A stretch of DNA of 64,000 bases, from positions 1 to 64,000 of the forward strand of contig CALMRI010000016.1 of NCBI GenBank assembly GCA_937776645.1, read 5' to 3'. The translations under genes were made by a program, and so were the position numbers. This DNA comes from an uncultured Alphaproteobacteria bacterium (GTDB lineage Bacteria; Pseudomonadota; Alphaproteobacteria; Thalassobaculales; Thalassobaculaceae). Shown here in pieces: positions 1 to 64,000 of the stretch. The stretch's first letter is position 1, and each line of letters starts with the position of its first letter. Under the pieces are notes generated by a model that saw only the letters and a program-made list of their open reading frames with translations, did no database searches and was not told where the DNA came from.

Positions 1-1
1 G

Positions 2-214
2 GAGAGCAATCCAAACTTGGTGCGCACCATGTCGGTGAAACCGCCGACCGGTTCGGGGCAGGTGCGGATGATCCGCGTTGGTGACGCCGTAGATTTTCAA
101 CCCTGCGGCGGGACCCATCTCAAAACCACCGGAGAGATCGGTAAGATCGCGGTCGGTAAGATCGAAAACAAGGGTAAGAAAAACCGCCGGATCAACGTCT
201 CGTTAGTCGAATAG
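2..214 (+). CDS. alaX: AlaX-type alanyl-tRNA editing hydrolase, 3' end
   Basis: The gene enters from the left edge (the frame is open from base 2) and ends at a TAG at 212-214. The visible ~70 residues carry the zinc-binding CxxxH motif of the tRNA_SAD editing domain as CGGTHL, followed by the usual basic tail (KIENKGKKNRRI). In full-length alanyl-tRNA synthetase this domain is followed by DHHA1. Here the protein stops about 30 residues later, as in free-standing AlaX proteins, which hydrolyse Ser- or Gly-tRNA(Ala) in the cytoplasm. The metal-binding partner motif HxxxH would lie upstream, outside the window. IS copy 1 begins 58 bp after the stop, but the visible coding end looks intact. Confidence 0.8.
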   Translation, partial: ESNPNLVRTMSVKPPTGSGQVRMIRVGDAVDFQPCGGTHLKTTGEIGKIAVGKIENKGKKNRRINVSLVE

Positions 215-287
215 GCCACGGCTAAAAGGCCTCCGACTTCGGCATTCCTACAATCAAAAGACATGATCCATGTGTAAAGCCCCCGTT

Positions 288-1085
288 CTATGTACCACTT
301 TCTGATAGGGTCTCGGGCATCGGTGGACGCATGTTCAGAGCCTGATGCGGGCGGATGTGATTGTACTGTTTCAGCCAAGTTTCGATGACGATTTGAGCCT
401 GTCTGATTGATGTGAACCACTCTGCATTGAGAACCTCCCTGCGCAGAGTGCCGTTGAAGCGTTCGTTGTATCCGTTCTCCCAGGGGCTCCCCGGATAGAT
501 ACGGATGGGCTTGATCCCAACCTTGGTAAGCCAGGTCTGAAAGTTCTCTGCGATGAACTCAGGACCATTGTCTGATCTGATGAACTCTGGTCTGCCGTGT
601 TTCAAGAAGAGCGGATAGAGGGCTTCCAGAACCTCGGCATTGCCCATTCGAGTCCTCACGGCCACGCACAGAGCTTCGCGGGTGTATTCATCCAGCACGG
701 TCAACATTTTATAGGGCCGGCCGTTGGCCAGCTTGTCATGGACGAAATCTATGCTCCAGATATGGTTCCGATATTTGGGGCGCAGCCGGATGATAGAGCT
801 GTCCTTGTGATAGAGGCGCTTCCGCTTCCTGTGACGTTGCGGTATCTGGAGACCCTCTTCCCTCCACAGCCGCTCTACCTTCTTGTGATTGACTTGCCAG
901 CCTTCAATGCGGAGTAACGCGGCAATCTTCCTGTAACCATAGCGGCCATACTGCTTTGCCAATCTGATCAAAGCCAGCCGAAGGCTGTCATCATTTTCAG
1001 GGGATGCCTCATAGCGCTGTGTGGACCGTGCCACGCCGATCGTTTTGCAAGCCCGCCGCTCGGATGATCCGAGTTTCTGACGCAC
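288..1085 (-). CDS. IS3-family transposase OrfB (DDE integrase), copy 1
   Basis: This 265-residue rve-type integrase catalyses strand transfer of the element. It has the HTH_21-like region (YGRYGYRKIAALLR) and then the DDE core: first Asp in WSIDFVHDKL, second Asp in FIRSDNGPEF, Glu in NGYNERFNGTLR. The C-terminus has the usual YNHIRPHQAL motif. The frame stays open upstream of the GTG at 1085 and overlaps the end of OrfA in the -1 frame. This fits production as an OrfAB fusion by -1 frameshifting, as known for IS3 elements. The exact slip site was not pinned. The protein is identical to that of copy 2, and no lesion is seen. Confidence 0.92.
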   Translation of the reverse strand: MRQKLGSSERRACKTIGVARSTQRYEASPENDDSLRLALIRLAKQYGRYGYRKIAALLRIEGWQVNHKKVERLWREEGLQIPQRHRKRKRLYHKDSSIIRLRPKYRNHIWSIDFVHDKLANGRPYKMLTVLDEYTREALCVAVRTRMGNAEVLEALYPLFLKHGRPEFIRSDNGPEFIAENFQTWLTKVGIKPIRIYPGSPWENGYNERFNGTLRREVLNAEWFTSIRQAQIVIETWLKQYNHIRPHQALNMRPPMPETLSESGT

Positions 1086-1117
1086 ATGGATTAGGGCCTG
1101 ACGCAGATCGGCAATCG

Positions 1118-1405
1118 TCAGACCTTCGGCTTTAGATAATCGAGGCTCTCCCGCAGGATCAGCTTATCCAGCTCAAGGTCCGCAACAATTCTCTTGAGGC
1201 GGGAGTTCTCCTTCTCAAGGCCCTTGAGCTCCTGAAGCTGGGACTTGCCCATCCCACCGTACCTCTTGCGCCAATTATAGTATGTTGCATCGCTGATGCC
1301 TGCTGATCGGCAAGCCATCTCTACACTGCTACCAGACGCCAGACTGAGCTCTATCTGACGCAGCAGGTTCAATACATCTTCATCGCAATATCGCTTCCTT
1401 GCCAT
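1118..1405 (-). CDS. IS3-family transposase OrfA, copy 1
   Basis: This 95-residue protein has an N-terminal helix-turn-helix (SGSSVEMACRSAGISDATYYNWR) followed by a leucine-zipper-like coil (LQELKGLEKENSRLKRIVADLELDKLIL), the standard DNA-binding half of an IS3 transposase. Residue 7 is Cys (codon TGC), whereas copy 2 has Ser. This is the only coding difference I found between the copies. It ends at a TGA (1120-1118), where the OrfB frame is already open. Confidence 0.92.
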   Translation of the reverse strand: MARKRYCDEDVLNLLRQIELSLASGSSVEMACRSAGISDATYYNWRKRYGGMGKSQLQELKGLEKENSRLKRIVADLELDKLILRESLDYLKPKV

Positions 1406-1471
1406 CCAAATACCTCCACACCTTCGTAAAATATCACGAATTACGTGGCACAGTTATAGGGGGGCAGGACA

Positions 1472-1730
1472 AGTCATCCGCCTCGTAGTCCAGGGTATTT
1501 GTCGCTGACAAGATCGGGTTGATATAGGCGTCCAAAACCGGTTCGATATCCATTGCGTCGCCGGCGTGGTTGAGCTTTTGGCCATGGCCCATGAACAACC
1601 CTGCGGTTTCGAGGACGCCGTGGATTACCCGGGTGCCTGACCCGCCGGTGGCGCCGATCACCACGGGCGCGTGGTCCGTTCGGGAGATACGGCGGGCGGC
1701 GAGCGCGTGCTGGATGGGTGTCAGGAACAT
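1472..1730 (-). pseudogene. Sulfotransferase-family gene, 5' fragment cut by IS copy 1
   Basis: Reading on the minus strand from the ATG at 1730, the protein runs for about 86 residues and then passes into IS copy 1 at 1471. The N-terminal part has a P-loop-like VVIGATGGSGTRVIHGVL, similar to the PAPS-binding 5'-PSB loop of sulfotransferases, followed by GLFMGHGQKLN. The remaining two-thirds, including the 3'-PB motif, is missing, and it is not found on the other side of the IS (214-272). The IS is therefore not a simple insertion here. Its proximity to pseB/pseC remnants fits a surface-glycan or flagellin modification locus. The family assignment rests only on this fragment. Confidence 0.55.
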
Positions 1731-1899
1731 CGGTTGTTCAGTTCACGCGAAAAAAGCTGCATTTGACCGTACTACGGATTACTACTGTTCAGGGATCGTC
1801 GCGCCAACACCAAATTCGACCTTCACCCTGTTGGCTCGGTCCGCTATAACGCAGTACAGAACCCAATTGCTGGCATTCTCACCGTTTTGGAATTCTCCG

Positions 1900-2196
1900 A
1901 TGGGAACTTATCTCGACGACCTTTGGAACGACCTTGAGCAGACCTGGGATCTGGCCATGGCGGTCAATGATCTTGCCGAGGAAGAGCGCTCGGATGTGTC
2001 CAAGTCGTGGGAAGGTCATTTCAAGGCCTCGGAATTGGTCGATGTCAGTCGCACTGAGACTGAAAGCCAGGGGACGACCCCGCCGGTCAAGGTGTTCTGC
2101 ACGAATATTTATGGGTTGCAATACAACGGCGAGACCAAATATTGGATCCCGTTCCGCCACGGCGATATCGATCTGGCGAAGTTCACCGAGGATTGA
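1900..2196 (+). CDS. Hypothetical protein (98 aa)
   Basis: This short acidic protein starts MGTYLDDLWNDLEQTWDLA and ends GDIDLAKFTED. I do not recognise a family. The frame is open further upstream to about 1570, but that part is antisense to the sulfotransferase fragment and reads as noise, so I start at the ATG at 1900. There is no strong Shine-Dalgarno. Amino-acid composition and codon use look like real coding sequence. It sits between remnants, so it may be a surviving cargo gene of the degraded locus. Confidence 0.45.
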   Translation: MGTYLDDLWNDLEQTWDLAMAVNDLAEEERSDVSKSWEGHFKASELVDVSRTETESQGTTPPVKVFCTNIYGLQYNGETKYWIPFRHGDIDLAKFTED

Positions 2197-2352
2197 TCTC
2201 CTCGGGCGTTGCATTGCGCAGCGAAGAACACAATATATTGTGGCGTGTAAATGATGCGGTGCCATATCGATTGGTCGACGGGGCTATGCCAACCTACAGG
2301 CTCGCATGTTGCACAGACCGCGTGCAATGTAAAATGGCGACGGGTGCCGTCG

Positions 2353-2820
2353 ATGTCCAAGCAAGGGCCGGTTACCGTCAATAAGCTTCTCAAGACATGC
2401 TATTCGGCATTTTTCGTGGCCGACGTGTTCAGCTTTGCGGTCAATCTGTTGATGTTGACGATGTTGGTTTTCATGTTCCAGGTATTCGACCGGGGCATGG
2501 CCAGCGGCAGCATGTCGTCCTTGTTCTTGCTGCTTTTGATGGTGGGTATAGCGCTGGCGGTTCAAGCCGCGTTGGACTCGGTGCGGGCATTTTCCTTCGC
2601 GCGCATCAGTGGTTGGATGGATCGCCGGGCCCGCCCCATTCTGCTCTCTTCGATCATCGGTGACGCGCTGGACCGCGAAAGCCTAGCTCAGCAACCGGAG
2701 CTGAATTTAATTCAAGGCATGCCAGTGACCGCGGTGATCAGCGCCGGAGATCAGACTTTGTTGGAATATATCCTGGCGCCAATCTCTCGTAGCCTTGAGC
2801 AAGCATTTAAAGAGAATTGA
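2353..2820 (+). pseudogene. Type I secretion remnant: ABC-transporter N-terminus fused in frame to HlyD-family C-terminus
   Basis: The ATG is at 2353. About the first 110 residues match the start of PrtD/HlyB-type export ABC proteins: two hydrophobic helices around AVNLLMLTMLVFMFQVFDR and SLFLLLLMVGIALAVQAAL, then the RISGWMDRRARP region. No ATP-binding cassette follows (no Walker A, signature or Walker B). The last ~35 residues (GMPVTAVISAGDQTLLEYIL, ending PISRSLEQAFKEN) look instead like the C-terminus of a HlyD/PrtE membrane-fusion adaptor. Since prtD normally precedes prtE, one in-frame deletion would create this chimera. It cannot work as a transporter. The next gene starts 8 bp later. 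The adaptor match is by eye. Confidence 0.6.
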
Positions 2821-2827
2821 GGCCGAC

Positions 2828-3889
2828 GTGACGAAAACTTTCCTCCCCTATGGCCGGCAGTTCATCGACGAGGATGACATCGCGGCGGTGACCGATGTGT
2901 TGCGTGGAGACTGGTTGACGACCGGGCCCACGGTCGAGGCTTTCGAGGTGGCGTTCGCGGCGAAGATTGGGGCCAAGCACGCTGTCGCATGTTCAAGCGG
3001 GACGGCCGGGCTGCATTTGCTGGCCCTTGCCGCCGGCCTTGGCCCGGGCGATGTGGTGATCGTCCCGACGGTCACGTTCCTCGCCACGGCCAGCGCCGCG
3101 CGCTATGTTGGTGCCGAGGTGGTCTTCGCCGATGTCGATCCAGAAACCGGTCTGATGGGCGTCTCCCAATTCCTGGAGGCCGCCGCCCGCGCGCCAGCCG
3201 GCGCTGTCAAGGCAGTCTTTCCAGTTCATTTAAACGGCCACAGCGTGGACATGCCGGCATTACGCCAGGTGGCTGGGGCGCTGTTCATTGCCGAGGACGC
3301 CTGCCATGCATTGGGTGGGCGGCATAAAGCACCCTCCGGCACGATGGTTCCGGTAGGTTCATGCAGCGCGAGCGACGCGGCGATGTTCTCCACCCATTCG
3401 GTCAAGGCAATCGCCACTGGCGAAGGCGGCGTTCTGGTAACCAATGACACCGGCTTTGCCGCGCGATTGGGGCGATTTCGCAACCACGGCATGGTGCGCG
3501 ACCCTGCGCTTTTCCAGCACCCCGAACTCGCTGTCGAGCCCGGTGAAGACGCCGCCGCGCCGTGGTATTACGAAATGCACGAACCCGGTTACAACTACCG
3601 GCTCAACGATCTGCAGTCCGCGCTTGGCCTTAGCCAGTTGCGCAGGCTGGACGACTTTGTTCAGCAGCGTCGACGGTTTCGCGATCGATATGATCGGCTG
3701 CTTGGCCCGCATGTGCGCCCGATCCAGGTCGCCGAGGGATGCGAGCCGGCTTGGCACCTCTCGGTGGTGCTGATTGATTTCGCCGCATTGGCAACGACGC
3801 GCTCGGCGGTGATGCGCCAACTGCGTGACCGGGGTATCGGAACCCAGGTTCACTACATCCCGGTGCATAAGCAGCCGTATTACCGCAAC
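2828..3889 (+). pseudogene. pseC: PseC-type sugar-nucleotide aminotransferase (DegT/DnrJ/EryC1), 3' end lost at IS copy 2
   Basis: This is a PLP-dependent aminotransferase of the PseC (UDP-4-keto-6-deoxy-HexNAc 4-aminotransferase) type. It starts at the GTG at 2828 (MTKTFLPYGRQFIDEDDIAA). The fold-type I landmarks are present: VACSSGTAGLHLLAL near residue 55, IAEDACHALGG with the PLP Asp, and the Schiff-base lysine K193 in FSTHSVKAIATGEGG. 354 native residues remain. The expected final ~30 are replaced by a few IS-derived codons (CKAPVLCTTF) before a stop in the element. The sugar specificity (PseC versus LegC-like) cannot be fixed from sequence. The truncation point is exactly the IS end, and the missing 3' part is not beyond the IS. 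Confidence 0.75.
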
Positions 3890-3904
3890 TGTAAAGCCCC
3901 CGTT

Positions 3905-4702
3905 CTATGTACCACTTTCTGATAGGGTCTCGGGCATCGGTGGACGCATGTTCAGAGCCTGATGCGGGCGGATGTGATTGTACTGTTTCAGCCAAGTTTC
4001 GATGACGATTTGAGCCTGTCTGATTGATGTGAACCACTCTGCATTGAGAACCTCCCTGCGCAGAGTGCCGTTGAAGCGTTCGTTGTATCCGTTCTCCCAG
4101 GGGCTCCCCGGATAGATACGGATGGGCTTGATCCCAACCTTGGTAAGCCAGGTCTGAAAGTTCTCTGCGATGAACTCAGGACCATTGTCTGATCTGATGA
4201 ACTCTGGTCTGCCGTGTTTCAAGAAGAGCGGATAGAGGGCTTCCAGAACCTCGGCATTGCCCATTCGAGTCCTCACGGCCACGCACAGAGCTTCGCGGGT
4301 GTATTCATCCAGCACGGTCAACATTTTATAGGGCCGGCCGTTGGCCAGCTTGTCATGGACGAAATCTATGCTCCAGATATGGTTCCGATATTTGGGGCGC
4401 AGCCGGATGATAGAGCTGTCCTTGTGATAGAGGCGCTTCCGCTTCCTGTGACGTTGCGGTATCTGGAGACCCTCTTCCCTCCACAGCCGCTCTACCTTCT
4501 TGTGATTGACTTGCCAGCCTTCAATGCGGAGTAACGCGGCAATCTTCCTGTAACCATAGCGGCCATACTGCTTTGCCAATCTGATCAAAGCCAGCCGAAG
4601 GCTGTCATCATTTTCAGGGGATGCCTCATAGCGCTGTGTGGACCGTGCCACGCCGATCGTTTTGCAAGCCCGCCGCTCGGATGATCCGAGTTTCTGACGC
4701 AC
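3905..4702 (-). CDS. IS3-family transposase OrfB (DDE integrase), copy 2
   Basis: This protein is identical in sequence to OrfB of copy 1 (265 residues, intact D, D and E residues in WSIDFVHD, RSDNGPEF and YNERFNG). The gene is intact, so the element could still be active if OrfAB is made by frameshifting. Its 3' end lies 15 bp from the inverted repeat that abuts pseC. Confidence 0.92.
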   Translation of the reverse strand: MRQKLGSSERRACKTIGVARSTQRYEASPENDDSLRLALIRLAKQYGRYGYRKIAALLRIEGWQVNHKKVERLWREEGLQIPQRHRKRKRLYHKDSSIIRLRPKYRNHIWSIDFVHDKLANGRPYKMLTVLDEYTREALCVAVRTRMGNAEVLEALYPLFLKHGRPEFIRSDNGPEFIAENFQTWLTKVGIKPIRIYPGSPWENGYNERFNGTLRREVLNAEWFTSIRQAQIVIETWLKQYNHIRPHQALNMRPPMPETLSESGT

Positions 4703-4734
4703 ATGGATTAGGGCCTGACGCAGATCGGCAATCG

Positions 4735-5022
4735 TCAGACCTTCGGCTTTAGATAATCGAGGCTCTCCCGCAGGATCAGCTTATCCAGCTCAAGGTCCGC
4801 AACAATTCTCTTGAGGCGGGAGTTCTCCTTCTCAAGGCCCTTGAGCTCCTGAAGCTGGGACTTGCCCATCCCACCGTACCTCTTGCGCCAATTATAGTAT
4901 GTTGCATCGCTGATGCCTGCTGATCGGCAAGCCATCTCTACACTGCTACCAGACGCCAGACTGAGCTCTATCTGACGCAGCAGGTTCAATACATCTTCAT
5001 CGGAATATCGCTTCCTTGCCAT
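4735..5022 (-). CDS. IS3-family transposase OrfA, copy 2
   Basis: This is a 95-residue HTH plus coiled-coil OrfA, the same as copy 1 except Ser instead of Cys at residue 7. It has an ATG start at 5022 and a TGA stop overlapping the -1 frame of OrfB. Confidence 0.92.
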   Translation of the reverse strand: MARKRYSDEDVLNLLRQIELSLASGSSVEMACRSAGISDATYYNWRKRYGGMGKSQLQELKGLEKENSRLKRIVADLELDKLILRESLDYLKPKV

Positions 5023-5088
5023 CCAAATACCTCCACACCTTCGTAAAATATCACGAATTACGTGGCACAGTTATAGGGGGGCAGGACA

Positions 5089-5881
5089 GGATGGCGAGCG
5101 CCTTGAGATGGCGATGCGTGGCGTTGACTATGTGGTGCACGCCGCTGCGATGAAGCATGTGGCGACGGCCGAATACAATCCGTTCGAATGTGTGAAGACA
5201 AATATCTATGGCGCCGAGAACGTGGTCATGGGGGCAATCCGAAGCGGGGTGAAGAAGGTGATCGCGCTGTCGACCGACAAGGCAACCAATCCGATTAATC
5301 TCTATGGCGCCACTAAACTGGCCTCCGACAAGATCTTCGTCTCTGGCAACAATCTATCCGGCGTCAGCGGCTGTAATTTTTCGGTCGTACGCTATGGCAA
5401 TGTGATTGGCTCCAGTGGCAGCGTGATCCCGTTTTTCCAAAAGCTTATTAACGACGGCGCCACCGAATTACCAATTACCAACGAACGGATGACCCGGTTT
5501 TGGATCACCTTGGAGCAGGGCGTCGCCTTCGTGCTGTCCTGTCTGGAGATGATGCAGGGTGGTGAAATTTTCGTACCGAAAATCACCTCGATGCGGGTCA
5601 CCGATCTGGCGCTAAGTATGGCTCCCGATTTGCCGCACAAACACGTCGGTATCCGTGCAGGCGAGAAGTTGCACGAAGTGATGATCTCGGAAGACGACGC
5701 CCGCAGCACCGTCGAACTCGCTGATCGCTATGCTATCCTGGCGCCGTTTCTCGAGGCCCGATACGAAGCCTACGTCAAAATGGGCGCCAGTCCGATAGTC
5801 GGGGATTTCCGCTATGCCAGCGACACGAATACCGACTGGCTTGAGGCCGAAGAATTGCGGCGGGTGATCGCCGATCTTTAG
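5089..5881 (+). pseudogene. pseB: PseB-type UDP-GlcNAc 4,6-dehydratase/5-epimerase, N-terminus lost at IS copy 2
   Basis: Reading starts directly at the IS boundary (DGERLEMAMRGVDYVVHAAA...) and continues to a TAG at 5879-5881, giving 263 residues. This is the FlaA1/PseB short-chain dehydrogenase family, which makes the first intermediate of pseudaminic acid. The STDKA and YGATK catalytic segments (ALSTDKATNPINLYGATK) and the GEKLHEVM region are present. The N-terminal ~70 residues, including the NAD-binding GxxGxxG, are missing, so the enzyme should be dead. The first internal ATG (5108) would make only a fragment. The usual order is pseB-pseC; here pseC lies upstream and both are cut at the same IS. 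Confidence 0.8.
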
Positions 5882-6314
5882 GCCGGGTTAGATCGGATCC
5901 GGTATTATTTTAACAAAAATTCCAATTTTGCCTTCGCCGTCGCGTGCGGGCGAATAGTCCGGTTTAAATGGGCCTAGTGGTCTCCTCGAGACGGATAGGA
6001 ACCATCCGGCTCGGTTAGGGGATTAATCGTCGATCCCACTGGAAGCGTGTTATTCCGACCAAAACGAGCTCGACTATGGCGCGAGTGGCCGATAATGGCG
6101 TCATGTAGCTCCTATTCCTCACCATCGATTACATTGAACGTGCTCAGGCGTGGGGCAGCCATTCGCTAGGACGGCGGGTGAGATTTCTCTGGCCTTTCGC
6201 CAGGGCGGGACGGAGGTCGGCTTGGTGTCAACATCGGCGCTCGTCTAAAGCCACTGCGTTTTATCCCGCCAGCTTACCACGGCTTGGCCAAATCCGACGG
6301 CCGGCCAGAAAGGG
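5882..6314. other. Gene-free stretch between pseB remnant and soeC
   Basis: I see no convincing gene in these ~430 bp. The only local structure noted is a small hairpin near 6192-6206 (CTGGC/GCCAG with a GAAAG loop as read on the minus strand) lying downstream of soeC. It has no good U-tract, so I do not call it a terminator. Confidence 0.4.
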
Positions 6315-7268
6315 TCAGGCGGCTTCGGCGCCGTAATAAAGCGTCACCACGTGCTTTGCCTCTGCGAAGAACAGCCAGCGTTCAACGACGGTCCCAATAC
6401 CACCGGAGATCAGTGCCGCCAGGGTCAGGACGATCGATCCGCTTTGCCCCTCGATCATCGAACCGCCAAGTGCTAGGAGAACAGGTAGGGCGAAAAGCGT
6501 GGTCAAGGCGATCTGTCTTAACTTGGTCGAGTGCTTACGGGCGATCCGAAAGCCCATCTCGCGCATCACGAAATTCTCCGAGGTGTTGGGCGCGTCAAGC
6601 AACCGGACCTTTTCGGTCCCGCCGCCCAGACCCGTTGCGGTGCCGGAGGTCGAGGTGGCCGGGTTTTCGTCGAGGCTACGCCAATAGGTCAATTTCATTA
6701 TGCCGGTGAGTACCGCGAGCGCCAGGACGACCCAGTTAAACTCCTGCGTGTAAACGTCGAACACCGCCGACATGAACGCCATCAACAGCGCGCCACCCAA
6801 CAACCCTATCAGGATATACACCGGCACCACCCGTCCATCGTGCCACTGCCGGATGGTTTTCAGAGACGCATAGATCTTGCCGGTGCAGTAGACGGTGACC
6901 AGCGCCATGACCGCAGCGAGCAAGCCCCATGCCTTCCAGTTAAATTCTAGTGTTCCCGGGAACGCCCATCCTAAAAAGAACAAGCCGGCCGGAATGTAGG
7001 TGAGGATCGCGAACAACGCCTCACGAGACAGCCAGGACGTGCGCCATTGCGAGACGGCGCGCCAGGCGCGTTCCGGGTGCCCGAGATGCGCCGTGGAGCA
7101 AAGCAGGCCGCCGGTGATCAACGTCAGCGCCAACGCCGTCGCGCAAAGCCCCATGGCGCTATCCTCGGGAAGCAGGTCGAGGGCGGCAAAGACCGCAAGC
7201 AGCGCTAGAAGACCGTAGCCCGCTCCCGAGGCGGTGGTGAAGATAATGACTGATAGTGCCGGATGCAT
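6315..7268 (-). CDS. soeC: SoeC/DmsC-type quinol-interacting membrane anchor subunit
   Basis: This 317-residue polytopic membrane protein of the DmsC family has about eight hydrophobic helices. It anchors a cytoplasmic or periplasmic molybdo-enzyme and exchanges electrons with quinone. The N-terminus MHPALSVIIFTTASGAGYGLL, followed by CSTAHLGHPERAWRA, is typical. It starts 11 bp after the stop of the iron-sulfur subunit gene, so the operon order is A-B-C on the minus strand. It is fully intact, in contrast to the A and B genes. I prefer SoeC (sulfite:quinone oxidoreductase) to DmsC because the A subunit lacks a Tat signal and the locus has sulfite-handling neighbours. This is an inference. 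Confidence 0.8.
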   Translation of the reverse strand: MHPALSVIIFTTASGAGYGLLALLAVFAALDLLPEDSAMGLCATALALTLITGGLLCSTAHLGHPERAWRAVSQWRTSWLSREALFAILTYIPAGLFFLGWAFPGTLEFNWKAWGLLAAVMALVTVYCTGKIYASLKTIRQWHDGRVVPVYILIGLLGGALLMAFMSAVFDVYTQEFNWVVLALAVLTGIMKLTYWRSLDENPATSTSGTATGLGGGTEKVRLLDAPNTSENFVMREMGFRIARKHSTKLRQIALTTLFALPVLLALGGSMIEGQSGSIVLTLAALISGGIGTVVERWLFFAEAKHVVTLYYGAEAA

Positions 7269-7279
7269 CGTCCACTCCC

Positions 7280-8084
7280 TCAGCGTGATAGGACGGTATC
7301 GACCCAGCGCAACAACGCGCCGCCGGCACCTGCTGAACCAGGACTGGCCTCGCTTTGGGCTTGCGCCGCCAGCGCCGCCAATGAGGTTGGCGCCCCGCCC
7401 TCGCCGCCACGATCGCGCCGGGCACGCGGCGGCAGGTATTTGTTGGTCGGCTTGTAGCCCATCTCGGGCATCAGATCGTAACCCTCGCGTTCCTTGACCA
7501 GGATCGAAACCTCGGACGTCGGGTCGCCAAGATCGCCGAAATGGCTGGCGCTGACCGGGCAGGTCGAGACACAGGCCGGAACCCGGTCGACCTCTTCCAG
7601 GTTCTCGTTATAGATTCGGTCGACACAAAGGTGCATTTCTTCATCACCCCGATCGGATGGTCGTATTCCCGTGCGCCGTAGGGGCAGGCCCAGGAGCACA
7701 GCTTGCAGCCGATGCAGGTATCCGGGTTGACCAGCACGATGCCATCTTCCTCGCGCTTATAGGAGGCGCCGGTCGGGCAGACCGTCACGCAAGCCGGTTC
7801 CTCGCAATGCAGGCAGGAGCGCGGGAAATGCACAGTGCGGCTCTCCTCCCTCGCCAACCTCGAACGTGTGCACGCGGTTGAACCAGACGCCCCAGGCGCC
7901 GGCATCTTCGCCATCCTGGCTTTCGGTGCCGGAATAGGGGTTCCAGTCGGTCATCGGGGCGGAATGGCCGCCGGAGTTCCATTCCTTGCAATTCACCGCG
8001 CAGGCGTGACAGCCGACGCAGATATCCAGGTCGATGACCAGGCCCAGCTTGGTCGCACTTGGCGCGGCTGGGCAGACTAGTCAT
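7280..8084 (-). pseudogene. soeB: SoeB/DmsB-type 4x[4Fe-4S] subunit, three apparent frameshifts
   Basis: All four ferredoxin cysteine clusters are readable across three frames: CVGCHACAVNCKEW, CLHCEEPACVTVCPTGA, CIGCKLCSWACPYGARE, and CVDRIYN...ACVSTCPVSA. Reading frames change near 8044 (one extra C in a GGGCC run), near 7845 (in a GGAGGAGAG run) and near 7639 (one base missing in ACCTTTG). The corrected product is ~268 residues. The ATG at 8084 overlaps the TGA of the A subunit gene as ATGA, so translation is probably coupled. The conserved protein sequence between shifts argues for sequencing error or very recent inactivation. Electrons would pass from the Mo centre through these clusters to SoeC. 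Confidence 0.75.
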
Positions 8085-10963
8085 TGCCGGTCTCCCTTGG
8101 CGCCGTATCTTAATATGGCGTCGCCGCGCGGGACGGTGGCGACCGGGGTCAGCGCTGGGAATTGTGGCTCGGAGGTTTCACCGGCGCGGTCTTCGGTGGC
8201 TTTTTCGACCTTGACTCTGAGGTCGAACCAGGCGGCCTGGCCGGTCACCGGATCGGCATTGGCATAGCGATGCCCGCCGCCGCGCTCCGGCAGCAATTCC
8301 GAGATCACATGGTTCAGCAGGAAAGCCCTTGGTGGCTTCCGGGGCGTCGGTCGCCAGATTCCAGGCGCCCGCCGTTTGCCGATCGCATTCCAGGTCCAGA
8401 CCGTGTCCTCGTTCACCCCTTCCATCAGCTGGACTGCGCCTTGATCGCGCCGTGATTGGAGGTTACCCGCACCCAGTCATCATCACCGATCCCAAGCTTG
8501 GTCGGCGCGGTGCGGCTCATATAAAGCCGGTTTTGGCCATGGATCTGCCGCAGCCAGGCGTTCTGCGAGCCCCAGGAATGGTACATCGCCATGGGCCGTT
8601 GGGTGAGCGCGTGCATCGGGAAGGCGTCCGGATCGACCGCTGCTTCCTCGAACGGCGTGTACCAGATCGGCAGCGGGTCGAAATAGGTCTCAACCCGCTC
8701 GCGGTGCTCGTCGGGCGGCTGGATGTCACCATGGCCCTCGCGCGGCGAGGCGGAACTTCTGCATCGCCTCGACATAAATCTGCAGAACGATCTGGTTTGG
8801 CGCGCCGATCAAGCCCATCGCCGCGGCTATCTCCAGATAGTCCTTATTGGCATGCTTGAAATAGCGCTCGTTCGGGCGCGAACTCGTGGCGCCAGAAGCA
8901 CCGTTCTCGACATATTGCTCAAGCTGGTCGGGGTTGGCCGCGCCCTTGCCTTCGGCTGTCGCCGTCCTCGCCGCGCCAACCGGCCAGCGGCCAATACCCG
9001 GCGCGCGCTCGTGGTTGACGATATAGTCGGGATAGCCGCCGGGATACTTGGCGCCGCCGTCCTCGTTGGTCAAGCCCGGCAGGCCCAGGCGCGCGCCCAG
9101 CTCGATCAGCACATCCTGGAACGGGCGGACGTCGCGATCCGGCTGGACCACCGGCTGGCGAATCGCATCGGCCGGCCCGTCGGCGCTCGCAGATCGGCCG
9201 GTCCAGCAGCGAGATGCAGTCCCAGCGCTCCAGATAGGTGGTGTCCGGCAGGATCAGATCCGCATAGGGCACCGTCTCGGAGAAGAAGGCGTCGGAATAG
9301 ATGATATTTGGGATCTTATACTCGCCGGTCGCCTCGTCCTTGTCGGTCAGCATGGCGATCGTGCCGGGTAGTTCATCGACGAATTCCAGCCCATGTTCGC
9401 CATATACATGAACAGAGTGTCGATCGGGTAGGGATCGCCCTTATGGGCGTTGGTGATCACCATGTGCATCATGCCGTGGGCCGACATCGGCGCTTCCCAG
9501 GAAAACGCCTTGTCGATGCGCAGCGGCGTGCCATCCGCATCGACCAGCAGATCTTCCGGCCCGGTGGGAAAGCCGAGCGGCGGGCCGGCCATCGGGGTTT
9601 GCCGGCTTGACCTGCCCGGGCTTGCCGGCCGGCTTCAGCGGGCGGCGGCGCGGCTTGGGAAGGGCGGCTTGTAGCGGAACCCGCCGGGCACATCGATGCT
9701 GCCGAGCAGCATCTGCAACAGATGCAGCGCCCGGCAGGTCTGGAAGCCGTTGGAATGGGCCGAGATGCCGCGCATCGCGTGCATCGCGACCGGGCGGCCG
9801 ATCATCTTGTCATGGCTTGCGCCCGGCCCAGTCGGTCCACGTCGACGTCGAGCTCGATTTCCTGTCGAACGCGGCATGCGCCAGCTCGGCGGCGATGCGG
9901 CGGATGGTGTCGGCCGGGATGCCGGACCGCTCGGCGACCGCGTCGGGACCGTATTCTCGTCCAGATAGCGCTCGGCCAGCAGCTGGAACGACGGCACCGC
10001 CTTGCGCCCGTCCGACAGGGAAAGGTGCCGACCACGGCCGGCGGACATCGCGCGCCAGGCGCTCGGCGGCCTGATTGGTATGCTGTCCCAGCACAGCGGC
10101 TCGCCGTCGGCGTCGCGGGCGAACAGGCCGTCATCGGCGGCGCCCGGATCCTGGATCACCAGCCAGGGCGCATTGGTGTAGCGCACCAGATAGTCCAGAT
10201 CGATCTTGTCGGCTTGCAGCAGTTCGTGAATCAGCGCCAGCACCAACAAGCCGTCGGTGCCGGGCGGATGCCGATCCATTCGTCGGCGATCGCCGAATAG
10301 CCGGTGCTTGACCGGATTGACCGAAACGAATTTGGCGCCCCGGTTCCTTGAGCTTGCCAGGCCGATCTTGATCGGGTTGGAATCGTGATCCTCGGCGACG
10401 CCGAACATCATGAAATATTCGGTGATGCTCCCAGTCGGGCTCGCCGAACTCCCAGAACGAGCCGCCGATGGTATAGAGCCCGGCGGCCGCCATATTGACC
10501 GAACAGAAACCGCCATGGGCGGCATGGTTCGGGGTGCCGAACTGGCTGGCCCACCAGCCGGTCAGCGCCTGGCTCTGGTCGCGCCCGGTGAAGAAGGCGA
10601 GCTTGCGCGGGTCGTCCTGCGGATATCGGCCAGCCAGTCGGTCGCCGATCTCAAGCGCCTCGTCCCACTCGATTTCCTCGAACTCGCCCTGACCCGCGCT
10701 CGCCGACCCGCTTCAACGGCTTGGTCAGCCGTGCCGGCGAATAATGCTGCATGATCCCGGCCGAGCCCTTGGCGCAGAGCACGCCCTGGTTGACCGGATG
10801 GTTGGGATTGCCTTCGATATAGCGGATCTCGCCGTCGCTTCAGATGCACCTTGATGCCGCAGCGGCAGGCGCACATGTAACAGGTGGTGAACTTGACCTC
10901 GTCGGACACGACTGGCGAGGTATCGACGGTCTCGCGCACTGTCTTGAAGGGATTAAGGTTCAT
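8081..10963 (-). pseudogene. soeA: SoeA/DmsA-type molybdopterin catalytic subunit, many +1/-1 indels
   Basis: This is a molybdopterin bis-MGD oxidoreductase of ~960 residues when frames are joined. The N-terminus MNLNPFKTVRETVDTSP has no twin-arginine signal and leads into the FeS motif FTTCYMCACRCGI. It is followed in pieces by CAKGSAGIMQHY, FFTGRDQSQALTGWW, HGGFCSVNMAAAGLYT, FGVAEDHDSNPIKIGL, PGTDGLLVLALIHELL and MHAMRGISAHSNGFQTCRAL. The reading frame changes repeatedly: I could place +1 near 10839, 10689, 10426, 10344 and 10309, and -1 near 10352 and 10260, with more below 10,100. I saw no nonsense substitution inside the pieces I joined. Cytoplasmic sulfite oxidation (SoeABC) is the best guess; DMSO-reductase-like function is the alternative. 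Confidence 0.75.
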
Positions 10964-11267
10964 GGATTTTCCGAGGCTGGGATATCAAAGATTATTGGTC
11001 ACTCTGGCCCGTGTGCGGGGAGGGGGTCAAGTTATGGTCGGCCGTTCGCAGCGGTTTTAAACTGACCATCCAAAAGTGACATATTGCCTTGGAAGACCAT
11101 AGGCGGAAAAGTTCAGCCCAAGAATGGCTGATATTAACGCAAATTTATTAAATAAGTATGGGCTGAATGCAAGCGGCCGGACGACCAATCGGCCGCGATC
11201 AATGCCGCTGGGCGTCATTTGGTGTAGCTTGTGGTCGTTGAAAACCACCATGCGCTGGAGAAGAAAT
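10964..11267. other. Divergent intergenic region soeA / dehydrogenase
   Basis: These ~300 bp must hold the promoters of the minus-strand soeABC operon and the plus-strand dehydrogenase gene. AT-rich stretches lie at 11129-11160. I see no confident -35/-10 pair or operator. A reading frame from 11124 is open into the dehydrogenase, but its first 48 codons look non-native. Confidence 0.4.
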
Positions 11268-12344
11268 ATGCGGCAATATCGAATCGCCGCCGTTCCCGGA
11301 GACGGGATCGGGACCGAGGTTATACAGGCTGGTTTGGAAGTACTTCGGGCCTTGGCGGCGCGGGACGGCGGTTTTTCGCTGGTGATCGAGAGCTTTCCTT
11401 GGGGCACCGATTACTACCTTGAGCATGGTAGGATGATGCCTGAGGACGGGCTGAAGACCTTGAAACCCTTCGATGCGATATATTTTGGTTCCGCCGGTGA
11501 TCCCAGGGTGGCGGATCACATCTCGCTTTGGGGGCTGCGGCTGGCGATCTGTCAGCCGTTCGATCAATACGCCAATGTCCGGCCCTCGCGGCTGTTGCCA
11601 GGGATCAACGGGCCGCTGCGCGATGTTGGATCAGACGATCTCGATTGGGTGATCGTGCGCGAGAATACCGAGGGCGAGTATGCTGGCGCCGGGGGCCGGG
11701 TGCACCGCGGGCATCCTGAAGAGGTTGGCATGGACGTGACCGTGTTCACCCGCTCTGGTGTCGAGCGCATTCAGCGATTCGCCTTGGAGTTGGCCCGCAC
11801 CCGCTCGGCAAAGCATCTGACCATGGTCACCAAGTCGAACGCCCAGCGTCACGGCATGGTGATGTGGGATGATATCTTCGAGGAGATCAAGGGCGATTAC
11901 CCGGACGTTGAAACCGACAAGATGCTGGTCGACGCGATGACCACACGGATGGTGCTGGACCCCAGATCCATTGATGTGGTGGTAGCGACCAACCTGCATG
12001 CCGATGTGCTGAGTGATCTGGCGGCCGCGCTAAGCGGCAGCATGGGCATCGCGCCGACCGGCAATCTCAACCCCGAACGCCGATACCCCTCGATGTTCGA
12101 GCCGATCCATGGCTCGGCGTTCGATATCATGGGCAAGGGGATCGCCAACCCCATCGGCGCCTTCTGGTCGGCTTCGATGATGCTGGAGCATGTTGGTGAG
12201 CCGGTTGCCGCCGCTGCGCTGATGGACGCGATCGAGCGCTTTGCCGCAAGCGGCAAGGGAATGCCCCGAGACCTCGGCGGCGAGGCCACCACGCGCGACG
12301 TAACCGATGCTGTCATCGCCTTAATCGAAGGGAAAAACGTCTGA
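11268..12344 (+). CDS. Tartrate dehydrogenase / D-malate dehydrogenase (decarboxylating)-like
   Basis: This 358-residue NAD-dependent beta-decarboxylating dehydrogenase belongs to the isocitrate/isopropylmalate family. The start is the ATG at 11268 with GGAG seven bases upstream, giving MRQYRIAAVPGDGIGTEV. The family landmarks are substrate-loop arginines in YANVRPSRLLPG, VIVRENTEGEYAG, the catalytic Lys in VTKSNAQRHG, Asp in VDAMTTRMVLDP, the NAD-binding FEPIHGSAFDIMGKGIANP, and the C-terminal GGEATTRDVTDAV. GGEATT near the end and the WG.R segment are typical of TtuC/DmlA-type enzymes rather than LeuB. The precise substrate cannot be read from sequence. It lies between the two halves of the sulfur module but is transcribed in the opposite direction. 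Confidence 0.85.
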   Translation: MRQYRIAAVPGDGIGTEVIQAGLEVLRALAARDGGFSLVIESFPWGTDYYLEHGRMMPEDGLKTLKPFDAIYFGSAGDPRVADHISLWGLRLAICQPFDQYANVRPSRLLPGINGPLRDVGSDDLDWVIVRENTEGEYAGAGGRVHRGHPEEVGMDVTVFTRSGVERIQRFALELARTRSAKHLTMVTKSNAQRHGMVMWDDIFEEIKGDYPDVETDKMLVDAMTTRMVLDPRSIDVVVATNLHADVLSDLAAALSGSMGIAPTGNLNPERRYPSMFEPIHGSAFDIMGKGIANPIGAFWSASMMLEHVGEPVAAAALMDAIERFAASGKGMPRDLGGEATTRDVTDAVIALIEGKNV

Positions 12345-12358
12345 TCGCGGCACCGCTG

Positions 12359-12868
12359 TCAGGTCAGGGCGTCGATTTGCTCGTGGCTTAGATTGCCGGG
12401 TACGATAGTGACTGGGATACGGATGGTGTTGGCCCCTTTACCGGCCAAGTAACTGACCAGCGGTCCGGGGCCTTCCTTGCCGGTGCTCGCCGCGAGGACC
12501 AAGATCGAGATCTCCGGTTCCTCGTCGATTAGCGCCATCAGTTCGCGTACGATTGGCCCGGAACGAACATACAACGCCGGGATCTGGTTGGAGATTTCAA
12601 CGACTTCACTGGCCAATTCGTTGAGCCGCTTCTCCGCCGCTTCCCGGGCTTCGTCCTCCATCAATTCGCCGATACCGGCCCAGTGATGAAAATCGGCCGG
12701 CTCGATATCGCGGAACAGCGCGACCCGCCCACCGCTGTTCTTCGCCCGGAGCGCTGCGAAGCGCAACGCGATCCGCATTTCGTCGGAATCGTCCACAACC
12801 ACCAGGAAAACCCGGTGATGGGCTGGGTCAAATTGGCTATCGGAGCCAGGCGATGATGTTTCTGACAT
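12359..12868 (-). CDS. Universal stress protein family (UspA-like)
   Basis: This 169-residue single Usp domain protein has an N-terminal FLVVVDDSDEMRIALRFAALRA strand-helix and a C-terminal EISILVLAASTGKEGPGPLVSY. The usual GS-x9-G(S/T) ATP loop is only weakly matched. It lies 36 bp downstream of the TIGR02186 gene on the same strand, so it is probably the last gene of a tauE-TIGR02186-usp operon. Its role is unknown, plausibly a stress or nucleotide-binding accessory protein. Confidence 0.8.
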   Translation of the reverse strand: MSETSSPGSDSQFDPAHHRVFLVVVDDSDEMRIALRFAALRAKNSGGRVALFRDIEPADFHHWAGIGELMEDEAREAAEKRLNELASEVVEISNQIPALYVRSGPIVRELMALIDEEPEISILVLAASTGKEGPGPLVSYLAGKGANTIRIPVTIVPGNLSHEQIDALT

Positions 12869-12904
12869 ACTGTCCTATAGTCTACAGCCCAATCCTCTCT
12901 CGCC

Positions 12905-13663
12905 CTAGACTTTACGAAAGATCACGCTGCCAAGCCAGCCGGCAAAGACCGCGATGATGATCGCCGCGATTCCATACAACGCGGATTGGCGATGCGCAAA
13001 ATTGTAGATCTCGGCGCCAACGCCCACTTTTTCGACTAGGATCGGTGTGCTGATGGATTGAACCGCATTGCCTTCGTGGAATAAATAAACCGAAGCCGTG
13101 TAGGCTCCGGTCGCCATGTTTGCCGGAAAGTGAATGCCGGTGCGGAACAGGCGGTTCGACAGCACGGTGATTTCTCCCGGCTCCCGGCTGAATAAGCCTT
13201 CGTTCTGCTTGTTGCGGATCAAGGCCGCGCGAAATGTAGTCAACTCCTCTGCCGGTCTGCCGCGATCCGCGATAGAAACTGTAACGGCAATGTTCTCCGC
13301 GCCGATCTGTTGGTTTTCCCGCACATCCGGCGTGGCGATCTCACTCAGCGGGCGGGTCGAGGCAACGGCGTAGAAATTTGGCACACCCTCGAACTTAATG
13401 GTCTGCGCGTTCACCCAAATGCCGGCGATACGCTGCTTATTGCGAACCACGACGTCTTCTGGCGGTCCGGTGATGACCACGACGATATCGCCTTCGCCGT
13501 CGACCGCGCCGAACATAAGAACCTCGGCACCGGTAAATCCGGTAGTGATCGCCACGTGATGTCGGGACAGATCGGCGACCAGCGCCTGACCATGGGCGGT
13601 GGCGGCGAACGCGCTGACGAGCGTCATGACGAGAAGCAGAAGGCTGGTGGATGCCGTTCTCAT
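12905..13663 (-). CDS. TIGR02186 family protein, secreted with C-terminal membrane anchor
   Basis: This 252-residue protein starts at the ATG at 13663 (GAGG upstream), 10 bp after the tauE stop. It has a cleavable signal peptide (MRTASTSLLLLVMTLVSAFA...AHGQA), a periplasmic beta-rich region with the family motif ITTGFTGAEVLMFGAVDG, and one C-terminal transmembrane helix (ALYGIAAIIIAVFAGWLGSV). From memory this alphaproteobacterial family is found beside TauE/SafE permeases. Its function is not established. Its position suggests a periplasmic partner in sulfite or thiol-compound export. Confidence 0.8.
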   Translation of the reverse strand: MRTASTSLLLLVMTLVSAFAATAHGQALVADLSRHHVAITTGFTGAEVLMFGAVDGEGDIVVVITGPPEDVVVRNKQRIAGIWVNAQTIKFEGVPNFYAVASTRPLSEIATPDVRENQQIGAENIAVTVSIADRGRPAEELTTFRAALIRNKQNEGLFSREPGEITVLSNRLFRTGIHFPANMATGAYTASVYLFHEGNAVQSISTPILVEKVGVGAEIYNFAHRQSALYGIAAIIIAVFAGWLGSVIFRKV

Positions 13664-13673
13664 ACCGCCGTCC

Positions 13674-14594
13674 TCAATGCACGATAAGTCGGGCGATGGA
13701 ATACAGATCATCGGGCGTGACGATCAAATCGTAGGCGATCTTGCTGGAAACGCCGATCACCATAACGGCCAGCAGCCCCCGTAGCTGCTCGCCTTTCAAA
13801 CGGACGCTGTATTTGCTACCGAACTGAGCCCCGACGACCGCTCCCGCCAGCAGCAATATCGCTAGCAGCACGTCCACGGTCTGGGTGGAAACGGCTTGCA
13901 GGAAGGTGACGTTCGCGGTGACGAAGATGATTTGAAACAGTGACGTGCCGATAACCACCGATGTCGGCATACCGAGCAGATAGATCATCGCCGGCACCAT
14001 GATGAAGCCGCCGCCGACACCCATCACCGCCGAAAGCAGGCCAACAACCGCACCAATGCTGAACGGCAGGATCGCGCTGATATAAAGCTTGGAACGGCGA
14101 AACCGCATTTTCAGCGGTAGGCCGTGTAGCCAATTGTGCTGATGAAGTTTGCCGCGGCGGGGGCTGGCCGAACGCGCGCGCAGCATGGTTCGCACGCTTT
14201 CCACCAGCATCAGGCCGCCGATAATGCCCAGAAACACCACATAGCAGAGCTTTATGGCGAGATCGATTTGGCCCAGAGACTGCAAAAATTTGAACAACAA
14301 AACGCCGAGCGATGAACCAAGAATGCCACCGGCGAGCAACACCGCCCCCATTTTGAAATCGACATTGCCGCGTCGCCAATGGGCGATCACGCCGGAAACC
14401 GAACTGGCTACGATCTGATTGGCCTCGGTGCCGACAGCAACCGGGGCTGGGACACCGATAAAAATTAACAATGGGGTCATGAGAAACCCGCCACCTACGC
14501 CAAAAAGACCCGAAAGAAAGCCGATCCCCCCTCCCATCGCGAGGATGAGGAAGATGTTAACTGACATCTCCGCGATCGGCAGATAGATGTACAT
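13674..14594 (-). CDS. TauE/SafE-family sulfite/organosulfur exporter
   Basis: This 306-residue membrane permease has the duplicated TauE/SafE architecture. The first repeat contains GGGIGFLSGLFGVGGGFLMTP and the second contains GAVVGLLSAVMGVGGGFIMVPA. It has eight or nine hydrophobic helices with a basic cytoplasmic loop in the middle (RARSASPRRGKLHQ). In this family sulfite, sulfoacetate or other C1-sulfur anions are moved across the inner membrane. The gene starts a same-strand cluster with TIGR02186 and usp, with the rhodanese gene 144 bp upstream. An alternative start is the ATG at 14567 (MSVNIFLILAMGGG). Confidence 0.88.
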   Translation of the reverse strand: MYIYLPIAEMSVNIFLILAMGGGIGFLSGLFGVGGGFLMTPLLIFIGVPAPVAVGTEANQIVASSVSGVIAHWRRGNVDFKMGAVLLAGGILGSSLGVLLFKFLQSLGQIDLAIKLCYVVFLGIIGGLMLVESVRTMLRARSASPRRGKLHQHNWLHGLPLKMRFRRSKLYISAILPFSIGAVVGLLSAVMGVGGGFIMVPAMIYLLGMPTSVVIGTSLFQIIFVTANVTFLQAVSTQTVDVLLAILLLAGAVVGAQFGSKYSVRLKGEQLRGLLAVMVIGVSSKIAYDLIVTPDDLYSIARLIVH

Positions 14595-14738
14595 ATGACC
14601 TTGTTCGGTGGGTAAGAATCAGGGGCCGATGACCGTTTCCAACCCCGACCGAGGGCACGCAACGTCAGCGGATTCAATATCTTATATATAGAACTTCGAG
14701 TCGCACCGCTATGCTTGTTTGAGTAAAATGCGGGAAAA

Positions 14739-15077
14739 TCAGTCATTTCCGGGCTGAATTTTTCCGCCGGCGGCCTTCCAAGCCAATATGCCACCTTCAA
14801 GTCGGTGGATGGGGCCTTCGAAACCGGCGGTTCGCAGGATCTGGGAGGCCATGCCGCAGCGCACGCCGCTCTTGCAATGAAACACCAAGTGTCGCTCGGA
14901 ATGGGTGTCGACCGCACTTAGGTCGAAGTTCGATAGCGGTAGGAGGGTCGATCCGGCGATGCGTTCGGCGGCGAACTCGGCCGGCTCCCGAACGTCATAA
15001 AGGTCGGCCTCGCCAGCATCCAGCCAGGCGGTCAGGGTGGCGACATTGATCATCGCTGTTTCGTTCGGTCCGGTCAT
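14739..15077 (-). CDS. Rhodanese-domain sulfurtransferase (single domain)
   Basis: This 112-residue single rhodanese domain has the strand YDVREPAEFAAERIAGS and an active-site loop CKSGVRC whose first Cys is the persulfide carrier. The C-terminus LEGGILAWKAAGGKI is typical. It has no signal peptide, so it acts in the cytoplasm. It heads the same-strand sulfur cluster and could supply or consume sulfane sulfur and sulfite next to the exporter and the SoeABC-like enzyme. Confidence 0.88.
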   Translation of the reverse strand: MTGPNETAMINVATLTAWLDAGEADLYDVREPAEFAAERIAGSTLLPLSNFDLSAVDTHSERHLVFHCKSGVRCGMASQILRTAGFEGPIHRLEGGILAWKAAGGKIQPGND

Positions 15078-15294
15078 TGAGAACTCCGAGGCAAGTAATA
15101 GGGGCGGGCGCGGACCATGACTTCAGTATCCAGGGCAATCAAGAAATTTGAGTGTAAGGGGGGCCTTGGTGGCGATTTTAGGCTGTCGATGCGGCGAGGC
15201 TGACCGCACTCAGCAGCGGAGGTCGACCGCCGCCGAAGATCAGAGTCTATTCAGCGCGCGCGTCACGCTCGTGGGCAAGACGAACGAGTTTGGA

Positions 15295-15553
15295 ATGATC
15301 AGATTTCTTAAGAATACCCTCGGTCTGGGAAGCTCGGAAATAGACGCAAATACGATTGCGACGCCGATTGAGGTGACTGCCGACAGCGAAAACTTTCAGT
15401 GCGAGGTCGAGAGCGTCTCGGCCGGTGGATTTCGATTGACGCCGTCCCTGGAGGCGGAAGTCGGTGCCACTATTCTGTACCCTCAAATCCGGACTGAGCT
15501 TGGAGGGAACCGTGGGCTCGGTCTGGGTGCGCATGCTGCACGAGGAAGCGTAG
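15295..15553 (+). pseudogene. PilZ-like small protein with one apparent frameshift
   Basis: The ATG at 15295 opens MIRFLKNTLGLGSSEIDANT, followed by a short beta-barrel-like segment with VESVSAGGFRLTP, close to the second PilZ motif ([DN]xSxxG, here S instead of D/N). Near 15480 the frame must change (one extra C in TACCCTC) to give LKSGLSLEGTVGSVWVRML ending at a TAG at 15551-15553. The corrected product is ~85 residues. The RxxxR c-di-GMP motif is not seen, so binding is doubtful. It may be a degenerate PilZ domain or a sequence error. Confidence 0.45.
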
Positions 15554-15663
15554 TGGTCCGCCTTGGCTGATGGCCAGGCGAATGGTCCGCTTGACCTCGA
15601 ACGACGGTAAGACTGGCAATCAAGATGAGGTGATAAGGCTAAGGGCTCTCTTGTGGTTCGGGC

Positions 15664-15692
15664 TTTCGTAAGGTCGACCGGCTGCCTATAAC
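15664..15692 (+). promoter_or_regulatory. Candidate promoter for a leaderless mRNA
   Basis: TATAAC at 15687-15692 lies six bases before the ATG of the GT9 gene (15699). A weak -35-like TTTCGT (15664-15669) is 17 bp further upstream. No Shine-Dalgarno precedes the ATG. Transcription would begin at about the A of the ATG. Confidence 0.3.
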
Positions 15693-15698
15693 GTTGCA

Positions 15699-16688
15699 AT
15701 GCGTATCCTCTTCATAACCGCCAACCGCCTGGGCGACGCGATTCTTTCTACCGGATTGCTGCATCATTTAGTCCAGCAGTACCCCGAAGCGCGTTTTACT
15801 GTCGCTTGCGGCCCGGTTGCCGCGTCGTTATTCGATGCCGTGCCACGGCTGGAAGCACTGATAAAAATGCGCAAGGGTTCCTGGTTGGCGCATTGGCGCT
15901 CGCTGCTCGGGGCGACAATTACAAAACGCTGGTTTATGGTTGTCGATGTTCGGGGATCGGCCACCGCCTATGTGCTGCGAGCCAACCGCCGCCATGTCTA
16001 CAGGCGCCGTGACGGCAATGCCCACCGGGTCGAGGATCTGCGTCACACGCTTGGCCTCGAAGCCCCTGCCACACCGCATATCTGGCTGGGACCGGAGCAT
16101 CATGCGCTCGCTGACCGGGTGTTGGGCGCCGTGTCGGACCGACCGCTTCTGATGCTCGGACCGACGGCGAACTGGGATGCCAAGGTTTGGCCGGCCGATC
16201 GGTTCGCGGCGCTGGCCAAAGTCCTGACCGCCCCTGACGGGGCGCTTCCCAATGCCAGGATCGCCGTGGTTGGTGGACCGGGTGAACGCGATGTCGCAGC
16301 GCCCGTTCTGGACTCTATTCCAGTCCAAAACCTTGTCGACCTGATGGAGGCCCCGGTGCTGGATACGGCTGCCATTGCGGCGCGGGCTTCGCTCTATATT
16401 GGTAACGATAGTGGTTTGATGCATCTGGCGGCGGCGACCGGTGTGCCGACCCTGGGCCTTTTCGGCCCGACCCGTGATGAGAATTATGCGCCCTGGGGTC
16501 GGTGTTCCGCCGTGGTCCGCACCCAGCAGGCGTTTGACGAGCTTCGCTCTGACCCGAATTATCGTCCGAGTCCGGATAGCAGCCTGATGGACGGTCTTGG
16601 GGTTGATGCCGTGGTCGAGGCGGCCACGGCGTTGCTGGAGCGCGACCGGCTTAATCGGGATCCTGGAGCGGTGCAGACCCAACCGTGA
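15699..16688 (+). CDS. GT9-family glycosyltransferase (heptosyltransferase-like)
   Basis: This 329-residue protein begins MRILFITANRLGDAILSTGLL, the GT9 (ADP-heptose:LPS heptosyltransferase) N-terminal signature. The C-terminal donor-binding domain has ASLYIGNDSGLMHLAAATGVP followed by LGLFGPTRDENYAPWG, with the conserved Asp of the NDSG motif. It acts at the cytoplasmic face on LPS core or another envelope glycan. It converges on a second GT9 gene (31 bp apart). It has no Shine-Dalgarno and may be leaderless. The exact sugar is not determinable. Confidence 0.88.
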   Translation: MRILFITANRLGDAILSTGLLHHLVQQYPEARFTVACGPVAASLFDAVPRLEALIKMRKGSWLAHWRSLLGATITKRWFMVVDVRGSATAYVLRANRRHVYRRRDGNAHRVEDLRHTLGLEAPATPHIWLGPEHHALADRVLGAVSDRPLLMLGPTANWDAKVWPADRFAALAKVLTAPDGALPNARIAVVGGPGERDVAAPVLDSIPVQNLVDLMEAPVLDTAAIAARASLYIGNDSGLMHLAAATGVPTLGLFGPTRDENYAPWGRCSAVVRTQQAFDELRSDPNYRPSPDSSLMDGLGVDAVVEAATALLERDRLNRDPGAVQTQP

Positions 16689-16718
16689 ATGTGCCGCGTT
16701 CCTCTTGAGGGCGCACCA

Positions 16719-17726
16719 CTAGCGTCGGCCCAAGTCGCCGAGCGCGCTCAACACCATTTCGACGCTGATCTCATCCATCCGATCCTTGCCATGGCGGACT
16801 AGGCCGGGGGGTGAAAGCGGGGTGATTCTGGGATCTTCGTGCAGCGGGACCGACCCGCCGAACAACCCAAGTGACGGCGTATCGACGGCGGCGGCGATCT
16901 GTAGCATCCCGGTGTCGTTGCCGATGCAAGCCTGGCACAAGGACACCGCTGCCGCCGCCTCCAGGATCGGTCGATGGATTAGGCATGCCAACCATGGCGG
17001 CTCCTGGAAGCGTTTAGCCAGCCGCATCGCCATCTCTGCCTCCGCCGGCCCCCCGACCAGCACGACCGCGTGGCCCAGGCCTTCGTGCAAGGTTTGGATG
17101 AGAGCGCCGAAATTCGCCTCGCCCCATTGTTTGAACGCCTCGCTCGACCCGATAGCCAAGGCAATGCGCGGCTCCGGAAGAGTCGCCAACGCGAACTTGG
17201 CGGTTTGCAGGGCGTCGCCAGGGAGCGGCAACGCCGGCCCGGCCCCGGCCAGTAGCACGTCATGCATTTGCAACAATCGATTGGCCTTGGCGATGGCCGA
17301 CAGCGATCGATCCCGTCTCGATAACCCATGCGGCGAAGTCAGCAGCGCGTCCTGCCAACCGATTCCGAAGCCGATGCGCTTGGCGATGCCGGCCCGCCAA
17401 GCCGCCAAGGCATAGCGAACCGAGCCATGCAGGATCCAAACCTGACCGAATTGGTAAGGACGCAGATCCGCGCCGAGCCGCCAGCCGCCCAAAGGCCCGC
17501 TATGGGTTTTACCGTCGGGCGCTATATAAAGCACCTCGCGCACATGATTCGCCGCTGCCAGCAGTTCCCTGGCGAGCGAGCGTTCTTTGGTCAGCAACGT
17601 TATCCGACGGTCCCGGGAGGTTCCGGCGATCGCCTGCAGATGCGGTAAATGCCAGATCGTATCGCCGATTCCCGGCAGCGGCTGGATTACTAGAGTGCCG
17701 CCGGGTGTATCTGGTTTGAGGCTCAT
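16719..17726 (-). CDS. GT9-family glycosyltransferase (second copy, divergent)
   Basis: This 335-residue GT9 protein starts at the ATG at 17726, preceded by GGAGG. The N-terminus GTLVIQPLPGIGDTIWHLPHL and the C-terminal QACIGNDTGMLQIAAAVDTP with LGLFGGSVPLHEDPR define the family. It shares only the fold with the neighbouring GT9, so this is not a recent duplication. It lies between a convergent GT9 and a divergent GT4 gene, forming a small LPS-type glycosyltransferase cluster. Confidence 0.86.
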   Translation of the reverse strand: MSLKPDTPGGTLVIQPLPGIGDTIWHLPHLQAIAGTSRDRRITLLTKERSLARELLAAANHVREVLYIAPDGKTHSGPLGGWRLGADLRPYQFGQVWILHGSVRYALAAWRAGIAKRIGFGIGWQDALLTSPHGLSRRDRSLSAIAKANRLLQMHDVLLAGAGPALPLPGDALQTAKFALATLPEPRIALAIGSSEAFKQWGEANFGALIQTLHEGLGHAVVLVGGPAEAEMAMRLAKRFQEPPWLACLIHRPILEAAAAVSLCQACIGNDTGMLQIAAAVDTPSLGLFGGSVPLHEDPRITPLSPPGLVRHGKDRMDEISVEMVLSALGDLGRR

Positions 17727-17852
17727 GCGGCGAACCTCCGGGATCGGCGCCGGTGGGAAAGGGCAAGGTCTTGCCGTTGCCGGATGCCTACACCACAATC
17801 CGCACCAATGGCACTATCTTTTCGTGCTGGAACCGCTGGGGTGACCGGAACA

Positions 17853-18878
17853 ATGGTGAAACTCCTACAGGCGATGGCCGGCGCGAAACATGGGGGCGCC
17901 GAGGCCTTTTTCACCCGTCTCGCGATTGCTCTGGAACGCAGCGGCCAGGAACAGCGAGTGGTGATCCGACGCGACGAAGATCGGTCGGCGGCATTGCGCG
18001 GCGGTGGGGTAGAGCCGCTACAACTCAGCTTTGGCGGGGCGTTGGACTTGTTGACCCGGCGGCGTCTCGGCGGCGAGATCCGCCGCTATCACCCGGACGT
18101 GGTGATGACTTGGATGAATCGTGCGACGGCGAAAATACAGCCGGGCCGGTTCGTCCATGTCGCCCGGCTCGGCGGATATTATGATCTGAAATACTACCGC
18201 CATTGCGATCACCTGATCGGCAACGCGCCGGGTATCGTCGCGTATGTAATCGCCCACGGCTGGCCGGCCGAGCGGGCTCACTATATTGGCAATTTCGTCG
18301 ATAGCCGAAAAGGGAGCCCCGTCGGGCGCGCCGGTTTGAACACGACGCCGGACGCCAAGGTGATCCTGGCGCTGGGTCGGTTTCACCGGAACAAGGCTTT
18401 TGATGTGCTGATCCGTAGCCTTGCGGAGGTTCCGGGCGCGGTGCTTTGGCTCGCCGGAGACGGGCCGGAGGAAGATGAACTGAAGGCGCTAGCGCGGGAT
18501 GTCGGGGTGGTCGACCGGGTTCGCTTCCTCGGTTGGCGCGACGACACGGCTGATCTGATTGCGGCGGCGGATATCCTGGCCTGCCCGTCGCGCCATGAAC
18601 CGCTCGGCAATGTGGTGATCGAGGCCTGGGCCCAGGCCAAGCCGGTGGTCGCGGCGGCGAGTGACGGGCCGAGACACCTGATTACCGACGGTCAAAGCGG
18701 TTTGCTCTGCCCGATCGACGCGCCGCAGGGCATGGCCTCGGCGCTGCGCCGGGTCGCTGAGGCACCGGCGCTGGCAGCGCTGTTGGGGGCGGGTGGCGAG
18801 GCGGCCTTTCACGCCAGTTTTACCGAGCAAAAGATTGTTCGCCAGTACCGGGAATTGTTTTCCAGTATCGTCGGCTAA
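17853..18878 (+). CDS. GT4-family glycosyltransferase
   Basis: This 341-residue GT-B enzyme starts at the ATG at 17853 (MVKLLQAMAGAKHGGAEAFF). The donor domain has VILALGRFHRNKAFDVLIRS and WLAGDGPEEDEL, and the EX7E-like catalytic segment is SRHEPLGNVVIEAWAQAKPV. It is divergent from the minus-strand GT9 with 126 bp between them. A weak inverted repeat AAGCC/GGCTT followed by five T's just after the stop (18878-18900) may be a terminator. The frame is open further upstream to 17784, but those codons read as non-native. Confidence 0.88.
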   Translation: MVKLLQAMAGAKHGGAEAFFTRLAIALERSGQEQRVVIRRDEDRSAALRGGGVEPLQLSFGGALDLLTRRRLGGEIRRYHPDVVMTWMNRATAKIQPGRFVHVARLGGYYDLKYYRHCDHLIGNAPGIVAYVIAHGWPAERAHYIGNFVDSRKGSPVGRAGLNTTPDAKVILALGRFHRNKAFDVLIRSLAEVPGAVLWLAGDGPEEDELKALARDVGVVDRVRFLGWRDDTADLIAAADILACPSRHEPLGNVVIEAWAQAKPVVAAASDGPRHLITDGQSGLLCPIDAPQGMASALRRVAEAPALAALLGAGGEAAFHASFTEQKIVRQYRELFSSIVG

Positions 18879-18976
18879 GCCTTGGTTCGTCGGGCTTTTT
18901 ATTTCTATAATAGGTCTCTGATTTCAACCCGTGTGGGATCGATGGCCGCGGCCTCGGGACCGATTGGGAGCCAACT

Positions 18977-20308
18977 ATGACGATCTCCGATACCAATGTA
19001 CCGAATGACCTCGATTCCTTGTGGATGCCGTTCACCGCAAACCGCCAGTTCAAGAAGGAACCGCGACTGTTCGTCGAGGCCGAGGGGATGCACTACATCA
19101 CGGCCGACGGTCGTCGGATACTGGATGGGACCTCCGGGCTGTGGTGCGTCAATGCTGGCCATCGCCGGAAATCAATTATCGAGGCGGTGCGCCAACAAGT
19201 TGAAAAGCTCGACTATGCGCCCGGTTTTCAAATCGGCCACCCGCTGTCCTTCGAGTTTGCCTCCCGGTTGACCGGGATGCTGGAGGGGTACAGTCAGGTG
19301 ATGTTCACTAATTCCGGTTCCGAAGCGGTCGACACAGCCCTGAAGATGGCGCTCGCCTATCAGCGGACCATCGGTCAGGGCACCCGAACCCGCTTTATTG
19401 GCCGCGAGCGCGGTTATCATGGCGTCGGTTTCGGCGGCATCTCGGTCGGCGGCATTTCGCCTAACCGCAAGATGTTCGGCAATATGTTGACCGGCATCGA
19501 CCATCTGCCGCACACCCACAATCTGGAGGAGAACGGCTTTTCCCGGGGGCAGCCGGAATGGGGCGCGCATCTGGCTGACGACCTTGAACGAATCGTCGCG
19601 TTGCATGATGCCTCGAATATCGCGGCAGTCATCGTCGAGCCAGTTGCTGGCTCGACCGGGGTGCTAGTTCCGCCCAAGGGCTATCTGCAGCGGCTGCGCG
19701 AGATTTGCACCAAGCACGGTATCTTGCTGATTTTCGATGAGGTGATCACCGGGTTCGGTCGTCTTGGCGATAGCTTTGCCAGCGAGTATTTCGGCGTGCA
19801 GCCGGATCTGTTCACCACTGCCAAGGGCATCACCAATGCCACAGTGCCCATGGGCGCCGTGTTCGTTCGCGAGGGTATCTATGACGCTTTTATGAACGCG
19901 GCGACTGACGAGAACGCCATCGAGTTCTTCCACGGCTATACCTATTCCGGTCATCCGCTCGCCTGTGCCGCCGGTCTGGCGACGCTTGATCTTTATCGCG
20001 ACGAGGGTTTGTTCGAGCGGGCGGCCGGTTTGCGCCAGTATTTTGAGGATGCGATGCACTCGCTAGCCGATGCGAACCACGTGATTGATGTCCGCAATCT
20101 TGGTGTCATGGGTGGCATCGATCTTGAACCGATCCCCGGCAAACCGACGGTGCGAGGCTTCTCCGCCTTCACCAAGGCCTATGAGAGTGGGCTATTGGTG
20201 CGCACGACCGGAGATACCATCGCGCTGTCGCCGCCGCTGATCATTGAGAAAGCGCAGATCGATTTCATCGCCGAGACTGTCCGCGACGTACTCAAGACGG
20301 TGCACTGA
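18977..20308 (+). CDS. Omega-amino acid:pyruvate aminotransferase (class III)
   Basis: This 443-residue class III PLP aminotransferase resembles beta-alanine:pyruvate transaminase. The start is the ATG at 18977 with GGGAG upstream. Landmarks are LDGTSGLWCVNAGH near the N-terminus, MFTNSGSEAVDTALKMALAY for phosphate binding, LLIFDEVITGFGRLG with the PLP Asp, and the Schiff-base K283 in FTTAKGITNATVPMGAV. The C-terminus LSPPLIIEKAQIDF is intact. It transfers amino groups from beta-alanine or omega-amino acids and amines to pyruvate in the cytosol. It stands alone, with no operon partner. Confidence 0.9.
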   Translation: MTISDTNVPNDLDSLWMPFTANRQFKKEPRLFVEAEGMHYITADGRRILDGTSGLWCVNAGHRRKSIIEAVRQQVEKLDYAPGFQIGHPLSFEFASRLTGMLEGYSQVMFTNSGSEAVDTALKMALAYQRTIGQGTRTRFIGRERGYHGVGFGGISVGGISPNRKMFGNMLTGIDHLPHTHNLEENGFSRGQPEWGAHLADDLERIVALHDASNIAAVIVEPVAGSTGVLVPPKGYLQRLREICTKHGILLIFDEVITGFGRLGDSFASEYFGVQPDLFTTAKGITNATVPMGAVFVREGIYDAFMNAATDENAIEFFHGYTYSGHPLACAAGLATLDLYRDEGLFERAAGLRQYFEDAMHSLADANHVIDVRNLGVMGGIDLEPIPGKPTVRGFSAFTKAYESGLLVRTTGDTIALSPPLIIEKAQIDFIAETVRDVLKTVH

Positions 20309-20727
20309 TCTTCAAAGACCGGAAAGGCGCGGCCAAGAGCCTCGATCTCGGTGTCGAAATCCAGATTGGCTCTAAAGCTTTTGACTTGCCAAGGATTCGA
20401 GGAGCCGTCACTGTTGCAGTGGCTCCTTAACGCGGGTGCTGGGTAGTGCGAAGAACCATCGTTCTCTCGATCGGTTTGTTGCTGCTTTTGGGGGTGTGAC
20501 GAGGATATCCGCACGGTGGTGGATGATCTGTTCGGCGCAACGCAAGAAAAGCCAGCGGTGGCAGCCGTTGAACCGCGCTATTGCTACGGGACCATCGGTA
20601 AGGTCAATTGCTATACTCAGCCCCTGGGGGGCGAGGGAGAAAACCGGTTGATCGCTATGAGGGGGCCGCGCCTCGCCCCACCTCAAGCATTGGACCGCTC
20701 CGTCCCTGACGATCCCGTGCCACCTAC
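20309..20727. other. Gene-free stretch with a strong inverted repeat
   Basis: There is no convincing gene in ~420 bp. At 20399-20428 an inverted repeat pairs AGGAGC with GCTCCT and CACTG with CAGTG around a TTG loop, with a three-base bulge. It lacks a T-run on either strand. It could end the upstream aminotransferase mRNA with factor help, or be part of an extragenic repeat. Short open frames here on both strands show no family resemblance. Confidence 0.45.
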
Positions 20728-21412
20728 TTGGTTGGTCTCTTGCGTCGATATTTCACAGTCCCGCTCCTTGTCATCGCCGTCGCGTTATCGGCGCCGGCGA
20801 TGCATTCCGCCTCGGCGCAGAACGGCGCAAGACAATCCTACACAGAAGCCATGGATTGGTACCGCAAGAGCGCTAGGGCCGGCGATCCCGAGGCGCAGTT
20901 CTATTACGGTTTGGCCTTGGAAGCAGGCGAGCAGGGGCCCCGTGACCTTGCCGCCGCGCGGCTATGGTTCAAGCGGGCGGCTGCGGCCCAGTATCCCCTG
21001 GCTCTTTACAAATTGGCGCTGATGACCCAGTTCGGCCAAGGAGGCCCGGCGGATCCGGTCTGAGGCGCGGCGGCTCTACCAGCTTGCCGCCGAGCGGGGC
21101 GTGGTCGAGGCGAAATTCAATCTGGCGGTGATGCTGCTGGATGGTGTTGGCGGTGCGGCGGACGGAAAAGCTGCGGCTGAGTTTTTTGTGGCCGCGGCGC
21201 GGGATGGTGTGACGGTTTCCTTCCTCCATCTGGCGATCCTTTATAACCGCGGTGAAGGGGTAGAGAGGGATCCCGTCGAGGCGCTGAAATGGGCATGTCT
21301 GGCGCGGCAGGCCAAGGTTCCTAGGGCCTCTGGGGTTGCCGAGAGTCTGGCTTCAGGTCTGTCGGGCGAACAAATCGCCGACGCTGAAGCGTGGGCTCGG
21401 GCCTGGAAGTAA
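20728..21412 (+). pseudogene. Secreted Sel1-repeat protein with one apparent frameshift
   Basis: A TTG start at 20728 gives a signal peptide (LLRRYFTVPLLVIAVALSAPAMHSASAQ) followed by Sel1-like repeats: AMDWYRKSARAGDPEAQFYY, AARLWFKRAAAAQYPLALYK, EARRLYQLAAERGVVEAKFN, KAAAEFFVAAARDGVTVSFL and EALKWACLARQAKV. Near 21060 one extra base (GGTCTGAGG) produces a TGA. Removing it restores the repeat DPVEARRLYQLAA. The corrected protein is ~227 residues and periplasmic. Sel1 repeats are protein-interaction solenoids. No partner is evident. It could be a base error, since the rest of the gene is clean. Confidence 0.7.
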
Positions 21413-21451
21413 TCCGGGTCTGCCAAGCAGCCAAGGAACGGACAGGTAACC

Positions 21452-22375
21452 GTGCGACACTCTAAAACGACTGCAGCACGACGGCCTCGATATCTGCCCT
21501 ATCTGTCGGGACGGTTCCGCCTGGCCATGGGGCTGATGGCGCTGGACCTGGACGAGTGGATCGAGCCGGACGAGCATTTCATCGCCGAGCTTGCCGAGAA
21601 GGGCCGTCTTTTCGCCGAGCGCCACGCGGCTGTCGTGCTCGCCCTGGCTGGCAGCGAGCCAGCCCAGCAGGAAGTGTTGGGGCTGTTGATTGAGCATATG
21701 ATCCGCCTGCACCCCCATCTATTGCGTTTGGACGGCGATACGGTGCGGGTCGTGCCAAGCGGTGCGTCCTATCGGCTAGAGGATTGGACGGCGGCGCCGC
21801 TCGACTTGGCCGGGCGTTTGGCCCAGGAGGATTTCTGTCTGATGGCGCCGGGAGAGGCGGGCTATACCTTGCAAGCCGCGTCGTTGTGCTTCCCCTCGCG
21901 CTGGCAATTGGCTGAGAAGATGGGCCGCCCGATGGCAGCGATCCACGGTCCGGTGCCGGGGTTCGGCGACAAGCTCGCCCACCCGGTTGACCGGTTTTTC
22001 GAGTACTTGCATGTCGACCGCCCGGTCTGGCGGGTTAATTGGTCGGTTAATGACGACCCGGCATTGTTTCAGCCGATACGCCGCCGGGGACCGGATGCCG
22101 GCACGCCAATCACCCCAGGGAACGCCGGCGAGAGGCTGTTCACCCGCTGCGAGCGGCAAACCTTGCGCCGCCTGCCCTCGACCGGCTGGATCCTGTTCAC
22201 CATCAAGACCTATGTTGATCCGTTGTCATGTCTGGCTGATCAGCCGGAAGCCGCCGCCGGCTTGGCGGCGGCGGTCCGGGATCTGCCGGCGGGAAATAGG
22301 GGCTACAAGAACGTCGCGTCCTACGAAGCGGCGATGCTCACCTATTTGGACCAGCTTGCCCTGGCCGGTGAGTGA
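21452..22375 (+). CDS. DUF3445 heme-dependent oxidative N-demethylase-family protein
   Basis: This 307-residue protein starts at a GTG (21452). It carries the DUF3445 signature blocks: PYLSGRFRLAMGLMALDLDEW, then AASLCFPSRWQLAEKMGRP, FGDKLAHPVDRFFEYL, VWRVNWSVNDDPALF, and ERQTLRRLPSTGWILFTIKT plus YVDPL. The family includes the heme-binding catalytic subunit of oxidative N-demethylases acting on methylated amines. Such enzymes normally need reductase or glycine-cleavage-T-like partners, which are not next to this gene. A stand-alone member of unknown substrate is therefore likely. It converges on the acyl-CoA synthetase gene, 50 bp away. Confidence 0.85.
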   Translation: MRHSKTTAARRPRYLPYLSGRFRLAMGLMALDLDEWIEPDEHFIAELAEKGRLFAERHAAVVLALAGSEPAQQEVLGLLIEHMIRLHPHLLRLDGDTVRVVPSGASYRLEDWTAAPLDLAGRLAQEDFCLMAPGEAGYTLQAASLCFPSRWQLAEKMGRPMAAIHGPVPGFGDKLAHPVDRFFEYLHVDRPVWRVNWSVNDDPALFQPIRRRGPDAGTPITPGNAGERLFTRCERQTLRRLPSTGWILFTIKTYVDPLSCLADQPEAAAGLAAAVRDLPAGNRGYKNVASYEAAMLTYLDQLALAGE

Positions 22376-22425
22376 GGGGGACGGCGGAATAACGGAGCCG
22401 GGATGACGGCAAACCCGACGAACCT

Positions 22426-23964
22426 CTAACCGGCTTTTTCCGTCTCGAAGATCAACCGAAGCTCGGTCTTCAAGATCTTGCCGTAGTTATTCTTCGCCAG
22501 CGAATCGACGAACCGATAGTCCTTTGGTCGCTTGAACCGGGCGATATTGTCCAGACAAAGCTGGTCCAGTTCCTCGGCGCTGATGGCCTGGCTCGGATGC
22601 GCGACGACGAAAGCGACGACTTCCTCGCCCCAGTCGGAGTGCGGCCGACCGACCACCGCGCACTCGTAGACCGAGGGGTGTTGCAGCAGTACTTCCTCGA
22701 CCTCGCGCGGGTAGATGTTGGTGCCGCCGGAAATGATCATATCCTTCGAGCGGTCCTTCAGGGTCAGGAACCCTTCGGCATCAATGGCGCCGACATCGCC
22801 GGTCCACAGCCATCCGTCGCGGATCGCGTTCGCCGTGGCCTCGGGATTGCCCCAGTATCCGGCCATCACCACGTCGCCGCGCAAGGTGATCTCGCCGATC
22901 GCATCGACCGGCAGCGGCGCGCCATCCTCATCGACGATGCGAACCTCGACATCGGTACGGGCGACGCCGGCCGAGGCAAGCCGTTCGTGATAGCGCGGGT
23001 TCTGTGGGTCCAGGAAGATCCGTTTGGGCAATCCGGTGATGGTCATCGGCGACTCGCCCTGGCCATAAATCTGCACCAATTTAGGTCCCAGCAGGTCCAG
23101 CGCCTTCAGCGTATCGGTTAGGTACATCGGTGCGCCGCCATAGACGATGGTCTTTAGGTTCGAGGTGTCCGCCTTGGCTATCGTCGGGGCGTTGATTAGC
23201 CGGGTGACCATGGTCGGCGCGAAGAAAAACGTACAACCCGGCCAATGTTTGATCAATTCCAAGGTCTCGTCGACGTCGAAGCCACCGCTTTCGGGGATCA
23301 CGTTATTGGCGCCGCGCGCGACATGCGGCAACGCGTAAAGACCGGAGCCGTGGCTCATCGGGGCTGCGTGGATCATGCAGTCCTCGGGCTCGATCACGTC
23401 GACATCAACAAGGTAGTTCATCGTCATCGAATGGACGTTGCGGTGGGTCAGCATCGCCCCCTTTGGGCGTCCCGTGGTGCCGGAGGTATAGAACAGCCAG
23501 GCAAGATCGTTCGGCGTGACCTCGGCCATCGTCATGGTTTCGCTGGCGCATAGAGCCTCGTATTTGGGCGTTGCGACGGTAATCACGCGCTCTAGCTCGG
23601 GCGCGTCGGAGCGGGCGTCGGCCACCGCCTCGGCGAGATCCGAGGTGATGAAACAGAGTTTGGCGCCGCTGTTTTCCAGGATGTAGCCGAACTCGCGCGG
23701 ATGCAGCTTGGCGTTGACCGGCACCGCCGCCAAACCGGCATGCCAGCAGGCGTACATCACCTCGATATCCTCGACGCAGTTCTTCATGATCAACGCCACC
23801 CGATCACCGGGCGCCAGGCCGAGCGAGCCACGCATCGATGCAGCTAGCCGGGTAACCCGGTCCGCCAGTTCACTGTAGCGCCGTTGAACGGTCACGCCCT
23901 TGGAGATGGCCGGTCGATTGCCATAGGTGAGGGCAATCCTGGCGAGGGTTCCGGCATAGTTCAT
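22426..23964 (-). CDS. Acyl-CoA synthetase (AMP-forming, class I adenylate-forming)
   Basis: This 512-residue enzyme starts at the ATG at 23964 (MNYAGTLARIALTYGNRPAI) with GGAG nine bases upstream. The frame is open to 24117, but the extra 51 residues look non-native. Core motifs are the AMP-binding loop LFYTSGTTGRPKGAMLTHRN, the A5-type VQIYGQGESPMTITG, the A8 hinge GWLWTGDVGAIDAEGFLTLKDR, and the catalytic lysine near the end in NNYGKILKTELR. It activates a carboxylic acid to its CoA thioester in the cytosol. The chain length or aromatic specificity is not assignable. The gene is monocistronic and divergent from the enolase-superfamily gene. Confidence 0.88.
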   Translation of the reverse strand: MNYAGTLARIALTYGNRPAISKGVTVQRRYSELADRVTRLAASMRGSLGLAPGDRVALIMKNCVEDIEVMYACWHAGLAAVPVNAKLHPREFGYILENSGAKLCFITSDLAEAVADARSDAPELERVITVATPKYEALCASETMTMAEVTPNDLAWLFYTSGTTGRPKGAMLTHRNVHSMTMNYLVDVDVIEPEDCMIHAAPMSHGSGLYALPHVARGANNVIPESGGFDVDETLELIKHWPGCTFFFAPTMVTRLINAPTIAKADTSNLKTIVYGGAPMYLTDTLKALDLLGPKLVQIYGQGESPMTITGLPKRIFLDPQNPRYHERLASAGVARTDVEVRIVDEDGAPLPVDAIGEITLRGDVVMAGYWGNPEATANAIRDGWLWTGDVGAIDAEGFLTLKDRSKDMIISGGTNIYPREVEEVLLQHPSVYECAVVGRPHSDWGEEVVAFVVAHPSQAISAEELDQLCLDNIARFKRPKDYRFVDSLAKNNYGKILKTELRLIFETEKAG

Positions 23965-24202
23965 CGGCTCGGGCTCCACGAAAGCGATACAGCGGCGACT
24001 ATACCAAGCCGGGGCATCGATTTCAGCCTTGGATTGCCTAGACGCCACCGTCGCTTTGCCTCTAGCCGCCAGCATCAAGAGGGTGCTGGTGAATCCTGGT
24101 GGAATTCGTGGCGCCAAGCTCTAAGCTGATCGTGACTACGAGAGGCGCATCAACGTCGCAATACGATTCCGACTAAACCGATCGCGCTTTGGGGAGAATG
24201 TG

Positions 24203-25285
24203 ATGATCATCAAGGAAATCCGGACCCGCCATCTGCGCGCGCCCTGGATCGAGCCGCCGGTATTTGGAGCGGTAGTGCCGGAAATGCGCGACCTTCTGGT
24301 GGCGGAGATCGAGACCGAGTCCGGTATTGTCGGCATGGGATATCTGATCCTGCTGCGTGGCGGGGTATCGACGGTGCGGGCCTGTTTGGATGAATTGGTC
24401 ATCCCCGAGCTGATTGGCCGCGACGCCACCGATATCGAGGGCATCTGGCAGCATCTGTGGGAGGCGAATTACTGGATAGGTCGGATGGGCGTCACGGTGA
24501 TGGCGCAATCAGTGATCGATATCGCGCTCTGGGATGCGTTGGGCAAGCGCGCCGGCCTGCCGCTGCACCGGCTCTGGGGACATTGCAATGATGCGATCCC
24601 GGCCTATGGCAGTGGGTGCTGGCGCGGCTATGGGCCGGAGGGGATGGTCGATCGGGCCGAACGCTATGTCGCGCAGGGCTTCACCTCGATCAAGATGCAA
24701 TGCGGGCATCTGTTCGATCGCCATCAGGACGTGCGCAATGTCGCGATGATGCGCGAGGCGCTGGGGTCGGAAATCGACATCATGATCGACGTTAACATGG
24801 GATGGACCGCCGATCAGGCGATCATCACCGGCCGGCGGTTTCAGGAATACGACCTGTACTGGCTGGAAGAGCCGGTGGTCTGCGAGGATTTCGCCGGCTA
24901 CGCCCGGATCGCCGAGGCTCTGGATCTGCGGGTCGTCGGCGGGGAGACCCATTTCACCCGCTTCGACATGCGGCCTTTCTTCGAACATTCCCGATTGCCG
25001 ATCTTACAGCCCGACGTGATGCGCGGCGGCCTTACCGAATTGCGCAAGATCGCCACCGTCGCCGATACCCACGGGATGACCATTGCGCCGCATCTGTTCC
25101 CGGAACTGATGGTGCAATTGATGGCGTCGATCCCGAACGGGTTGATCCTGGAATACGTCAACTGGATGGATGACGCCTGGGTCGACCCGGTGCTGCCGGT
25201 CGGCGGCGTTTACACGGCGCCGGAACGTCCGGGCCATGGATTGGCGTTCAAGGAGGAATTCCTCAAGGAATTCACCTTGAAGTAG
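24203..25285 (+). CDS. Enolase-superfamily enzyme, mandelate racemase/muconate lactonizing type
   Basis: This ~360-residue protein starts at the ATG at 24203 (GGGGAG upstream; a GTG at 24200 is in frame). The Mg ligands are visible: Asp in IMIDVNMGW (about residue 197), Glu in YWLEEPVVCE (about 223) and Glu in VVGGETHFTR (about 249). A His-Asp pair is present as H near 298 (IAPHLFPEL) and D near 272 (LQPDVMRGG). On the other face the usual KxK of strand two reads K-M-Q, so only the first lysine is kept. It abstracts a proton alpha to a carboxylate, probably as an acid-sugar dehydratase or racemase. The substrate is unknown. Confidence 0.85.
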   Translation: MIIKEIRTRHLRAPWIEPPVFGAVVPEMRDLLVAEIETESGIVGMGYLILLRGGVSTVRACLDELVIPELIGRDATDIEGIWQHLWEANYWIGRMGVTVMAQSVIDIALWDALGKRAGLPLHRLWGHCNDAIPAYGSGCWRGYGPEGMVDRAERYVAQGFTSIKMQCGHLFDRHQDVRNVAMMREALGSEIDIMIDVNMGWTADQAIITGRRFQEYDLYWLEEPVVCEDFAGYARIAEALDLRVVGGETHFTRFDMRPFFEHSRLPILQPDVMRGGLTELRKIATVADTHGMTIAPHLFPELMVQLMASIPNGLILEYVNWMDDAWVDPVLPVGGVYTAPERPGHGLAFKEEFLKEFTLK

Positions 25286-25444
25286 CTGAGCGGATTATTG
25301 CGGCGCCTCCAGTCGGCCCCATTCTCCCGTCATCTCGGCGAAGGCCGAGACCTATTCTTACGACTTTAGCTTTAGCTTGGATGGGGTAAGCTTGGCTGCA
25401 CGGTCCACTGGGACGCCTAGGCGTGGGACCAGAGAAATGTGACG

Positions 25445-25708
25445 ATGGCCGAGGCGTTCCGGGGCCTGTGGGCGCAAACAAAGACGGGCGTGGTTTTCGC
25501 CAGCGTATTTTCGTTCGTCGCGCCGGCGTTTCTGGTTTGGGGCGCGCCGATGACCTCGGGGCTTTTGCTGGCGGTGCCGTTCGCGTCGATTGCCGCGGGA
25601 CCGGATGCCGGCCGAGCGTTCGCCAGGGCCGGGATTTGCAACACCGCGGAGGAACGCACAGCGTCCGCTGGAGCTGCTCTGGATAGGCTATGTCCCAGGG
25701 ATGTTTGA
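25445..25708 (+). pseudogene. OpgH/MdoH-like C-terminal fragment
   Basis: This 87-residue open frame reads AEAFRGLWAQTKTGVVFASV, then APMTSGLLLAVPFASIAAGP and GRAFARAGICNTAEE. It resembles the extreme C-terminus of the membrane glucosyltransferase OpgH (last transmembrane helices plus the LGRxxRRxGL..PEE tail), which makes osmoregulated periplasmic glucans. The catalytic cytoplasmic domain is absent upstream, where the sequence is gene-free. I read it as a decayed remnant. A genuine small membrane protein is possible. The match is by eye only. Confidence 0.4.
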
Positions 25709-25903
25709 TCCCTGCCCGGCGTCAACTATGCTTGGTGAGGTCTCGCGACCACTCGCTTCTGGAGAGCTAGGTAGCTGATCGCAGCGCCTGGGTGAACGTG
25801 TCACCTGTCGCAATCCAATAGTGTTGCACTGGCCAACCGCGCTGCGCTGGCTAGCCCGGAGCGAACCGCTTATCCTGGCGGCTTGATGGTGCGGAGCCGA
25901 TAC

Positions 25904-26515
25904 ATGACCGATGACGAGCCTGTAGAGGCAGAGGGCAATCCCTGGACCGTATTGTCCCGGCGCGTCGCCTACGACAATAACTGGATCCAGGTCATCGAAC
26001 ATGACGTGCTCAACCCGGCCGGCAACCCTGGGCTCTACGGGGTGGTTCATGTGAAAAGCCTGGCGGTCGGGGTGCTGCCGATTGACGACGATGGGGCGAC
26101 CTATCTGGTCGGCCAATACCGGTTTCCTGGCGACTATTTCAGTTGGGAGTTACCGGAGGGCGGTGGGGCAATGGACGTGCCGGCGGAAATCTCCGGGGCT
26201 CGGGAATTGCGCGAAGAAACCGGTTTGACCGCCGCCCGCTGGCACCAGTTCCTGCGCATGGATCTTTCCAATGCGATCAGTGACGAAAGGGCTGTTGGCC
26301 TGATCGCCTGGGGGCTGCGGCAATTTGCGCCGGAGCCGGAGGAGGACGAAAAAATCATAGTGCGCCGGATGCCCTTCGGCGAAGCATTGGCGATGGCGCT
26401 TTCCGGCGAGATCGTCGATTCCTTCGCCCAGACCATGTTGTTCAAGGCCAAACTTCTGGCGGACCTCGGAGCGTTGCCGGACCCGGTGCTTAAACGATTG
26501 GCAGTCGGGCAATAA
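25904..26515 (+). CDS. Nudix hydrolase (ADP-ribose pyrophosphatase-like)
   Basis: This ~203-residue protein starts at the ATG at 25904 with GGAG seven bases upstream (MTDDEPVEAEGNPW); an earlier ATG at 25886 is in frame. The Nudix box is readable as GGAMDVPAEISGARELREET followed by GL, with catalytic Glu residues in REETG, preceded by YRFPGDYFSWELPEG. The overall layout (N-terminal WTVLSRRVAYDNNWIQV, strands, Nudix box, C-terminal helix) is that of NUDT5/ADPRase-type enzymes, which clear ADP-ribose or nucleotide sugars in the cytosol. Confidence 0.85.
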   Translation: MTDDEPVEAEGNPWTVLSRRVAYDNNWIQVIEHDVLNPAGNPGLYGVVHVKSLAVGVLPIDDDGATYLVGQYRFPGDYFSWELPEGGGAMDVPAEISGARELREETGLTAARWHQFLRMDLSNAISDERAVGLIAWGLRQFAPEPEEDEKIIVRRMPFGEALAMALSGEIVDSFAQTMLFKAKLLADLGALPDPVLKRLAVGQ

Positions 26516-26537
26516 GGCGTGAATTCGGGGCTTATAT

Positions 26538-27209
26538 TTAGGGCTTAGCCCACATCCGCATCAGGTTCAGCCGGCCTTTTTCGAGCTTGAGAATCACTTC
26601 TCCGTCTCTCTTGTCGCGCATCAGGATATCTACCGCCTGGGCGAGGTCTCCGAGAACTTCGCGCTGTTGCGGGTCGGGGATCATGCTTTCGATCCAGGTA
26701 ACCGCGGCAAGTCTGCGGCCGGTGGTGATCGGGTTGACCCGATGCATATAGTGGGTCGGATACAACACGGCGTCACCGGGCGTCAGCTTAAACTCGTGCT
26801 CGCCGAAAGGTGATTCTAGAACCAGTTCACCGCCCTTATAGGCCTCGGGAGCGTTCAGGAAGATGGTGATCGACAGGTCTGTTCGCATGCCGGGATATGG
26901 CCCCATCAACGCCGCGTCGATATGGCGGTCATAGCGCTCGCCTTGCTTATAGGAGTTAAAGATTGGCGAGAGGATCCGCCGTGGCATGGCGTTCAGATTA
27001 AACGCCTCGTTCTGCCGCATTGCCGCCATGACCAGTTCCGCTAACTCGCGGTATTGCGGACTGTTGGGTGGGACTTGGGTGTTCTTTTTGATTTCGGCGC
27101 CCAGCACACCACCACTCATCGCGCCGTCGGCGAACGGTATCGAAAACAATTTGGTCGCAATCGTGCGAACTTGATCCTTGGAGAGGAGCTGAGGAATCAC
27201 CGCGACCAT
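26538..27209 (-). CDS. Fe(II)/2-oxoglutarate PKHD-type hydroxylase (PiuC-like)
   Basis: This 223-residue prolyl-4-hydroxylase-like dioxygenase has iron ligands His and Asp in ERYDRHIDAALMG and the distal His in YPTHYMHRVNPITTGRR, where the Arg binds 2-oxoglutarate. The C-terminus LEKGRLNLMRMWAKP is a typical PiuC end. Family members sit near TonB-dependent iron receptors. None is seen here, although the window includes two other non-heme dioxygenase genes nearby. The gene is complete. Confidence 0.9.
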   Translation of the reverse strand: MVAVIPQLLSKDQVRTIATKLFSIPFADGAMSGGVLGAEIKKNTQVPPNSPQYRELAELVMAAMRQNEAFNLNAMPRRILSPIFNSYKQGERYDRHIDAALMGPYPGMRTDLSITIFLNAPEAYKGGELVLESPFGEHEFKLTPGDAVLYPTHYMHRVNPITTGRRLAAVTWIESMIPDPQQREVLGDLAQAVDILMRDKRDGEVILKLEKGRLNLMRMWAKP

Positions 27210-27763
27210 ATCGACCTCGTCATTGGCTATGCGGCGAGTCTAACCGGCTCCGGCGCCTTACGAAAGCGTCGCGATCGGTGCGATGGTGCGTTGGCCCACA
27301 AAGACTGAGACCCTAGGCCTAACGATCCGACCCGAGCGGTAACCAACATAGCGGGTTATTCCTGGACCGCATTTTGCTGAACCAGGTGGCAATGTTTTCC
27401 TGCCCGCCGCGGTCGCGGGACGGGAATGGCTGGAATTGAATGATTTTCCACCGGCACGGCTCTTGCGTTGTTCCTTCCGAACGCAGCCGATTCATGTCTG
27501 CGGTATCGGGAGTCCTCACGAGGAACTTTGCCGTGGGCTCGGCTTGATGAAATCAGTAATCTTCGAAGGACCAATCAGCGTCTCCAGCATGATCCGGCGC
27601 TAAAAGCGCATTCAAGTCGGTCGGTTCGTCGAATAGTTCCAGCGGGGAGCCGCGCTGGAGCGGTCCCCGTTCTTCAGAGCCGCCCCCTGATCGATTGCGT
27701 GGCCGGCGCATCATCGACATTATGGCGGTTCATAAGGATGATCCACCGAGACGGAGCGTCGGC
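27210..27763. other. Long intergenic region upstream of the PhyH gene
   Basis: These ~550 bp between two divergent dioxygenase genes show no recognisable gene. Short open frames occur on both strands (for example 27319-27519 minus and 27468-27700 plus), but they have no family resemblance and poor starts. The region must contain promoters for both genes. I cannot place them with confidence. Confidence 0.4.
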
Positions 27764-28567
27764 ATGCAATTATTGGACGACACGACAATCGCCTCGTTTC
27801 ACGAGGATGGCGCGGTCATCTTGCGGCGCGCCCTATCGGCGGAGTGGATTGAAACCCTGCGCCGGGGGGTCGAGCAAAACATGAGCACGCCGGGACCGTA
27901 TACCCGTGGCTATACCAAGGGCGGCGCGCCGGGGCATTTCTTCGGCGATTATTGCAATTGGCGGCGTATCGACGCATATAGCTCGTTCTTTTTCGACTCC
28001 CCCGCCGCCGACCTTGCCGGCGCTCTGATGGGCTCCTCGAAGGTCAACCTTTTCCACGAACATGTCCTGGTCAAAGAGCCGGGGACGCTTGACCGCACGC
28101 CCTGGCATCATGATCAGCCGTATTACTGCGTTGACGGGCGCGATACCTGCTCGCTGTGGATTCCGTTGGACCCGGTGTCGCGAGATACCTGTGTCGAGTT
28201 CGTCGCCGGCTCACATCGCTGGGGGCGTTGGTTCACGCCGACCAAGTTCGTCGGCGTTCAATATGACCGGCAGGACGATGGATATGAAGCGATGCCGGAT
28301 ATCGATGCGAACCGTGATGCTTATCGGTTGCTATCCTGGGATCTCGAACCTGGAGACTGTATCGCCTTTCATTTCCTGACCGTGCATGGGGCGCCGGGCA
28401 ATCTTTCGCAATCCACCAGGCGTCGGGCCTTTGCCGCGCGCTTCACCGGTGCGGATGCGACCTATGTCCGACGCCAGGGCGAGATGTCGCCGCCGTTTCC
28501 CGAGGTGACCCTCGAGCCCGGACAAAAGCTGGATTGTGAGACGTTCCCGGTCCTGCGCGCCGGTTGA
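27764..28567 (+). CDS. Phytanoyl-CoA dioxygenase (PhyH)-family protein
   Basis: This ~267-residue Fe(II)/2-oxoglutarate oxygenase starts at the ATG at 27764 with GGAG eight bases upstream (MQLLDDTTIASFHEDGAVIL); in-frame starts at 27722 and 27695 are less likely. The iron site is H and D in TPWHHDQPYYCVDG and the distal His in LTVHGAPGN, followed by the 2OG-binding Arg in RRRAFAARFTG. VEFVAGSHRWGRWF is a PhyH hallmark. The substrate is unknown; bacterial PhyH proteins hydroxylate diverse small molecules. It converges on a dead relative 10 bp downstream. Confidence 0.88.
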   Translation: MQLLDDTTIASFHEDGAVILRRALSAEWIETLRRGVEQNMSTPGPYTRGYTKGGAPGHFFGDYCNWRRIDAYSSFFFDSPAADLAGALMGSSKVNLFHEHVLVKEPGTLDRTPWHHDQPYYCVDGRDTCSLWIPLDPVSRDTCVEFVAGSHRWGRWFTPTKFVGVQYDRQDDGYEAMPDIDANRDAYRLLSWDLEPGDCIAFHFLTVHGAPGNLSQSTRRRAFAARFTGADATYVRRQGEMSPPFPEVTLEPGQKLDCETFPVLRAG

Positions 28568-28577
28568 GTTGGCCGGA

Positions 28578-29593
28578 TCAGCCGTCTTCGACTTCCGGGT
28601 CCCGTAAGATCAACCGGGTGCTATAGCGCCAGAACGCCTCCGAGACCGCCTTGTCGCCGGCGCTGTCGCAGTAACGTCGATAGGCGCCGGGTACCGTGAC
28701 CGCAGAGACCCCGTCCTTAATCGTCGGCAGCAGGCTGTAGAGCGCCTGGAACACCAATCGATCCGTGCTCTTGGGGAGCAATCTCTTATGAACTGCGGCG
28801 GTATCGACCAGGAAGGCGTCGCCGGCGCGACCATCGATCGAAATCAGGTTCTCGGCGCCAAAGAAAGCTTTGACATGGCGGTCCTCGAACCGGTTGGCGT
28901 GCCTGAAGGTCTCCAGTAATGCGCCGTTTTCGGTGGTGTCCTGTTCTTTCAATACGTCGAAGCGCTTTTGCCGTTCCCCCCGGTTATGAGAGCCGGACAC
29001 CATGACATGCGGCCCGGCGCCAGCGTCGACATCGGTTAGATAGACGAACAGTTTCACCCATTTGAAATCATGAAAATCGATGTGAAATAATTGCGCGTCC
29101 CGGGCCCTGCCGCGCTCGCGTAATGACTACCACGACGCAAGATAGGGAATCGTCGGTGGGACGCCGAGATACTTTGACACCACCGGGAGGATCGCGGGGT
29201 TGAGGGGCAGATCACGCAATTACGGCGCCAGGGCGATAGCGTCTGCGTCGTACCCCGCGACGTTGACCGTGGTTGGAACGTCATCTCGGCCAAAACCGGG
29301 GCCACCGTTAAGCGATGAGTCAGTGAGCGGCAAAGGATCAAGAAAATCTTGGATCTCGGCAATCTGACTCCCCGTCAGAACCCATTCGCCGTGAGCTCGC
29401 CGACCGCGCGGTCCGCTGTATTGTCGCTGGGCGGCAGGGGGAATTGGAGTTGACGGTTGATGAAGGCCTGGGTGATCCGAGCGATACGATCATGGGCGGT
29501 GATCGGAATATTATAGCGAAGCTGCAACAGTAACTGTCGCGCCCAATTCGGGTTATCGTAGTCGAAAACACTTGGGCCGGTGGGGAAAGCCAT
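28578..29593 (-). pseudogene. PhyH-like dioxygenase pseudogene: one frameshift and two in-frame stops
   Basis: Reading on the minus strand from about 29593 (MAFPTGPSVFDYDNPNWARQ) the frame shifts near 29378 (TANGF stop versus WVLTGSQIAEI). It then continues with a TAA at 29222-29220 and a TAG at 29129-29127, the latter apparently replacing a Trp codon in YLASW*SLRERGRARDAQ. After that it is open to 28578. The HxD iron ligands (QLFHIDFHDFKWVKLF) and GPHVMVSGSHN are kept, as is VHKRLLP near the distal His. Intact, it would be ~338 residues. It is of a different PhyH subtype from the intact neighbour. Nonsense codons make true decay more likely than sequencing error. Confidence 0.7.
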
Positions 29594-29697
29594 ATTAGCC
29601 AATCCGTATTCGTCGTCGTCGCGCGTGATCTTGAAGCATAGGTCCGACGGGGCCAAGGGCCGACGGTTTTGAGTGTTCGATGATGGCGCCGTGACGG

Positions 29698-30889
29698 TCA
29701 GGTTGCCGGAAACAGCTCCGGATAGTCGACATAGTGACCTTTGTCGATTTCGGGTGGTGGCCAAACCATCGCTTCCAGAAATGTCTCGATCACTGGCGGT
29801 GTTGTCCTCGTCCAGCCCGGACAATCGGCGGTTTGCGCATGAATGCCATCGACCAGAGCGGTCAATTCGGCCAGCGAATTCCTCTGCAACCGGAAGCCAT
29901 GGGGACCAAGGACATGCTCGACGATCTTTTTATCAAGCAGGCCTTTCCTGCGGGCTAGTTTCGGCGGAATTTTGTGCCCCTGCGCGTTGACGATATGCTG
30001 ACAGAGCACCAGTCCCTCCTCGGCGAACACAACACCCTGGCTGACCGCATTACCCAGCGCCAACGGCGTGCCAAGGCCCTGAGCGAGGGCCATCGGTCCG
30101 GAATCGGTAATCTGCAGATGGTAGCGGGCGCGGGCGACCGCATAGGCCTGAAGCATGAGTTCATCTACAACGCTGAGATCGATAACCCCGTCTTGGCGAT
30201 CAAGAGCGGCCATTCCCGGATGGCCGAGCCGAATGATCTGACCGCCAAGGTCGCGTGTCACATGCTGGATGATTGCCGATACGTGATCTTGATCCAGGTC
30301 GCGCGCGCCGTCAGCCGGGCGGTCAAGATAGCCCGGCTCGCGATAGTGTAGGGTGCAAAACCAGGTCGTGATGTCTACCCCCAACTTGGTCAGCCGAGCT
30401 TGCAGGACATCGCGCTTTTCAGGGGGGATCCGGAGGTGTGCGCGGAGAAAAATCCGACAGTCTCCGTGGATCCATCATCCAGGGAACAAGCAAAAAGTCC
30501 GGCTCGGATGCACCATCCGCTTCCCACGAGTGCTGTTGATCATGGCGTTCCCGGGTCGATGTACCATCGAAATAACTGAGAAACGGATTGTCGAGACCAT
30601 CGCTTGTCCAGCAATGGTGGATATGGGGATTCATCTCGATGATGTCGGCCAGATAGGATCGATCATCAGTGTAGCAAACGTGAAGCTTGGCGTTCGAATA
30701 ATTAAGAGAAACCGACGCACAGAACAGATTGTGATGACTAAACCCGCCGAGAGTTCGATCGAATAGGCCGGCAAAAATTATAAAAGGGTGGTCGGTTTCA
30801 ACGTGGCGCAGGTTCCGGGTTAGCGAAATGTCCTGACGTTGGCGTGGGTGCAGTAGAGGCTTGAAATTGGCAAGCATTTCAAGGTCCAT
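29698..30889 (-). pseudogene. TIGR04372-type glycosyltransferase-like gene, frameshifted
   Basis: The N-terminal piece (30889 down to ~30425) reads FIIFAGLFDRTLGGFSHHNL and ends FLLVPWMMDPRRLSDF. The C-terminal piece runs to 29698 and has WFCTLHYREPGYLDRP, GGQIIRLGHPGMAALDRQDG and ITDSGPMALAQGLGTPLAL, the pattern of TIGR04372 proteins (GT-B-like, often in surface-polysaccharide loci). The two join as PPEKRDVLQARLTKLG if one base is changed in a run of six C's (about 30421-30426). The same frame is also open above an in-frame TGA at ~30906, so the true start is unclear. A homopolymer error or a real frameshift are both possible. Confidence 0.55.
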
Positions 30890-31084
30890 GAACCAAACCT
30901 TCAGGTTTCATGCCGCGGGGGCGTGTGTTTCAACGAAAATAATGAAGTCGTGCCATAACATTATTGGCGTGATCCGTCTGCATGCTATCGTTTTGGTTAT
31001 GCGGTTTCCCTGCCTGCTTGGAGGTCGCCGTGGTACTGATCTTGATTGTGTGACGTGTTGAATAAAGACGGAGCAAGCGCGTTT

Positions 31085-31732
31085 ATGTCCTTGGTGCTTC
31101 ACGGCTATTTTCGGTCATCGGCGGCCTATCGGGTGCGCATCGCGCTCAACCTCAAAGGGTTAGGCTATGAAAGTCTTTCGGTTCATCTACGGGCCGGCGA
31201 GCAGGATGCGCCGGGATATTTGGCGCTGAACCCGCAAGGCTTGGTGCCGGCGCTCATTGATGGCGGCCAGACGATTACCCAGTCACTGGCGATCCTGGAA
31301 TACCTTGACGAGGCCTATCCGGACACGCACCGGCTGTTACCAGAGGCGCCTTTGGAACGGGCCCGGGTGCGGGCCCTGGCGGCAGTAGTCTGTTGCGATA
31401 TTCATCCCATCGGTAACCTGCGGGTTCTGAACTATATTCAGGGTCCGCTTGGCCAGGACGAGGCGGCGATGATCGCCTGGTACAATCATTGGATTCGTCG
31501 TGGATTTGGGGCGCTGGAGGCGATGCTGACGGCGAATGCTGGCACCGGGCGGTTCTGTCATGGGGACGCTCCGGGGCTTGCCGATGCCTGCTTGGTGCCG
31601 CAGGTCTTCAATGCCCAGCGCCACGCCCTGGATCTTTCGCCCTATCCGACCATTGAGCGGATCTGGAAAGCCTGTGAGGCGCTTGAGGTTTTCGCGGTGG
31701 CACACCCAAGCCGGCAGCCAGACGCTCAATGA
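31085..31732 (+). CDS. maiA: Maleylacetoacetate isomerase (zeta-class GST)
   Basis: This 215-residue zeta-class glutathione transferase starts at the ATG at 31085. The catalytic Ser motif is YFRSSAAYRVRIALNLKG. The thioredoxin-like domain has LNPQGLVPALIDGG (cis-Pro) and ITQSLAILEYLDEAY for glutathione. The C-terminal domain has DIHPIGNLRVLNYI and CHGDAPGLADACLVPQVFNA, both typical of MaiA. It isomerises maleylacetoacetate to fumarylacetoacetate in tyrosine/homogentisate degradation. No hmgA/fahA genes are adjacent in this window, so the physiological context is elsewhere. An MFS gene follows 22 bp later. Confidence 0.88.
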   Translation: MSLVLHGYFRSSAAYRVRIALNLKGLGYESLSVHLRAGEQDAPGYLALNPQGLVPALIDGGQTITQSLAILEYLDEAYPDTHRLLPEAPLERARVRALAAVVCCDIHPIGNLRVLNYIQGPLGQDEAAMIAWYNHWIRRGFGALEAMLTANAGTGRFCHGDAPGLADACLVPQVFNAQRHALDLSPYPTIERIWKACEALEVFAVAHPSRQPDAQ

Positions 31733-31754
31733 CGCTGTCCCGTGACAAAACCCA

Positions 31755-33035
31755 GTGACCGCCCCTAACGCCATCCCGCTTTCGCCGTCCGATCCTGCAG
31801 CACGGCCGTTTGACAGGAAAGGCTTGTGGCGAATCATGCTCATCATGGGTTTGTTCCTGTTGTTCGTGCAGATGAACCGCACCGGTGGTGCGGTGCTGGC
31901 GACGGCTCTGGCCGATACGCACGGGCTCAGCCCGGCGTCGATCGGCTTGGTGACCGGGGTGATGTTCCTGGCTTCGGCGGCGGTGCAATTACCGGTCGGG
32001 CTGATGCTTGATCGGTTTGGACCGCGCAAGATGGTGACCGGCCTCAGTTTCCTGGCGATCGCCGGCATGATCCTGTTTGGGCTATCCGACAGCGCTTGGG
32101 GGTTGACCGCCGCCCGAGTGCTAATCGGTGTAGGGCACGGCGCATCGATCACCGGCATGTATCTATTGGTGGTCGCCTGGGCACCGCCGGAACGGGTCGC
32201 CAGTGTCGCCGCGACGGTGATCGCGCTCGCCGGCGGGCTCGGTGGCCTGCTGTCGACGGCTCCGTTGGCGATATCACTGGAGGTCTTCGGCTTCAGCGAG
32301 ACCTTTCTGGCCCTAGCCGGGGGCTCCGTTCTGATTACCGCCCTGATCTGGAGTTTCGTGCGGGATCACCCCGAAGCGGCAACGACGACGCGGCCCCGCG
32401 AAACACTGGGTGAGGCTTTGCGGGGATTGGTTGAAGTGATCCTCGATCGAAATCTGCGACCGATTTTCGTCATGGCGCTATGTTTTTCGGCCCCGTTCAC
32501 TACTGTCGGTGGTCTTTGGGCCGGCCCCTATCTTCGGGATGTGCACGGTTTCAATCCCGCAAGCGCCGGCGTGATCCTGTTTGCCATGGTGTTGTGTTTG
32601 AACGCCGGCACTTTTGCCTACGGGCCGATGGACCGGGTTTTCAATAGCCCGAAACGGGTGGTGTTGGGCGGCGTAGGGATCATGATAACAGCCTTGGTGG
32701 TACTGGCCGCGCTACCCGCATCCCCGTTATATATTGTGGTGATATTGTTCGCGGTGTTCGCCTTTGCCGCACCGATTTTTGTGACCTTGGCGGCGCATTG
32801 CCGAAGTTTCGTGCCGGAATACCGCGCCGGTCGGGCTATCGCCGTTATCAACCTGATCGGGGTCGGGTTCATTTTCGTGCTGCAGGGCACGACCGGATGG
32901 CTGATCGAGATGTTTGCCGTGGACGGCGTGCCGACGGCTCTTGGCTACCGGGTGGTTTTCGCTGCTGTTGCCGTGACCCTGGTGTTGGCCGGATCGGTCT
33001 ATGCGTTCAGCCGCGACGCGCCGCCACGGCCATAG
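31755..33035 (+). CDS. MFS transporter
   Basis: This 426-residue, 12-helix major facilitator starts at a GTG (31755), 22 bp after maiA, possibly in the same transcript. The loop 2-3 motif is VGLMLDRFGPRKMVTG, and ARVLIGVGHGASITGMYL matches helix 4. Hydrophobic helices continue to VFAAVAVTLVLAGSVYAFSR near the C-terminus. The substrate is not predictable. Its position after maiA could mean an organic acid, but this is only context. Confidence 0.85.
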   Translation: MTAPNAIPLSPSDPAARPFDRKGLWRIMLIMGLFLLFVQMNRTGGAVLATALADTHGLSPASIGLVTGVMFLASAAVQLPVGLMLDRFGPRKMVTGLSFLAIAGMILFGLSDSAWGLTAARVLIGVGHGASITGMYLLVVAWAPPERVASVAATVIALAGGLGGLLSTAPLAISLEVFGFSETFLALAGGSVLITALIWSFVRDHPEAATTTRPRETLGEALRGLVEVILDRNLRPIFVMALCFSAPFTTVGGLWAGPYLRDVHGFNPASAGVILFAMVLCLNAGTFAYGPMDRVFNSPKRVVLGGVGIMITALVVLAALPASPLYIVVILFAVFAFAAPIFVTLAAHCRSFVPEYRAGRAIAVINLIGVGFIFVLQGTTGWLIEMFAVDGVPTALGYRVVFAAVAVTLVLAGSVYAFSRDAPPRP

Positions 33036-33088
33036 AGCGTCGTTAGTTTGGTCGGTATTTCCCTCTGTCGCATTAATTCGACTTAGGC

Positions 33089-33853
33089 TTAACCCTTGCC
33101 GCGCTGCTGTGTGACCAAGTCTCTCAATTGGCCTTCTCCCATCGCGCCGGGGATGATTTTACCGCCGATAACGAAGGCTGGCGTGCCGCGAATTGCGAGC
33201 GCTTGGCCAAGCTCGCGGGATTTGCGGATTTGTTCCATCACCGCCGGTGCGTTCATGTCCTTTTGGAGTTGTTCGGTATCGAGCCCGACCTCGACCGCGG
33301 TTTGGAAAATCGCCGGCTCCGACAGGCGGCCTCGCAGCCGCATCAAGGCGACGTGAAAGGCCTCATATTTGCCTTGCTTGTGGGCGGCCAGCGAGGCGCG
33401 AGCCGCGATCATCGATTCCGGGCCGAGGATCGGAAACTCTTTCAACACAATCCGTAAGTTGCCGTCGCTGCGGGCGAAGTCGAGCAGCGGATCGATCATT
33501 CGTTTGCAATACCCGCATTGATAGTCAAAGAACTCAACCAGGGTGACGTCGCCATCGGGATTGCCCATCACCGGGTCGCTCGGATTATGTTCGATCGCCT
33601 CGTTCAGCGAGGTGACGCGTTCTGTCTGGAGGCGTTCCTGCACCAACTGTTCGCGCTCCTGCATCGCTTGCATCGAGTCCATAATCACTTCCGGGTGCTG
33701 CATGATGTAGTTCCGGATCAAACGATCGAGCGCGGTCTTTTGTGTCTGGTTGAACGGGTTATCCTCCGCGGCGCTAGCGGGAGAGGATAGCAAGCCGGCA
33801 CAAAGGAGCAGGACGACGACAAAAGCAGACCGAATGCGAGCAGTGCTGGTCAT
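33089..33853 (-). CDS. DsbA-family periplasmic thiol:disulfide protein (Com1-like)
   Basis: This 254-residue protein starts at the ATG at 33853 with a signal peptide (MTSTARIRSAFVVVLLLCAG...PASA). An N-terminal helical extension rich in Gln and Glu (MQAMQEREQLVQERLQTERV) precedes a DsbA-type thioredoxin fold with active site FFDYQCGYCKRM and cis-Pro RGTPAFVIGGKIIPG. The CGYC dipeptide and the N-terminal extension resemble Com1/ScsC-type thiol oxidoreductases. It acts in the periplasm. The M48 protease gene lies upstream on the same strand, and both may handle envelope protein quality. Confidence 0.88.
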   Translation of the reverse strand: MTSTARIRSAFVVVLLLCAGLLSSPASAAEDNPFNQTQKTALDRLIRNYIMQHPEVIMDSMQAMQEREQLVQERLQTERVTSLNEAIEHNPSDPVMGNPDGDVTLVEFFDYQCGYCKRMIDPLLDFARSDGNLRIVLKEFPILGPESMIAARASLAAHKQGKYEAFHVALMRLRGRLSEPAIFQTAVEVGLDTEQLQKDMNAPAVMEQIRKSRELGQALAIRGTPAFVIGGKIIPGAMGEGQLRDLVTQQRGKG

Positions 33854-33958
33854 GAAAAAGATCCAAGATTGCAAAGACGTTGCGCTGATTGTGGAAGAGG
33901 GCGATCGGTTCAGTCCAGTCGCGTCACCGTGAGGTCGATTGAAGATCGCATAGTGTGT

Positions 33959-35329
33959 CTAACGACCACGGTCTTTCAAGCGTCGCTTGGATAATTCCTC
34001 GATATCCAAAGAGCGCAACCATCCAGGAGAGCCCCGCTTGAGGGATTGCCGCGCGCGCTTTGCTTGTTGGACTGCGTTCTTCAGCTGGTTGCGCAACAGT
34101 GCTTCCTCTGCCAGCGATAACGCCAGCATGCCAAGCATGTCATTGCGGCCTTGGGCGGTCGCCAGTAGGCGCCAGGCGAAAGCGGAGTTCGGCATTTCCC
34201 AGCTTGCGCTTTGCATATGCTCGAGGGCTGCCCGGTTGGATTCGTTAGTATTGATCGCCAGTTCGGCCCGCGCCAGTTCGGCCTCGACGAGCGGCGCGGC
34301 CTCGAGCAAGGTCAGAGCCTTGCGGTAGGCGACGCGGGCTTCCAGAGGCTGTCCGGATTCGGCGAGGATTTGGCCCCGCAGCTCCCAAAAGTAACCATCT
34401 TCGGGAAACGCGCCGAGTAACCCGTTGAGCAATTCCAACGCGCGTTTTGGGGATGGTTCGCGAAAGGTTGCAATCACCCGTGCATAGCGCGCCGGGACCG
34501 ACTGGTCGGTCTCGGGATAGCGCTGGAAGGTACGTGCCGGCGAGAGCAGGAAGCCGGCTAATTTAGCGATCATGCGGGAGTGCCTCGCATTGAATTCCGC
34601 CGAAGTTTTCGCCTCTGCAAAAGGCGACTGGGCGGCATGGCTAGCGACGAAGTTTATCCGGTCCTGGGTTAGCGGATGGGTGTTGGCATAGGGGGAGCGG
34701 CGTGCCGGCGCCAGTAATTCCTCGCCGCTCAAGGTTTCGAGGAAGTCGTGCATGCCGCGTGACGATTGACCGGTTGCGTCGAGGAACCGAACGGCGGCGT
34801 GATCGGCGGATGATTCTTGAGCCCGGTTGTATTGCAGAAGCGCCGCTTGGCCGGCGCCGGTCGTCCCCTGGTACACCGCGACACCGATATCGGCGCGTCC
34901 GGTGGTCAATGTTGTTGCCGCACCGAGAATCAAACCCAGTAACGCGGCGTTAGAGGCATTGCGGATGGCGCCCGTGGTTCGGACCAGATGACCGCCGGAA
35001 ATGTGGCCGATTTCATGCGCGATGACGCCGATCAGTTCGGCCGGATTTTTGGTTTCCATCAACAACCCGGTATTGAGAAACAAGTTCTGCCCACCGGCGA
35101 CAAAGGCGTTGAGTGTCTCGTCTTTGATGATATAGATTCGCACCTCTTCCGGGGTGAGGTCGGCGACAGTGAATAGTGGCGTGGCGAAGGCTTGGATGGT
35201 AGCTTCGATTTCCGTGTCTCGGATTGGCGTGCGGCCCTCCGCCATGCTTGCGCGGGGCGGCGCGAGTACACAAGCTGCGAGTATGCTGAAGGTAACCAGA
35301 AGTCTGGCATGGCCGGCAATGCGCATCAT
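33959..35329 (-). CDS. M48-family periplasmic metalloprotease with TPR-like tail (BepA-like)
   Basis: This 456-residue protein has a signal peptide (LLVTFSILAACVLAPPRASMA). The M48 zinc site is LIGVIAHEIGHISGGH, with the third ligand Glu in RAQESSADHAAVRFLDATG. The C-terminal ~200 residues form TPR-like helices (PKRALELLNGLLGAFPEDGY, LEARVAYRKALTLLEAAPL). This is the architecture of BepA/YfgC, which degrades or assembles outer-membrane proteins. Two start ATGs are adjacent (35329 and 35326). It is divergent from the GGT-like lipoprotein gene, with 94 bp between. Confidence 0.9.
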   Translation of the reverse strand: MMRIAGHARLLVTFSILAACVLAPPRASMAEGRTPIRDTEIEATIQAFATPLFTVADLTPEEVRIYIIKDETLNAFVAGGQNLFLNTGLLMETKNPAELIGVIAHEIGHISGGHLVRTTGAIRNASNAALLGLILGAATTLTTGRADIGVAVYQGTTGAGQAALLQYNRAQESSADHAAVRFLDATGQSSRGMHDFLETLSGEELLAPARRSPYANTHPLTQDRINFVASHAAQSPFAEAKTSAEFNARHSRMIAKLAGFLLSPARTFQRYPETDQSVPARYARVIATFREPSPKRALELLNGLLGAFPEDGYFWELRGQILAESGQPLEARVAYRKALTLLEAAPLVEAELARAELAINTNESNRAALEHMQSASWEMPNSAFAWRLLATAQGRNDMLGMLALSLAEEALLRNQLKNAVQQAKRARQSLKRGSPGWLRSLDIEELSKRRLKDRGR

Positions 35330-35423
35330 CGGACAAGATCCATTCTGCCCCGATGGGACTGCATATCAGCGCTGTGAGGCCAAAGATCAAGCTCAACATC
35401 ACAATAGACGGATATTTCCGATC

Positions 35424-36875
35424 ATGCGCATTCTTGCTCGAGCGTCGGCGACGCTTGTCTGTCTTACCACGTTGGTCGCCTGCGGCGCCGAACCCTTCGA
35501 GGTTCAAGAGGGGTTTTTCGGTGGGGTGGCGGCGGATGAACCCCGCGCTGCGTTGATCATGCGTGATGTATTGGTTGAGGGCGGGCGCGCAACCGATGCC
35601 GCGGTGGCCGGTTATTTTGCGCTGTCGGTAACCTTGCCGTCGTCGGCCGGGTTGTCGGCAACCGGATCATGCGTGGTGTTTGATCCCTTGTCCGAGCGGT
35701 ACGAGCGGCTGGATTTTCCGGCGCTGCCGTCCGCGGATCAGGGCGCGGTGATAGCTCTGCCCCTGGCGCCACGGGCGATGTTTGCGTTGCATGCTCGCTA
35801 TGGCCGTCTGCGGTTTGAGCAATTAGTCACCGGGGCCGAACATCTGGCTCGATTTGGTGAGCCGGTCTCGGCTCGATTGGCCGCCGATCTCAGTTGGGTC
35901 GGTCCGACGATGTTGCAGGATCCGACCTTGGCTGTGGTGTTCGGGCGTCAAAGTGGTGGGGTTTTGGGCCGGGGTGAGACGCTGACACAAATAGATCTTG
36001 GCACCACATTGGGTCGTCTACGGCGCGCCGGCGTGGGTGATCTCTATGTCGGGTCGATGTCACGCAGCTTTGCCGCCGCAGTCAAAGCGGCCGGCTACGC
36101 CATTGATATCAAAAATCTACGCACGGCGCTGCCGCGATGGAGCGATGCCGTGGGCTTCGAGCATCGCAATCACAATTGGGTGGTGGTCGGAGCCGATCCG
36201 TCGGCCGGCCGGCAGGCTTCGTCAATGCTGGCAGGGCTGTTCAAGAAAGGCGACTGGGGCGGGAGTGATGGACTTGGCCGGGCCAGACTGATGGCGAAGG
36301 CGGCCCAGGAGTTTGGCGCTCAAGCCGGGGTGTCTGTGCGTCCGGACGTCCCCGGCGCCACCAGCTTCATGGCGGTCGACCAGGTTGGGCAAATGGTTGC
36401 CTGCGCGATCGGAATGGGCCGTCCCTTCGGTCTCGGCAAGACCGCGTCCGGGACCGGCATCGTGCTGCGCTCCGCCAAGGTAGCGGGGCCGGCGTCGGCC
36501 TTGGCGGTAATCGCTGGGAATAAAAACGCCTGGCAGGTTCATTTGGGCGCCACGGCCGGCGGTGGCAAGGTGGCGCTTTCGGCGCTGCTGCAACCAGTGC
36601 TCGATCAATTCGAAGGTGATCGGTCGAGTGCCGAGGCGGTAAAAGCGCCGCGCACTTACCCGGACCCGGCCGCCGATACGATCTATGTCGAGCAAGTCTG
36701 GGGTGCCGAAGCGCACTCCGCCCTGGCGAAGACCGGGCTTGGCGTGAAGACGATACCGTCGCTGGGGCGTGCAGCGCTGTTGCGCTGTGTGGATGGTTTG
36801 TCGAAAGAGGCGGAAAATTGCGATATCGCCGGTGATCGACGAGGCGGCGGTTTAGTGCTTTTCGAGAGGGATTAG
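35424..36875 (+). CDS. Gamma-glutamyltransferase-like lipoprotein, degenerate active site
   Basis: This 483-residue protein starts at the ATG at 35424. The N-terminus MRILARASATLVCLTTLVAC is a lipoprotein signal (lipobox LVAC). The GGT fold is recognisable: GRATDAAVAGYFALSVTLPS, GSCVVFDP and ATSFMAVDQVGQMVACAIGM. Aligned to E. coli GGT TTHYSVVD, the nucleophilic Thr position (first T) is Ala here (ATSFMAVD), and the SPGGS loop reads TAGGG. Autocleavage and transferase activity are therefore doubtful. It is probably a membrane-anchored binding or inactive homologue. A class I aminotransferase gene starts 2 bp after its stop. Confidence 0.75.
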   Translation: MRILARASATLVCLTTLVACGAEPFEVQEGFFGGVAADEPRAALIMRDVLVEGGRATDAAVAGYFALSVTLPSSAGLSATGSCVVFDPLSERYERLDFPALPSADQGAVIALPLAPRAMFALHARYGRLRFEQLVTGAEHLARFGEPVSARLAADLSWVGPTMLQDPTLAVVFGRQSGGVLGRGETLTQIDLGTTLGRLRRAGVGDLYVGSMSRSFAAAVKAAGYAIDIKNLRTALPRWSDAVGFEHRNHNWVVVGADPSAGRQASSMLAGLFKKGDWGGSDGLGRARLMAKAAQEFGAQAGVSVRPDVPGATSFMAVDQVGQMVACAIGMGRPFGLGKTASGTGIVLRSAKVAGPASALAVIAGNKNAWQVHLGATAGGGKVALSALLQPVLDQFEGDRSSAEAVKAPRTYPDPAADTIYVEQVWGAEAHSALAKTGLGVKTIPSLGRAALLRCVDGLSKEAENCDIAGDRRGGGLVLFERD

Positions 36876-36877
36876 AA

Positions 36878-38032
36878 ATGGTTTTGAAGGTTGCAGGCAG
36901 GGGATTATTGGTCCCGCCATTCATCGTCATGGACGTTATGCAGGCCGCCGCCGATCGAGAGGCCGAAGGCTCGGATGTCCTGCATCTTGAGGTCGGGCAA
37001 CCCTCGACAAGCGCACCGCGCGGGGTGATCGACGCTGCGAAACGCGCCTTGGACCAGGATAAGCTTGGTTACACCATGGCATTCGGTCTGCCAAAGCTTC
37101 GTGAGTGCATCGCCGAGCATTATCGGGCCTGGTATGGCCTCGAGGTGCCGGTTAAGCGGATTGCCGTGACCAAAGGGTCCTCGGCAGGTTTTTTGTTGAG
37201 TTTTTTGGCTGCCTTCGATGCTGGCGACCGGGTGGCGATGGTTTCGCCCGGCTATCCGGCCTATCGCAACATCCTAATCGCGTTGGGTGTCGAGCCGGTG
37301 CTCATGCTCTCAGGCCCAGAGCACCGATTCCAGCCTACCCCGGCGCTGCTCGATGCGCTGGACCGGCCGGTCGACGGCTTAATCCTGGCCAGTCCCTCCA
37401 ACCCGACCGGCACCATGGTCGGCGCCGAGGAGATGCGGGCTCTCACCGACTATTGCCTGGCCAAGGGTATCCGTATGATCTCGGACGAGATCTATCACGG
37501 AATCGGTTTTAGGACGCCTTGGGTTTCAGCGCTGGAATCCGATCCGAACGCCTTGGTGATCAACAGTTTCTCCAAATATTTCTCGATGACCGGTTGGCGG
37601 CTTGGTTGGATGGTCGTGCCGCCGGACATGGTGCGGGTCATCGAATGCCTGGCGCAAAATATGTTCATTTCCTCGCCGACGCTATCGCAGCATGCGGCGA
37701 TTGCGGCGTTCGACTGCCATGAGGAATTGGCGACCAATGTTCAGCGCTATAACCGCAACCGTGAGGTGCTCCTAAATGAGCTGCCGAAAGCCGGATTGCC
37801 CGATCTGGCACCGGCGGATGGCGCGTTTTACGTCTATGCCAATGTTGCCGAGATCACCAATGACAGTGTCGATTTTTGCCGCCGGATGCTGAGCGAGATT
37901 GGCGTGGCCTGCACGCCAGGCGTCGATTTCGATCCTGACCGGGGCCATGCGAGCATTCGATTTTCATTCGCCGGCCTGACGGAGGATATGGTTGAGGCGT
38001 GCCGGCGCATGAAGGTTTGGATCAAGCCTTAG
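36878..38032 (+). CDS. Class I/II PLP aminotransferase (aspartate/aromatic type)
   Basis: This 384-residue aminotransferase has LEVGQPSTSAPRGVIDAAKR near the N-terminus, ILASPSNPTGTMVGAEEM (substrate and PLP Asn), SDEIYHGIGF (PLP Asp/Tyr), and the Schiff-base K233 in INSFSKYFSMTGWRLGW. The C-terminal Arg that binds the substrate carboxylate is in HASIRFSFAG. The ATG lies 2 bp after the GGT-like stop and its Shine-Dalgarno (GAGGGA) is within that gene, so the two are co-transcribed. The keto-acid specificity is unknown. Confidence 0.9.
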   Translation: MVLKVAGRGLLVPPFIVMDVMQAAADREAEGSDVLHLEVGQPSTSAPRGVIDAAKRALDQDKLGYTMAFGLPKLRECIAEHYRAWYGLEVPVKRIAVTKGSSAGFLLSFLAAFDAGDRVAMVSPGYPAYRNILIALGVEPVLMLSGPEHRFQPTPALLDALDRPVDGLILASPSNPTGTMVGAEEMRALTDYCLAKGIRMISDEIYHGIGFRTPWVSALESDPNALVINSFSKYFSMTGWRLGWMVVPPDMVRVIECLAQNMFISSPTLSQHAAIAAFDCHEELATNVQRYNRNREVLLNELPKAGLPDLAPADGAFYVYANVAEITNDSVDFCRRMLSEIGVACTPGVDFDPDRGHASIRFSFAGLTEDMVEACRRMKVWIKP

Positions 38033-38113
38033 CAGGCTGTTGGATTTGCCCAAGGCCGCGAGAGAATTCTGGCCAAGAGATTAATCGTCGCGTAATTATT
38101 CAAGCTGAAAAGC

Positions 38114-38152
38114 AAGGCGCCGACCGAGCCAGCTAGGCTCGATCGGCGTCTT
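38114..38152. terminator. Bidirectional hairpin between convergent aminotransferase and rne genes
   Basis: A 17-bp stem (38114-38130 with 38136-38152; one G:U and one mismatch) with a five-base AGCTA loop lies between convergent genes. As read on the minus strand it is followed by GCTTTTC, so it should mainly end the rne transcript. On the plus strand the trailing GATCTCTC is less T-rich. Confidence 0.75.
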
Positions 38153-38210
38153 GATCTCTCAAAACGAACGACGCGGTGTGTCCCGGCCGAAGCCGAGGCT
38201 GCTAACAGCG

Positions 38211-40907
38211 TTAGGACAACAACCGGTTCCACCAACCCTTGCGCGAGGGTTGCTCGGGGGTGGCGTCTTCGCTGACCACGGCGTCGCCGGTTCCATTGGT
38301 TTCCTCGGCCATCGTGGCGACTTCGGGTTCGATAGTTGGCTCAATGGCCGGCTCGATCGCGACCGGGGCCTCGGTGACTGCCGGTTCGACAACCACTTCG
38401 GGCGCAGTGGCAACGGGGTCGGGTTGTGGTTCGGGTTCCACGACCGAGGCCTCTACCGAGCTTTCCTCCTTCCGCCGCCGGGGGCGCCGGGGGCGCTTGG
38501 CGGCGGGTATTTCCTCCGCAGGAGCATCTCCTCCTGGGGTGTTGGCCGCGGCGGTGCTGTCTTGGCTTTCCGTTTCAAGGGTGCTTGTTTCAAAGACATC
38601 CGTTTCAGGCGGGCTCACGTCGCCGGCCTTACCGTCACCCTCTGCCCTGTCCTCAGCCTCCCCTTCAACCTCGTTGCCGTTCGCATCTTCAGTCCGAGGT
38701 CGCCGCGCCCGCCGCCTTCCGCCGCGTTTGCCGCGCCGGCGCCGTCGTTTCGTGCCATCATCGTCCTCGCCGCCGTCATTGTCTTCGGCGGACGGATCCT
38801 CACCTGTGGCCGCATCGTCCGACGTGACGTCGGCGGATAGGGCATCCCCGGTGGCGGCGCTGTCGGTTTTGGCTTCGCTGTTTTGCGGGCTCCGCTCGGA
38901 ACGCCGCCGCCGCCGTGGCCGTCGGTCCGATTGTGTGTCGTCGTTATCGGCCACCTGAACCCCCGCCTCATTACCGGCCTCATCCTCGATATCGTCGTCA
39001 TCCTCGATGACGGTGACTTTATGGGCACCTATAGCTTCGAGAACCGCGTTGCGTTCACTGGCGGTCTTGGTGCCTAGTCGATCGATCCGATGTTCCGGAG
39101 CCACCAGCGTGTCGTCCGGCTGCAACGATACCCGAAAGGCGTAGCGCTTCTCGGCCGATGCCAGGACATCGCGCTTGTTGTTCAGAATATAAAAGCCGAT
39201 CGCCGCCGGGACATGCACGACGATTTCCGAAGCCTGTTGCTTGAGGCCTTCGTCTTCAATGTTGCGCAACACCTGAAGCGCGGCGGAATCGATCGAGCGC
39301 ACCCGCCCGGTGCCTTCACAATGGGCGCAGGGTTGAGTGCTGGCCTCGGCGACACTAGGCCGCAATCGTTGACGCGACAGTTCCATCAAGCCGAACTGGC
39401 TGATCCGACCGAGTTGAATGCGGGCCCGGTCGGTCTGGACCATGTCCTTCATCCGACGCTCGACCGCGTATTGGTTGCGTGATTCGTCCATGTCGATGAA
39501 ATCGATGACGATCAGGCCGGCCAAGTCTCGCAGCCGCAGTTGCCGGGCAACCTCGTCGGCTGCTTCCAGGTTGGTCTTTAACGCCGTCTCTTCAATGTTG
39601 CGCTCTCGGGTGGAGCGGCCCGAGTTGACGTCGACGGCGACTAGCGCCTCGGTCTGGTTGAGCACAATATAGCCACCGGATCGTAGCTGAACCGTCGAAG
39701 AGTAGATGGCGTCGAGCTGGCTTTCCACCTGAAAGTGGTGGAACAGCGGTACCCCGCCATTGCTGAATGGCTGCACCCGGCGTGCATGGCTGGGCACCAA
39801 CATCTTCATGAAGCCCTTGGCGATGCGATAACCTTCTTCGCCTTCGACCAGAACTTCATCGATATCGCGGGTGTAAAGATCGCGAATCGAGCGTTTGATC
39901 AGATTGGCTTCTTCGTGCACCAGGCAGGGCGCGGCGGATTCCAATGTCAGTTTGCGGATTTGATCCCAGAGCCGCAGCAGATATTCGTAATCGCGCTTAA
40001 TCTCGGTTTTCGTGCGCTGACTGCCGGCGGTGCGCACGATAACGGCCATGTCCTTGGGCACATCCAGGCCTTCAACGACCTGCTTCAGGCGCTTTCTGTC
40101 GACCAGGTTGGTGATCTTGCGGCTGACACCGCCGCCGCGCGGCGTGTTAGGCATCAGGACACAGTACCGACCGGCCAGCGACAGGAAGGTGGTCAGCGCC
40201 GCGCCCTTGTTGCCGCGTTCCTCCTTGACCACTTGGACCAGCATGATCTGCCGGCGGGTGACGACTTCTTGAATCCGGTAGCGACGATGCGAGGGGCGCC
40301 GTGAAGGGCGCTCCGAACGGGACCGGCTTCTCGGACCGGTCTCGGCCTTGGCCGAAGACTCAGTCTCACCGCCGTCTTGGCCATCACCTTGCCCGTCGGC
40401 GTTACTCTCATCCGAGTGGTTCGGCGCGTCGCTGTTTCGAGACGCCTCGTCTGCATCGCCTTCGGGCGCGGCCTGATCGACGGCGTCTTCGTGGTTGCCG
40501 TCCTGGCTTTCGTCTTGATCACCGGCCGAATCCTCAGCGTCATCATCGGATTGGCCTGTCGAGTCGTCCGAATTGTCGTCGGCCTGATCGTCGAGGTCGT
40601 CGTCCAGGTCCCGGGCCGCGTTGGCTTCCTGCTCTGCCATCAAGGCCTCGCGGTCTTCCATCGGGATCCGGTAATAGTCGGGATGGATTTCGTTGAAGGC
40701 TAGGAAGCCATGGCGATTGCCGCCATATTCAATGAAAGCCGCCTGCAGCGAAGGTTCGACCCGGGTAACCCGGGCGAGGTAAATATTACCCTTGAGCTGT
40801 TTGCGGTTGGCGGTCTCGAAGTCGAAGTCTTCGACTCGGTTTCCGCTTGTCATAACCACCCGCGTCTCTTCCTGCTGGGTGGCATCGATAAGCATTCGCT
40901 TGGTCAT
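38211..40907 (-). CDS. rne: Ribonuclease E
   Basis: This 898-residue RNase E/G family endonuclease is the core of the degradosome. The catalytic half has the S1-type start KRMLIDATQQEETRVVM...GNIYLARVTRVEPSLQAAFI, the DNase I-like catalytic Asp in ALVAVDVNSGR and IVIDFIDMDE, and the Zn-link PCAHCEGTG. Between residues ~97 and ~200 the S1 region is interrupted by a very acidic (D/E/S) insert and then an Arg/Ser-rich stretch, common in alphaproteobacteria. The C-terminal half is a low-complexity scaffold with Arg-rich patches and ends PSRKGWWNRLLS. It is likely autoregulated through its leader (see 40908-41544). Confidence 0.95.
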   Translation of the reverse strand: MTKRMLIDATQQEETRVVMTSGNRVEDFDFETANRKQLKGNIYLARVTRVEPSLQAAFIEYGGNRHGFLAFNEIHPDYYRIPMEDREALMAEQEANAARDLDDDLDDQADDNSDDSTGQSDDDAEDSAGDQDESQDGNHEDAVDQAAPEGDADEASRNSDAPNHSDESNADGQGDGQDGGETESSAKAETGPRSRSRSERPSRRPSHRRYRIQEVVTRRQIMLVQVVKEERGNKGAALTTFLSLAGRYCVLMPNTPRGGGVSRKITNLVDRKRLKQVVEGLDVPKDMAVIVRTAGSQRTKTEIKRDYEYLLRLWDQIRKLTLESAAPCLVHEEANLIKRSIRDLYTRDIDEVLVEGEEGYRIAKGFMKMLVPSHARRVQPFSNGGVPLFHHFQVESQLDAIYSSTVQLRSGGYIVLNQTEALVAVDVNSGRSTRERNIEETALKTNLEAADEVARQLRLRDLAGLIVIDFIDMDESRNQYAVERRMKDMVQTDRARIQLGRISQFGLMELSRQRLRPSVAEASTQPCAHCEGTGRVRSIDSAALQVLRNIEDEGLKQQASEIVVHVPAAIGFYILNNKRDVLASAEKRYAFRVSLQPDDTLVAPEHRIDRLGTKTASERNAVLEAIGAHKVTVIEDDDDIEDEAGNEAGVQVADNDDTQSDRRPRRRRRSERSPQNSEAKTDSAATGDALSADVTSDDAATGEDPSAEDNDGGEDDDGTKRRRRRGKRGGRRRARRPRTEDANGNEVEGEAEDRAEGDGKAGDVSPPETDVFETSTLETESQDSTAAANTPGGDAPAEEIPAAKRPRRPRRRKEESSVEASVVEPEPQPDPVATAPEVVVEPAVTEAPVAIEPAIEPTIEPEVATMAEETNGTGDAVVSEDATPEQPSRKGWWNRLLS

Positions 40908-41544
40908 TTAACATAAACTCCGGAATGCCCGTCCTGGCGCCTGGTCGAGGCATCGTCGCGCCGCGAGGCCAAAAGGCGGTCGCGCGTTGAGTCCGATGCG
41001 CGGACTGGGCCACGGGCGTCATGTTGGATGTTGAGCGCCGGGTATGGGTGCTTAACCACCCATCCCTGCGGAAAATCGTGTCGCGTCCGCACCCCGAATG
41101 CCAGGGTCCCACACATTGGGGATTAGACGACAACGCGTTCGCGGCGACCCTCTTTTTCCCGTGATCCACGGGGAGGTTCGGCCAGTCGATTGCCTTGTCA
41201 TATGCGCGCGTCACGTCAGGACCTCGTCCTTAGGTGTCCACAGATAGGCTGTTTGCTTCTCTGAGAAGTCGTAATTTTACAGGATACGGGTCGGAACCCG
41301 CGTATTTCGGCCACTATTGGTTCGATATCAAATGAACATAGCGATTTTGGTGGGCCTTAACAATCTTTTAGTTCGCCATTTGATCGAACTTTCGGGACTT
41401 GGGGGCGGGGCGTGTCGCCATTTATGAAAAAATTGATAGTTTGCGCGAAGCTAACGTTATAGTAATCTGATTCTAAGGATTAATTTTGCATTGGGTTATT
41501 CCGTTCGGTGTAAGCCCGCAGACCAACACAGGATCTCGGCGTTC
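40908..41544. promoter_or_regulatory. Divergent rne/amiC intergenic region with inverted repeats
   Basis: These ~640 bp carry no gene. An imperfect inverted repeat pairs 41320-41334 with 41377-41389 (13 bp: GTTCGAT(AT)CAAATG against CATTTGATCGAAC, one 2-base bulge, 42-base spacer). A small hairpin lies at 41284-41305 (ATAC GGGT, loop CGGA, ACCC, bulge GC, GTAT). A weak promoter for amiC could be TTGATA (41433-41438) and TATAGT (41458-41463), spacing 19. RNase E genes commonly have long regulated leaders, so part of this may be rne 5' UTR. Confidence 0.45.
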
Positions 41545-42888
41545 ATGCAGCCTCGCCTTGCACCATCGTCCGGTGAGAAAACACACTTGCGACGGTTGGT
41601 CGTCGGCTTCGGCGTTCTCGTCGCTTTCCTGCTCTTGCAAGCCCCGGTTATGGCGCAGACTCGGGTTTTGGGGAAAACCCCCAGTGTGGCGCTATCCGCC
41701 ACAACCACCGGCAAGACCACGATACTCGGCCTCAGGATTGGCGTTCACGGCTCGAAGACCCGGATCGTCATGGATATGGATGGCCCGGTACGGTTTCGCA
41801 GCTTCGCGCTGGCCGATCCCTATCGGGTCGTGCTTGACCTGCCGGAAGTTGATTTCAATTTGACGGTGCCGAGGCTAATCCAAAAGACCGGCGGCGTATT
41901 CGGCTACCGGTTCGGCTTGTTCGAGCCTGGCACGTCGCGGGTGGTGATCGATCTGGCGGAGCCATGGATTATCGCGGCGACTTTTGAATTACCGGCACGC
42001 AACAACCGTGGTCACCGGTTGGTTATCGATCTACAAAAGGTCAGTCGGTCGGCATTTCTGGCCGCGTCGGCGCAATCGGTCAGGGCCCGCATCGAGGCGC
42101 GCCGACGGGCGCCGCAGCCCGACCGGATCAAGTCCCGGTCTGTTGGAGCGCCAAACCCCAAAACGCCAAATCTGGGGGCACCGACGCGCGAAAAGAAAAA
42201 GCGGGTGATCGTCCTTGATCCAGGCCATGGCGGTGCCGATCCGGGCGCGATCGGTGCATCGGGAATTTATGAAAAGACGGTCGTTTTGGCGGCGGCCCGC
42301 ACCCTCAAAAGAGTATTGGAGGCTACAGGTCGGTATACGGTTGTCCTGACGCGGGGAGATGACCGATTTCTGCGTCTACGGGAACGGGTAGCGGCGTCCC
42401 GGGCGGTGGATGCGGATCTTTTCATTTCGGTGCACGCGGACTCGATCGCCGACAGCCGATTACGCGGCGCGTCGATCTACACCCTTTCAGAACAGTCTTC
42501 CGACAAGGAAGCTGCCCGACTGGCCGAGCAAGAGAACAAGTCCGATATCATCGCCGGGATGGATTTCAGTGATAAGACACCGGAGGTCACCAATATCCTG
42601 ATCGATCTGGCGCAGCGTGAAACGATGAACCAGTCGGCGCGTTTTGCCGAGTTTCTGGCGGCGGAACTGCGCAGCGCGGTGCGAACCCACCGCCGGGCGC
42701 ATCGGTTCGCCGGCTTTGCAGTTTTGAAGGCGCCAGATGTGCCTTCGGTACTGTTGGAGATCGGTTATCTCTCGAACCCCGAGGAAGAGCGGATGCTGCG
42801 TTCCCGTGCCTTCCAGGAGAAGATCGCGATCGCTGTTCGCCGTGGAATCGATCACTATTTCACCGCTGTGCAATCGGCGGCTCGTTGA
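41545..42888 (+). CDS. amiC: N-acetylmuramoyl-L-alanine amidase with AMIN domain (AmiC-type)
   Basis: This 447-residue periplasmic cell-wall hydrolase starts at the ATG at 41545 and has a signal peptide (LRRLVVGFGVLVAFLLLQAPVMAQ). An AMIN peptidoglycan-binding domain (TRIVMDMDGPVRFRSFALAD to about residue 170) is followed by a basic linker and the Amidase_3 domain: zinc His and Glu in VLDPGHGGADPGAIG and GIYEKTVVL, His in FISVHADSI, catalytic Glu in VLLEIGYLSNPEE. It cleaves the amide between MurNAc and the stem peptide during septation. It is 79 bp upstream of the PBP1A gene, so synthesis and hydrolysis genes are paired. Confidence 0.93.
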   Translation: MQPRLAPSSGEKTHLRRLVVGFGVLVAFLLLQAPVMAQTRVLGKTPSVALSATTTGKTTILGLRIGVHGSKTRIVMDMDGPVRFRSFALADPYRVVLDLPEVDFNLTVPRLIQKTGGVFGYRFGLFEPGTSRVVIDLAEPWIIAATFELPARNNRGHRLVIDLQKVSRSAFLAASAQSVRARIEARRRAPQPDRIKSRSVGAPNPKTPNLGAPTREKKKRVIVLDPGHGGADPGAIGASGIYEKTVVLAAARTLKRVLEATGRYTVVLTRGDDRFLRLRERVAASRAVDADLFISVHADSIADSRLRGASIYTLSEQSSDKEAARLAEQENKSDIIAGMDFSDKTPEVTNILIDLAQRETMNQSARFAEFLAAELRSAVRTHRRAHRFAGFAVLKAPDVPSVLLEIGYLSNPEEERMLRSRAFQEKIAIAVRRGIDHYFTAVQSAAR

Positions 42889-42967
42889 CGGATTGCCTTG
42901 GTGGCAACATATTTGTAACGGAATTTCGACGGGTTAGCCCGTTAGGTTGGATTGAACCTGGGTTAGC

Positions 42968-45529
42968 TTGAATCCCGACGCGGATATCCTATCACGAACT
43001 CCCATCAGGTCCGAATACATGCGCTGGATACTTTACTTATTCTCCCTGCTTTTGATCCTTGGCGCCGGCGCTGCCGGTGCGATCGCATGGGGCTTGTATA
43101 CCTATGGCCAGGGTTTGCCGGATTACGGCCAATTGGCCGACTACGAGCCACCGGTGGTGACCCGAGTCCATGGCGGCGATGGTCGATTGTTGGCCGAGTA
43201 CGCGACCGAACGGCGGGTTTTCGTGCCGATTTCCGCCATGCCGAAACGTATAATCAAGGCGTTTCTCTCCGCCGAGGATAAGAACTTCTATAGCCACTCG
43301 GGCATTGACTTCATCAGCCTAGCCAGCGCCATGGTGCAGAACCTACGCAATCTCGGCTCGAACCGACGCCCGCGTGGCGCCTCGACGATTACCCAGCAGG
43401 TGGCAAAGAATTTTCTGCTAACCAACGAGGTCTCGATCGAGCGTAAGGTAAAAGAGGCGATCCTGGCGTTTCGCATCGAGCGGACGCTTTCCAAGGAACG
43501 GATACTCGAACTGTATCTGAACGAAATCTATTTGGGTTTCGGCTCCTATGGTGTGGCGGCGGCGGCGCTGAACTATTTCGACAAATCCTTGGGCGATCTT
43601 ACCGTCGACGAGGCGGCCTTCCTCGCGGCGCTGCCCAAGGCGCCCAATAACTATCACCCGATCCGTCGCCGCGAAGCGGCAGTCATCCGGCGCAATTGGG
43701 TGATCGAGCAAATGGCGCGCAATGGTTTTATCTCCACCGCCGAGGTGACCGAGTCGCAGGCCGTGCCGCTGATGGTCAAGCCGCGTTCGGCGACGGAATT
43801 CGTCGAGGCCGGCTATTTCACCGAAGCGGTGCGCCGGTCACTGATGAAGCGGTTTGGCCAGGCCGGGGTTTATGGCGGCGGGCTGTCGGTTCGGACCTCG
43901 TTGGACCCTCGTTTGCAACAGATTTCCGATGAATCGCTGCATGCCGGTTTGATGGGCTATGACCGCCGGCATGGTTGGCGCGGCCCGGTCAACCGGATCC
44001 CGGTCGTCGCTGGATGGGGAGATGCCCTCAAGGATCTTGAGCGTCCCCAGGGGATGCTGGCGTCATGGGCAATGGCCTTGATTTTAGTGGTCGAACCTGG
44101 CGCGGTAAAAATCGGTTTCGCCGATGGGAGCCTTGGTCAAATTCCCCTGGCAGAGCTGCGCTGGGCCCGCGCCTGGAAGAAAAACCAGGCGGTTGGGGCC
44201 AAGGTTAAATCCGCCGGCGAAGTGCTGGCCCGAGGCGATGTGGTCTTCGTCGAGTCGGTCAGCGAAAACGCTGATGGTGAACCCTACCCGCCGGGGACCC
44301 ATGGGTTACGGCAAATTCCGGATGTCGGCGGCGCGCTGGTGGCGATCGACCCGCATACCGGACGGGTTCTGGCGATGAGCGGTGGTTGGGATTATGCAAC
44401 GTCCGAGTTCAATCGGGTGACCCAGGCGCGGCGCCAGCCCGGCTCGGCCTTCAAGCCCTTCGTCTATCTCGCCGCCCTGGATAACGGCTTTACGCCGGCG
44501 ACCCTAATTCTGGACGCCCCCTTCGTAATAGACCAGGGACCGGGCCTGGGAAAATGGAAACCGGCCAACTATACGAAGAAATTCTATGGTCCAAGCGCCA
44601 TGCGCATTGGTATCGAGAAATCCCGCAACCTGATGACGGTTCGCCTAGCCCAGACCATTGGTATGGCTCGGGTGAGCGAATATGCCCGGCGCTTTGGCAT
44701 CGTTGACACGATGCCGCCGCAACTCGCCATGTCGCTTGGCGCCGGCGAGACCACTTTGATGCGCATGGCGGTCGGCTACGCGATGCTGGTCAATGGCGGA
44801 AAACGGATCACTCCGAGCTTGATCGATCGGGTGCAGGACCGAAATGGGCGAACCGTGTTCCGTCATGACCAACGGCCCTGCAGCGGATGCAAGGTCGAGG
44901 GATGGAGCAACGCATCGGTGCCGAAAATTCCGGACCTGCGTGAACAGGTGGCGGATCCGACCTCGGCGTATCAGATGGTAAGGATGCTCGAAGGCGTGGT
45001 TCAGCGCGGCACCGGTCGACGCATCGCCTCATTAGGTAAACCGCTGGCCGGCAAAACTGGCACCACCAATGACAATGTCGATACCTGGTTCGTGGGGTTC
45101 TCGCCGGACCTGGTGGTCGGCGCCTATGTCGGGTTTGACACGCCTCGGACCCTAGGCCGCAGGGATACCGGCTCCAATGTCGCGGCGCCGCTGTTCAAGA
45201 GTTTCATGGCCGCGGCTTTGAAGGAGATGCCGGAGATTCCCTTTCGGGCGCCACCGGGGATCATCCACGTCCGCATCAACACCGAGACCGGCGGATTGGC
45301 GCGCCCGGGAGACAAGAACGTCATTCTAGAGGTCTTTAAACCCGGTACCGAGCCGACTGGTGACACGCGGGTAATCGATGGCGGCTACGCGGCCGGTTGG
45401 CCCGGTAATGGAAACACCCTAGGGAATCTCAGTGGGGACGCCAGAGTGAGTAAAGGGGAGCGTAACGGTGACGTCGACGCGGCTGATCTGACGCCGACGG
45501 TTGCGGGCTCCGGACGTGGACTCTATTAA
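42968..45529 (+). CDS. mrcA: Penicillin-binding protein 1A (bifunctional glycosyltransferase/transpeptidase)
   Basis: This protein has 853 residues from the TTG at 42968, or 836 from the ATG at 43019 ([14 protein letters not shown]), which may be the true start. One N-terminal membrane helix is followed by a GT51 domain (catalytic Glu in [33 protein letters not shown]), an OB-like domain, and a transpeptidase with Sxx[16 protein letters not shown], SxN in EKSRNLMTV and KTG in [16 protein letters not shown]. It polymerises and cross-links peptidoglycan at the inner membrane. A small hairpin (ACGGG/CCCGT, 42929-42942) precedes it. prfB follows 40 bp downstream. Confidence 0.95.
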
Positions 45530-45569
45530 GGGTACGAAAGTCATCGCCTTCTCAGAATCTGGAGTTCCC

Positions 45570-46704
45570 ATGCGCGCGGAAATTGCAGCCACGGCGGAAG
45601 AAATTAGGCAATCAATCGAATTGCTCCGGAGGCATCTTTGACTGGGATCAAGCCAATCTGCGTCTGGAAGAGCTGAACGCACTTGCCAGCGATCTCAATC
45701 TCTGGAACGACCATGAACGTGCCCAAGGCATATTGCGCGAGCGAACCCAGCTGGAAAAATCCATCGGTGATGTCACCAGGCTGACTGATGAGGTCGACGA
45801 AGCCCTGGAGCTGATCGAGCTTGGCGAGGTCGAGGGCGAAGCCGATATCGTTACCGAGGCCGAGGCGACCCTGGAACGGGTGCGCCAGATTTGCGCGAAA
45901 AAACAACTCGAGTCCTTGCTGTCCGGCGAGGCTGATTCCAATGATTGCTATCTTGAGGTCCATGCCGGGGCTGGCGGAACCGAGGCTCAGGACTGGGCAC
46001 AGATGCTGTTGAGGATGTATTCGCGATGGTGCGATTTCCGGGGCTATAAGGTTGAGTATCTGGAGGAAAGCGCCGGCGAAGAGGCTGGGATCAAATCGGT
46101 GACCCTCAAGGTGATCGGTCACAACGCCTATGGTTGGTTGAAGACCGAGAGCGGCGTACACCGACTGGTCCGCATCTCGCCCTATGACAGCGCCGCGCGC
46201 CGCCACACCAGTTTCTCCTCGGCCTGGGTCTATCCGGTGGTCGACGAATCGATCGATGTGGTGATCGAGGATAAGGACCTGCGCATCGACACCTACCGGG
46301 CCTCGGGCGCCGGAGGCCAGCACGTTAACCGGACCGATTCGGCGGTGCGGATGACCCATCTCCCGACCGGCATCATCGTGCAATGTCAGAACGACCGTTC
46401 GCAGCACCGCAACCGGGCCACCGCTATGGGTATGCTCCGGGCTCGTCTCTACGAGCATGAACTGCGCCGGCGCGAGGCAGAAGCCACCGCCATCGAGGCC
46501 ACCAAATCAGACATCGGCTGGGGCCATCAGATCCGCTCTTACGTGTTGCAGCCTTATCAGATGGTCAAAGATCTACGCACCGGCGAGGAGACCTCGGATA
46601 CCCAGGGCGTTTTGAACGGCGATCTTGACCGGTTCCTGGAGGCGGCGTTGTCGCAGCGGGTCGGCGGCGGTGGCGCCGAAGCTAAGGCCGACCTCGAAGC
46701 GTAG
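45570..46704 (+). CDS. prfB: Peptide chain release factor 2, with programmed +1 frameshift
   Basis: Translation starts at the ATG at 45570 (GGAG six bases upstream), reads 23 codons ([20 protein letters not shown] then RHL) to an in-frame TGA at 45639-45641, and continues in the +1 frame from GAC at 45640 ([16 protein letters not shown]). The complete product is ~377 residues. RF2 recognises UGA/UAA on the ribosome. The GGQ peptidyl-hydrolysis motif is present ([15 protein letters not shown]), and the codon-recognition tripeptide is SPY ([14 protein letters not shown]), where E. coli has SPF. The TGA is the autoregulatory sensor of RF2 level, not a lesion. The gene probably shares a transcript with mrcA. 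Confidence 0.95.
45628..45642 (+). promoter_or_regulatory. RF2 programmed frameshift site
   Basis: Shine-Dalgarno-like GGAGG (45628-45632), three-base spacer CAT, then CTT (45636-45638) and the stop TGA followed by C (45639-45642). This is the same layout as the E. coli prfB site. Low RF2 lets the P-site tRNA(Leu) slip from CTT to TTT, and reading resumes at GAC. Confidence 0.95.
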
Positions 46705-46794
46705 AGTGCGCGACCGTAAGCACCCGGCGCCAGGGCCTGACTTCCCGCTCCCCAGCTTGCCCCGCGTGGCGTCTTCCCGCAGAGTCGTGAAAAT

Positions 46795-46861
46795 GCTGCC
46801 TCCGAACGCCACCCCGAGAATTTCCCAGGCGAATTTACCTGGTGCGGGGATGGGAGGCAGC
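46795..46861 (+). promoter_or_regulatory. Structured leader of prpE (nested stem-loop), possible translational switch
   Basis: A 67-base element lies 20 bases before the prpE start codon. The outer stem is nine perfect pairs (46795-46803 GCTGCCTCC with 46853-46861). The middle stem is five pairs (46812-46816 CCCCG with 46845-46849). The inner stem is five pairs (46825-46829 CCAGG with 46838-46842) with an eight-base loop. The 5' strand of the outer stem also contains CCTCC (46799-46803), which could pair with GGAGG of the prpE Shine-Dalgarno (46872-46876), so the two pairings are exclusive. There is no T-run, so it is not a simple terminator of prfB. Confidence 0.5.
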
Positions 46862-46881
46862 GGATTTCGAGGGAGGATACA

Positions 46882-48777
46882 ATGGGTCTTTATGCCGATA
46901 CCTACCGCCGGTCGCTGGAGGACCCTGAGGGGTTCTGGGCCGAGGCGGCAGAGGACGTCGTCTGGCAGAAGCGCTGGGACCGGGTGCTCGACAATGACAA
47001 TGAGCCGTTCACCCGTTGGTTCGTCGGCGGCAAGCTCAATACCTGCTACAACGCCGTCGACCGCCATGTCGACGAGGGCCGGGGCGCGCAAGCTGCGGTG
47101 ATCTATGACAGCCCGGTCACCGATACCATCATCACGATCAGCTATGCGGCGTTGCGCGATCAGGTAGCGGCCTTTGCTGGTGTGCTGTTGAAATACGGCG
47201 TCGGCTATGGCGACCGGGTGATTATCTATATGCCGATGATCCCCGAGACTGTGATAGCGATGCTGGCTTGCGCGAGAATCGGGGCGGTGCATTCGGTAGT
47301 CTTCGGGGGGTTCGCCGCTAATGAGCTGGCCAAGCGGATCGAGGACGCCACGCCAAAGCTGGTGGTTTCGGCTTCCTGCGGCATCGAGCCGGGTCGAGTG
47401 GTCGTTTACAAGCCGCTGCTGGATGGGGCGATCGAGGCTTCGGCGCATAAGCCGGACACCTGCATTATCGTGCAGCGCCCGATGCTCGAGGCGCCGCTGA
47501 TCGAGGGCCGGGACGTGGAATGGACGGCGGCGCACACCGATAGCACGCCGTCCGACTGTGTCGAGGTCGATGCTAACGATCCGGTCTATATTCTCTATAC
47601 GTCCGGCACCACCGGGGTGCCGAAAGGAGTGGTCCGGCCGACCGGCGGGCATCTGGTGGCGTTGAAATGGTCGATGAAGAATATCTATGGCGTCGATCCG
47701 GGCGAGGTTTATTGGGCGGCCTCGGATGTCGGCTGGGTGGTCGGGCATTCCTATATCGTCTACGCGCCGCTGTTCCAGGGCTGCACCACGATACTGTATG
47801 AGGGCAAGCCGGTTGGTACGCCGGATGCCGGCGCCTTCTGGCGGGTGATCGCCCAGCACAAGGTGTCGTGCATGTTCACCGCGCCGACGGCGATGCGGGC
47901 GATCAAGAAAGAGGATCCGCAAGGCAAACTGTTGGCTCAATACGACATGTCGCATTTCAACTCGCAGTTCCTGGCCGGCGAGCGCTGTGATCCCGATACG
48001 CTGCATTGGACCGAGAAGATGCTGAAGGTTCCGGTGATCGATCATTGGTGGCAAACCGAAACCGGTTGGCCGATCGCCTCGAACTGCATTGGCATCGAGT
48101 GCCTAGCGATCAAGCCAGGTTCGCCGACTGCGGCGGTTCCGGGCTGGCGGATCGAGGTTCTGGACCCTGAATGCAATCCGGTGACGGTTGGGGAAATCGG
48201 CGCCATCTCGATCAGGTTGCCGTTGCCGCCGGGCGCGTTGCCGACCTTGTGGCGGAACGACGACCGCTTCGTCGAGAGCTATATGGCCGCGTATCCCGGC
48301 TATTACCAAACCGGTGATGCGGGCGTCATCGACAAGGAAGGCTATCTGCACGTCATGTCGCGCACCGACGACATTATCAATGTCGCCGGGCATCGACTGT
48401 CGACGGGCGGCATGGAGCAGGTTCTCGCGTCGCATCAGGATGTGGCGGAATGTGCCGTCCTGGGGGTCGCCGACGCATTGAAGGGGCAGGTTCCTCTCGG
48501 TTTTCTAGTGCTGAAGGATGGCGTCAACAGGCCCGATGCCGAGATTGTCGCTGACGTGGTGCGCATGGTGCGCCAGGAGATTGGACCGGTGGCCTCGTTC
48601 CGCCAAGCGGCGGTGGTCAAACGGTTGCCAAAGACCCGGTCCGGCAAGATCCTGCGCGGCATTATCCAGAGCATAGCGGATTGCCAGGACTATCAAATGC
48701 CGGCGACCATCGATGACCCGGTGATCCTTGACGAGATTGCCGCGACCTTGAAGGCATTGGGTTACGCGGGAGGGTGA
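46882..48777 (+). CDS. prpE: Propionyl-CoA synthetase-type acyl-CoA ligase
   Basis: This 631-residue ACS-family ligase has an ATG at 46882 with a strong GGGAGG five bases upstream. The N-terminal ACAS segment (MGLYADTYRRSLEDPEGFWA; VDRHVDEGRGAQAAVIYDSP) is typical of PrpE. The adenylation motifs are YILYTSGTTGVPKGVVRPTGG and IDHWWQTETGWPIASN, then YQTGDAGVIDKEGYLHVMSR, and the acetylatable lysine in PKTRSGKILRGIIQSIAD. It converts propionate (perhaps also acetate or other short acids) to the CoA ester in the cytosol. Residues of the substrate pocket fit PrpE better than Acs overall, but this is a judgement by eye. The leader is highly structured. Confidence 0.88.
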   Translation: MGLYADTYRRSLEDPEGFWAEAAEDVVWQKRWDRVLDNDNEPFTRWFVGGKLNTCYNAVDRHVDEGRGAQAAVIYDSPVTDTIITISYAALRDQVAAFAGVLLKYGVGYGDRVIIYMPMIPETVIAMLACARIGAVHSVVFGGFAANELAKRIEDATPKLVVSASCGIEPGRVVVYKPLLDGAIEASAHKPDTCIIVQRPMLEAPLIEGRDVEWTAAHTDSTPSDCVEVDANDPVYILYTSGTTGVPKGVVRPTGGHLVALKWSMKNIYGVDPGEVYWAASDVGWVVGHSYIVYAPLFQGCTTILYEGKPVGTPDAGAFWRVIAQHKVSCMFTAPTAMRAIKKEDPQGKLLAQYDMSHFNSQFLAGERCDPDTLHWTEKMLKVPVIDHWWQTETGWPIASNCIGIECLAIKPGSPTAAVPGWRIEVLDPECNPVTVGEIGAISIRLPLPPGALPTLWRNDDRFVESYMAAYPGYYQTGDAGVIDKEGYLHVMSRTDDIINVAGHRLSTGGMEQVLASHQDVAECAVLGVADALKGQVPLGFLVLKDGVNRPDAEIVADVVRMVRQEIGPVASFRQAAVVKRLPKTRSGKILRGIIQSIADCQDYQMPATIDDPVILDEIAATLKALGYAGG

Positions 48778-48858
48778 ACCGGCGAACGGTGGAGCCGTGG
48801 TGAAACGAAAAACGGTGACTCGGATTAGCCACCGGCGATCTTTGGCTGATAAATAACG

Positions 48859-49200
48859 TCAGACAGCGATATCGAGCTGGGTGCCGCGGTTCGGATCTTC
48901 CGGTATTGGTAGATACTGATCCTGGCTTGCTTGATTAGTGGCGTTCAACCGATTGACATCGGGGGGACCGTTAACCTGCTGGCCGTTCTGAACAGTGCCG
49001 GCTGGGCTTGTCCCGTCGGAGTTGGCTGCGTCACGCCCGCGCGCTGATTGGCGCGATCAACATTCGCGCTTTGGCTGAATACATCTTGTTCTTCGTTGGG
49101 AAGAGCTGCCGGTGCTACCGGAGGGCTAAGCCCGCGAAGATCCGTTGTTCCTGCCGGATCGACTTGACTGATTGCTGCTATATCATCTTCTCCGTATGTG
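48859..49200 (-). pseudogene. Possible small hypothetical protein, frame change inside
   Basis: On the minus strand an N-terminal piece (ITYGEDDIAAISQVDPAGTT to QPTPTGQAQPALFRT) and a C-terminal piece in another frame (VQNGQQVNGPPDVNRLNATN, then QASQDQYLPIPEDPN ending RGTQLDIAV and a TGA at 48861-48859) read as one low-complexity Q/N/P-rich protein. The RGxxLDI end resembles many short uncharacterised alphaproteobacterial proteins. No clear start codon is found, and the join near 48985 needs an indel. This is a weak call. The rest of the 48778-49272 stretch holds nothing else I can support. Confidence 0.3.
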
Positions 49201-49272
49201 ATGGAGGCATTTGAATTTAGCCCTTTTGGGGGTGAAATTAATCTCCGTCGGTTTGCCGTTAACCAAGTCCCC

Positions 49273-49959
49273 TCATACGCCCCCGGTCGCCAGGAACGAG
49301 GCCATGTGGAAAGACGATTGCTCAGGACCATAGCGGGCGTCGCGACCGACCGGGCAGGCGCGGCGTGCAAGGCAGCCTGCGATCCGACAATCGGCACTAT
49401 TCGGCCCTTGTAAATGCTCGGCGCAGGCATCGACGCGGTATTGCGATCTGGCGAACGCCTCGACCGGGCAGGGGGTAAGACAGGGACGTTCGGCGCAGCT
49501 TTCACAAGGGTTCTCCAGGGCCTCGCGCCGCGGTAGCGACAGCGCTTTGGCAAAAACTAGCGCGCCGCGATAGCCATGCCATAAACCCCATCTCGGGTGG
49601 ATGAGAATGCCCAGCGGCGACGGATATACCGGCTCGGCGCGCATCGCCCAGCGTTGAAACGGGGCGAAGGGTGGCCCATCGGAGGGCATCACAACGCCGG
49701 CGTCGTGGCAGGTGGCAATCGTTTCCAGGATCGACCGGCTCCATCTGTCCAGCGGGTCCGGTTGGTGGTGTTCGGTCCGGCTGAACGCTTTCCACATTGC
49801 CGGGCCGGCATTGCCAGCGAGCAGCACGGTGCGCGCCGGCCGGCCATCCGCCAATGGGGGCACCGAATCGGCGGCTTGAACTTCGAAACCGCCGCGCGGC
49901 GATAACCCTGCCGTGGCCAACGCGCGGCAAATGTCCTGGTAGGGGCTGGTCAGCGCCAT
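49273..49959 (-). CDS. Ferredoxin-like 4Fe-4S protein
   Basis: This 228-residue protein starts at the ATG at 49959 (MALTSPYQDICRALATAGLS), after GAGGACGACCCG. Two cysteine groups near the C-terminus, NPCESCAERPCLTPCPVEAF and DCRIAGCLARRACPVG, can hold one or two iron-sulfur clusters. The N-terminal half (VLLAGNAGPAMWKAFSRTE, HPRWGLWHGYRGALVF) resembles the uncharacterised ferredoxin-like proteins related to epoxyqueuosine-reductase-type folds. A redox role in the cytosol is inferred. The specific reaction is unknown. Confidence 0.7.
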   Translation of the reverse strand: MALTSPYQDICRALATAGLSPRGGFEVQAADSVPPLADGRPARTVLLAGNAGPAMWKAFSRTEHHQPDPLDRWSRSILETIATCHDAGVVMPSDGPPFAPFQRWAMRAEPVYPSPLGILIHPRWGLWHGYRGALVFAKALSLPRREALENPCESCAERPCLTPCPVEAFARSQYRVDACAEHLQGPNSADCRIAGCLARRACPVGRDARYGPEQSSFHMASFLATGGV

Positions 49960-50273
49960 CGGGTCGTCCTCATGTTCGCAACAACGCCCATCGCAATTGA
50001 TGTCTGACCCCGAATAAGTGATCAATAGACGAGATAATTGCCCCTGGCAGACTGATTTACGAAACGGACCCGATCTTCCCAGAATTTACCCCGATCCACG
50101 AAAGATTAATATCGTCTGAGTAAACGTTTCCATTTTACCCTAGAGGCGACGGATGGCAGTGTCCTGTTTCCTCAGCAACGCTAATTGCTTGTGAAGCGAC
50201 ACTATGTATTTTTGCGAGGCGACCAGTCGGGGTGTTCCGTTTCAGCGCTCTGCTATCCGAAAGAGCTTGCGGG
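49960..50273. promoter_or_regulatory. Divergent promoter region with a small inverted repeat
   Basis: These ~315 bp separate the ferredoxin-like gene and the GlxA-type regulator. An inverted repeat AGTGTC (50158-50163) / GACACT (50198-50203) encloses a second one, GCAA/TTGC (50175-50178 / 50185-50188). It may be an operator of the downstream regulator or an mRNA structure. No clear -35/-10 pair was found. Confidence 0.35.
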
Positions 50274-51257
50274 ATGTTCGATGACCCCAACGACGCCCCT
50301 TTAGAGATTGATTTTGTTCTCGTTCCAAATTTCTCGATGATGGCTTTTACCTCAGCGGTGGAGCCGTTGCGTTCGGCGAACCGCACGGCGGAGCGGTCGC
50401 TTTATCAGTGGCGTGTCCTGAGCCGTGACGGCGGCCCAGTGGCCGCGAGCAATGGGATTGAGGTGCTAACCTCCAGTTTGATGGCGTCGGCGAAGCGTAG
50501 CAAGGTGGCGATCCTGGTGTCCGGGATCAATGTACAAAACTATGAAGATGGGTGGATTTTTGCCTTCATGCGGCGCATGGCGAGCCAGGGAGCGATGATT
50601 GGCGCGCTTTGCACCGGCTCTTATTTGTTGGCCCGGGCCGGGCTGCTCGACAACCGGCGCTGCGCCATCCATTGGGAGAATCTCAGCGGGTTCGCCGAGG
50701 AATTTCCTAAAATCGAAGTGTCATCGAATCTCTACGAGATCGACCGGGACCGGGTGACTTGCTCTGGCGGTACGGCGGCACTCGATATGATGCTGCATCT
50801 GATTGGCCGGCAACATGGCCAGGCCATCGCCAATGATGTGTCCGAGCAGTTTATCCATGACCGTATCCGCGAACCGCACGACCATAAACGTATGGAGCTG
50901 CGCGCCCGCCTGGGGGTCAGCCACCCGAAGTTGATCGCCATCATAAGCGAGATGGAAGGCAATCTTGAGGAGCCGCTCAGCCAGACCGAATTAGCCCAGC
51001 GCGTCAGCCTGTCCACCCGGCAGTTGGAACGATTGTTTCGCAAATATCTGGGGGCGACACCGACCCGCTACTATCTCAACCAGCGGCTACGGCGAGCCCA
51101 GCAATTGCTCTTGAAGACCACCTTATCGATTCTGACGGTGGGGCTGGCTTGCGGCTTCGTCTCGGCCAGCCATTTCTCGAAATGTTATCGTGAATGCTTT
51201 GGCAAGACGCCCCGCGCCGAGCGCTCGGCGAAACACGCCACGCCCAGGGTAGTTTAA
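50274..51257 (+). CDS. GlxA-family AraC-type regulator (GbdR-like)
   Basis: This 327-residue transcription factor starts at the ATG at 50274. The N-terminal DJ-1/PfpI-like domain (IDFVLVPNFSMMAFTSAVEP; GALCTGSYLLARAGLLDNRR with the nucleophile-elbow Cys) is followed by a C-terminal AraC HTH pair (LSQTELAQRVSLSTRQLERL; LSILTVGLACGFVSASHFSK). LEPLRSANR-like and IHWENLSGF segments are typical of GbdR/CdhR regulators of glycine betaine or carnitine catabolism. No betaine genes are adjacent, so the ligand is only suggested by family. The domain is presumed to bind an amine ligand, not to act as an enzyme. Confidence 0.85.
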   Translation: MFDDPNDAPLEIDFVLVPNFSMMAFTSAVEPLRSANRTAERSLYQWRVLSRDGGPVAASNGIEVLTSSLMASAKRSKVAILVSGINVQNYEDGWIFAFMRRMASQGAMIGALCTGSYLLARAGLLDNRRCAIHWENLSGFAEEFPKIEVSSNLYEIDRDRVTCSGGTAALDMMLHLIGRQHGQAIANDVSEQFIHDRIREPHDHKRMELRARLGVSHPKLIAIISEMEGNLEEPLSQTELAQRVSLSTRQLERLFRKYLGATPTRYYLNQRLRRAQQLLLKTTLSILTVGLACGFVSASHFSKCYRECFGKTPRAERSAKHATPRVV

Positions 51258-51345
51258 CAGGATATTGCCACGATCGGCTAATTCGCCCTTAGGAAGACCC
51301 GGCGGAGCCCCGGATCGGGCATGCGACTGTCCCCCGTCCTGGGTT

Positions 51346-51912
51346 CTACGGAGCCTCTGAGATTGACGCCAGCTGGCTTTCCGGAGACGCGGTTTTACCG
51401 CCTGCCTTGACCACCGCCGTTTCCAAATCCTGTTGCGGGCAAAGGCCCAGCAGGACCGGGTGGCGAGCGGCGATATTCTGCGAATTCCAATGGGTTCGCT
51501 CGCGCACCTTGTCGATGGTGCCCTTGGTCGTGCCGACGAGACGGGCGACCTGGGAATCTTTCAACTCGGGATGGTTCTTGAGCAACCAGGCGATGGCGTC
51601 GGGCTTGTCGCCGCGCTTGGAGATAGGCACGTATTTTGGCCCTTTGCTCTTGATCGCCGCCTTTGGAAGATTGCTCTTCTGCAAGACCATGCGTAGCTCT
51701 GGCTTGTCGGCGCAGCGCTCGATCTCCTCGCGGGCCAGTTGGCCATTGGCGATCGGGTCAAATCCCTGCATGCCGGCGCTGACCTCGCCGTCGGCGATGG
51801 CTTGAACTTCCAGCACGTGAAGCTGGCAGAAATCGGCGATCTGCTGAAACGAAAGCGCCGTATGGTCAATCAACCAGACGGCGGTTGCCTTGGGCATTAA
51901 AGGTTGTGTCAT
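51346..51912 (-). CDS. trcR: DUF1013 cell-cycle transcriptional regulator TrcR
   Basis: This 188-residue alphaproteobacterial protein starts at the ATG at 51912 (a GTG at 51915 is also in frame) with AAGGA upstream. The conserved start MPKATAVWLIDHTALSFQQIADFC forms a helix-turn-helix-like segment. The region LPKAAIKSKGPKYVPISKRG and DAIAWLLKNHPELKDSQVAR (a second HTH-like block) complete DUF1013. Known members are essential cell-cycle regulators that associate with RNA polymerase. A 5-bp hairpin (CGCCG/CGGCG, 51927-51941) lies in the leader, just above the Shine-Dalgarno. Confidence 0.9.
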   Translation of the reverse strand: MTQPLMPKATAVWLIDHTALSFQQIADFCQLHVLEVQAIADGEVSAGMQGFDPIANGQLAREEIERCADKPELRMVLQKSNLPKAAIKSKGPKYVPISKRGDKPDAIAWLLKNHPELKDSQVARLVGTTKGTIDKVRERTHWNSQNIAARHPVLLGLCPQQDLETAVVKAGGKTASPESQLASISEAP

Positions 51913-52110
51913 CACGTTTCCTTTTCCGCCGTCAAGCGGCGTTCCTGTTGGCGGACCATCACTCGATCATATCGATGGGGAAATTTCATCTGGCGCAGTG
52001 CTATTTAGAGAACAGGGTTATATAGGGAAATTGTCGCGTTTATCAAACACGAAGAGCAGCGTGACGTGCGCATTATGTGGACCAAGGATCGCGATCAGAA
52101 AGGGGCGGAC

Positions 52111-52293
52111 ATGGACATCGAGGATTTGGAGCCAAGAAACGCGGTTGCCAAGCCAAAGGACCTCAGCGGCTGGAACATAGAGGATCTTGAGGAATATGTT
52201 AAGCGGATGCACTCGGAGATCGCTCGGGCCGAAGCAATGATCCAGTCGAAGCACAATGTCAGCTCGGTTGCCGACTCTCTGTTCAAGCTATAG
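52111..52293 (+). CDS. DUF1192 small protein
   Basis: This 60-residue protein starts at the ATG at 52111 with AGGGG six bases upstream. MDIEDLEPRNAVAKPKDLSG followed by NIEDLEEYVKRMHSEIARAE is the DUF1192 pattern, a short alpha-helical, probably coiled protein limited to alphaproteobacteria. It ends VADSLFKL, a typical terminus. Its function is unknown. Confidence 0.88.
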   Translation: MDIEDLEPRNAVAKPKDLSGWNIEDLEEYVKRMHSEIARAEAMIQSKHNVSSVADSLFKL

Positions 52294-52366
52294 CGCGCTC
52301 GGTATAGATCGCGGTCTGATCTGACGGTACCGCCCTCCTGCCAGTAAGGCCACTTTACCAGTAAGG

Positions 52367-52834
52367 ATGACAGGACGCATGCACGCGCCGATTTATTTCG
52401 AAGATATGTCCGTCGGTGACACATTCGAGAGCTTCTCGAAAACCATCACCGAAAGCGAGATCATTGAGTTCGCCTGGAAATACGACCCGCAACCATTCCA
52501 TATCAGCAAGCCGGCGGCAGAGGAGTCGATGTTCGGCGGCTTGATCTCCAGTGGCTTTCTGACCATCGCGGTGACCTTCCGGCTGTTCTATCAAGCCAAT
52601 GGGTTTCAGGCGACCTGCGTCGGTGCACATGGCATCGACAGTGTCCGTTGGATGCAGCCGGTGCGACCGGGCGATACGATTCGGGCGACGATGGAGGTTC
52701 TGGCGCTCAAGGAGTCGCGGTCCCGGCCCGAGATCGGCAACGTACGAACCCTTACATCAACGATCAATCAGAATGATGAGGTTGTGATGACCATGGAAAC
52801 CCCCTGGCTTGTCAAGCGCCGTCCGGCCCCTTGA
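52367..52834 (+). CDS. MaoC-like (R)-specific enoyl-CoA hydratase
   Basis: This ~155-residue hot-dog fold protein has an ATG at 52367 or 52379. IYFEDMSVGDTFESFSKTIT leads to the hydratase motif FAWKYDPQPFHISKPAAEES (catalytic Asp and His in DPQPFH) and FGGLISSGFLTIAVTFRLF. The GIDSVRWMQPVRPGDTIRA segment completes the MaoC signature. It hydrates (R)-enoyl-CoA or related thioesters in the cytosol. Its partner pathway is not encoded next to it. Confidence 0.9.
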   Translation: MTGRMHAPIYFEDMSVGDTFESFSKTITESEIIEFAWKYDPQPFHISKPAAEESMFGGLISSGFLTIAVTFRLFYQANGFQATCVGAHGIDSVRWMQPVRPGDTIRATMEVLALKESRSRPEIGNVRTLTSTINQNDEVVMTMETPWLVKRRPAP

Positions 52835-53053
52835 TGGATGGTGGGGACCCGATGTGTTCTGCTCCAAGCCAATCACAATGACGATAAACCATGGGCATGG
52901 TGATTGAACGGGCTTAGACTTTAGCTGGTGACGAGCTATGCAGGGATGTTTAAAAAGTCGTCCAATAGCATTCAAACGAAGCTATGTGTATGAACAAGAT
53001 TTTTTTAAATTTGTTGTTGAGGCTGGCGAGTACGGGCCGGACGAGGCGCCGTC

Positions 53054-54271
53054 ATGAATCAACTCGTGCCTAAACAGGATGGTGTCTTGAAGCCTCCCCC
53101 CAGCCCGAATGCCCCCAGCCTGGACACTGTGAGTATGAATGCAGCGACGCCTAGGCGTGGCAAGCTGTTGTTCGCGGTAGCCCGGACGCTGTTGTTGATG
53201 ACCTTGTTGATTGCGATGGGCTTATGGGCGGTGCAATGGGCCCGCACAGCGGTTTTGTTCGTGCATGAAACCGATGCTCGGATCATGGCGGACCTGGTCT
53301 CGGTGAGCAGCGAGGTCGATGGGCGGTTGAGCGAATTGCTGGTCGGTGAGGGGGATCGGGTTACCAAGGGGCAGACCCTGGCGGTGATCGACGCCCGTTC
53401 GGTGACCCTCGGGCTCAACGAGACCGAGGCCGAGCGCAAGACGGCCCTGGCCGAATTGGCCCGGGTCGAGGCCGAGACCCGGATGATCGGCGCGCAGACC
53501 GAGTACCGGATCCGTAGCGCCAGATCGAAGCTGGCAGAAAGTAAGGTTAATCAGAACGTCTTCGCCCTGGAGGAGACCTTTGCCGAGAACGACTTTCGCC
53601 GTGTTGAGAAACTGGCTAAATCCGGAGCCGTGTCGACCTCGCGGCTGGATCGGGCAAAAACGGATTTTCTGAAATCTCGGCAGGAATTCCAAAAGGCTGG
53701 GGCGGAGATCAGCACGGCCAAATCGCGGCTCGACGAAGCGGTTGCGGATCGGGCGCGGTTGATGGTCAAGAAGGCCGAACTGGCCGAATTGGAAGCGCAA
53801 GTGGCGGAGATCGAAACCCGGATCGAACGCCAACGCATCGATATCTCCGATCGCACGATCGCCAGCCCGATCAATGGGGTGATAGGCCGGACTTTCGTGC
53901 AGCCGGGCGAGTATCTGTCTTCGGGACAGCGGGTATTGGTCCTGCACGACCCAGAGCGGATTTGGGTCGAGAGCAATATCCGGGAGACCGAGGTTGGGCG
54001 CCTCGCGGTCGGACTGCCAGTGCGGATCGAGGTGGATGCCTATCCGGATATCGATTTTGAGGGCAAGGTGAGCCGGATAGGTGATGCGGCGACCAGCCAG
54101 TTCGCGCTTTTGCCACGGTTGAACGAGTCCGGGACCTTTACGAAAATTACTCAGCGTATCGAGGTCCGCATCGATCTTGGGCAACACCAAAGCATGTTGA
54201 AGCCGGGAATGATGGTCGAGATCTTCGTCGATGATGGGACCGCCGGCGACCTGTGGTCATGGTTGCGGTAA
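53054..54271 (+). CDS. emrA: HlyD/EmrA-type membrane-fusion protein
   Basis: This 405-residue periplasmic adaptor starts at the ATG at 53054. It has a short cytoplasmic N-terminus, one membrane helix (LFAVARTLLLMTLLIAMGLWAVQW), a biotinyl-lipoyl-like half (VSVSSEVDGRLSELLVGEGD; GDRVTKGQTLAVIDARSV), a long coiled-coil hairpin (residues ~120-250, rich in A/E/K/R) and a beta-barrel (RTIASPINGVIGRTFVQPGE; RIWVESNIRETEVGRL). It links the EmrB-like permease to an outer-membrane channel for export. Its 3' end overlaps the emrB start by 13 bases, so the two are translationally coupled. Confidence 0.9.
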   Translation: MNQLVPKQDGVLKPPPSPNAPSLDTVSMNAATPRRGKLLFAVARTLLLMTLLIAMGLWAVQWARTAVLFVHETDARIMADLVSVSSEVDGRLSELLVGEGDRVTKGQTLAVIDARSVTLGLNETEAERKTALAELARVEAETRMIGAQTEYRIRSARSKLAESKVNQNVFALEETFAENDFRRVEKLAKSGAVSTSRLDRAKTDFLKSRQEFQKAGAEISTAKSRLDEAVADRARLMVKKAELAELEAQVAEIETRIERQRIDISDRTIASPINGVIGRTFVQPGEYLSSGQRVLVLHDPERIWVESNIRETEVGRLAVGLPVRIEVDAYPDIDFEGKVSRIGDAATSQFALLPRLNESGTFTKITQRIEVRIDLGQHQSMLKPGMMVEIFVDDGTAGDLWSWLR

Positions 54272-55809
54272 ACACCGAGGGGGCTTCGCCCCGACCAAAG
54301 CCTAAACCAATTAATAAGGTCGGCATCACCGTTACCGCGATGATCGCCATGATCTCGATGATCATGTCGTCGACGATGGTCAATGTGGCGATCCCCGACA
54401 TCATGGGGGCGTTCGGCATCGGCCAGGACCGGGCGCATTGGATATCCACTGGCTTTTTATCGGCGATGACCGCGGGCATGCTCCTGAATGCTTGGTTGGT
54501 GACTAATTTCGGACCACGCAATGTCTTTATTGGGGCGCTTGCGTTGTTCTCGGTCACCTCTTTCGCCGGGCAATATGCGCCGACCTTCGAGGGAATTGTC
54601 GCGTCCAGGATCATGCAGGGCCTCTGCGCCGGGCTTATTCAACCTCTGGCGATGAGTACGGTGTTTCTGGCTTATGCGCCGGAGGAACGTGGCAAGGCGA
54701 TGGGCTGGTTCGGCATGGGAATCGTCTTCGGTCCAACCATCGGGCCGGTGTTGGGCGGGTTGATTATCGATGTAGTGCATTGGCGGTTCGTCTTCGCCGC
54801 GCCCGTCCCGATCATGTTCATCGCCGCCGGCCTGGCCGCGATTTTCATGCCCGGCCGCGATGACACCTTGACGCGAGCGCCGTTCAACCTGCTGAGTTTC
54901 ATGCTGGTGACGGCGGCGATCATGCTGTTTTTAAATGGCATCAGTGCCGGACAACGTGACGGTTGGGGTTCCAACTCAGTGTTCTTCATGTTGTTCGCCT
55001 CGGCCAGCTCGATGCTCGCGTTCCTGGTTCGAGAGGTCAGCAGCCCGGCGCCGCTTCTACAGCTCAAGCTGTTCCGCTATTGGACCTACGTCGCCTCGGC
55101 GATTATCGCCTTTGTGTTCGGCGCCGGGATGTTCGGATCGCTGTATATCGTTCCGGTGATGGTGCAGACCGTTCAAGGTTACACCGCCTTGAAGGCCGGG
55201 TTGATGCTCCTGCCCGGCGGCATCGCCTCAATGTTGGTGTTCCCGATCGCCGGTCGGCTTTCGGCGATGATCCAGCCGGTCTACACGATTTCCTTCGGTC
55301 TCGCGGCCTTCGCGATTTCCTGTTTCATGCTCGCCGGGACGGGAATGCTGACTGCATTCTGGACCATGGCGCTGGTCGTGGCCTTCGGGCGCGTTGGGCT
55401 TGGGATCGTGATACCGTCCCTTAACCTTAGCGCGTTGGCATCGGTGCCCCGCGAATTGGTACCCTACGCTTCGGGCACGCTCAACTTCATTCGGATGACC
55501 GGCGCGGCGATCGGGGTCAACACGTTGGCGCTGATTCTTGACGCCAGAACGACCGAGCATGGCAATATATTAAGGGTTAGCCAAACCGATGATAATCCGG
55601 TCACCCGCGAGATGTTGGCGGCGGTGGCCCAGCGACTTCAGCCTACCGGATTGTCCGAGATGGAGCGTGCCGGCGCGGCCATGGTCTATCTGAAGAACAC
55701 GCTGGTGCTCAAATCCCATGAGCTTGCGTTCCAGGATGGGTATCTGGCTTTGGGGGCGCTGTTCGTCGTTGGCATCGCCATCACGATTTTGCTGTTGCGG
55801 CGGAACTGA
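54259..55809 (+). CDS. emrB: EmrB-type DHA2-family MFS drug exporter
   Basis: This ~516-residue, 14-helix major facilitator of the DHA2 family starts at the ATG at 54259 (a GTG at 54253 is also in frame), inside the end of emrA. Helix 1 IAMISMIMSSTMVNVAIPDIM, the DRAHWISTGF loop, the ASRIMQGLCAGLIQPLAMST motif C and GPTIGPVLGGLII are typical of EmrB. It extrudes lipophilic compounds by proton antiport with EmrA as adaptor. No regulator is adjacent. An outer-membrane partner is not seen here. Confidence 0.92.
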   Translation: MVAVNTEGASPRPKPKPINKVGITVTAMIAMISMIMSSTMVNVAIPDIMGAFGIGQDRAHWISTGFLSAMTAGMLLNAWLVTNFGPRNVFIGALALFSVTSFAGQYAPTFEGIVASRIMQGLCAGLIQPLAMSTVFLAYAPEERGKAMGWFGMGIVFGPTIGPVLGGLIIDVVHWRFVFAAPVPIMFIAAGLAAIFMPGRDDTLTRAPFNLLSFMLVTAAIMLFLNGISAGQRDGWGSNSVFFMLFASASSMLAFLVREVSSPAPLLQLKLFRYWTYVASAIIAFVFGAGMFGSLYIVPVMVQTVQGYTALKAGLMLLPGGIASMLVFPIAGRLSAMIQPVYTISFGLAAFAISCFMLAGTGMLTAFWTMALVVAFGRVGLGIVIPSLNLSALASVPRELVPYASGTLNFIRMTGAAIGVNTLALILDARTTEHGNILRVSQTDDNPVTREMLAAVAQRLQPTGLSEMERAGAAMVYLKNTLVLKSHELAFQDGYLALGALFVVGIAITILLLRRN

Positions 55810-55837
55810 ACAGCTCGACAGCGCGCAACCGTTGTGG

Positions 55838-56206
55838 ATGTTGCGACTCTACACTATCGCCGTTTTGATCTTTCTGAGCCTTACGCCACCGGTGCTGCCT
55901 AAGCCTACGCTATTTTCTACTCCATGCCGAGCAGACCAAGCATCTGGATTACGTGGAGGGGTGACGAAACTGCAGGGACCAGGTGATCCCGTTGATGCAG
56001 ACCAAGCGTGGTTTGACGCATTCTGCGGCACCATCGAAGCGGCGATTGCCGACATCGCCAAGCAATGGGGTCTGAAGCCGTCGGTGCTGACCGCCCAGGC
56101 GACGGAAACACGCTCCGTCGTCGAACCGTCGGACAGTTCGGTGCCCGCCAAACCGGTTATCGGGGCCGCCCAATTGGTGACCCTGTCATTCAGCTGGTCG
56201 AAATAG
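55838..56206 (+). CDS. Hypothetical secreted or membrane-tethered protein (122 aa)
   Basis: An ATG at 55838 opens MLRLYTIAVLIFLSLTPPVL, a hydrophobic start that could be a signal peptide. It is followed by a soluble part (DQAWFDAFCGTIEAAIADIA, KQWGLKPSVLTAQAT) and the end LVTLSFSWSK. I do not recognise it, and a similarly long open frame exists on the opposite strand. It has no Shine-Dalgarno of note. A real gene is possible but unproven. Confidence 0.3.
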   Translation: MLRLYTIAVLIFLSLTPPVLPKPTLFSTPCRADQASGLRGGVTKLQGPGDPVDADQAWFDAFCGTIEAAIADIAKQWGLKPSVLTAQATETRSVVEPSDSSVPAKPVIGAAQLVTLSFSWSK

Positions 56207-56298
56207 CCTCTGATGCCGCCAGCCAAACATCCCAGCCTAACATTTGTCGACCGATTGCTAGCGTTCCTTTGGTGCGTTAGCAACCGGGAGCGCCGCGC

Positions 56299-56844
56299 TT
56301 AGTCGAGTTCGGCGACCTCGCCATCTGGCAACGGCACGTGGAAGGTGTTGAGGGTCATTGAGATCAGCGTATAATAGCCGAGCACGCCGACCAGATCGAC
56401 CACCCCGGTCTCTCCAAACTCAGCTATGGCGGCGGTATAGGTCGCATCACCGACCCTGTGGTCCCGGTGCAGCTGCGTGGCAAATTCATAGACGATTCGC
56501 TCGGCGTCGGTCGTGAAGTTGGGTACCTGACGCGTGCGGATTGCCTCGACTAGAACCGGGTCCAAGCCGGCCTCCAAACCGATCTTCTTATGCGCGTACC
56601 ACTCGAACTCGGCGCCCCAGAAGCGCCCGGTCACCAGGATCGCCAGCTCGCTCAAATGGGTCGGCAGAGAGCTTTCATAACGGCAGAACTGGCCAAGCTT
56701 CTGAGCCTTGTCCGCAAGACTGGCGCTGTGCAGCCAAACCTTGAGCGGGCCTTGCACCTTGCCGCGCGGTCCGGAGGCTATTTCGTCATGAATTCGCCGT
56801 TGTTCGGGGTTCATGTCTTCTTTGGCGATATCCTTAATCCGCAT
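56299..56844 (-). CDS. Carboxymuconolactone decarboxylase-family protein
   Basis: This 181-residue all-helical CMD/AhpD-fold protein has ELAILVTGRFWGAEFEWYAH, then KKIGLEAGLDPVLVEAIRTR and a C-terminal FGETGVVDLVGVLGYYTLISM. The CxxC pair of AhpD-type peroxidase partners is absent, so it is a non-redox CMD relative. The EWYAHKKI helix resembles the family's EWHAH segment. The reaction is unknown. The gene is followed downstream on the other strand by nothing obvious, and a GST gene lies 43 bp upstream on the same strand. Confidence 0.82.
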   Translation of the reverse strand: MRIKDIAKEDMNPEQRRIHDEIASGPRGKVQGPLKVWLHSASLADKAQKLGQFCRYESSLPTHLSELAILVTGRFWGAEFEWYAHKKIGLEAGLDPVLVEAIRTRQVPNFTTDAERIVYEFATQLHRDHRVGDATYTAAIAEFGETGVVDLVGVLGYYTLISMTLNTFHVPLPDGEVAELD

Positions 56845-56887
56845 TGTCTTTGTCCCTGTGTCTTTTCATTTTGAGTCGTCGTCGATA

Positions 56888-57580
56888 TCAGACTGGAAAG
56901 CCGGCTTCGGCGCGCGGCATGGCGTCGAACAGGTCGAGCATGCATTCGCGCCAAGCATGCACGGGGTCATCGGTGTCGAGCAAGGTGAAGGCGCTGACAC
57001 TTCGGGCCCACATGAAGGCGCCGAATACCGCGTAGTCGGAAAAGTTGGGGCTGGAGCCGCCGAGGAAAGCGTGGTCGCGCAGGATTGTGCGGACCGGGTA
57101 GAGGGCTTTTTTCAGTTGTCCGCGCGTCTCGTCCCGGTTGGAGACGATCGCCTCCAGGGTCATGCCGAAGCGCTTCTCGCGGTTCGCCCGGAAATACGCA
57201 TGTTCCTTTTCCGGGATTACTTCAAGGATATCGCGGACTACGCAGCGCGCCACCAGGGGGTGCAGCTGACTATCCGTATAGGCGGCGACGAACCGGGCCG
57301 AAGCCTCGCCGGCCGCGCCGTGGAATAGGGACGGGCGATCCGGATAGGTCGCTTGCAGATGCCGAGCGATCTCCCAGCTATCGGCGACAACGGTGGCGCC
57401 GTCCACCAGTACTGGCACCAGGTTCTGACCGGAAAATTCGAGCTTGGCCTTATCGGAAAATCCAATGAGTTCGACGCTTGTGTCCAATTTCTTATGCGCC
57501 AGAGCCATACGGACCCGCCAACCGAAGGGGCTAAACCGCCGAGCGTTCATGCCCGAAAGATCATAAAAGGTTATCGCCAT
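56888..57580 (-). CDS. Glutathione S-transferase family (LigE/beta-etherase-like)
   Basis: This 230-residue protein starts at the ATG at 57580 (MAITFYDLSGMNARRFSPFG). The thioredoxin-like domain has FSPFGWRVRMALAHKKLDTS, cis-Pro in GQNLVPVLVDGATVVADSWE, and IARHLQATYPDRPSLF. The C-terminal helical domain contains LGGSSPNFSDYAVFGAFMWA. The RRFSPFxWRxRMALAHK start is characteristic of LigE/LigF-related GSTs that cleave lignin beta-aryl ethers. Many relatives have other substrates. The CMD gene 43 bp downstream is probably in the same transcript. Confidence 0.85.
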   Translation of the reverse strand: MAITFYDLSGMNARRFSPFGWRVRMALAHKKLDTSVELIGFSDKAKLEFSGQNLVPVLVDGATVVADSWEIARHLQATYPDRPSLFHGAAGEASARFVAAYTDSQLHPLVARCVVRDILEVIPEKEHAYFRANREKRFGMTLEAIVSNRDETRGQLKKALYPVRTILRDHAFLGGSSPNFSDYAVFGAFMWARSVSAFTLLDTDDPVHAWRECMLDLFDAMPRAEAGFPV

Positions 57581-57864
57581 GCCGCGTGTTCCCGGATCGG
57601 TGACCAACACCACTCTGGCGATTGCCTCGAGCGTATCGTGATTGAGTACGGACAAGGTTTGTCCACACGAGATTGCGTAAATCTGCTCTATAATGAAAAA
57701 ATAGACCAGTGTCAGTGGCTTGCGGAATCGTTAGAAACGATTCTACTCATTCCGGATCTGCTCTAGCATGGCGTCCTGGTAGGGGAAAGCAGAGGGGCCG
57801 AGAAATCACATCTATCGGCTTGAGCCGTTAAGCCAATCGGCGATAGCTCCGTGCCGATCTGACC

Positions 57865-59544
57865 TTAGGTCTCGGCCTTCGGTCGATAATGAGTCTCGAA
57901 GGCGTTGGTGATCGGATAGCGCCGGTCGCGGCCAAAGGCGCGGTGGCCGATCTTCACGCCCGGCGGCGCCTGGCGGCGCTTGTACTCGGCCCGGTCGAGC
58001 ATCCGCCAGGTGCGCATGATGGTTGCCTTGTCATAGCCCTTGGCGACGATTTCCTCGACCGAGGCCTCATCCTCGATCAGGCCTTCAAGGATCGCGTCTA
58101 GCACCTCGTAGGGCGGCAGGGTGTCCTGGTCGACCTGATCGGGCTTGAGTTCCGCCGAGGGCGGCTTGGTGATGATCCGTTCCGGCATCACTGCGCCGTC
58201 GGGGCCAAGCGCGCCGGCCGGCTTGTTGGCATTGCGCCAACGGCAGAGATCAAAGACCACGGTCTTATAGACGTCTTTCAGCACTGAATAGCCGCCGCAC
58301 ATGTCGCCGTAGAGCGTCGCATAGCCGACCGACATCTCCGATTTGTTGCCGGTGGAGAGCACCATGGCGCCAAATTTATTAGACATCGCCATCAAGGTCA
58401 TCCCGCGCGCGCGGGACTGGATGTTCTCCTCGGCGACTCCGCTGTTGGTGCCTTCGAAATGCTCGCCCAGCATGCTGCCGAACGCCTCCATCGCCGGGCC
58501 GATCGAGACCGTGTCGAGCTTGGCGCCGAGCAATTTCGAGGCCGCCGCCGCATCGTCCAGGCTGTGCTGGCTGGTATAGGGCGAGGGCATCATCACGCAA
58601 TGGACCCGGTCCGGGCCGAGCGCGTCAACCGCGACGGCGGCGCTAATCGCCGAATCGATGCCGCCGGACATGCCAAGGATCACGCCTGGAAAACCGTTTT
58701 TATTCACGTAATTGCGTAGCCCCACGGTCATCGCCTGATAGATCGCCGCCAGACCGGTCTCGATCGGTGCGGTCTTGCCCGGCGCGCAGATCCAGCCCTG
58801 TGCGGAACGCCGCCATTCGGTGATCGCGATATTCTCGCGCCAGGCCGGCAGTTGCCAGGCCAGCGTGCGGTCGGCGTTCATCACGAAAGAACCGCCGTCA
58901 AACACCAGCTCGTCCTGACCGCCAATCTGGTTCAGATAGACCAGCGGCAACCCGGACTCGACCACCCGGCCGACGGCGTGGTGAACGCGCACATCCGACT
59001 TGCCGGCCTCGAAAGGCGAGCCGTTGGGGATCAGCAGCAACTCGCCACCGGTCTCGGCGATACATTCGACCACGTCGGGGGTCCAGATGTCCTCGCAGAT
59101 AGGCACGCCGATGCGCACATCGTGGAAATTTATCGGTCCGGGGAGCGGGCCCGGATCGAACACGCGCTTTTCATCGAACACCCCATAATTCGGCAGATCA
59201 TGCTTGTAGCGCGCCGCGCTGACCGCGCCGTCCTCGAGTAGCACCATCGCGTTGTGCAAGCGGTCGCCCTCGACCCAAGGCGTCCCCAGCAGCATCGCCG
59301 GCCCGCCATCGGCGGTCTCCCGCGCCAAGGCTTCCACCGCCTGGCGGATCTCGGCGACGAAAAGCGGCTTGCGCACCAGATCCTCCGGCGGATAGCCGCA
59401 GGTATAAAGTTCGCTGGTCAGGAGCAGATCGGCGCCGTTGGCCGCCGCCTTGGCCCGCGCCTCGCGCAGCCGGTCCAAATTGGCGTCGAGCCGGCCGACG
59501 GTCGGGTTTAATTGGGCAAGCGCGATAGTGAGTTTATCAGTCAT
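57865..59544 (-). CDS. nadE: NAD+ synthase (glutamine-hydrolysing)
   Basis: This 559-residue two-domain enzyme has an N-terminal nitrilase glutaminase with Glu in LLTSELYTCGYPPEDL (near residue 45), Lys in YKHDLPNYGVFDE and nucleophile Cys in GVPICEDIWTPDV. It is followed by the synthetase with the P-loop GMSGGIDSAISAAVAVDALG and YTSQHSLDDAAAASKLLGAK. C-terminal GNKSEMSVGYATLYGDMCGG and QAPPGVKIGHRAFGRDRRYP are standard. It converts deamido-NAD to NAD with glutamine in the cytosol. The gene is complete and monocistronic. Confidence 0.97.
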   Translation of the reverse strand: MTDKLTIALAQLNPTVGRLDANLDRLREARAKAAANGADLLLTSELYTCGYPPEDLVRKPLFVAEIRQAVEALARETADGGPAMLLGTPWVEGDRLHNAMVLLEDGAVSAARYKHDLPNYGVFDEKRVFDPGPLPGPINFHDVRIGVPICEDIWTPDVVECIAETGGELLLIPNGSPFEAGKSDVRVHHAVGRVVESGLPLVYLNQIGGQDELVFDGGSFVMNADRTLAWQLPAWRENIAITEWRRSAQGWICAPGKTAPIETGLAAIYQAMTVGLRNYVNKNGFPGVILGMSGGIDSAISAAVAVDALGPDRVHCVMMPSPYTSQHSLDDAAAASKLLGAKLDTVSIGPAMEAFGSMLGEHFEGTNSGVAEENIQSRARGMTLMAMSNKFGAMVLSTGNKSEMSVGYATLYGDMCGGYSVLKDVYKTVVFDLCRWRNANKPAGALGPDGAVMPERIITKPPSAELKPDQVDQDTLPPYEVLDAILEGLIEDEASVEEIVAKGYDKATIMRTWRMLDRAEYKRRQAPPGVKIGHRAFGRDRRYPITNAFETHYRPKAET

Positions 59545-59626
59545 CTTCGATGTCTCTTCGATACGCGGAGGTGGAAGTCGGGGCTGAAATTAGGGCCCAA
59601 GATAGGGGGCCAGAAAACCTGCCGGC

Positions 59627-59950
59627 CTAGATCTTCAGGCCGTGCTTTTCCTTGATCGACTTAAGGACTGGCATGAAGTCATAGGTCGGATGAAATTCGG
59701 TTTCGAAGGCCCCCCAGGCGCAACGTTCCAGCGCTAGGTTAACGTCACGCAGACGGTGGCCCGGCAGTTTCAGAATGGCAACCTGACCAATCCCCATCAT
59801 CACATACCAGCCGACGACCTCAACCCCCTCGGGTGGAAACTCTTTCCAGAAGCCCGTGTCGTCCAGCTTGGCGTTGATCTCCGCCAGGTTCTTGTCCTGT
59901 TGATGTTTCAGGAACACCGTCAGGAGGATTTCGCCTTCGCCTGCGCTCAT
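59627..59950 (-). CDS. Hypothetical protein (107 aa), conserved-looking
   Basis: The ATG at 59950 is preceded by GGAG. The product MSAGEGEILLTVFLKHQQDK continues EFPPEGVEVVGWYVMMGIGQ and ends PVLKSIKEKHGLKI. It looks like a compact alpha/beta dimeric-barrel-sized protein (ferredoxin-like length). I recall similar uncharacterised alphaproteobacterial proteins but no function. It lies downstream of a SnoaL-like gene on the same strand. Confidence 0.65.
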   Translation of the reverse strand: MSAGEGEILLTVFLKHQQDKNLAEINAKLDDTGFWKEFPPEGVEVVGWYVMMGIGQVAILKLPGHRLRDVNLALERCAWGAFETEFHPTYDFMPVLKSIKEKHGLKI

Positions 59951-60070
59951 TATCGGTCTCCTATTGCCAACGTCGTCAAAACCGGCGTTCCGTGCCACAG
60001 TTCTTCCGGGTTGGCAAACCCTAGGCGGTCCGGCGGTGAATTGTGGCGACGGTTCGGCCGGCGCATCCAC

Positions 60071-60451
60071 TCAGCCGACGAATTTCCAATACGTGTCCTT
60101 CTTGGTGACATAGCCATCGCGGAATTCCCAGAGATCACAGCCGGTATACTCGAAGGGTTTCCCGCCGGTCGGCGTGCCGCGCACCACCCATTCGGAGATC
60201 GCCTTGGACTGATCGCAGATCCAATGGCGCATCTCTTCCCAACGCATGTCCGGAATCTCGCCATAGCGACCGCGCAACACCGAGTCGATCTCGGCCTTGC
60301 CGGTACAGCGTCGGCCCTCGGGCGCGTCCGGCCCCCGAGCCATCACCCAGATGCAATCCTCGGTGAAGTGCGAGAGGATGGCGTCCACATCATGCTGATT
60401 GAAGCCGTCCTGTATCTCATCCAAAAGTGCCAGGGTGACTTGGCGTGCCAT
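60071..60451 (-). CDS. SnoaL-like (NTF2-fold) protein
   Basis: This 126-residue NTF2-fold protein starts at the ATG at 60451 with GGAG five bases upstream. The N-terminal helix LALLDEIQDGFNQHDVDAIL and HFTEDCIWVMARGPDAPEGR followed by TGKAEIDSVLRGRYG is the SnoaL pattern. The C-terminus WEFRDGYVTKKDTYWKFVG closes the sheet. The family includes cyclases, dehydratases and non-catalytic proteins. The role here is unknown. It is probably co-transcribed with the 107-aa protein gene that follows after a 120-bp gap. Confidence 0.85.
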   Translation of the reverse strand: MARQVTLALLDEIQDGFNQHDVDAILSHFTEDCIWVMARGPDAPEGRRCTGKAEIDSVLRGRYGEIPDMRWEEMRHWICDQSKAISEWVVRGTPTGGKPFEYTGCDLWEFRDGYVTKKDTYWKFVG

Positions 60452-60554
60452 GGTTGCTCCCTCCAAAAGTGGGTTTATTGATAACGGATCCGGTAATGGG
60501 CGCAGTCTAGCAGTTTACTGAATTTGACCAAATCGCGGTGGGGCTAGGGTCGGT

Positions 60555-60600
60555 ATAGTCTCTCATTCTGAGCGTGTCGAAGGACGGTGAGCTTTTGGGT
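60555..60600. repeat. Interspersed repeat of the LSVSKDG type
   Basis: The sequence around 60562-60590 (CATTCTGAGCGTGTCGAAGGA) translates as LSVSKDG on the plus strand and as SFDTLRM on the minus strand. These words recur in many alphaproteobacterial genomes as a short dispersed repeat. It lies just before the MFS gene and explains why the frame stays open upstream of the likely start. Confidence 0.5.
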
Positions 60601-60678
60601 TGTTTGCCATCCCGGCTTTGCGTTCCCGGTAAAGCATGCTCAAGTGGCGACCTCCCGCGTCCCACCTCGGCCTGCTGC

Positions 60679-61926
60679 GTGCCCAAACCTGTCAAGCCTT
60701 CGGTTTTCGCCCCCTTTCAGGTGGTCAGCTTCCGCTTTCAATGGCCGGCCGATTTGCTGAACTCCTGGGCCTTCGAGATGGAGACCCTGATCCTCGGCTG
60801 GTTCATTCTGGTCGAGACCGGATCGGTGCTGGCGCTGACCATATTCGCTTCATTGCAGTTTCTCGGCACCCTGATCGCGCCGATGCTGGGGGTGTTGGGA
60901 GATCGGCTCGGGCGGCGGAACGTGCTGTGCGTCATGCGGGCGATGTATGCCTGCCTCGCAGCGACGCTGTTGAGTTTCGCCTGGGGCGGTTCCCTGACCT
61001 CGACGCATGTCTTCGCGATCTCCTTTTTCGCCGGCTTGATCCGGCCCTCGGATCTGGTGATGCGCAACGGGTTGATCGGCGACACCATGCCGCCGGACCG
61101 ATTGATGAGCGGCATGGGTATTTCCCGCACGACGATGGACTCGGCGCGGATCGCTGGGGCGCTGATCGGTGCGGGGTTGTTCTCCCAGTTCGGTATGGGG
61201 CCGGCCTATGTGGTGATTACTTGCTTTCATGTGATGAGCTTTTGCCTGACTTTCGGGGTCTCGCGCGTGCGTCTTCTGCGCGCGGTCAGACCGGATGGCG
61301 GCATGGCTTCGCCGTGGAGCGATCTGAAGGGCGGGCTTGGTTATGTCTGGAGCACGCCGACGATACTGGCGGCGATGTGGCTCGCCTTTCTGGTCAATCT
61401 GACGGTGTTTCCGATCTCGCACGGGATCCTGCCCTATGTCGCCAGGGAGATTTATCTGGTCGATGAGAATGGGCTTGGCCAAATGGTCGCGTCTTATGCG
61501 GTGGGGGCGCTGCTCGGCTCGATCACCATGACCATGATGGGCGGCTGGCGCCGGCCGGCCCGCTTCATGATGATTAATATTTGGCTGATGTATGTGGCAT
61601 TGTTCGCCTTTGGCATGGTTGAGGGCAAGCTTGCCGGCCAGGCCTTCCTGATGCTCACCGGTTATATCCAGAGCCTGTCGATGATCGCCATGGCGGTGAC
61701 CCTGCTGGCCAGCGCCGATCGGCAATTCCGCGGACTGGTGATGGGGGTGCGAATGCTTGCGGTTTATGGTTTGCCGGTCGGCTTGATGGGGGCTGGATTC
61801 TTCATCGAGCGTTTCGGTTTCGCGCCGATGGTAGCGGTCTACAGCGTGTTAGGGCTTCTGGTCAGCCTGTATATTGCGCATCGTTGGCGCCGTGAGATAT
61901 GGCACGGCGTGCGCGACGACGTATGA
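60679..61926 (+). CDS. MFS transporter
   Basis: This is a ~415-residue major facilitator. I place the start at the GTG at 60679 (MPKPVKPSVFAPFQVVSFRF), since the 35 codons upstream come from an interspersed repeat and non-native sequence. A GTG at 60574 is the alternative. Helices 1-2 are RFQWPADLLNSWAFEMETLI and GTLIAPMLGVLGDRLGRRNV (loop 2-3 motif GDRLGRR). It has 11-12 hydrophobic spans, ending VLGLLVSLYIAHRWRREIW. The substrate is unknown. It has no operon partner, and a REP-like repeat follows. Confidence 0.8.
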   Translation: MPKPVKPSVFAPFQVVSFRFQWPADLLNSWAFEMETLILGWFILVETGSVLALTIFASLQFLGTLIAPMLGVLGDRLGRRNVLCVMRAMYACLAATLLSFAWGGSLTSTHVFAISFFAGLIRPSDLVMRNGLIGDTMPPDRLMSGMGISRTTMDSARIAGALIGAGLFSQFGMGPAYVVITCFHVMSFCLTFGVSRVRLLRAVRPDGGMASPWSDLKGGLGYVWSTPTILAAMWLAFLVNLTVFPISHGILPYVAREIYLVDENGLGQMVASYAVGALLGSITMTMMGGWRRPARFMMINIWLMYVALFAFGMVEGKLAGQAFLMLTGYIQSLSMIAMAVTLLASADRQFRGLVMGVRMLAVYGLPVGLMGAGFFIERFGFAPMVAVYSVLGLLVSLYIAHRWRREIWHGVRDDV

Positions 61927-61929
61927 TGG

Positions 61930-62030
61930 TGCGCCGGGCGACAGTAAAAGCCCGCCTTGCCGCTGGCGGAATGGTTCCCGGCCTGCGGTGGGATGACGGA
62001 AAAGAGGGGATGGTGGGTTGGTGATGCGCC
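61930..62030. repeat. REP-like extragenic repeat (VIPPQAG type)
   Basis: Between the convergent MFS and dnaE2 genes the minus strand reads SVIPPQAGNHSASGKAGF, the translation pattern of a family of palindromic extragenic repeats. Inverted repeats CCGCC/GGCGG and TCCC/GGGA within 61945-61995 fit a hairpin. It may stabilise mRNA ends or be a mobile mini-repeat. Confidence 0.5.
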
Positions 62031-62107
62031 GCTCTTGGCCGGCGTCATTACCTCCGTCACCCTGTGGAAACTTCCTCACCAGGGCTTTAAAAAAAATCGG
62101 CAGGCCT

Positions 62108-64000
62108 TTAATGGAAGTCCCGGCTGACCATCCTCAGCGTTGGGCGCAGGTCGGGGCGCAGCTTGTGGGGGTGGGTGCGCAACGGTTGGGCTTGCGACAG
62201 CGGTTTTGGCGCCGATGGCTGGGCCGAGTGGTCCTCCGGCGCCATCGGATCGTGGCCTGGGCGACGCACCTCGTCGCCATTGGCGATCGCAGCCTCGAAT
62301 CCAGTCTTGTCGAGCCAGTTATCGATCAGCCCATTAGCGGTCAACGAAGCCAACCGCTCGGTCAGGTTCTCTAGCTTCTCGGCCACCATGTGGATCACCC
62401 GGCCCTGTCGCTGCACCCGACCGGTTACCCCGAGCAACTTGGCGTTCAGAACGATGCGGCGGAAGCGCTCGAACTGGTCCGGCCAGACCACTAGATTAGC
62501 CACCCCCGTCTCATCCTCCAGGGTGATGAAGATCACCCCCTTGGCGGTGCCCGGGCGTTGCCGCACAAGAACCAGACCAGCAAGCCGGATCCGCCGGCCA
62601 TCGCCGAGGGTATCGAGCGCCGCGCAGGGCTGATGGCCATCGACGGCGAGGCCCTGGCGCAGCAAGGCGACGGGGTGTGCTTTCAGCGATAGCCGCAGCG
62701 CGCTGTAGTCATCCACCACCTCCTCGCCGATCGGGGCGACCGGTAGAACGACCTCGGGTTCCTGGCGCGGCACCGCCTCACCGGAGCGCACCTCGGCGGC
62801 AAGAAACAGCGGCAGCCCTGCATCGGCGGCGTGCACCGGCTCCAGCGCCGCGCTGGCCAACCCGCGTACCACCCAAAAGGCCTGGCGCCGGGACAATCCC
62901 ATGGACCCGAACGCATCGCCTCTGGCCAAAACCTCCAACACCGGTGGCCCGACCCGGGCGCGGCGCATCAGATCGCGCGGATCCAGATAGCCGGCGTCTC
63001 GGCATTCGGTGATCCGCAGCGCTTGGTCTTGCCGCAAGCCCTTGATCTGGCGCAATCCCAGACGCAACGCTAATTTGCCCTCCGCGTCCCGCTGCAGATC
63101 GCAGTCCCAGCCGATCCGATTCACATCCGGCGGCAACACCGTCACACCATGATCACCGGCATCGCGGACAATTTGCGCCGGCGCATAGAACCCCATGGGT
63201 TGGGCGTTCAACAGGGCCGCGGCGAAGGCAGCGGGCATATGGCATTTCATCCAACTCGACACATAAACCAGCAACGCGAAACTGGCCGCGTGGCTTTCCG
63301 GAAAACCGTAATTACCGAAACCCTCGATCTGTTTGAAGCACCGCTCGGCAAAATCACGCTGATACTGGCGCTCGACCATGCCCTCGATCATTTTGGTCTT
63401 GAACAAGCTGATCTTGCCGGTCTTCTTGAACGTTGCCATGGTCCGGCGCAGCTGATCCGCCTCGGACGGGGTAAAACCGGCGGCGACGATAGCGATCTTC
63501 ATAGCCTGTTCTTGGAACAGTGGCACACCCAGGGTCTTGGCAAGCACCCCGCGCAATTCCTCGGAAGGGTACTCCACCACCTCGTCGCCATTACGTCGAC
63601 GCAGATAGGGATGGACCATATCGCCTTGGATAGGCCCGGGCCGCACGATTGCCACTTCGATTACCAGGTCATAGAAGCAGCGCGGTTTGAGACGTGGCAG
63701 CATCGCCATCTGAGCCCGGCTCTCAACCTGGAAAACCCCGAGCGAATCACCCTTGCATAGCATGTCATAGACCGCCGGATCCTCGGATGGCACGGTGGCT
63801 AGATCGAGATCCAGGCCATGGTGGCGGCGGATTAGATCAAAGCCCTTGTGCAGGCAACTTAACATCCCCAGCGCCAGCACATCGACCTTGAGGATTCCGA
63901 GTGTGTCCAGATCATCCTTGTCCCACTCGATTACCGTGCGGTTGTCCATCGCCGCGTTCTCGATCGGCACCAGTTCGTCAAGCCGGCCCCGGGTGATCAC
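62108..64000 (-). CDS. dnaE2: Error-prone DNA polymerase DnaE2/ImuC (3' two-thirds; 5' end outside window)
   Basis: The gene enters from the right edge on the minus strand; 630 C-terminal residues are visible. This is a C-family polymerase. The palm/finger region includes [40 protein letters not shown] and [20 protein letters not shown], then [20 protein letters not shown]. The C-terminal OB fold has [20 protein letters not shown]. The typical end SRDFH closes the protein ([19 protein letters not shown]). DnaE2/ImuC does SOS mutagenesis with ImuA/ImuB; those genes and any LexA box would lie outside, upstream. A run of eight T's on the minus strand just after the stop may aid termination. Confidence 0.93.

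Follow-up and report, generated by a model that had tools for sequence, protein, structure and literature searches.

Two profiles, TIGR01842 for the PrtD/RsaD-type ABC transporter and TIGR01843 for the PrtE/RsaE/HlyD-type membrane fusion protein (MFP), are among those used for finding type I secretion components in an RTX review (PMC3034196). The ORF described here encodes 155 residues at positions 2353–2820 of the window (the whole analysed stretch of 64,000 nucleotides) and is made up, in frame, of residues 1–105 of a PrtD-type type I secretion ABC protein and the last 50 residues of a HlyD/PrtE-type MFP. Its frame runs uninterrupted from the ATG at 2353 to the TGA ending at 2820; the program-made ORF list puts the start of this frame further upstream, at 2251. 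The ORF is very probably a pseudogene, a scar left where a single deletion took out ~3.07 kb reaching from prtD into prtE of a type I secretion operon. The named relatives of the locus are Nisaea species and marine MAGs, and Nisaea is placed in the Thalassobaculaceae, Rhodospirillales; a literature search found no paper on this locus and none for Nisaea with type I secretion. The ORF stands among the following features of the window:

273–1471, minus strand: insertion sequence (IS) copy 1, 1,199 bp (ends read by eye from the sequence; 100% in the copy table)
1472–1730, minus strand: 5′ fragment of a sulfotransferase-like gene, cut by the IS copy (62% identity to residues 17–82 of a 273-aa protein of genome G022)
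1900–2196, plus strand: open gene of a 98-aa protein, family unassigned by Pfam (upstream of prtD in 8 of the 9 distinct relative loci covering the site)
2353–2667, plus strand: prtD remnant, residues 1–105, N-terminal membrane part only (TIGR01842, E = 4.2e-18; 91% DNA identity over 235 nt to prtD of the same-genus genome G002; 7 of 44 invariant residues changed)
2668–2677, plus strand: deletion junction, a 10-nt word common to prtD and prtE (9 of 10 nt alike between G002 prtD and prtE at the breakpoint)
2678–2820, plus strand: prtE remnant, C-terminal end of a HlyD-type MFP with its own stop codon (residues 106–155 including the shared word; TIGR01843, E = 1.5e-9)
2828–3889, plus strand: pseC without its C-terminal end, cut by an IS copy (TIGR03588, E = 1.8e-121; 92% identity to residues 1–357 of 407 of G002 PseC)
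3890–5088, minus strand: IS copy 2, the same element (100% in the copy table)
5089–5881, plus strand: pseB without its N-terminal ~80 residues (TIGR03589, E = 3.7e-121, profile positions 61–323 of 324, taken from a translation starting inside the IS copy; 91% identity to G002 PseB)

Comparison of the ORF with the two type I components revealed that (i) its residues 1–105 aligned to the first ~100 profile positions of TIGR01842 (NCBIfam match of residues 14–114 to positions 2–102 of 544) and shared 59–83% identity with the intact homologues from 21 relative loci; (ii) unlike the PrtD/RsaD-type transporter, it lacked the nucleotide-binding domain, retained just the beginning of the membrane domain, and was changed at 7 of 44 invariant residues; (iii) its last 50 residues aligned to profile positions 372–421 of 422 of TIGR01843 (NCBIfam match of residues 106–154) and were 92% identical to residues 405–454 of the 454-residue G002 PrtE; and (iv) unlike the PrtE/RsaE/HlyD-type MFP, it lacked everything ahead of these 50 residues. 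The parts absent from the prtE remnant are presumably the membrane anchor, the hairpin, and most of the periplasmic part. With 65.2 bits for TIGR01842 against a curated cut-off of 510.15, and 37.4 bits for TIGR01843 against 208.65, the ORF is neither a full-length PrtD-type exporter nor a full-length HlyD-type MFP by these profiles. Pfam found in it no ABC or HlyD domain and no family above cut-off, the single whole-ORF match at E ≤ 1 being PGG (E = 0.17). A family of intact small membrane proteins was rejected for the ORF, as neither Pfam nor NCBIfam supported one.

An earlier note on this DNA had read the ORF as a chimera with a PrtD-type start, a HlyD-like end, and no ATPase between them. 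Taken alone, the first 119 residues match TIGR01842 (E = 3e-18) and the last 38 residues match TIGR01843 (E = 2.9e-9), and Pfam finds no ABC transporter domain; the ATPase part belongs to the 3,069 bp that G002 has and the ORF lacks. The chimera itself therefore stands, but the junction, which had been placed near residue 115, is at codon 105/106 (window 2668–2677).

The parent operon is found in the same-genus genomes G001 (L023) and G002 (L024), both of which have the order prtD-prtE-pseC-pseB with prtD adjoining prtE. The prtD product is 725 aa in G001 and 682 aa in G002, where it is cut by the contig end, and the prtE product is 449 aa in G001 and 454 aa in G002. Matches to the 155-aa ORF at E ≤ 0.01 occur in 38 of 61 genomes, its own genome (G000) counted. 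By a hand count from the match table, 16 genomes besides G000 match the prtD half at E ≤ 1e-33; in every one of them, the prtE half is matched in a distinct frame of that contig, with 3.0–3.5 kb between the match starts.

DNA identity to G002 is 91% on either side of the junction. The breakpoint is the word CTGGA[C/T]CGCG at window 2668–2677, inside which the prtD side stops and the prtE side starts; the corresponding G001 sites, CTCGACCGGG and CTTGATCGCG, are less alike, sharing 7 of 10 nt. The distance from the prtD breakpoint to the prtE breakpoint is 3,069 bp by the G002 spacing and 3,075 bp by that of G001; each is a multiple of 3. Together with the gene order in G001 and G002 and the 10-nt word at the breakpoints, these distances directly support the single in-frame prtD-prtE deletion of ~2–3 kb that had been suggested as the origin of the ORF. 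Because the breakpoint lies in a 10-nt word that is alike at 9 of 10 positions in G002, a level of identity (at least 9 of 10 nt) reached by 21 of 400,000 random prtD × prtE position pairs, strand slippage between short repeats is the likely mechanism for the deletion; the breakpoints themselves are read directly from the alignment.

Among 385 genomes of the class, only G000 matches over residues 1–155. A recurrent fused form was likewise sought in 61 relatives, 3 genus members, and the 385 class members (overlapping sets), and none was found. One candidate, a G020 match over residues 6–148, was rejected as a fusion because the alignment had overrun: the match falls within a prtD frame of 679 aa, and the prtE end is in another frame, of 461 aa. 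A contig scan returned 6 loci in which, judged from segment ends alone, the best segments all start N-terminally and stop by residue 123.

The substitution pattern of the ORF is that of a gene released from constraint. Branch counts were obtained by the Nei–Gojobori method on three sequences and rounded for exact tests, and the N-terminal comparison with G002 covers 75 codons, since the G002 contig stops within prtD. In the prtD half, the window branch carries ~13 nonsynonymous and 4 synonymous changes, against 0.5 and 3.5 on the G002 branch; in the prtE half, the counts are ~4 and 3.5 against 0 and 3.5. Both halves together give ~17 nonsynonymous and 7.5 synonymous changes in the ORF lineage versus 0.5 and 7 in the G002 lineage (Fisher P = 0.002, on rounded counts), and the branch omega is 0.72 for the ORF versus 0.02 for the sister branch. 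The ratio on the ORF branch is indistinguishable from neutral (P = 0.35), with little power at ~25 changes. By comparison, pseC on the window branch is under constraint (omega 0.20; P = 5e-9 versus neutral; Fisher P = 0.016 versus the ORF). The 7 altered columns are among 44 that are invariant in the intact PrtD rows, of which 16 are distinct (21 loci supplied). When each intact row was left out in turn, 12 rows showed no change at invariant columns, two showed 1, and the divergent L017 and L018 showed 3 and 5, respectively. Against the pseudogene reading stand the frame without an internal stop, the 87% completeness of the assembly, which leaves room for a second copy or a lost contig, and the prtE half, which taken alone shows some constraint (omega ~0.35, our own arithmetic from small counts). 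It seems that the exporter was free of constraint earlier than pseC, which was later cut by an IS copy.

These counts bear on two other accounts of the ORF. Relaxed selection or another inactivation may have preceded the deletion, or the deletion may have proceeded in several steps, a variant of the deletion scar that does not exclude it and that we regard as conceivable but rather unlikely: the near-1 omega of the N-terminal branch could predate the deletion, but the two ends fall in a single 10-nt word, and no intermediate form is present in the two further genus members compared, G001 and G002. Far less probable is that the fused ORF is expressed and retained as a small membrane protein with its own function, for example as a dominant-negative partner or a membrane peptide. 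The open frame, whose start and stop are inherited from the parents, and the low power of a neutrality test on ~25 changes would be compatible with such a protein, but an excess of amino-acid changes on its own branch (17 versus 0.5, including the 7 invariant residues), the occurrence of the fused form in G000 only among the 385 class genomes, and the lack of an intact partner in the assembly argue against it.

The G000 assembly is a draft of 63 contigs that is 87% complete. No protein in it exceeds the TIGR01843 cut-off (best E = 1.7e-17), and none of the 16 candidates scored matches RTX (PF00353) at E ≤ 0.001; in the family, an over-cut-off TIGR01843 protein is present in 29 of 36 genomes and an RTX match in 31 of 36. 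The two same-genus genomes, which are 84 and 81% complete, have at least 149 (150 of 294 candidates scored) and 38 RTX matches, respectively. A second copy of the lost prtD and prtE parts in the assembly was also rejected: a search for prtE at E ≤ 1e-5 returns only the 50-residue remnant, and, the ORF itself aside, the closest prtD relative has 38% identity. Given the completeness of 87%, the type I MFP and RTX proteins are likely to be truly absent from G000. The earlier suggestion that a secretion system was lost at this locus is supported by the lack of another over-cut-off type I MFP and by the neutral-like evolution of the ORF. By a hand count over the 36 family genomes, RTX and MFP occur together in 27, MFP only in 2, RTX only in 4, and neither in 3. 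The association is weak, since its P of 0.04 ignores kinship, and it is not strict, since G007, G011, G016, and G032 have RTX without an over-cut-off TIGR01843 match and G009 and G028 have the MFP without RTX. A second PrtD-like ABC gene lies at L030:4363–6132 (contig C20 of G000) among metabolic genes, with no MFP gene apparent beside it.

The genes on either side of the ORF are also broken. The 1,199-bp insertion sequence, which we take to be of the IS3 type, occurs in the assembly as 10 full-length copies at 100% (273–1471 included), 1 partial copy at 100%, and 2 degraded copies at 83 and 77%; the 10 practically identical copies are a sign of recent spread. No target duplication was seen at the ends of the window copies, so their insertion was probably joined with deletion or recombination. 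The 273-aa G022 protein to which the sulfotransferase-like fragment is related belongs to PF13469 (Sulfotransfer_3, E = 1.9e-10). The cut pseC scores 405.3–405.7 bits for TIGR03588, below the cut-off of 423.5, and no PseC in G000 exceeds this cut-off, a second, full-length relative reaching 303.7 bits; an over-cut-off PseI is present at contig C24 of G000. Window 5882–6314 lacks the MFS transporter gene that in G001 sits between pseB and a dmsC-like gene. At the contig start, window 17–214 holds the 3′ end of a protein gene, presumably alanyl-tRNA editing-like, followed by the IS copy.

Microhomology junctions can arise during DNA amplification, and assembly words are usually longer than 10 nt. 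The former fact, together with a draft assembly of 63 contigs at 87% completeness, would allow the junction to be an assembly or amplification artefact in an organism with an intact operon, which we nevertheless judge highly improbable, since the shared word of 10 nt is below the usual assembly-word size, the missing prtE part is absent from all other contigs, the remnants bear the substitutions of an unconstrained gene, which an artefact would not produce, the adjacent genes are likewise broken, and the search for RTX repeats came up empty.

For the deletion scar, we propose the following course of events. The operon would no longer have been needed in this lineage, which fits the lack of another over-cut-off type I MFP and of RTX matches. 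Most likely, strand slippage or other RecA-independent pairing at the 10-nt repeat removed ~3.07 kb, taking most of the ABC transporter, including the ATPase, and ~90% of the MFP; that the frame was kept would have been a one-in-three chance. The product is without the parts for energising or forming a type I channel. As the known parts of type I systems imply, a remnant that has lost the ATPase, the bulk of the membrane domain, and almost the entire MFP cannot work as an exporter. IS insertions would afterwards have cut pseC, pseB, and the sulfotransferase-like gene.

It is plausible that the lost exporter carried a glycosylated or S-layer protein, as had been proposed; the linkage to pseC and the absence of RTX from the assembly speak for such a cargo, but an RTX-motif ORF (at least 3 RTX-like motifs by a self-made pattern) was found near an intact operon in just 2 of 14 genomes, G014 and G022, read over stretches of unequal length. 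These candidate-substrate ORFs, L063:7538–10168 in G022 and L064:3636–6296 in G014, encode 877 and 887 aa with 9 RTX-like motifs and lie ~6–8 kb beyond pseB in the opposite orientation. No RTX-motif ORF was found in the stretches read of the 12 further genomes or in L035 and L036. G003 and G027, which are congeneric with G022 and G014, show none in ~20 kb.

The relatives were read at 12 other loci; since L026 and L034 represent one contig, as do L029 and L037, 10 of these are distinct. In all 10 distinct loci, pseC follows prtE, and pseB follows pseC in 7 of the 8 whose contig continues, being absent in G020 (L028). A block of the 98-aa protein gene, prtD, prtE, pseC, and pseB is thus common to most relatives read (L025, L026, L027, L035, L036, and others), often with sulfotransferase and glycosyltransferase genes alongside. 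The 98-aa protein has 74–86% identity in 9 loci, two of which are the same contig (L023, L025–L028, L032, and L034–L036), and its gene has an omega of 0.10 versus G001; in the compared loci its conservation exceeds that of the exporter, and its frame is still open in the window. Pfam gave no match for it at E ≤ 0.01, and the gene was absent from G005 (L029/L037) in a search up to E ≤ 10. Tentatively, the intact block might be a dedicated surface programme that couples type I RTX export with pseudaminic acid synthesis and includes the 98-aa protein as a component not yet described; this lineage might have dropped the whole programme, exporter and RTX proteins, with the chimera as its scar. We consider this broader reading possible, though doubtful.

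On its own, the 155-aa ORF matters little, except that annotation may misname a deletion pseudogene as a type I secretion protein. It marks the loss of type I secretion in one species, within a family where this secretion is widespread, and it led to the block that, in most relatives read, links pseudaminic acid genes with the exporter and with a conserved protein of 98 aa. This shared block is a more interesting lead than the pseudogene. The ORF itself is a clear, well-documented, and ordinary deletion pseudogene. It resembles the chimeric pseudogenes that are formed by deletion between short direct repeats in its short-word breakpoints, its kept frame, and its neutral-like evolution; there is no difference of principle from that kind, and what the deletion joined here are two partner proteins of one machine.
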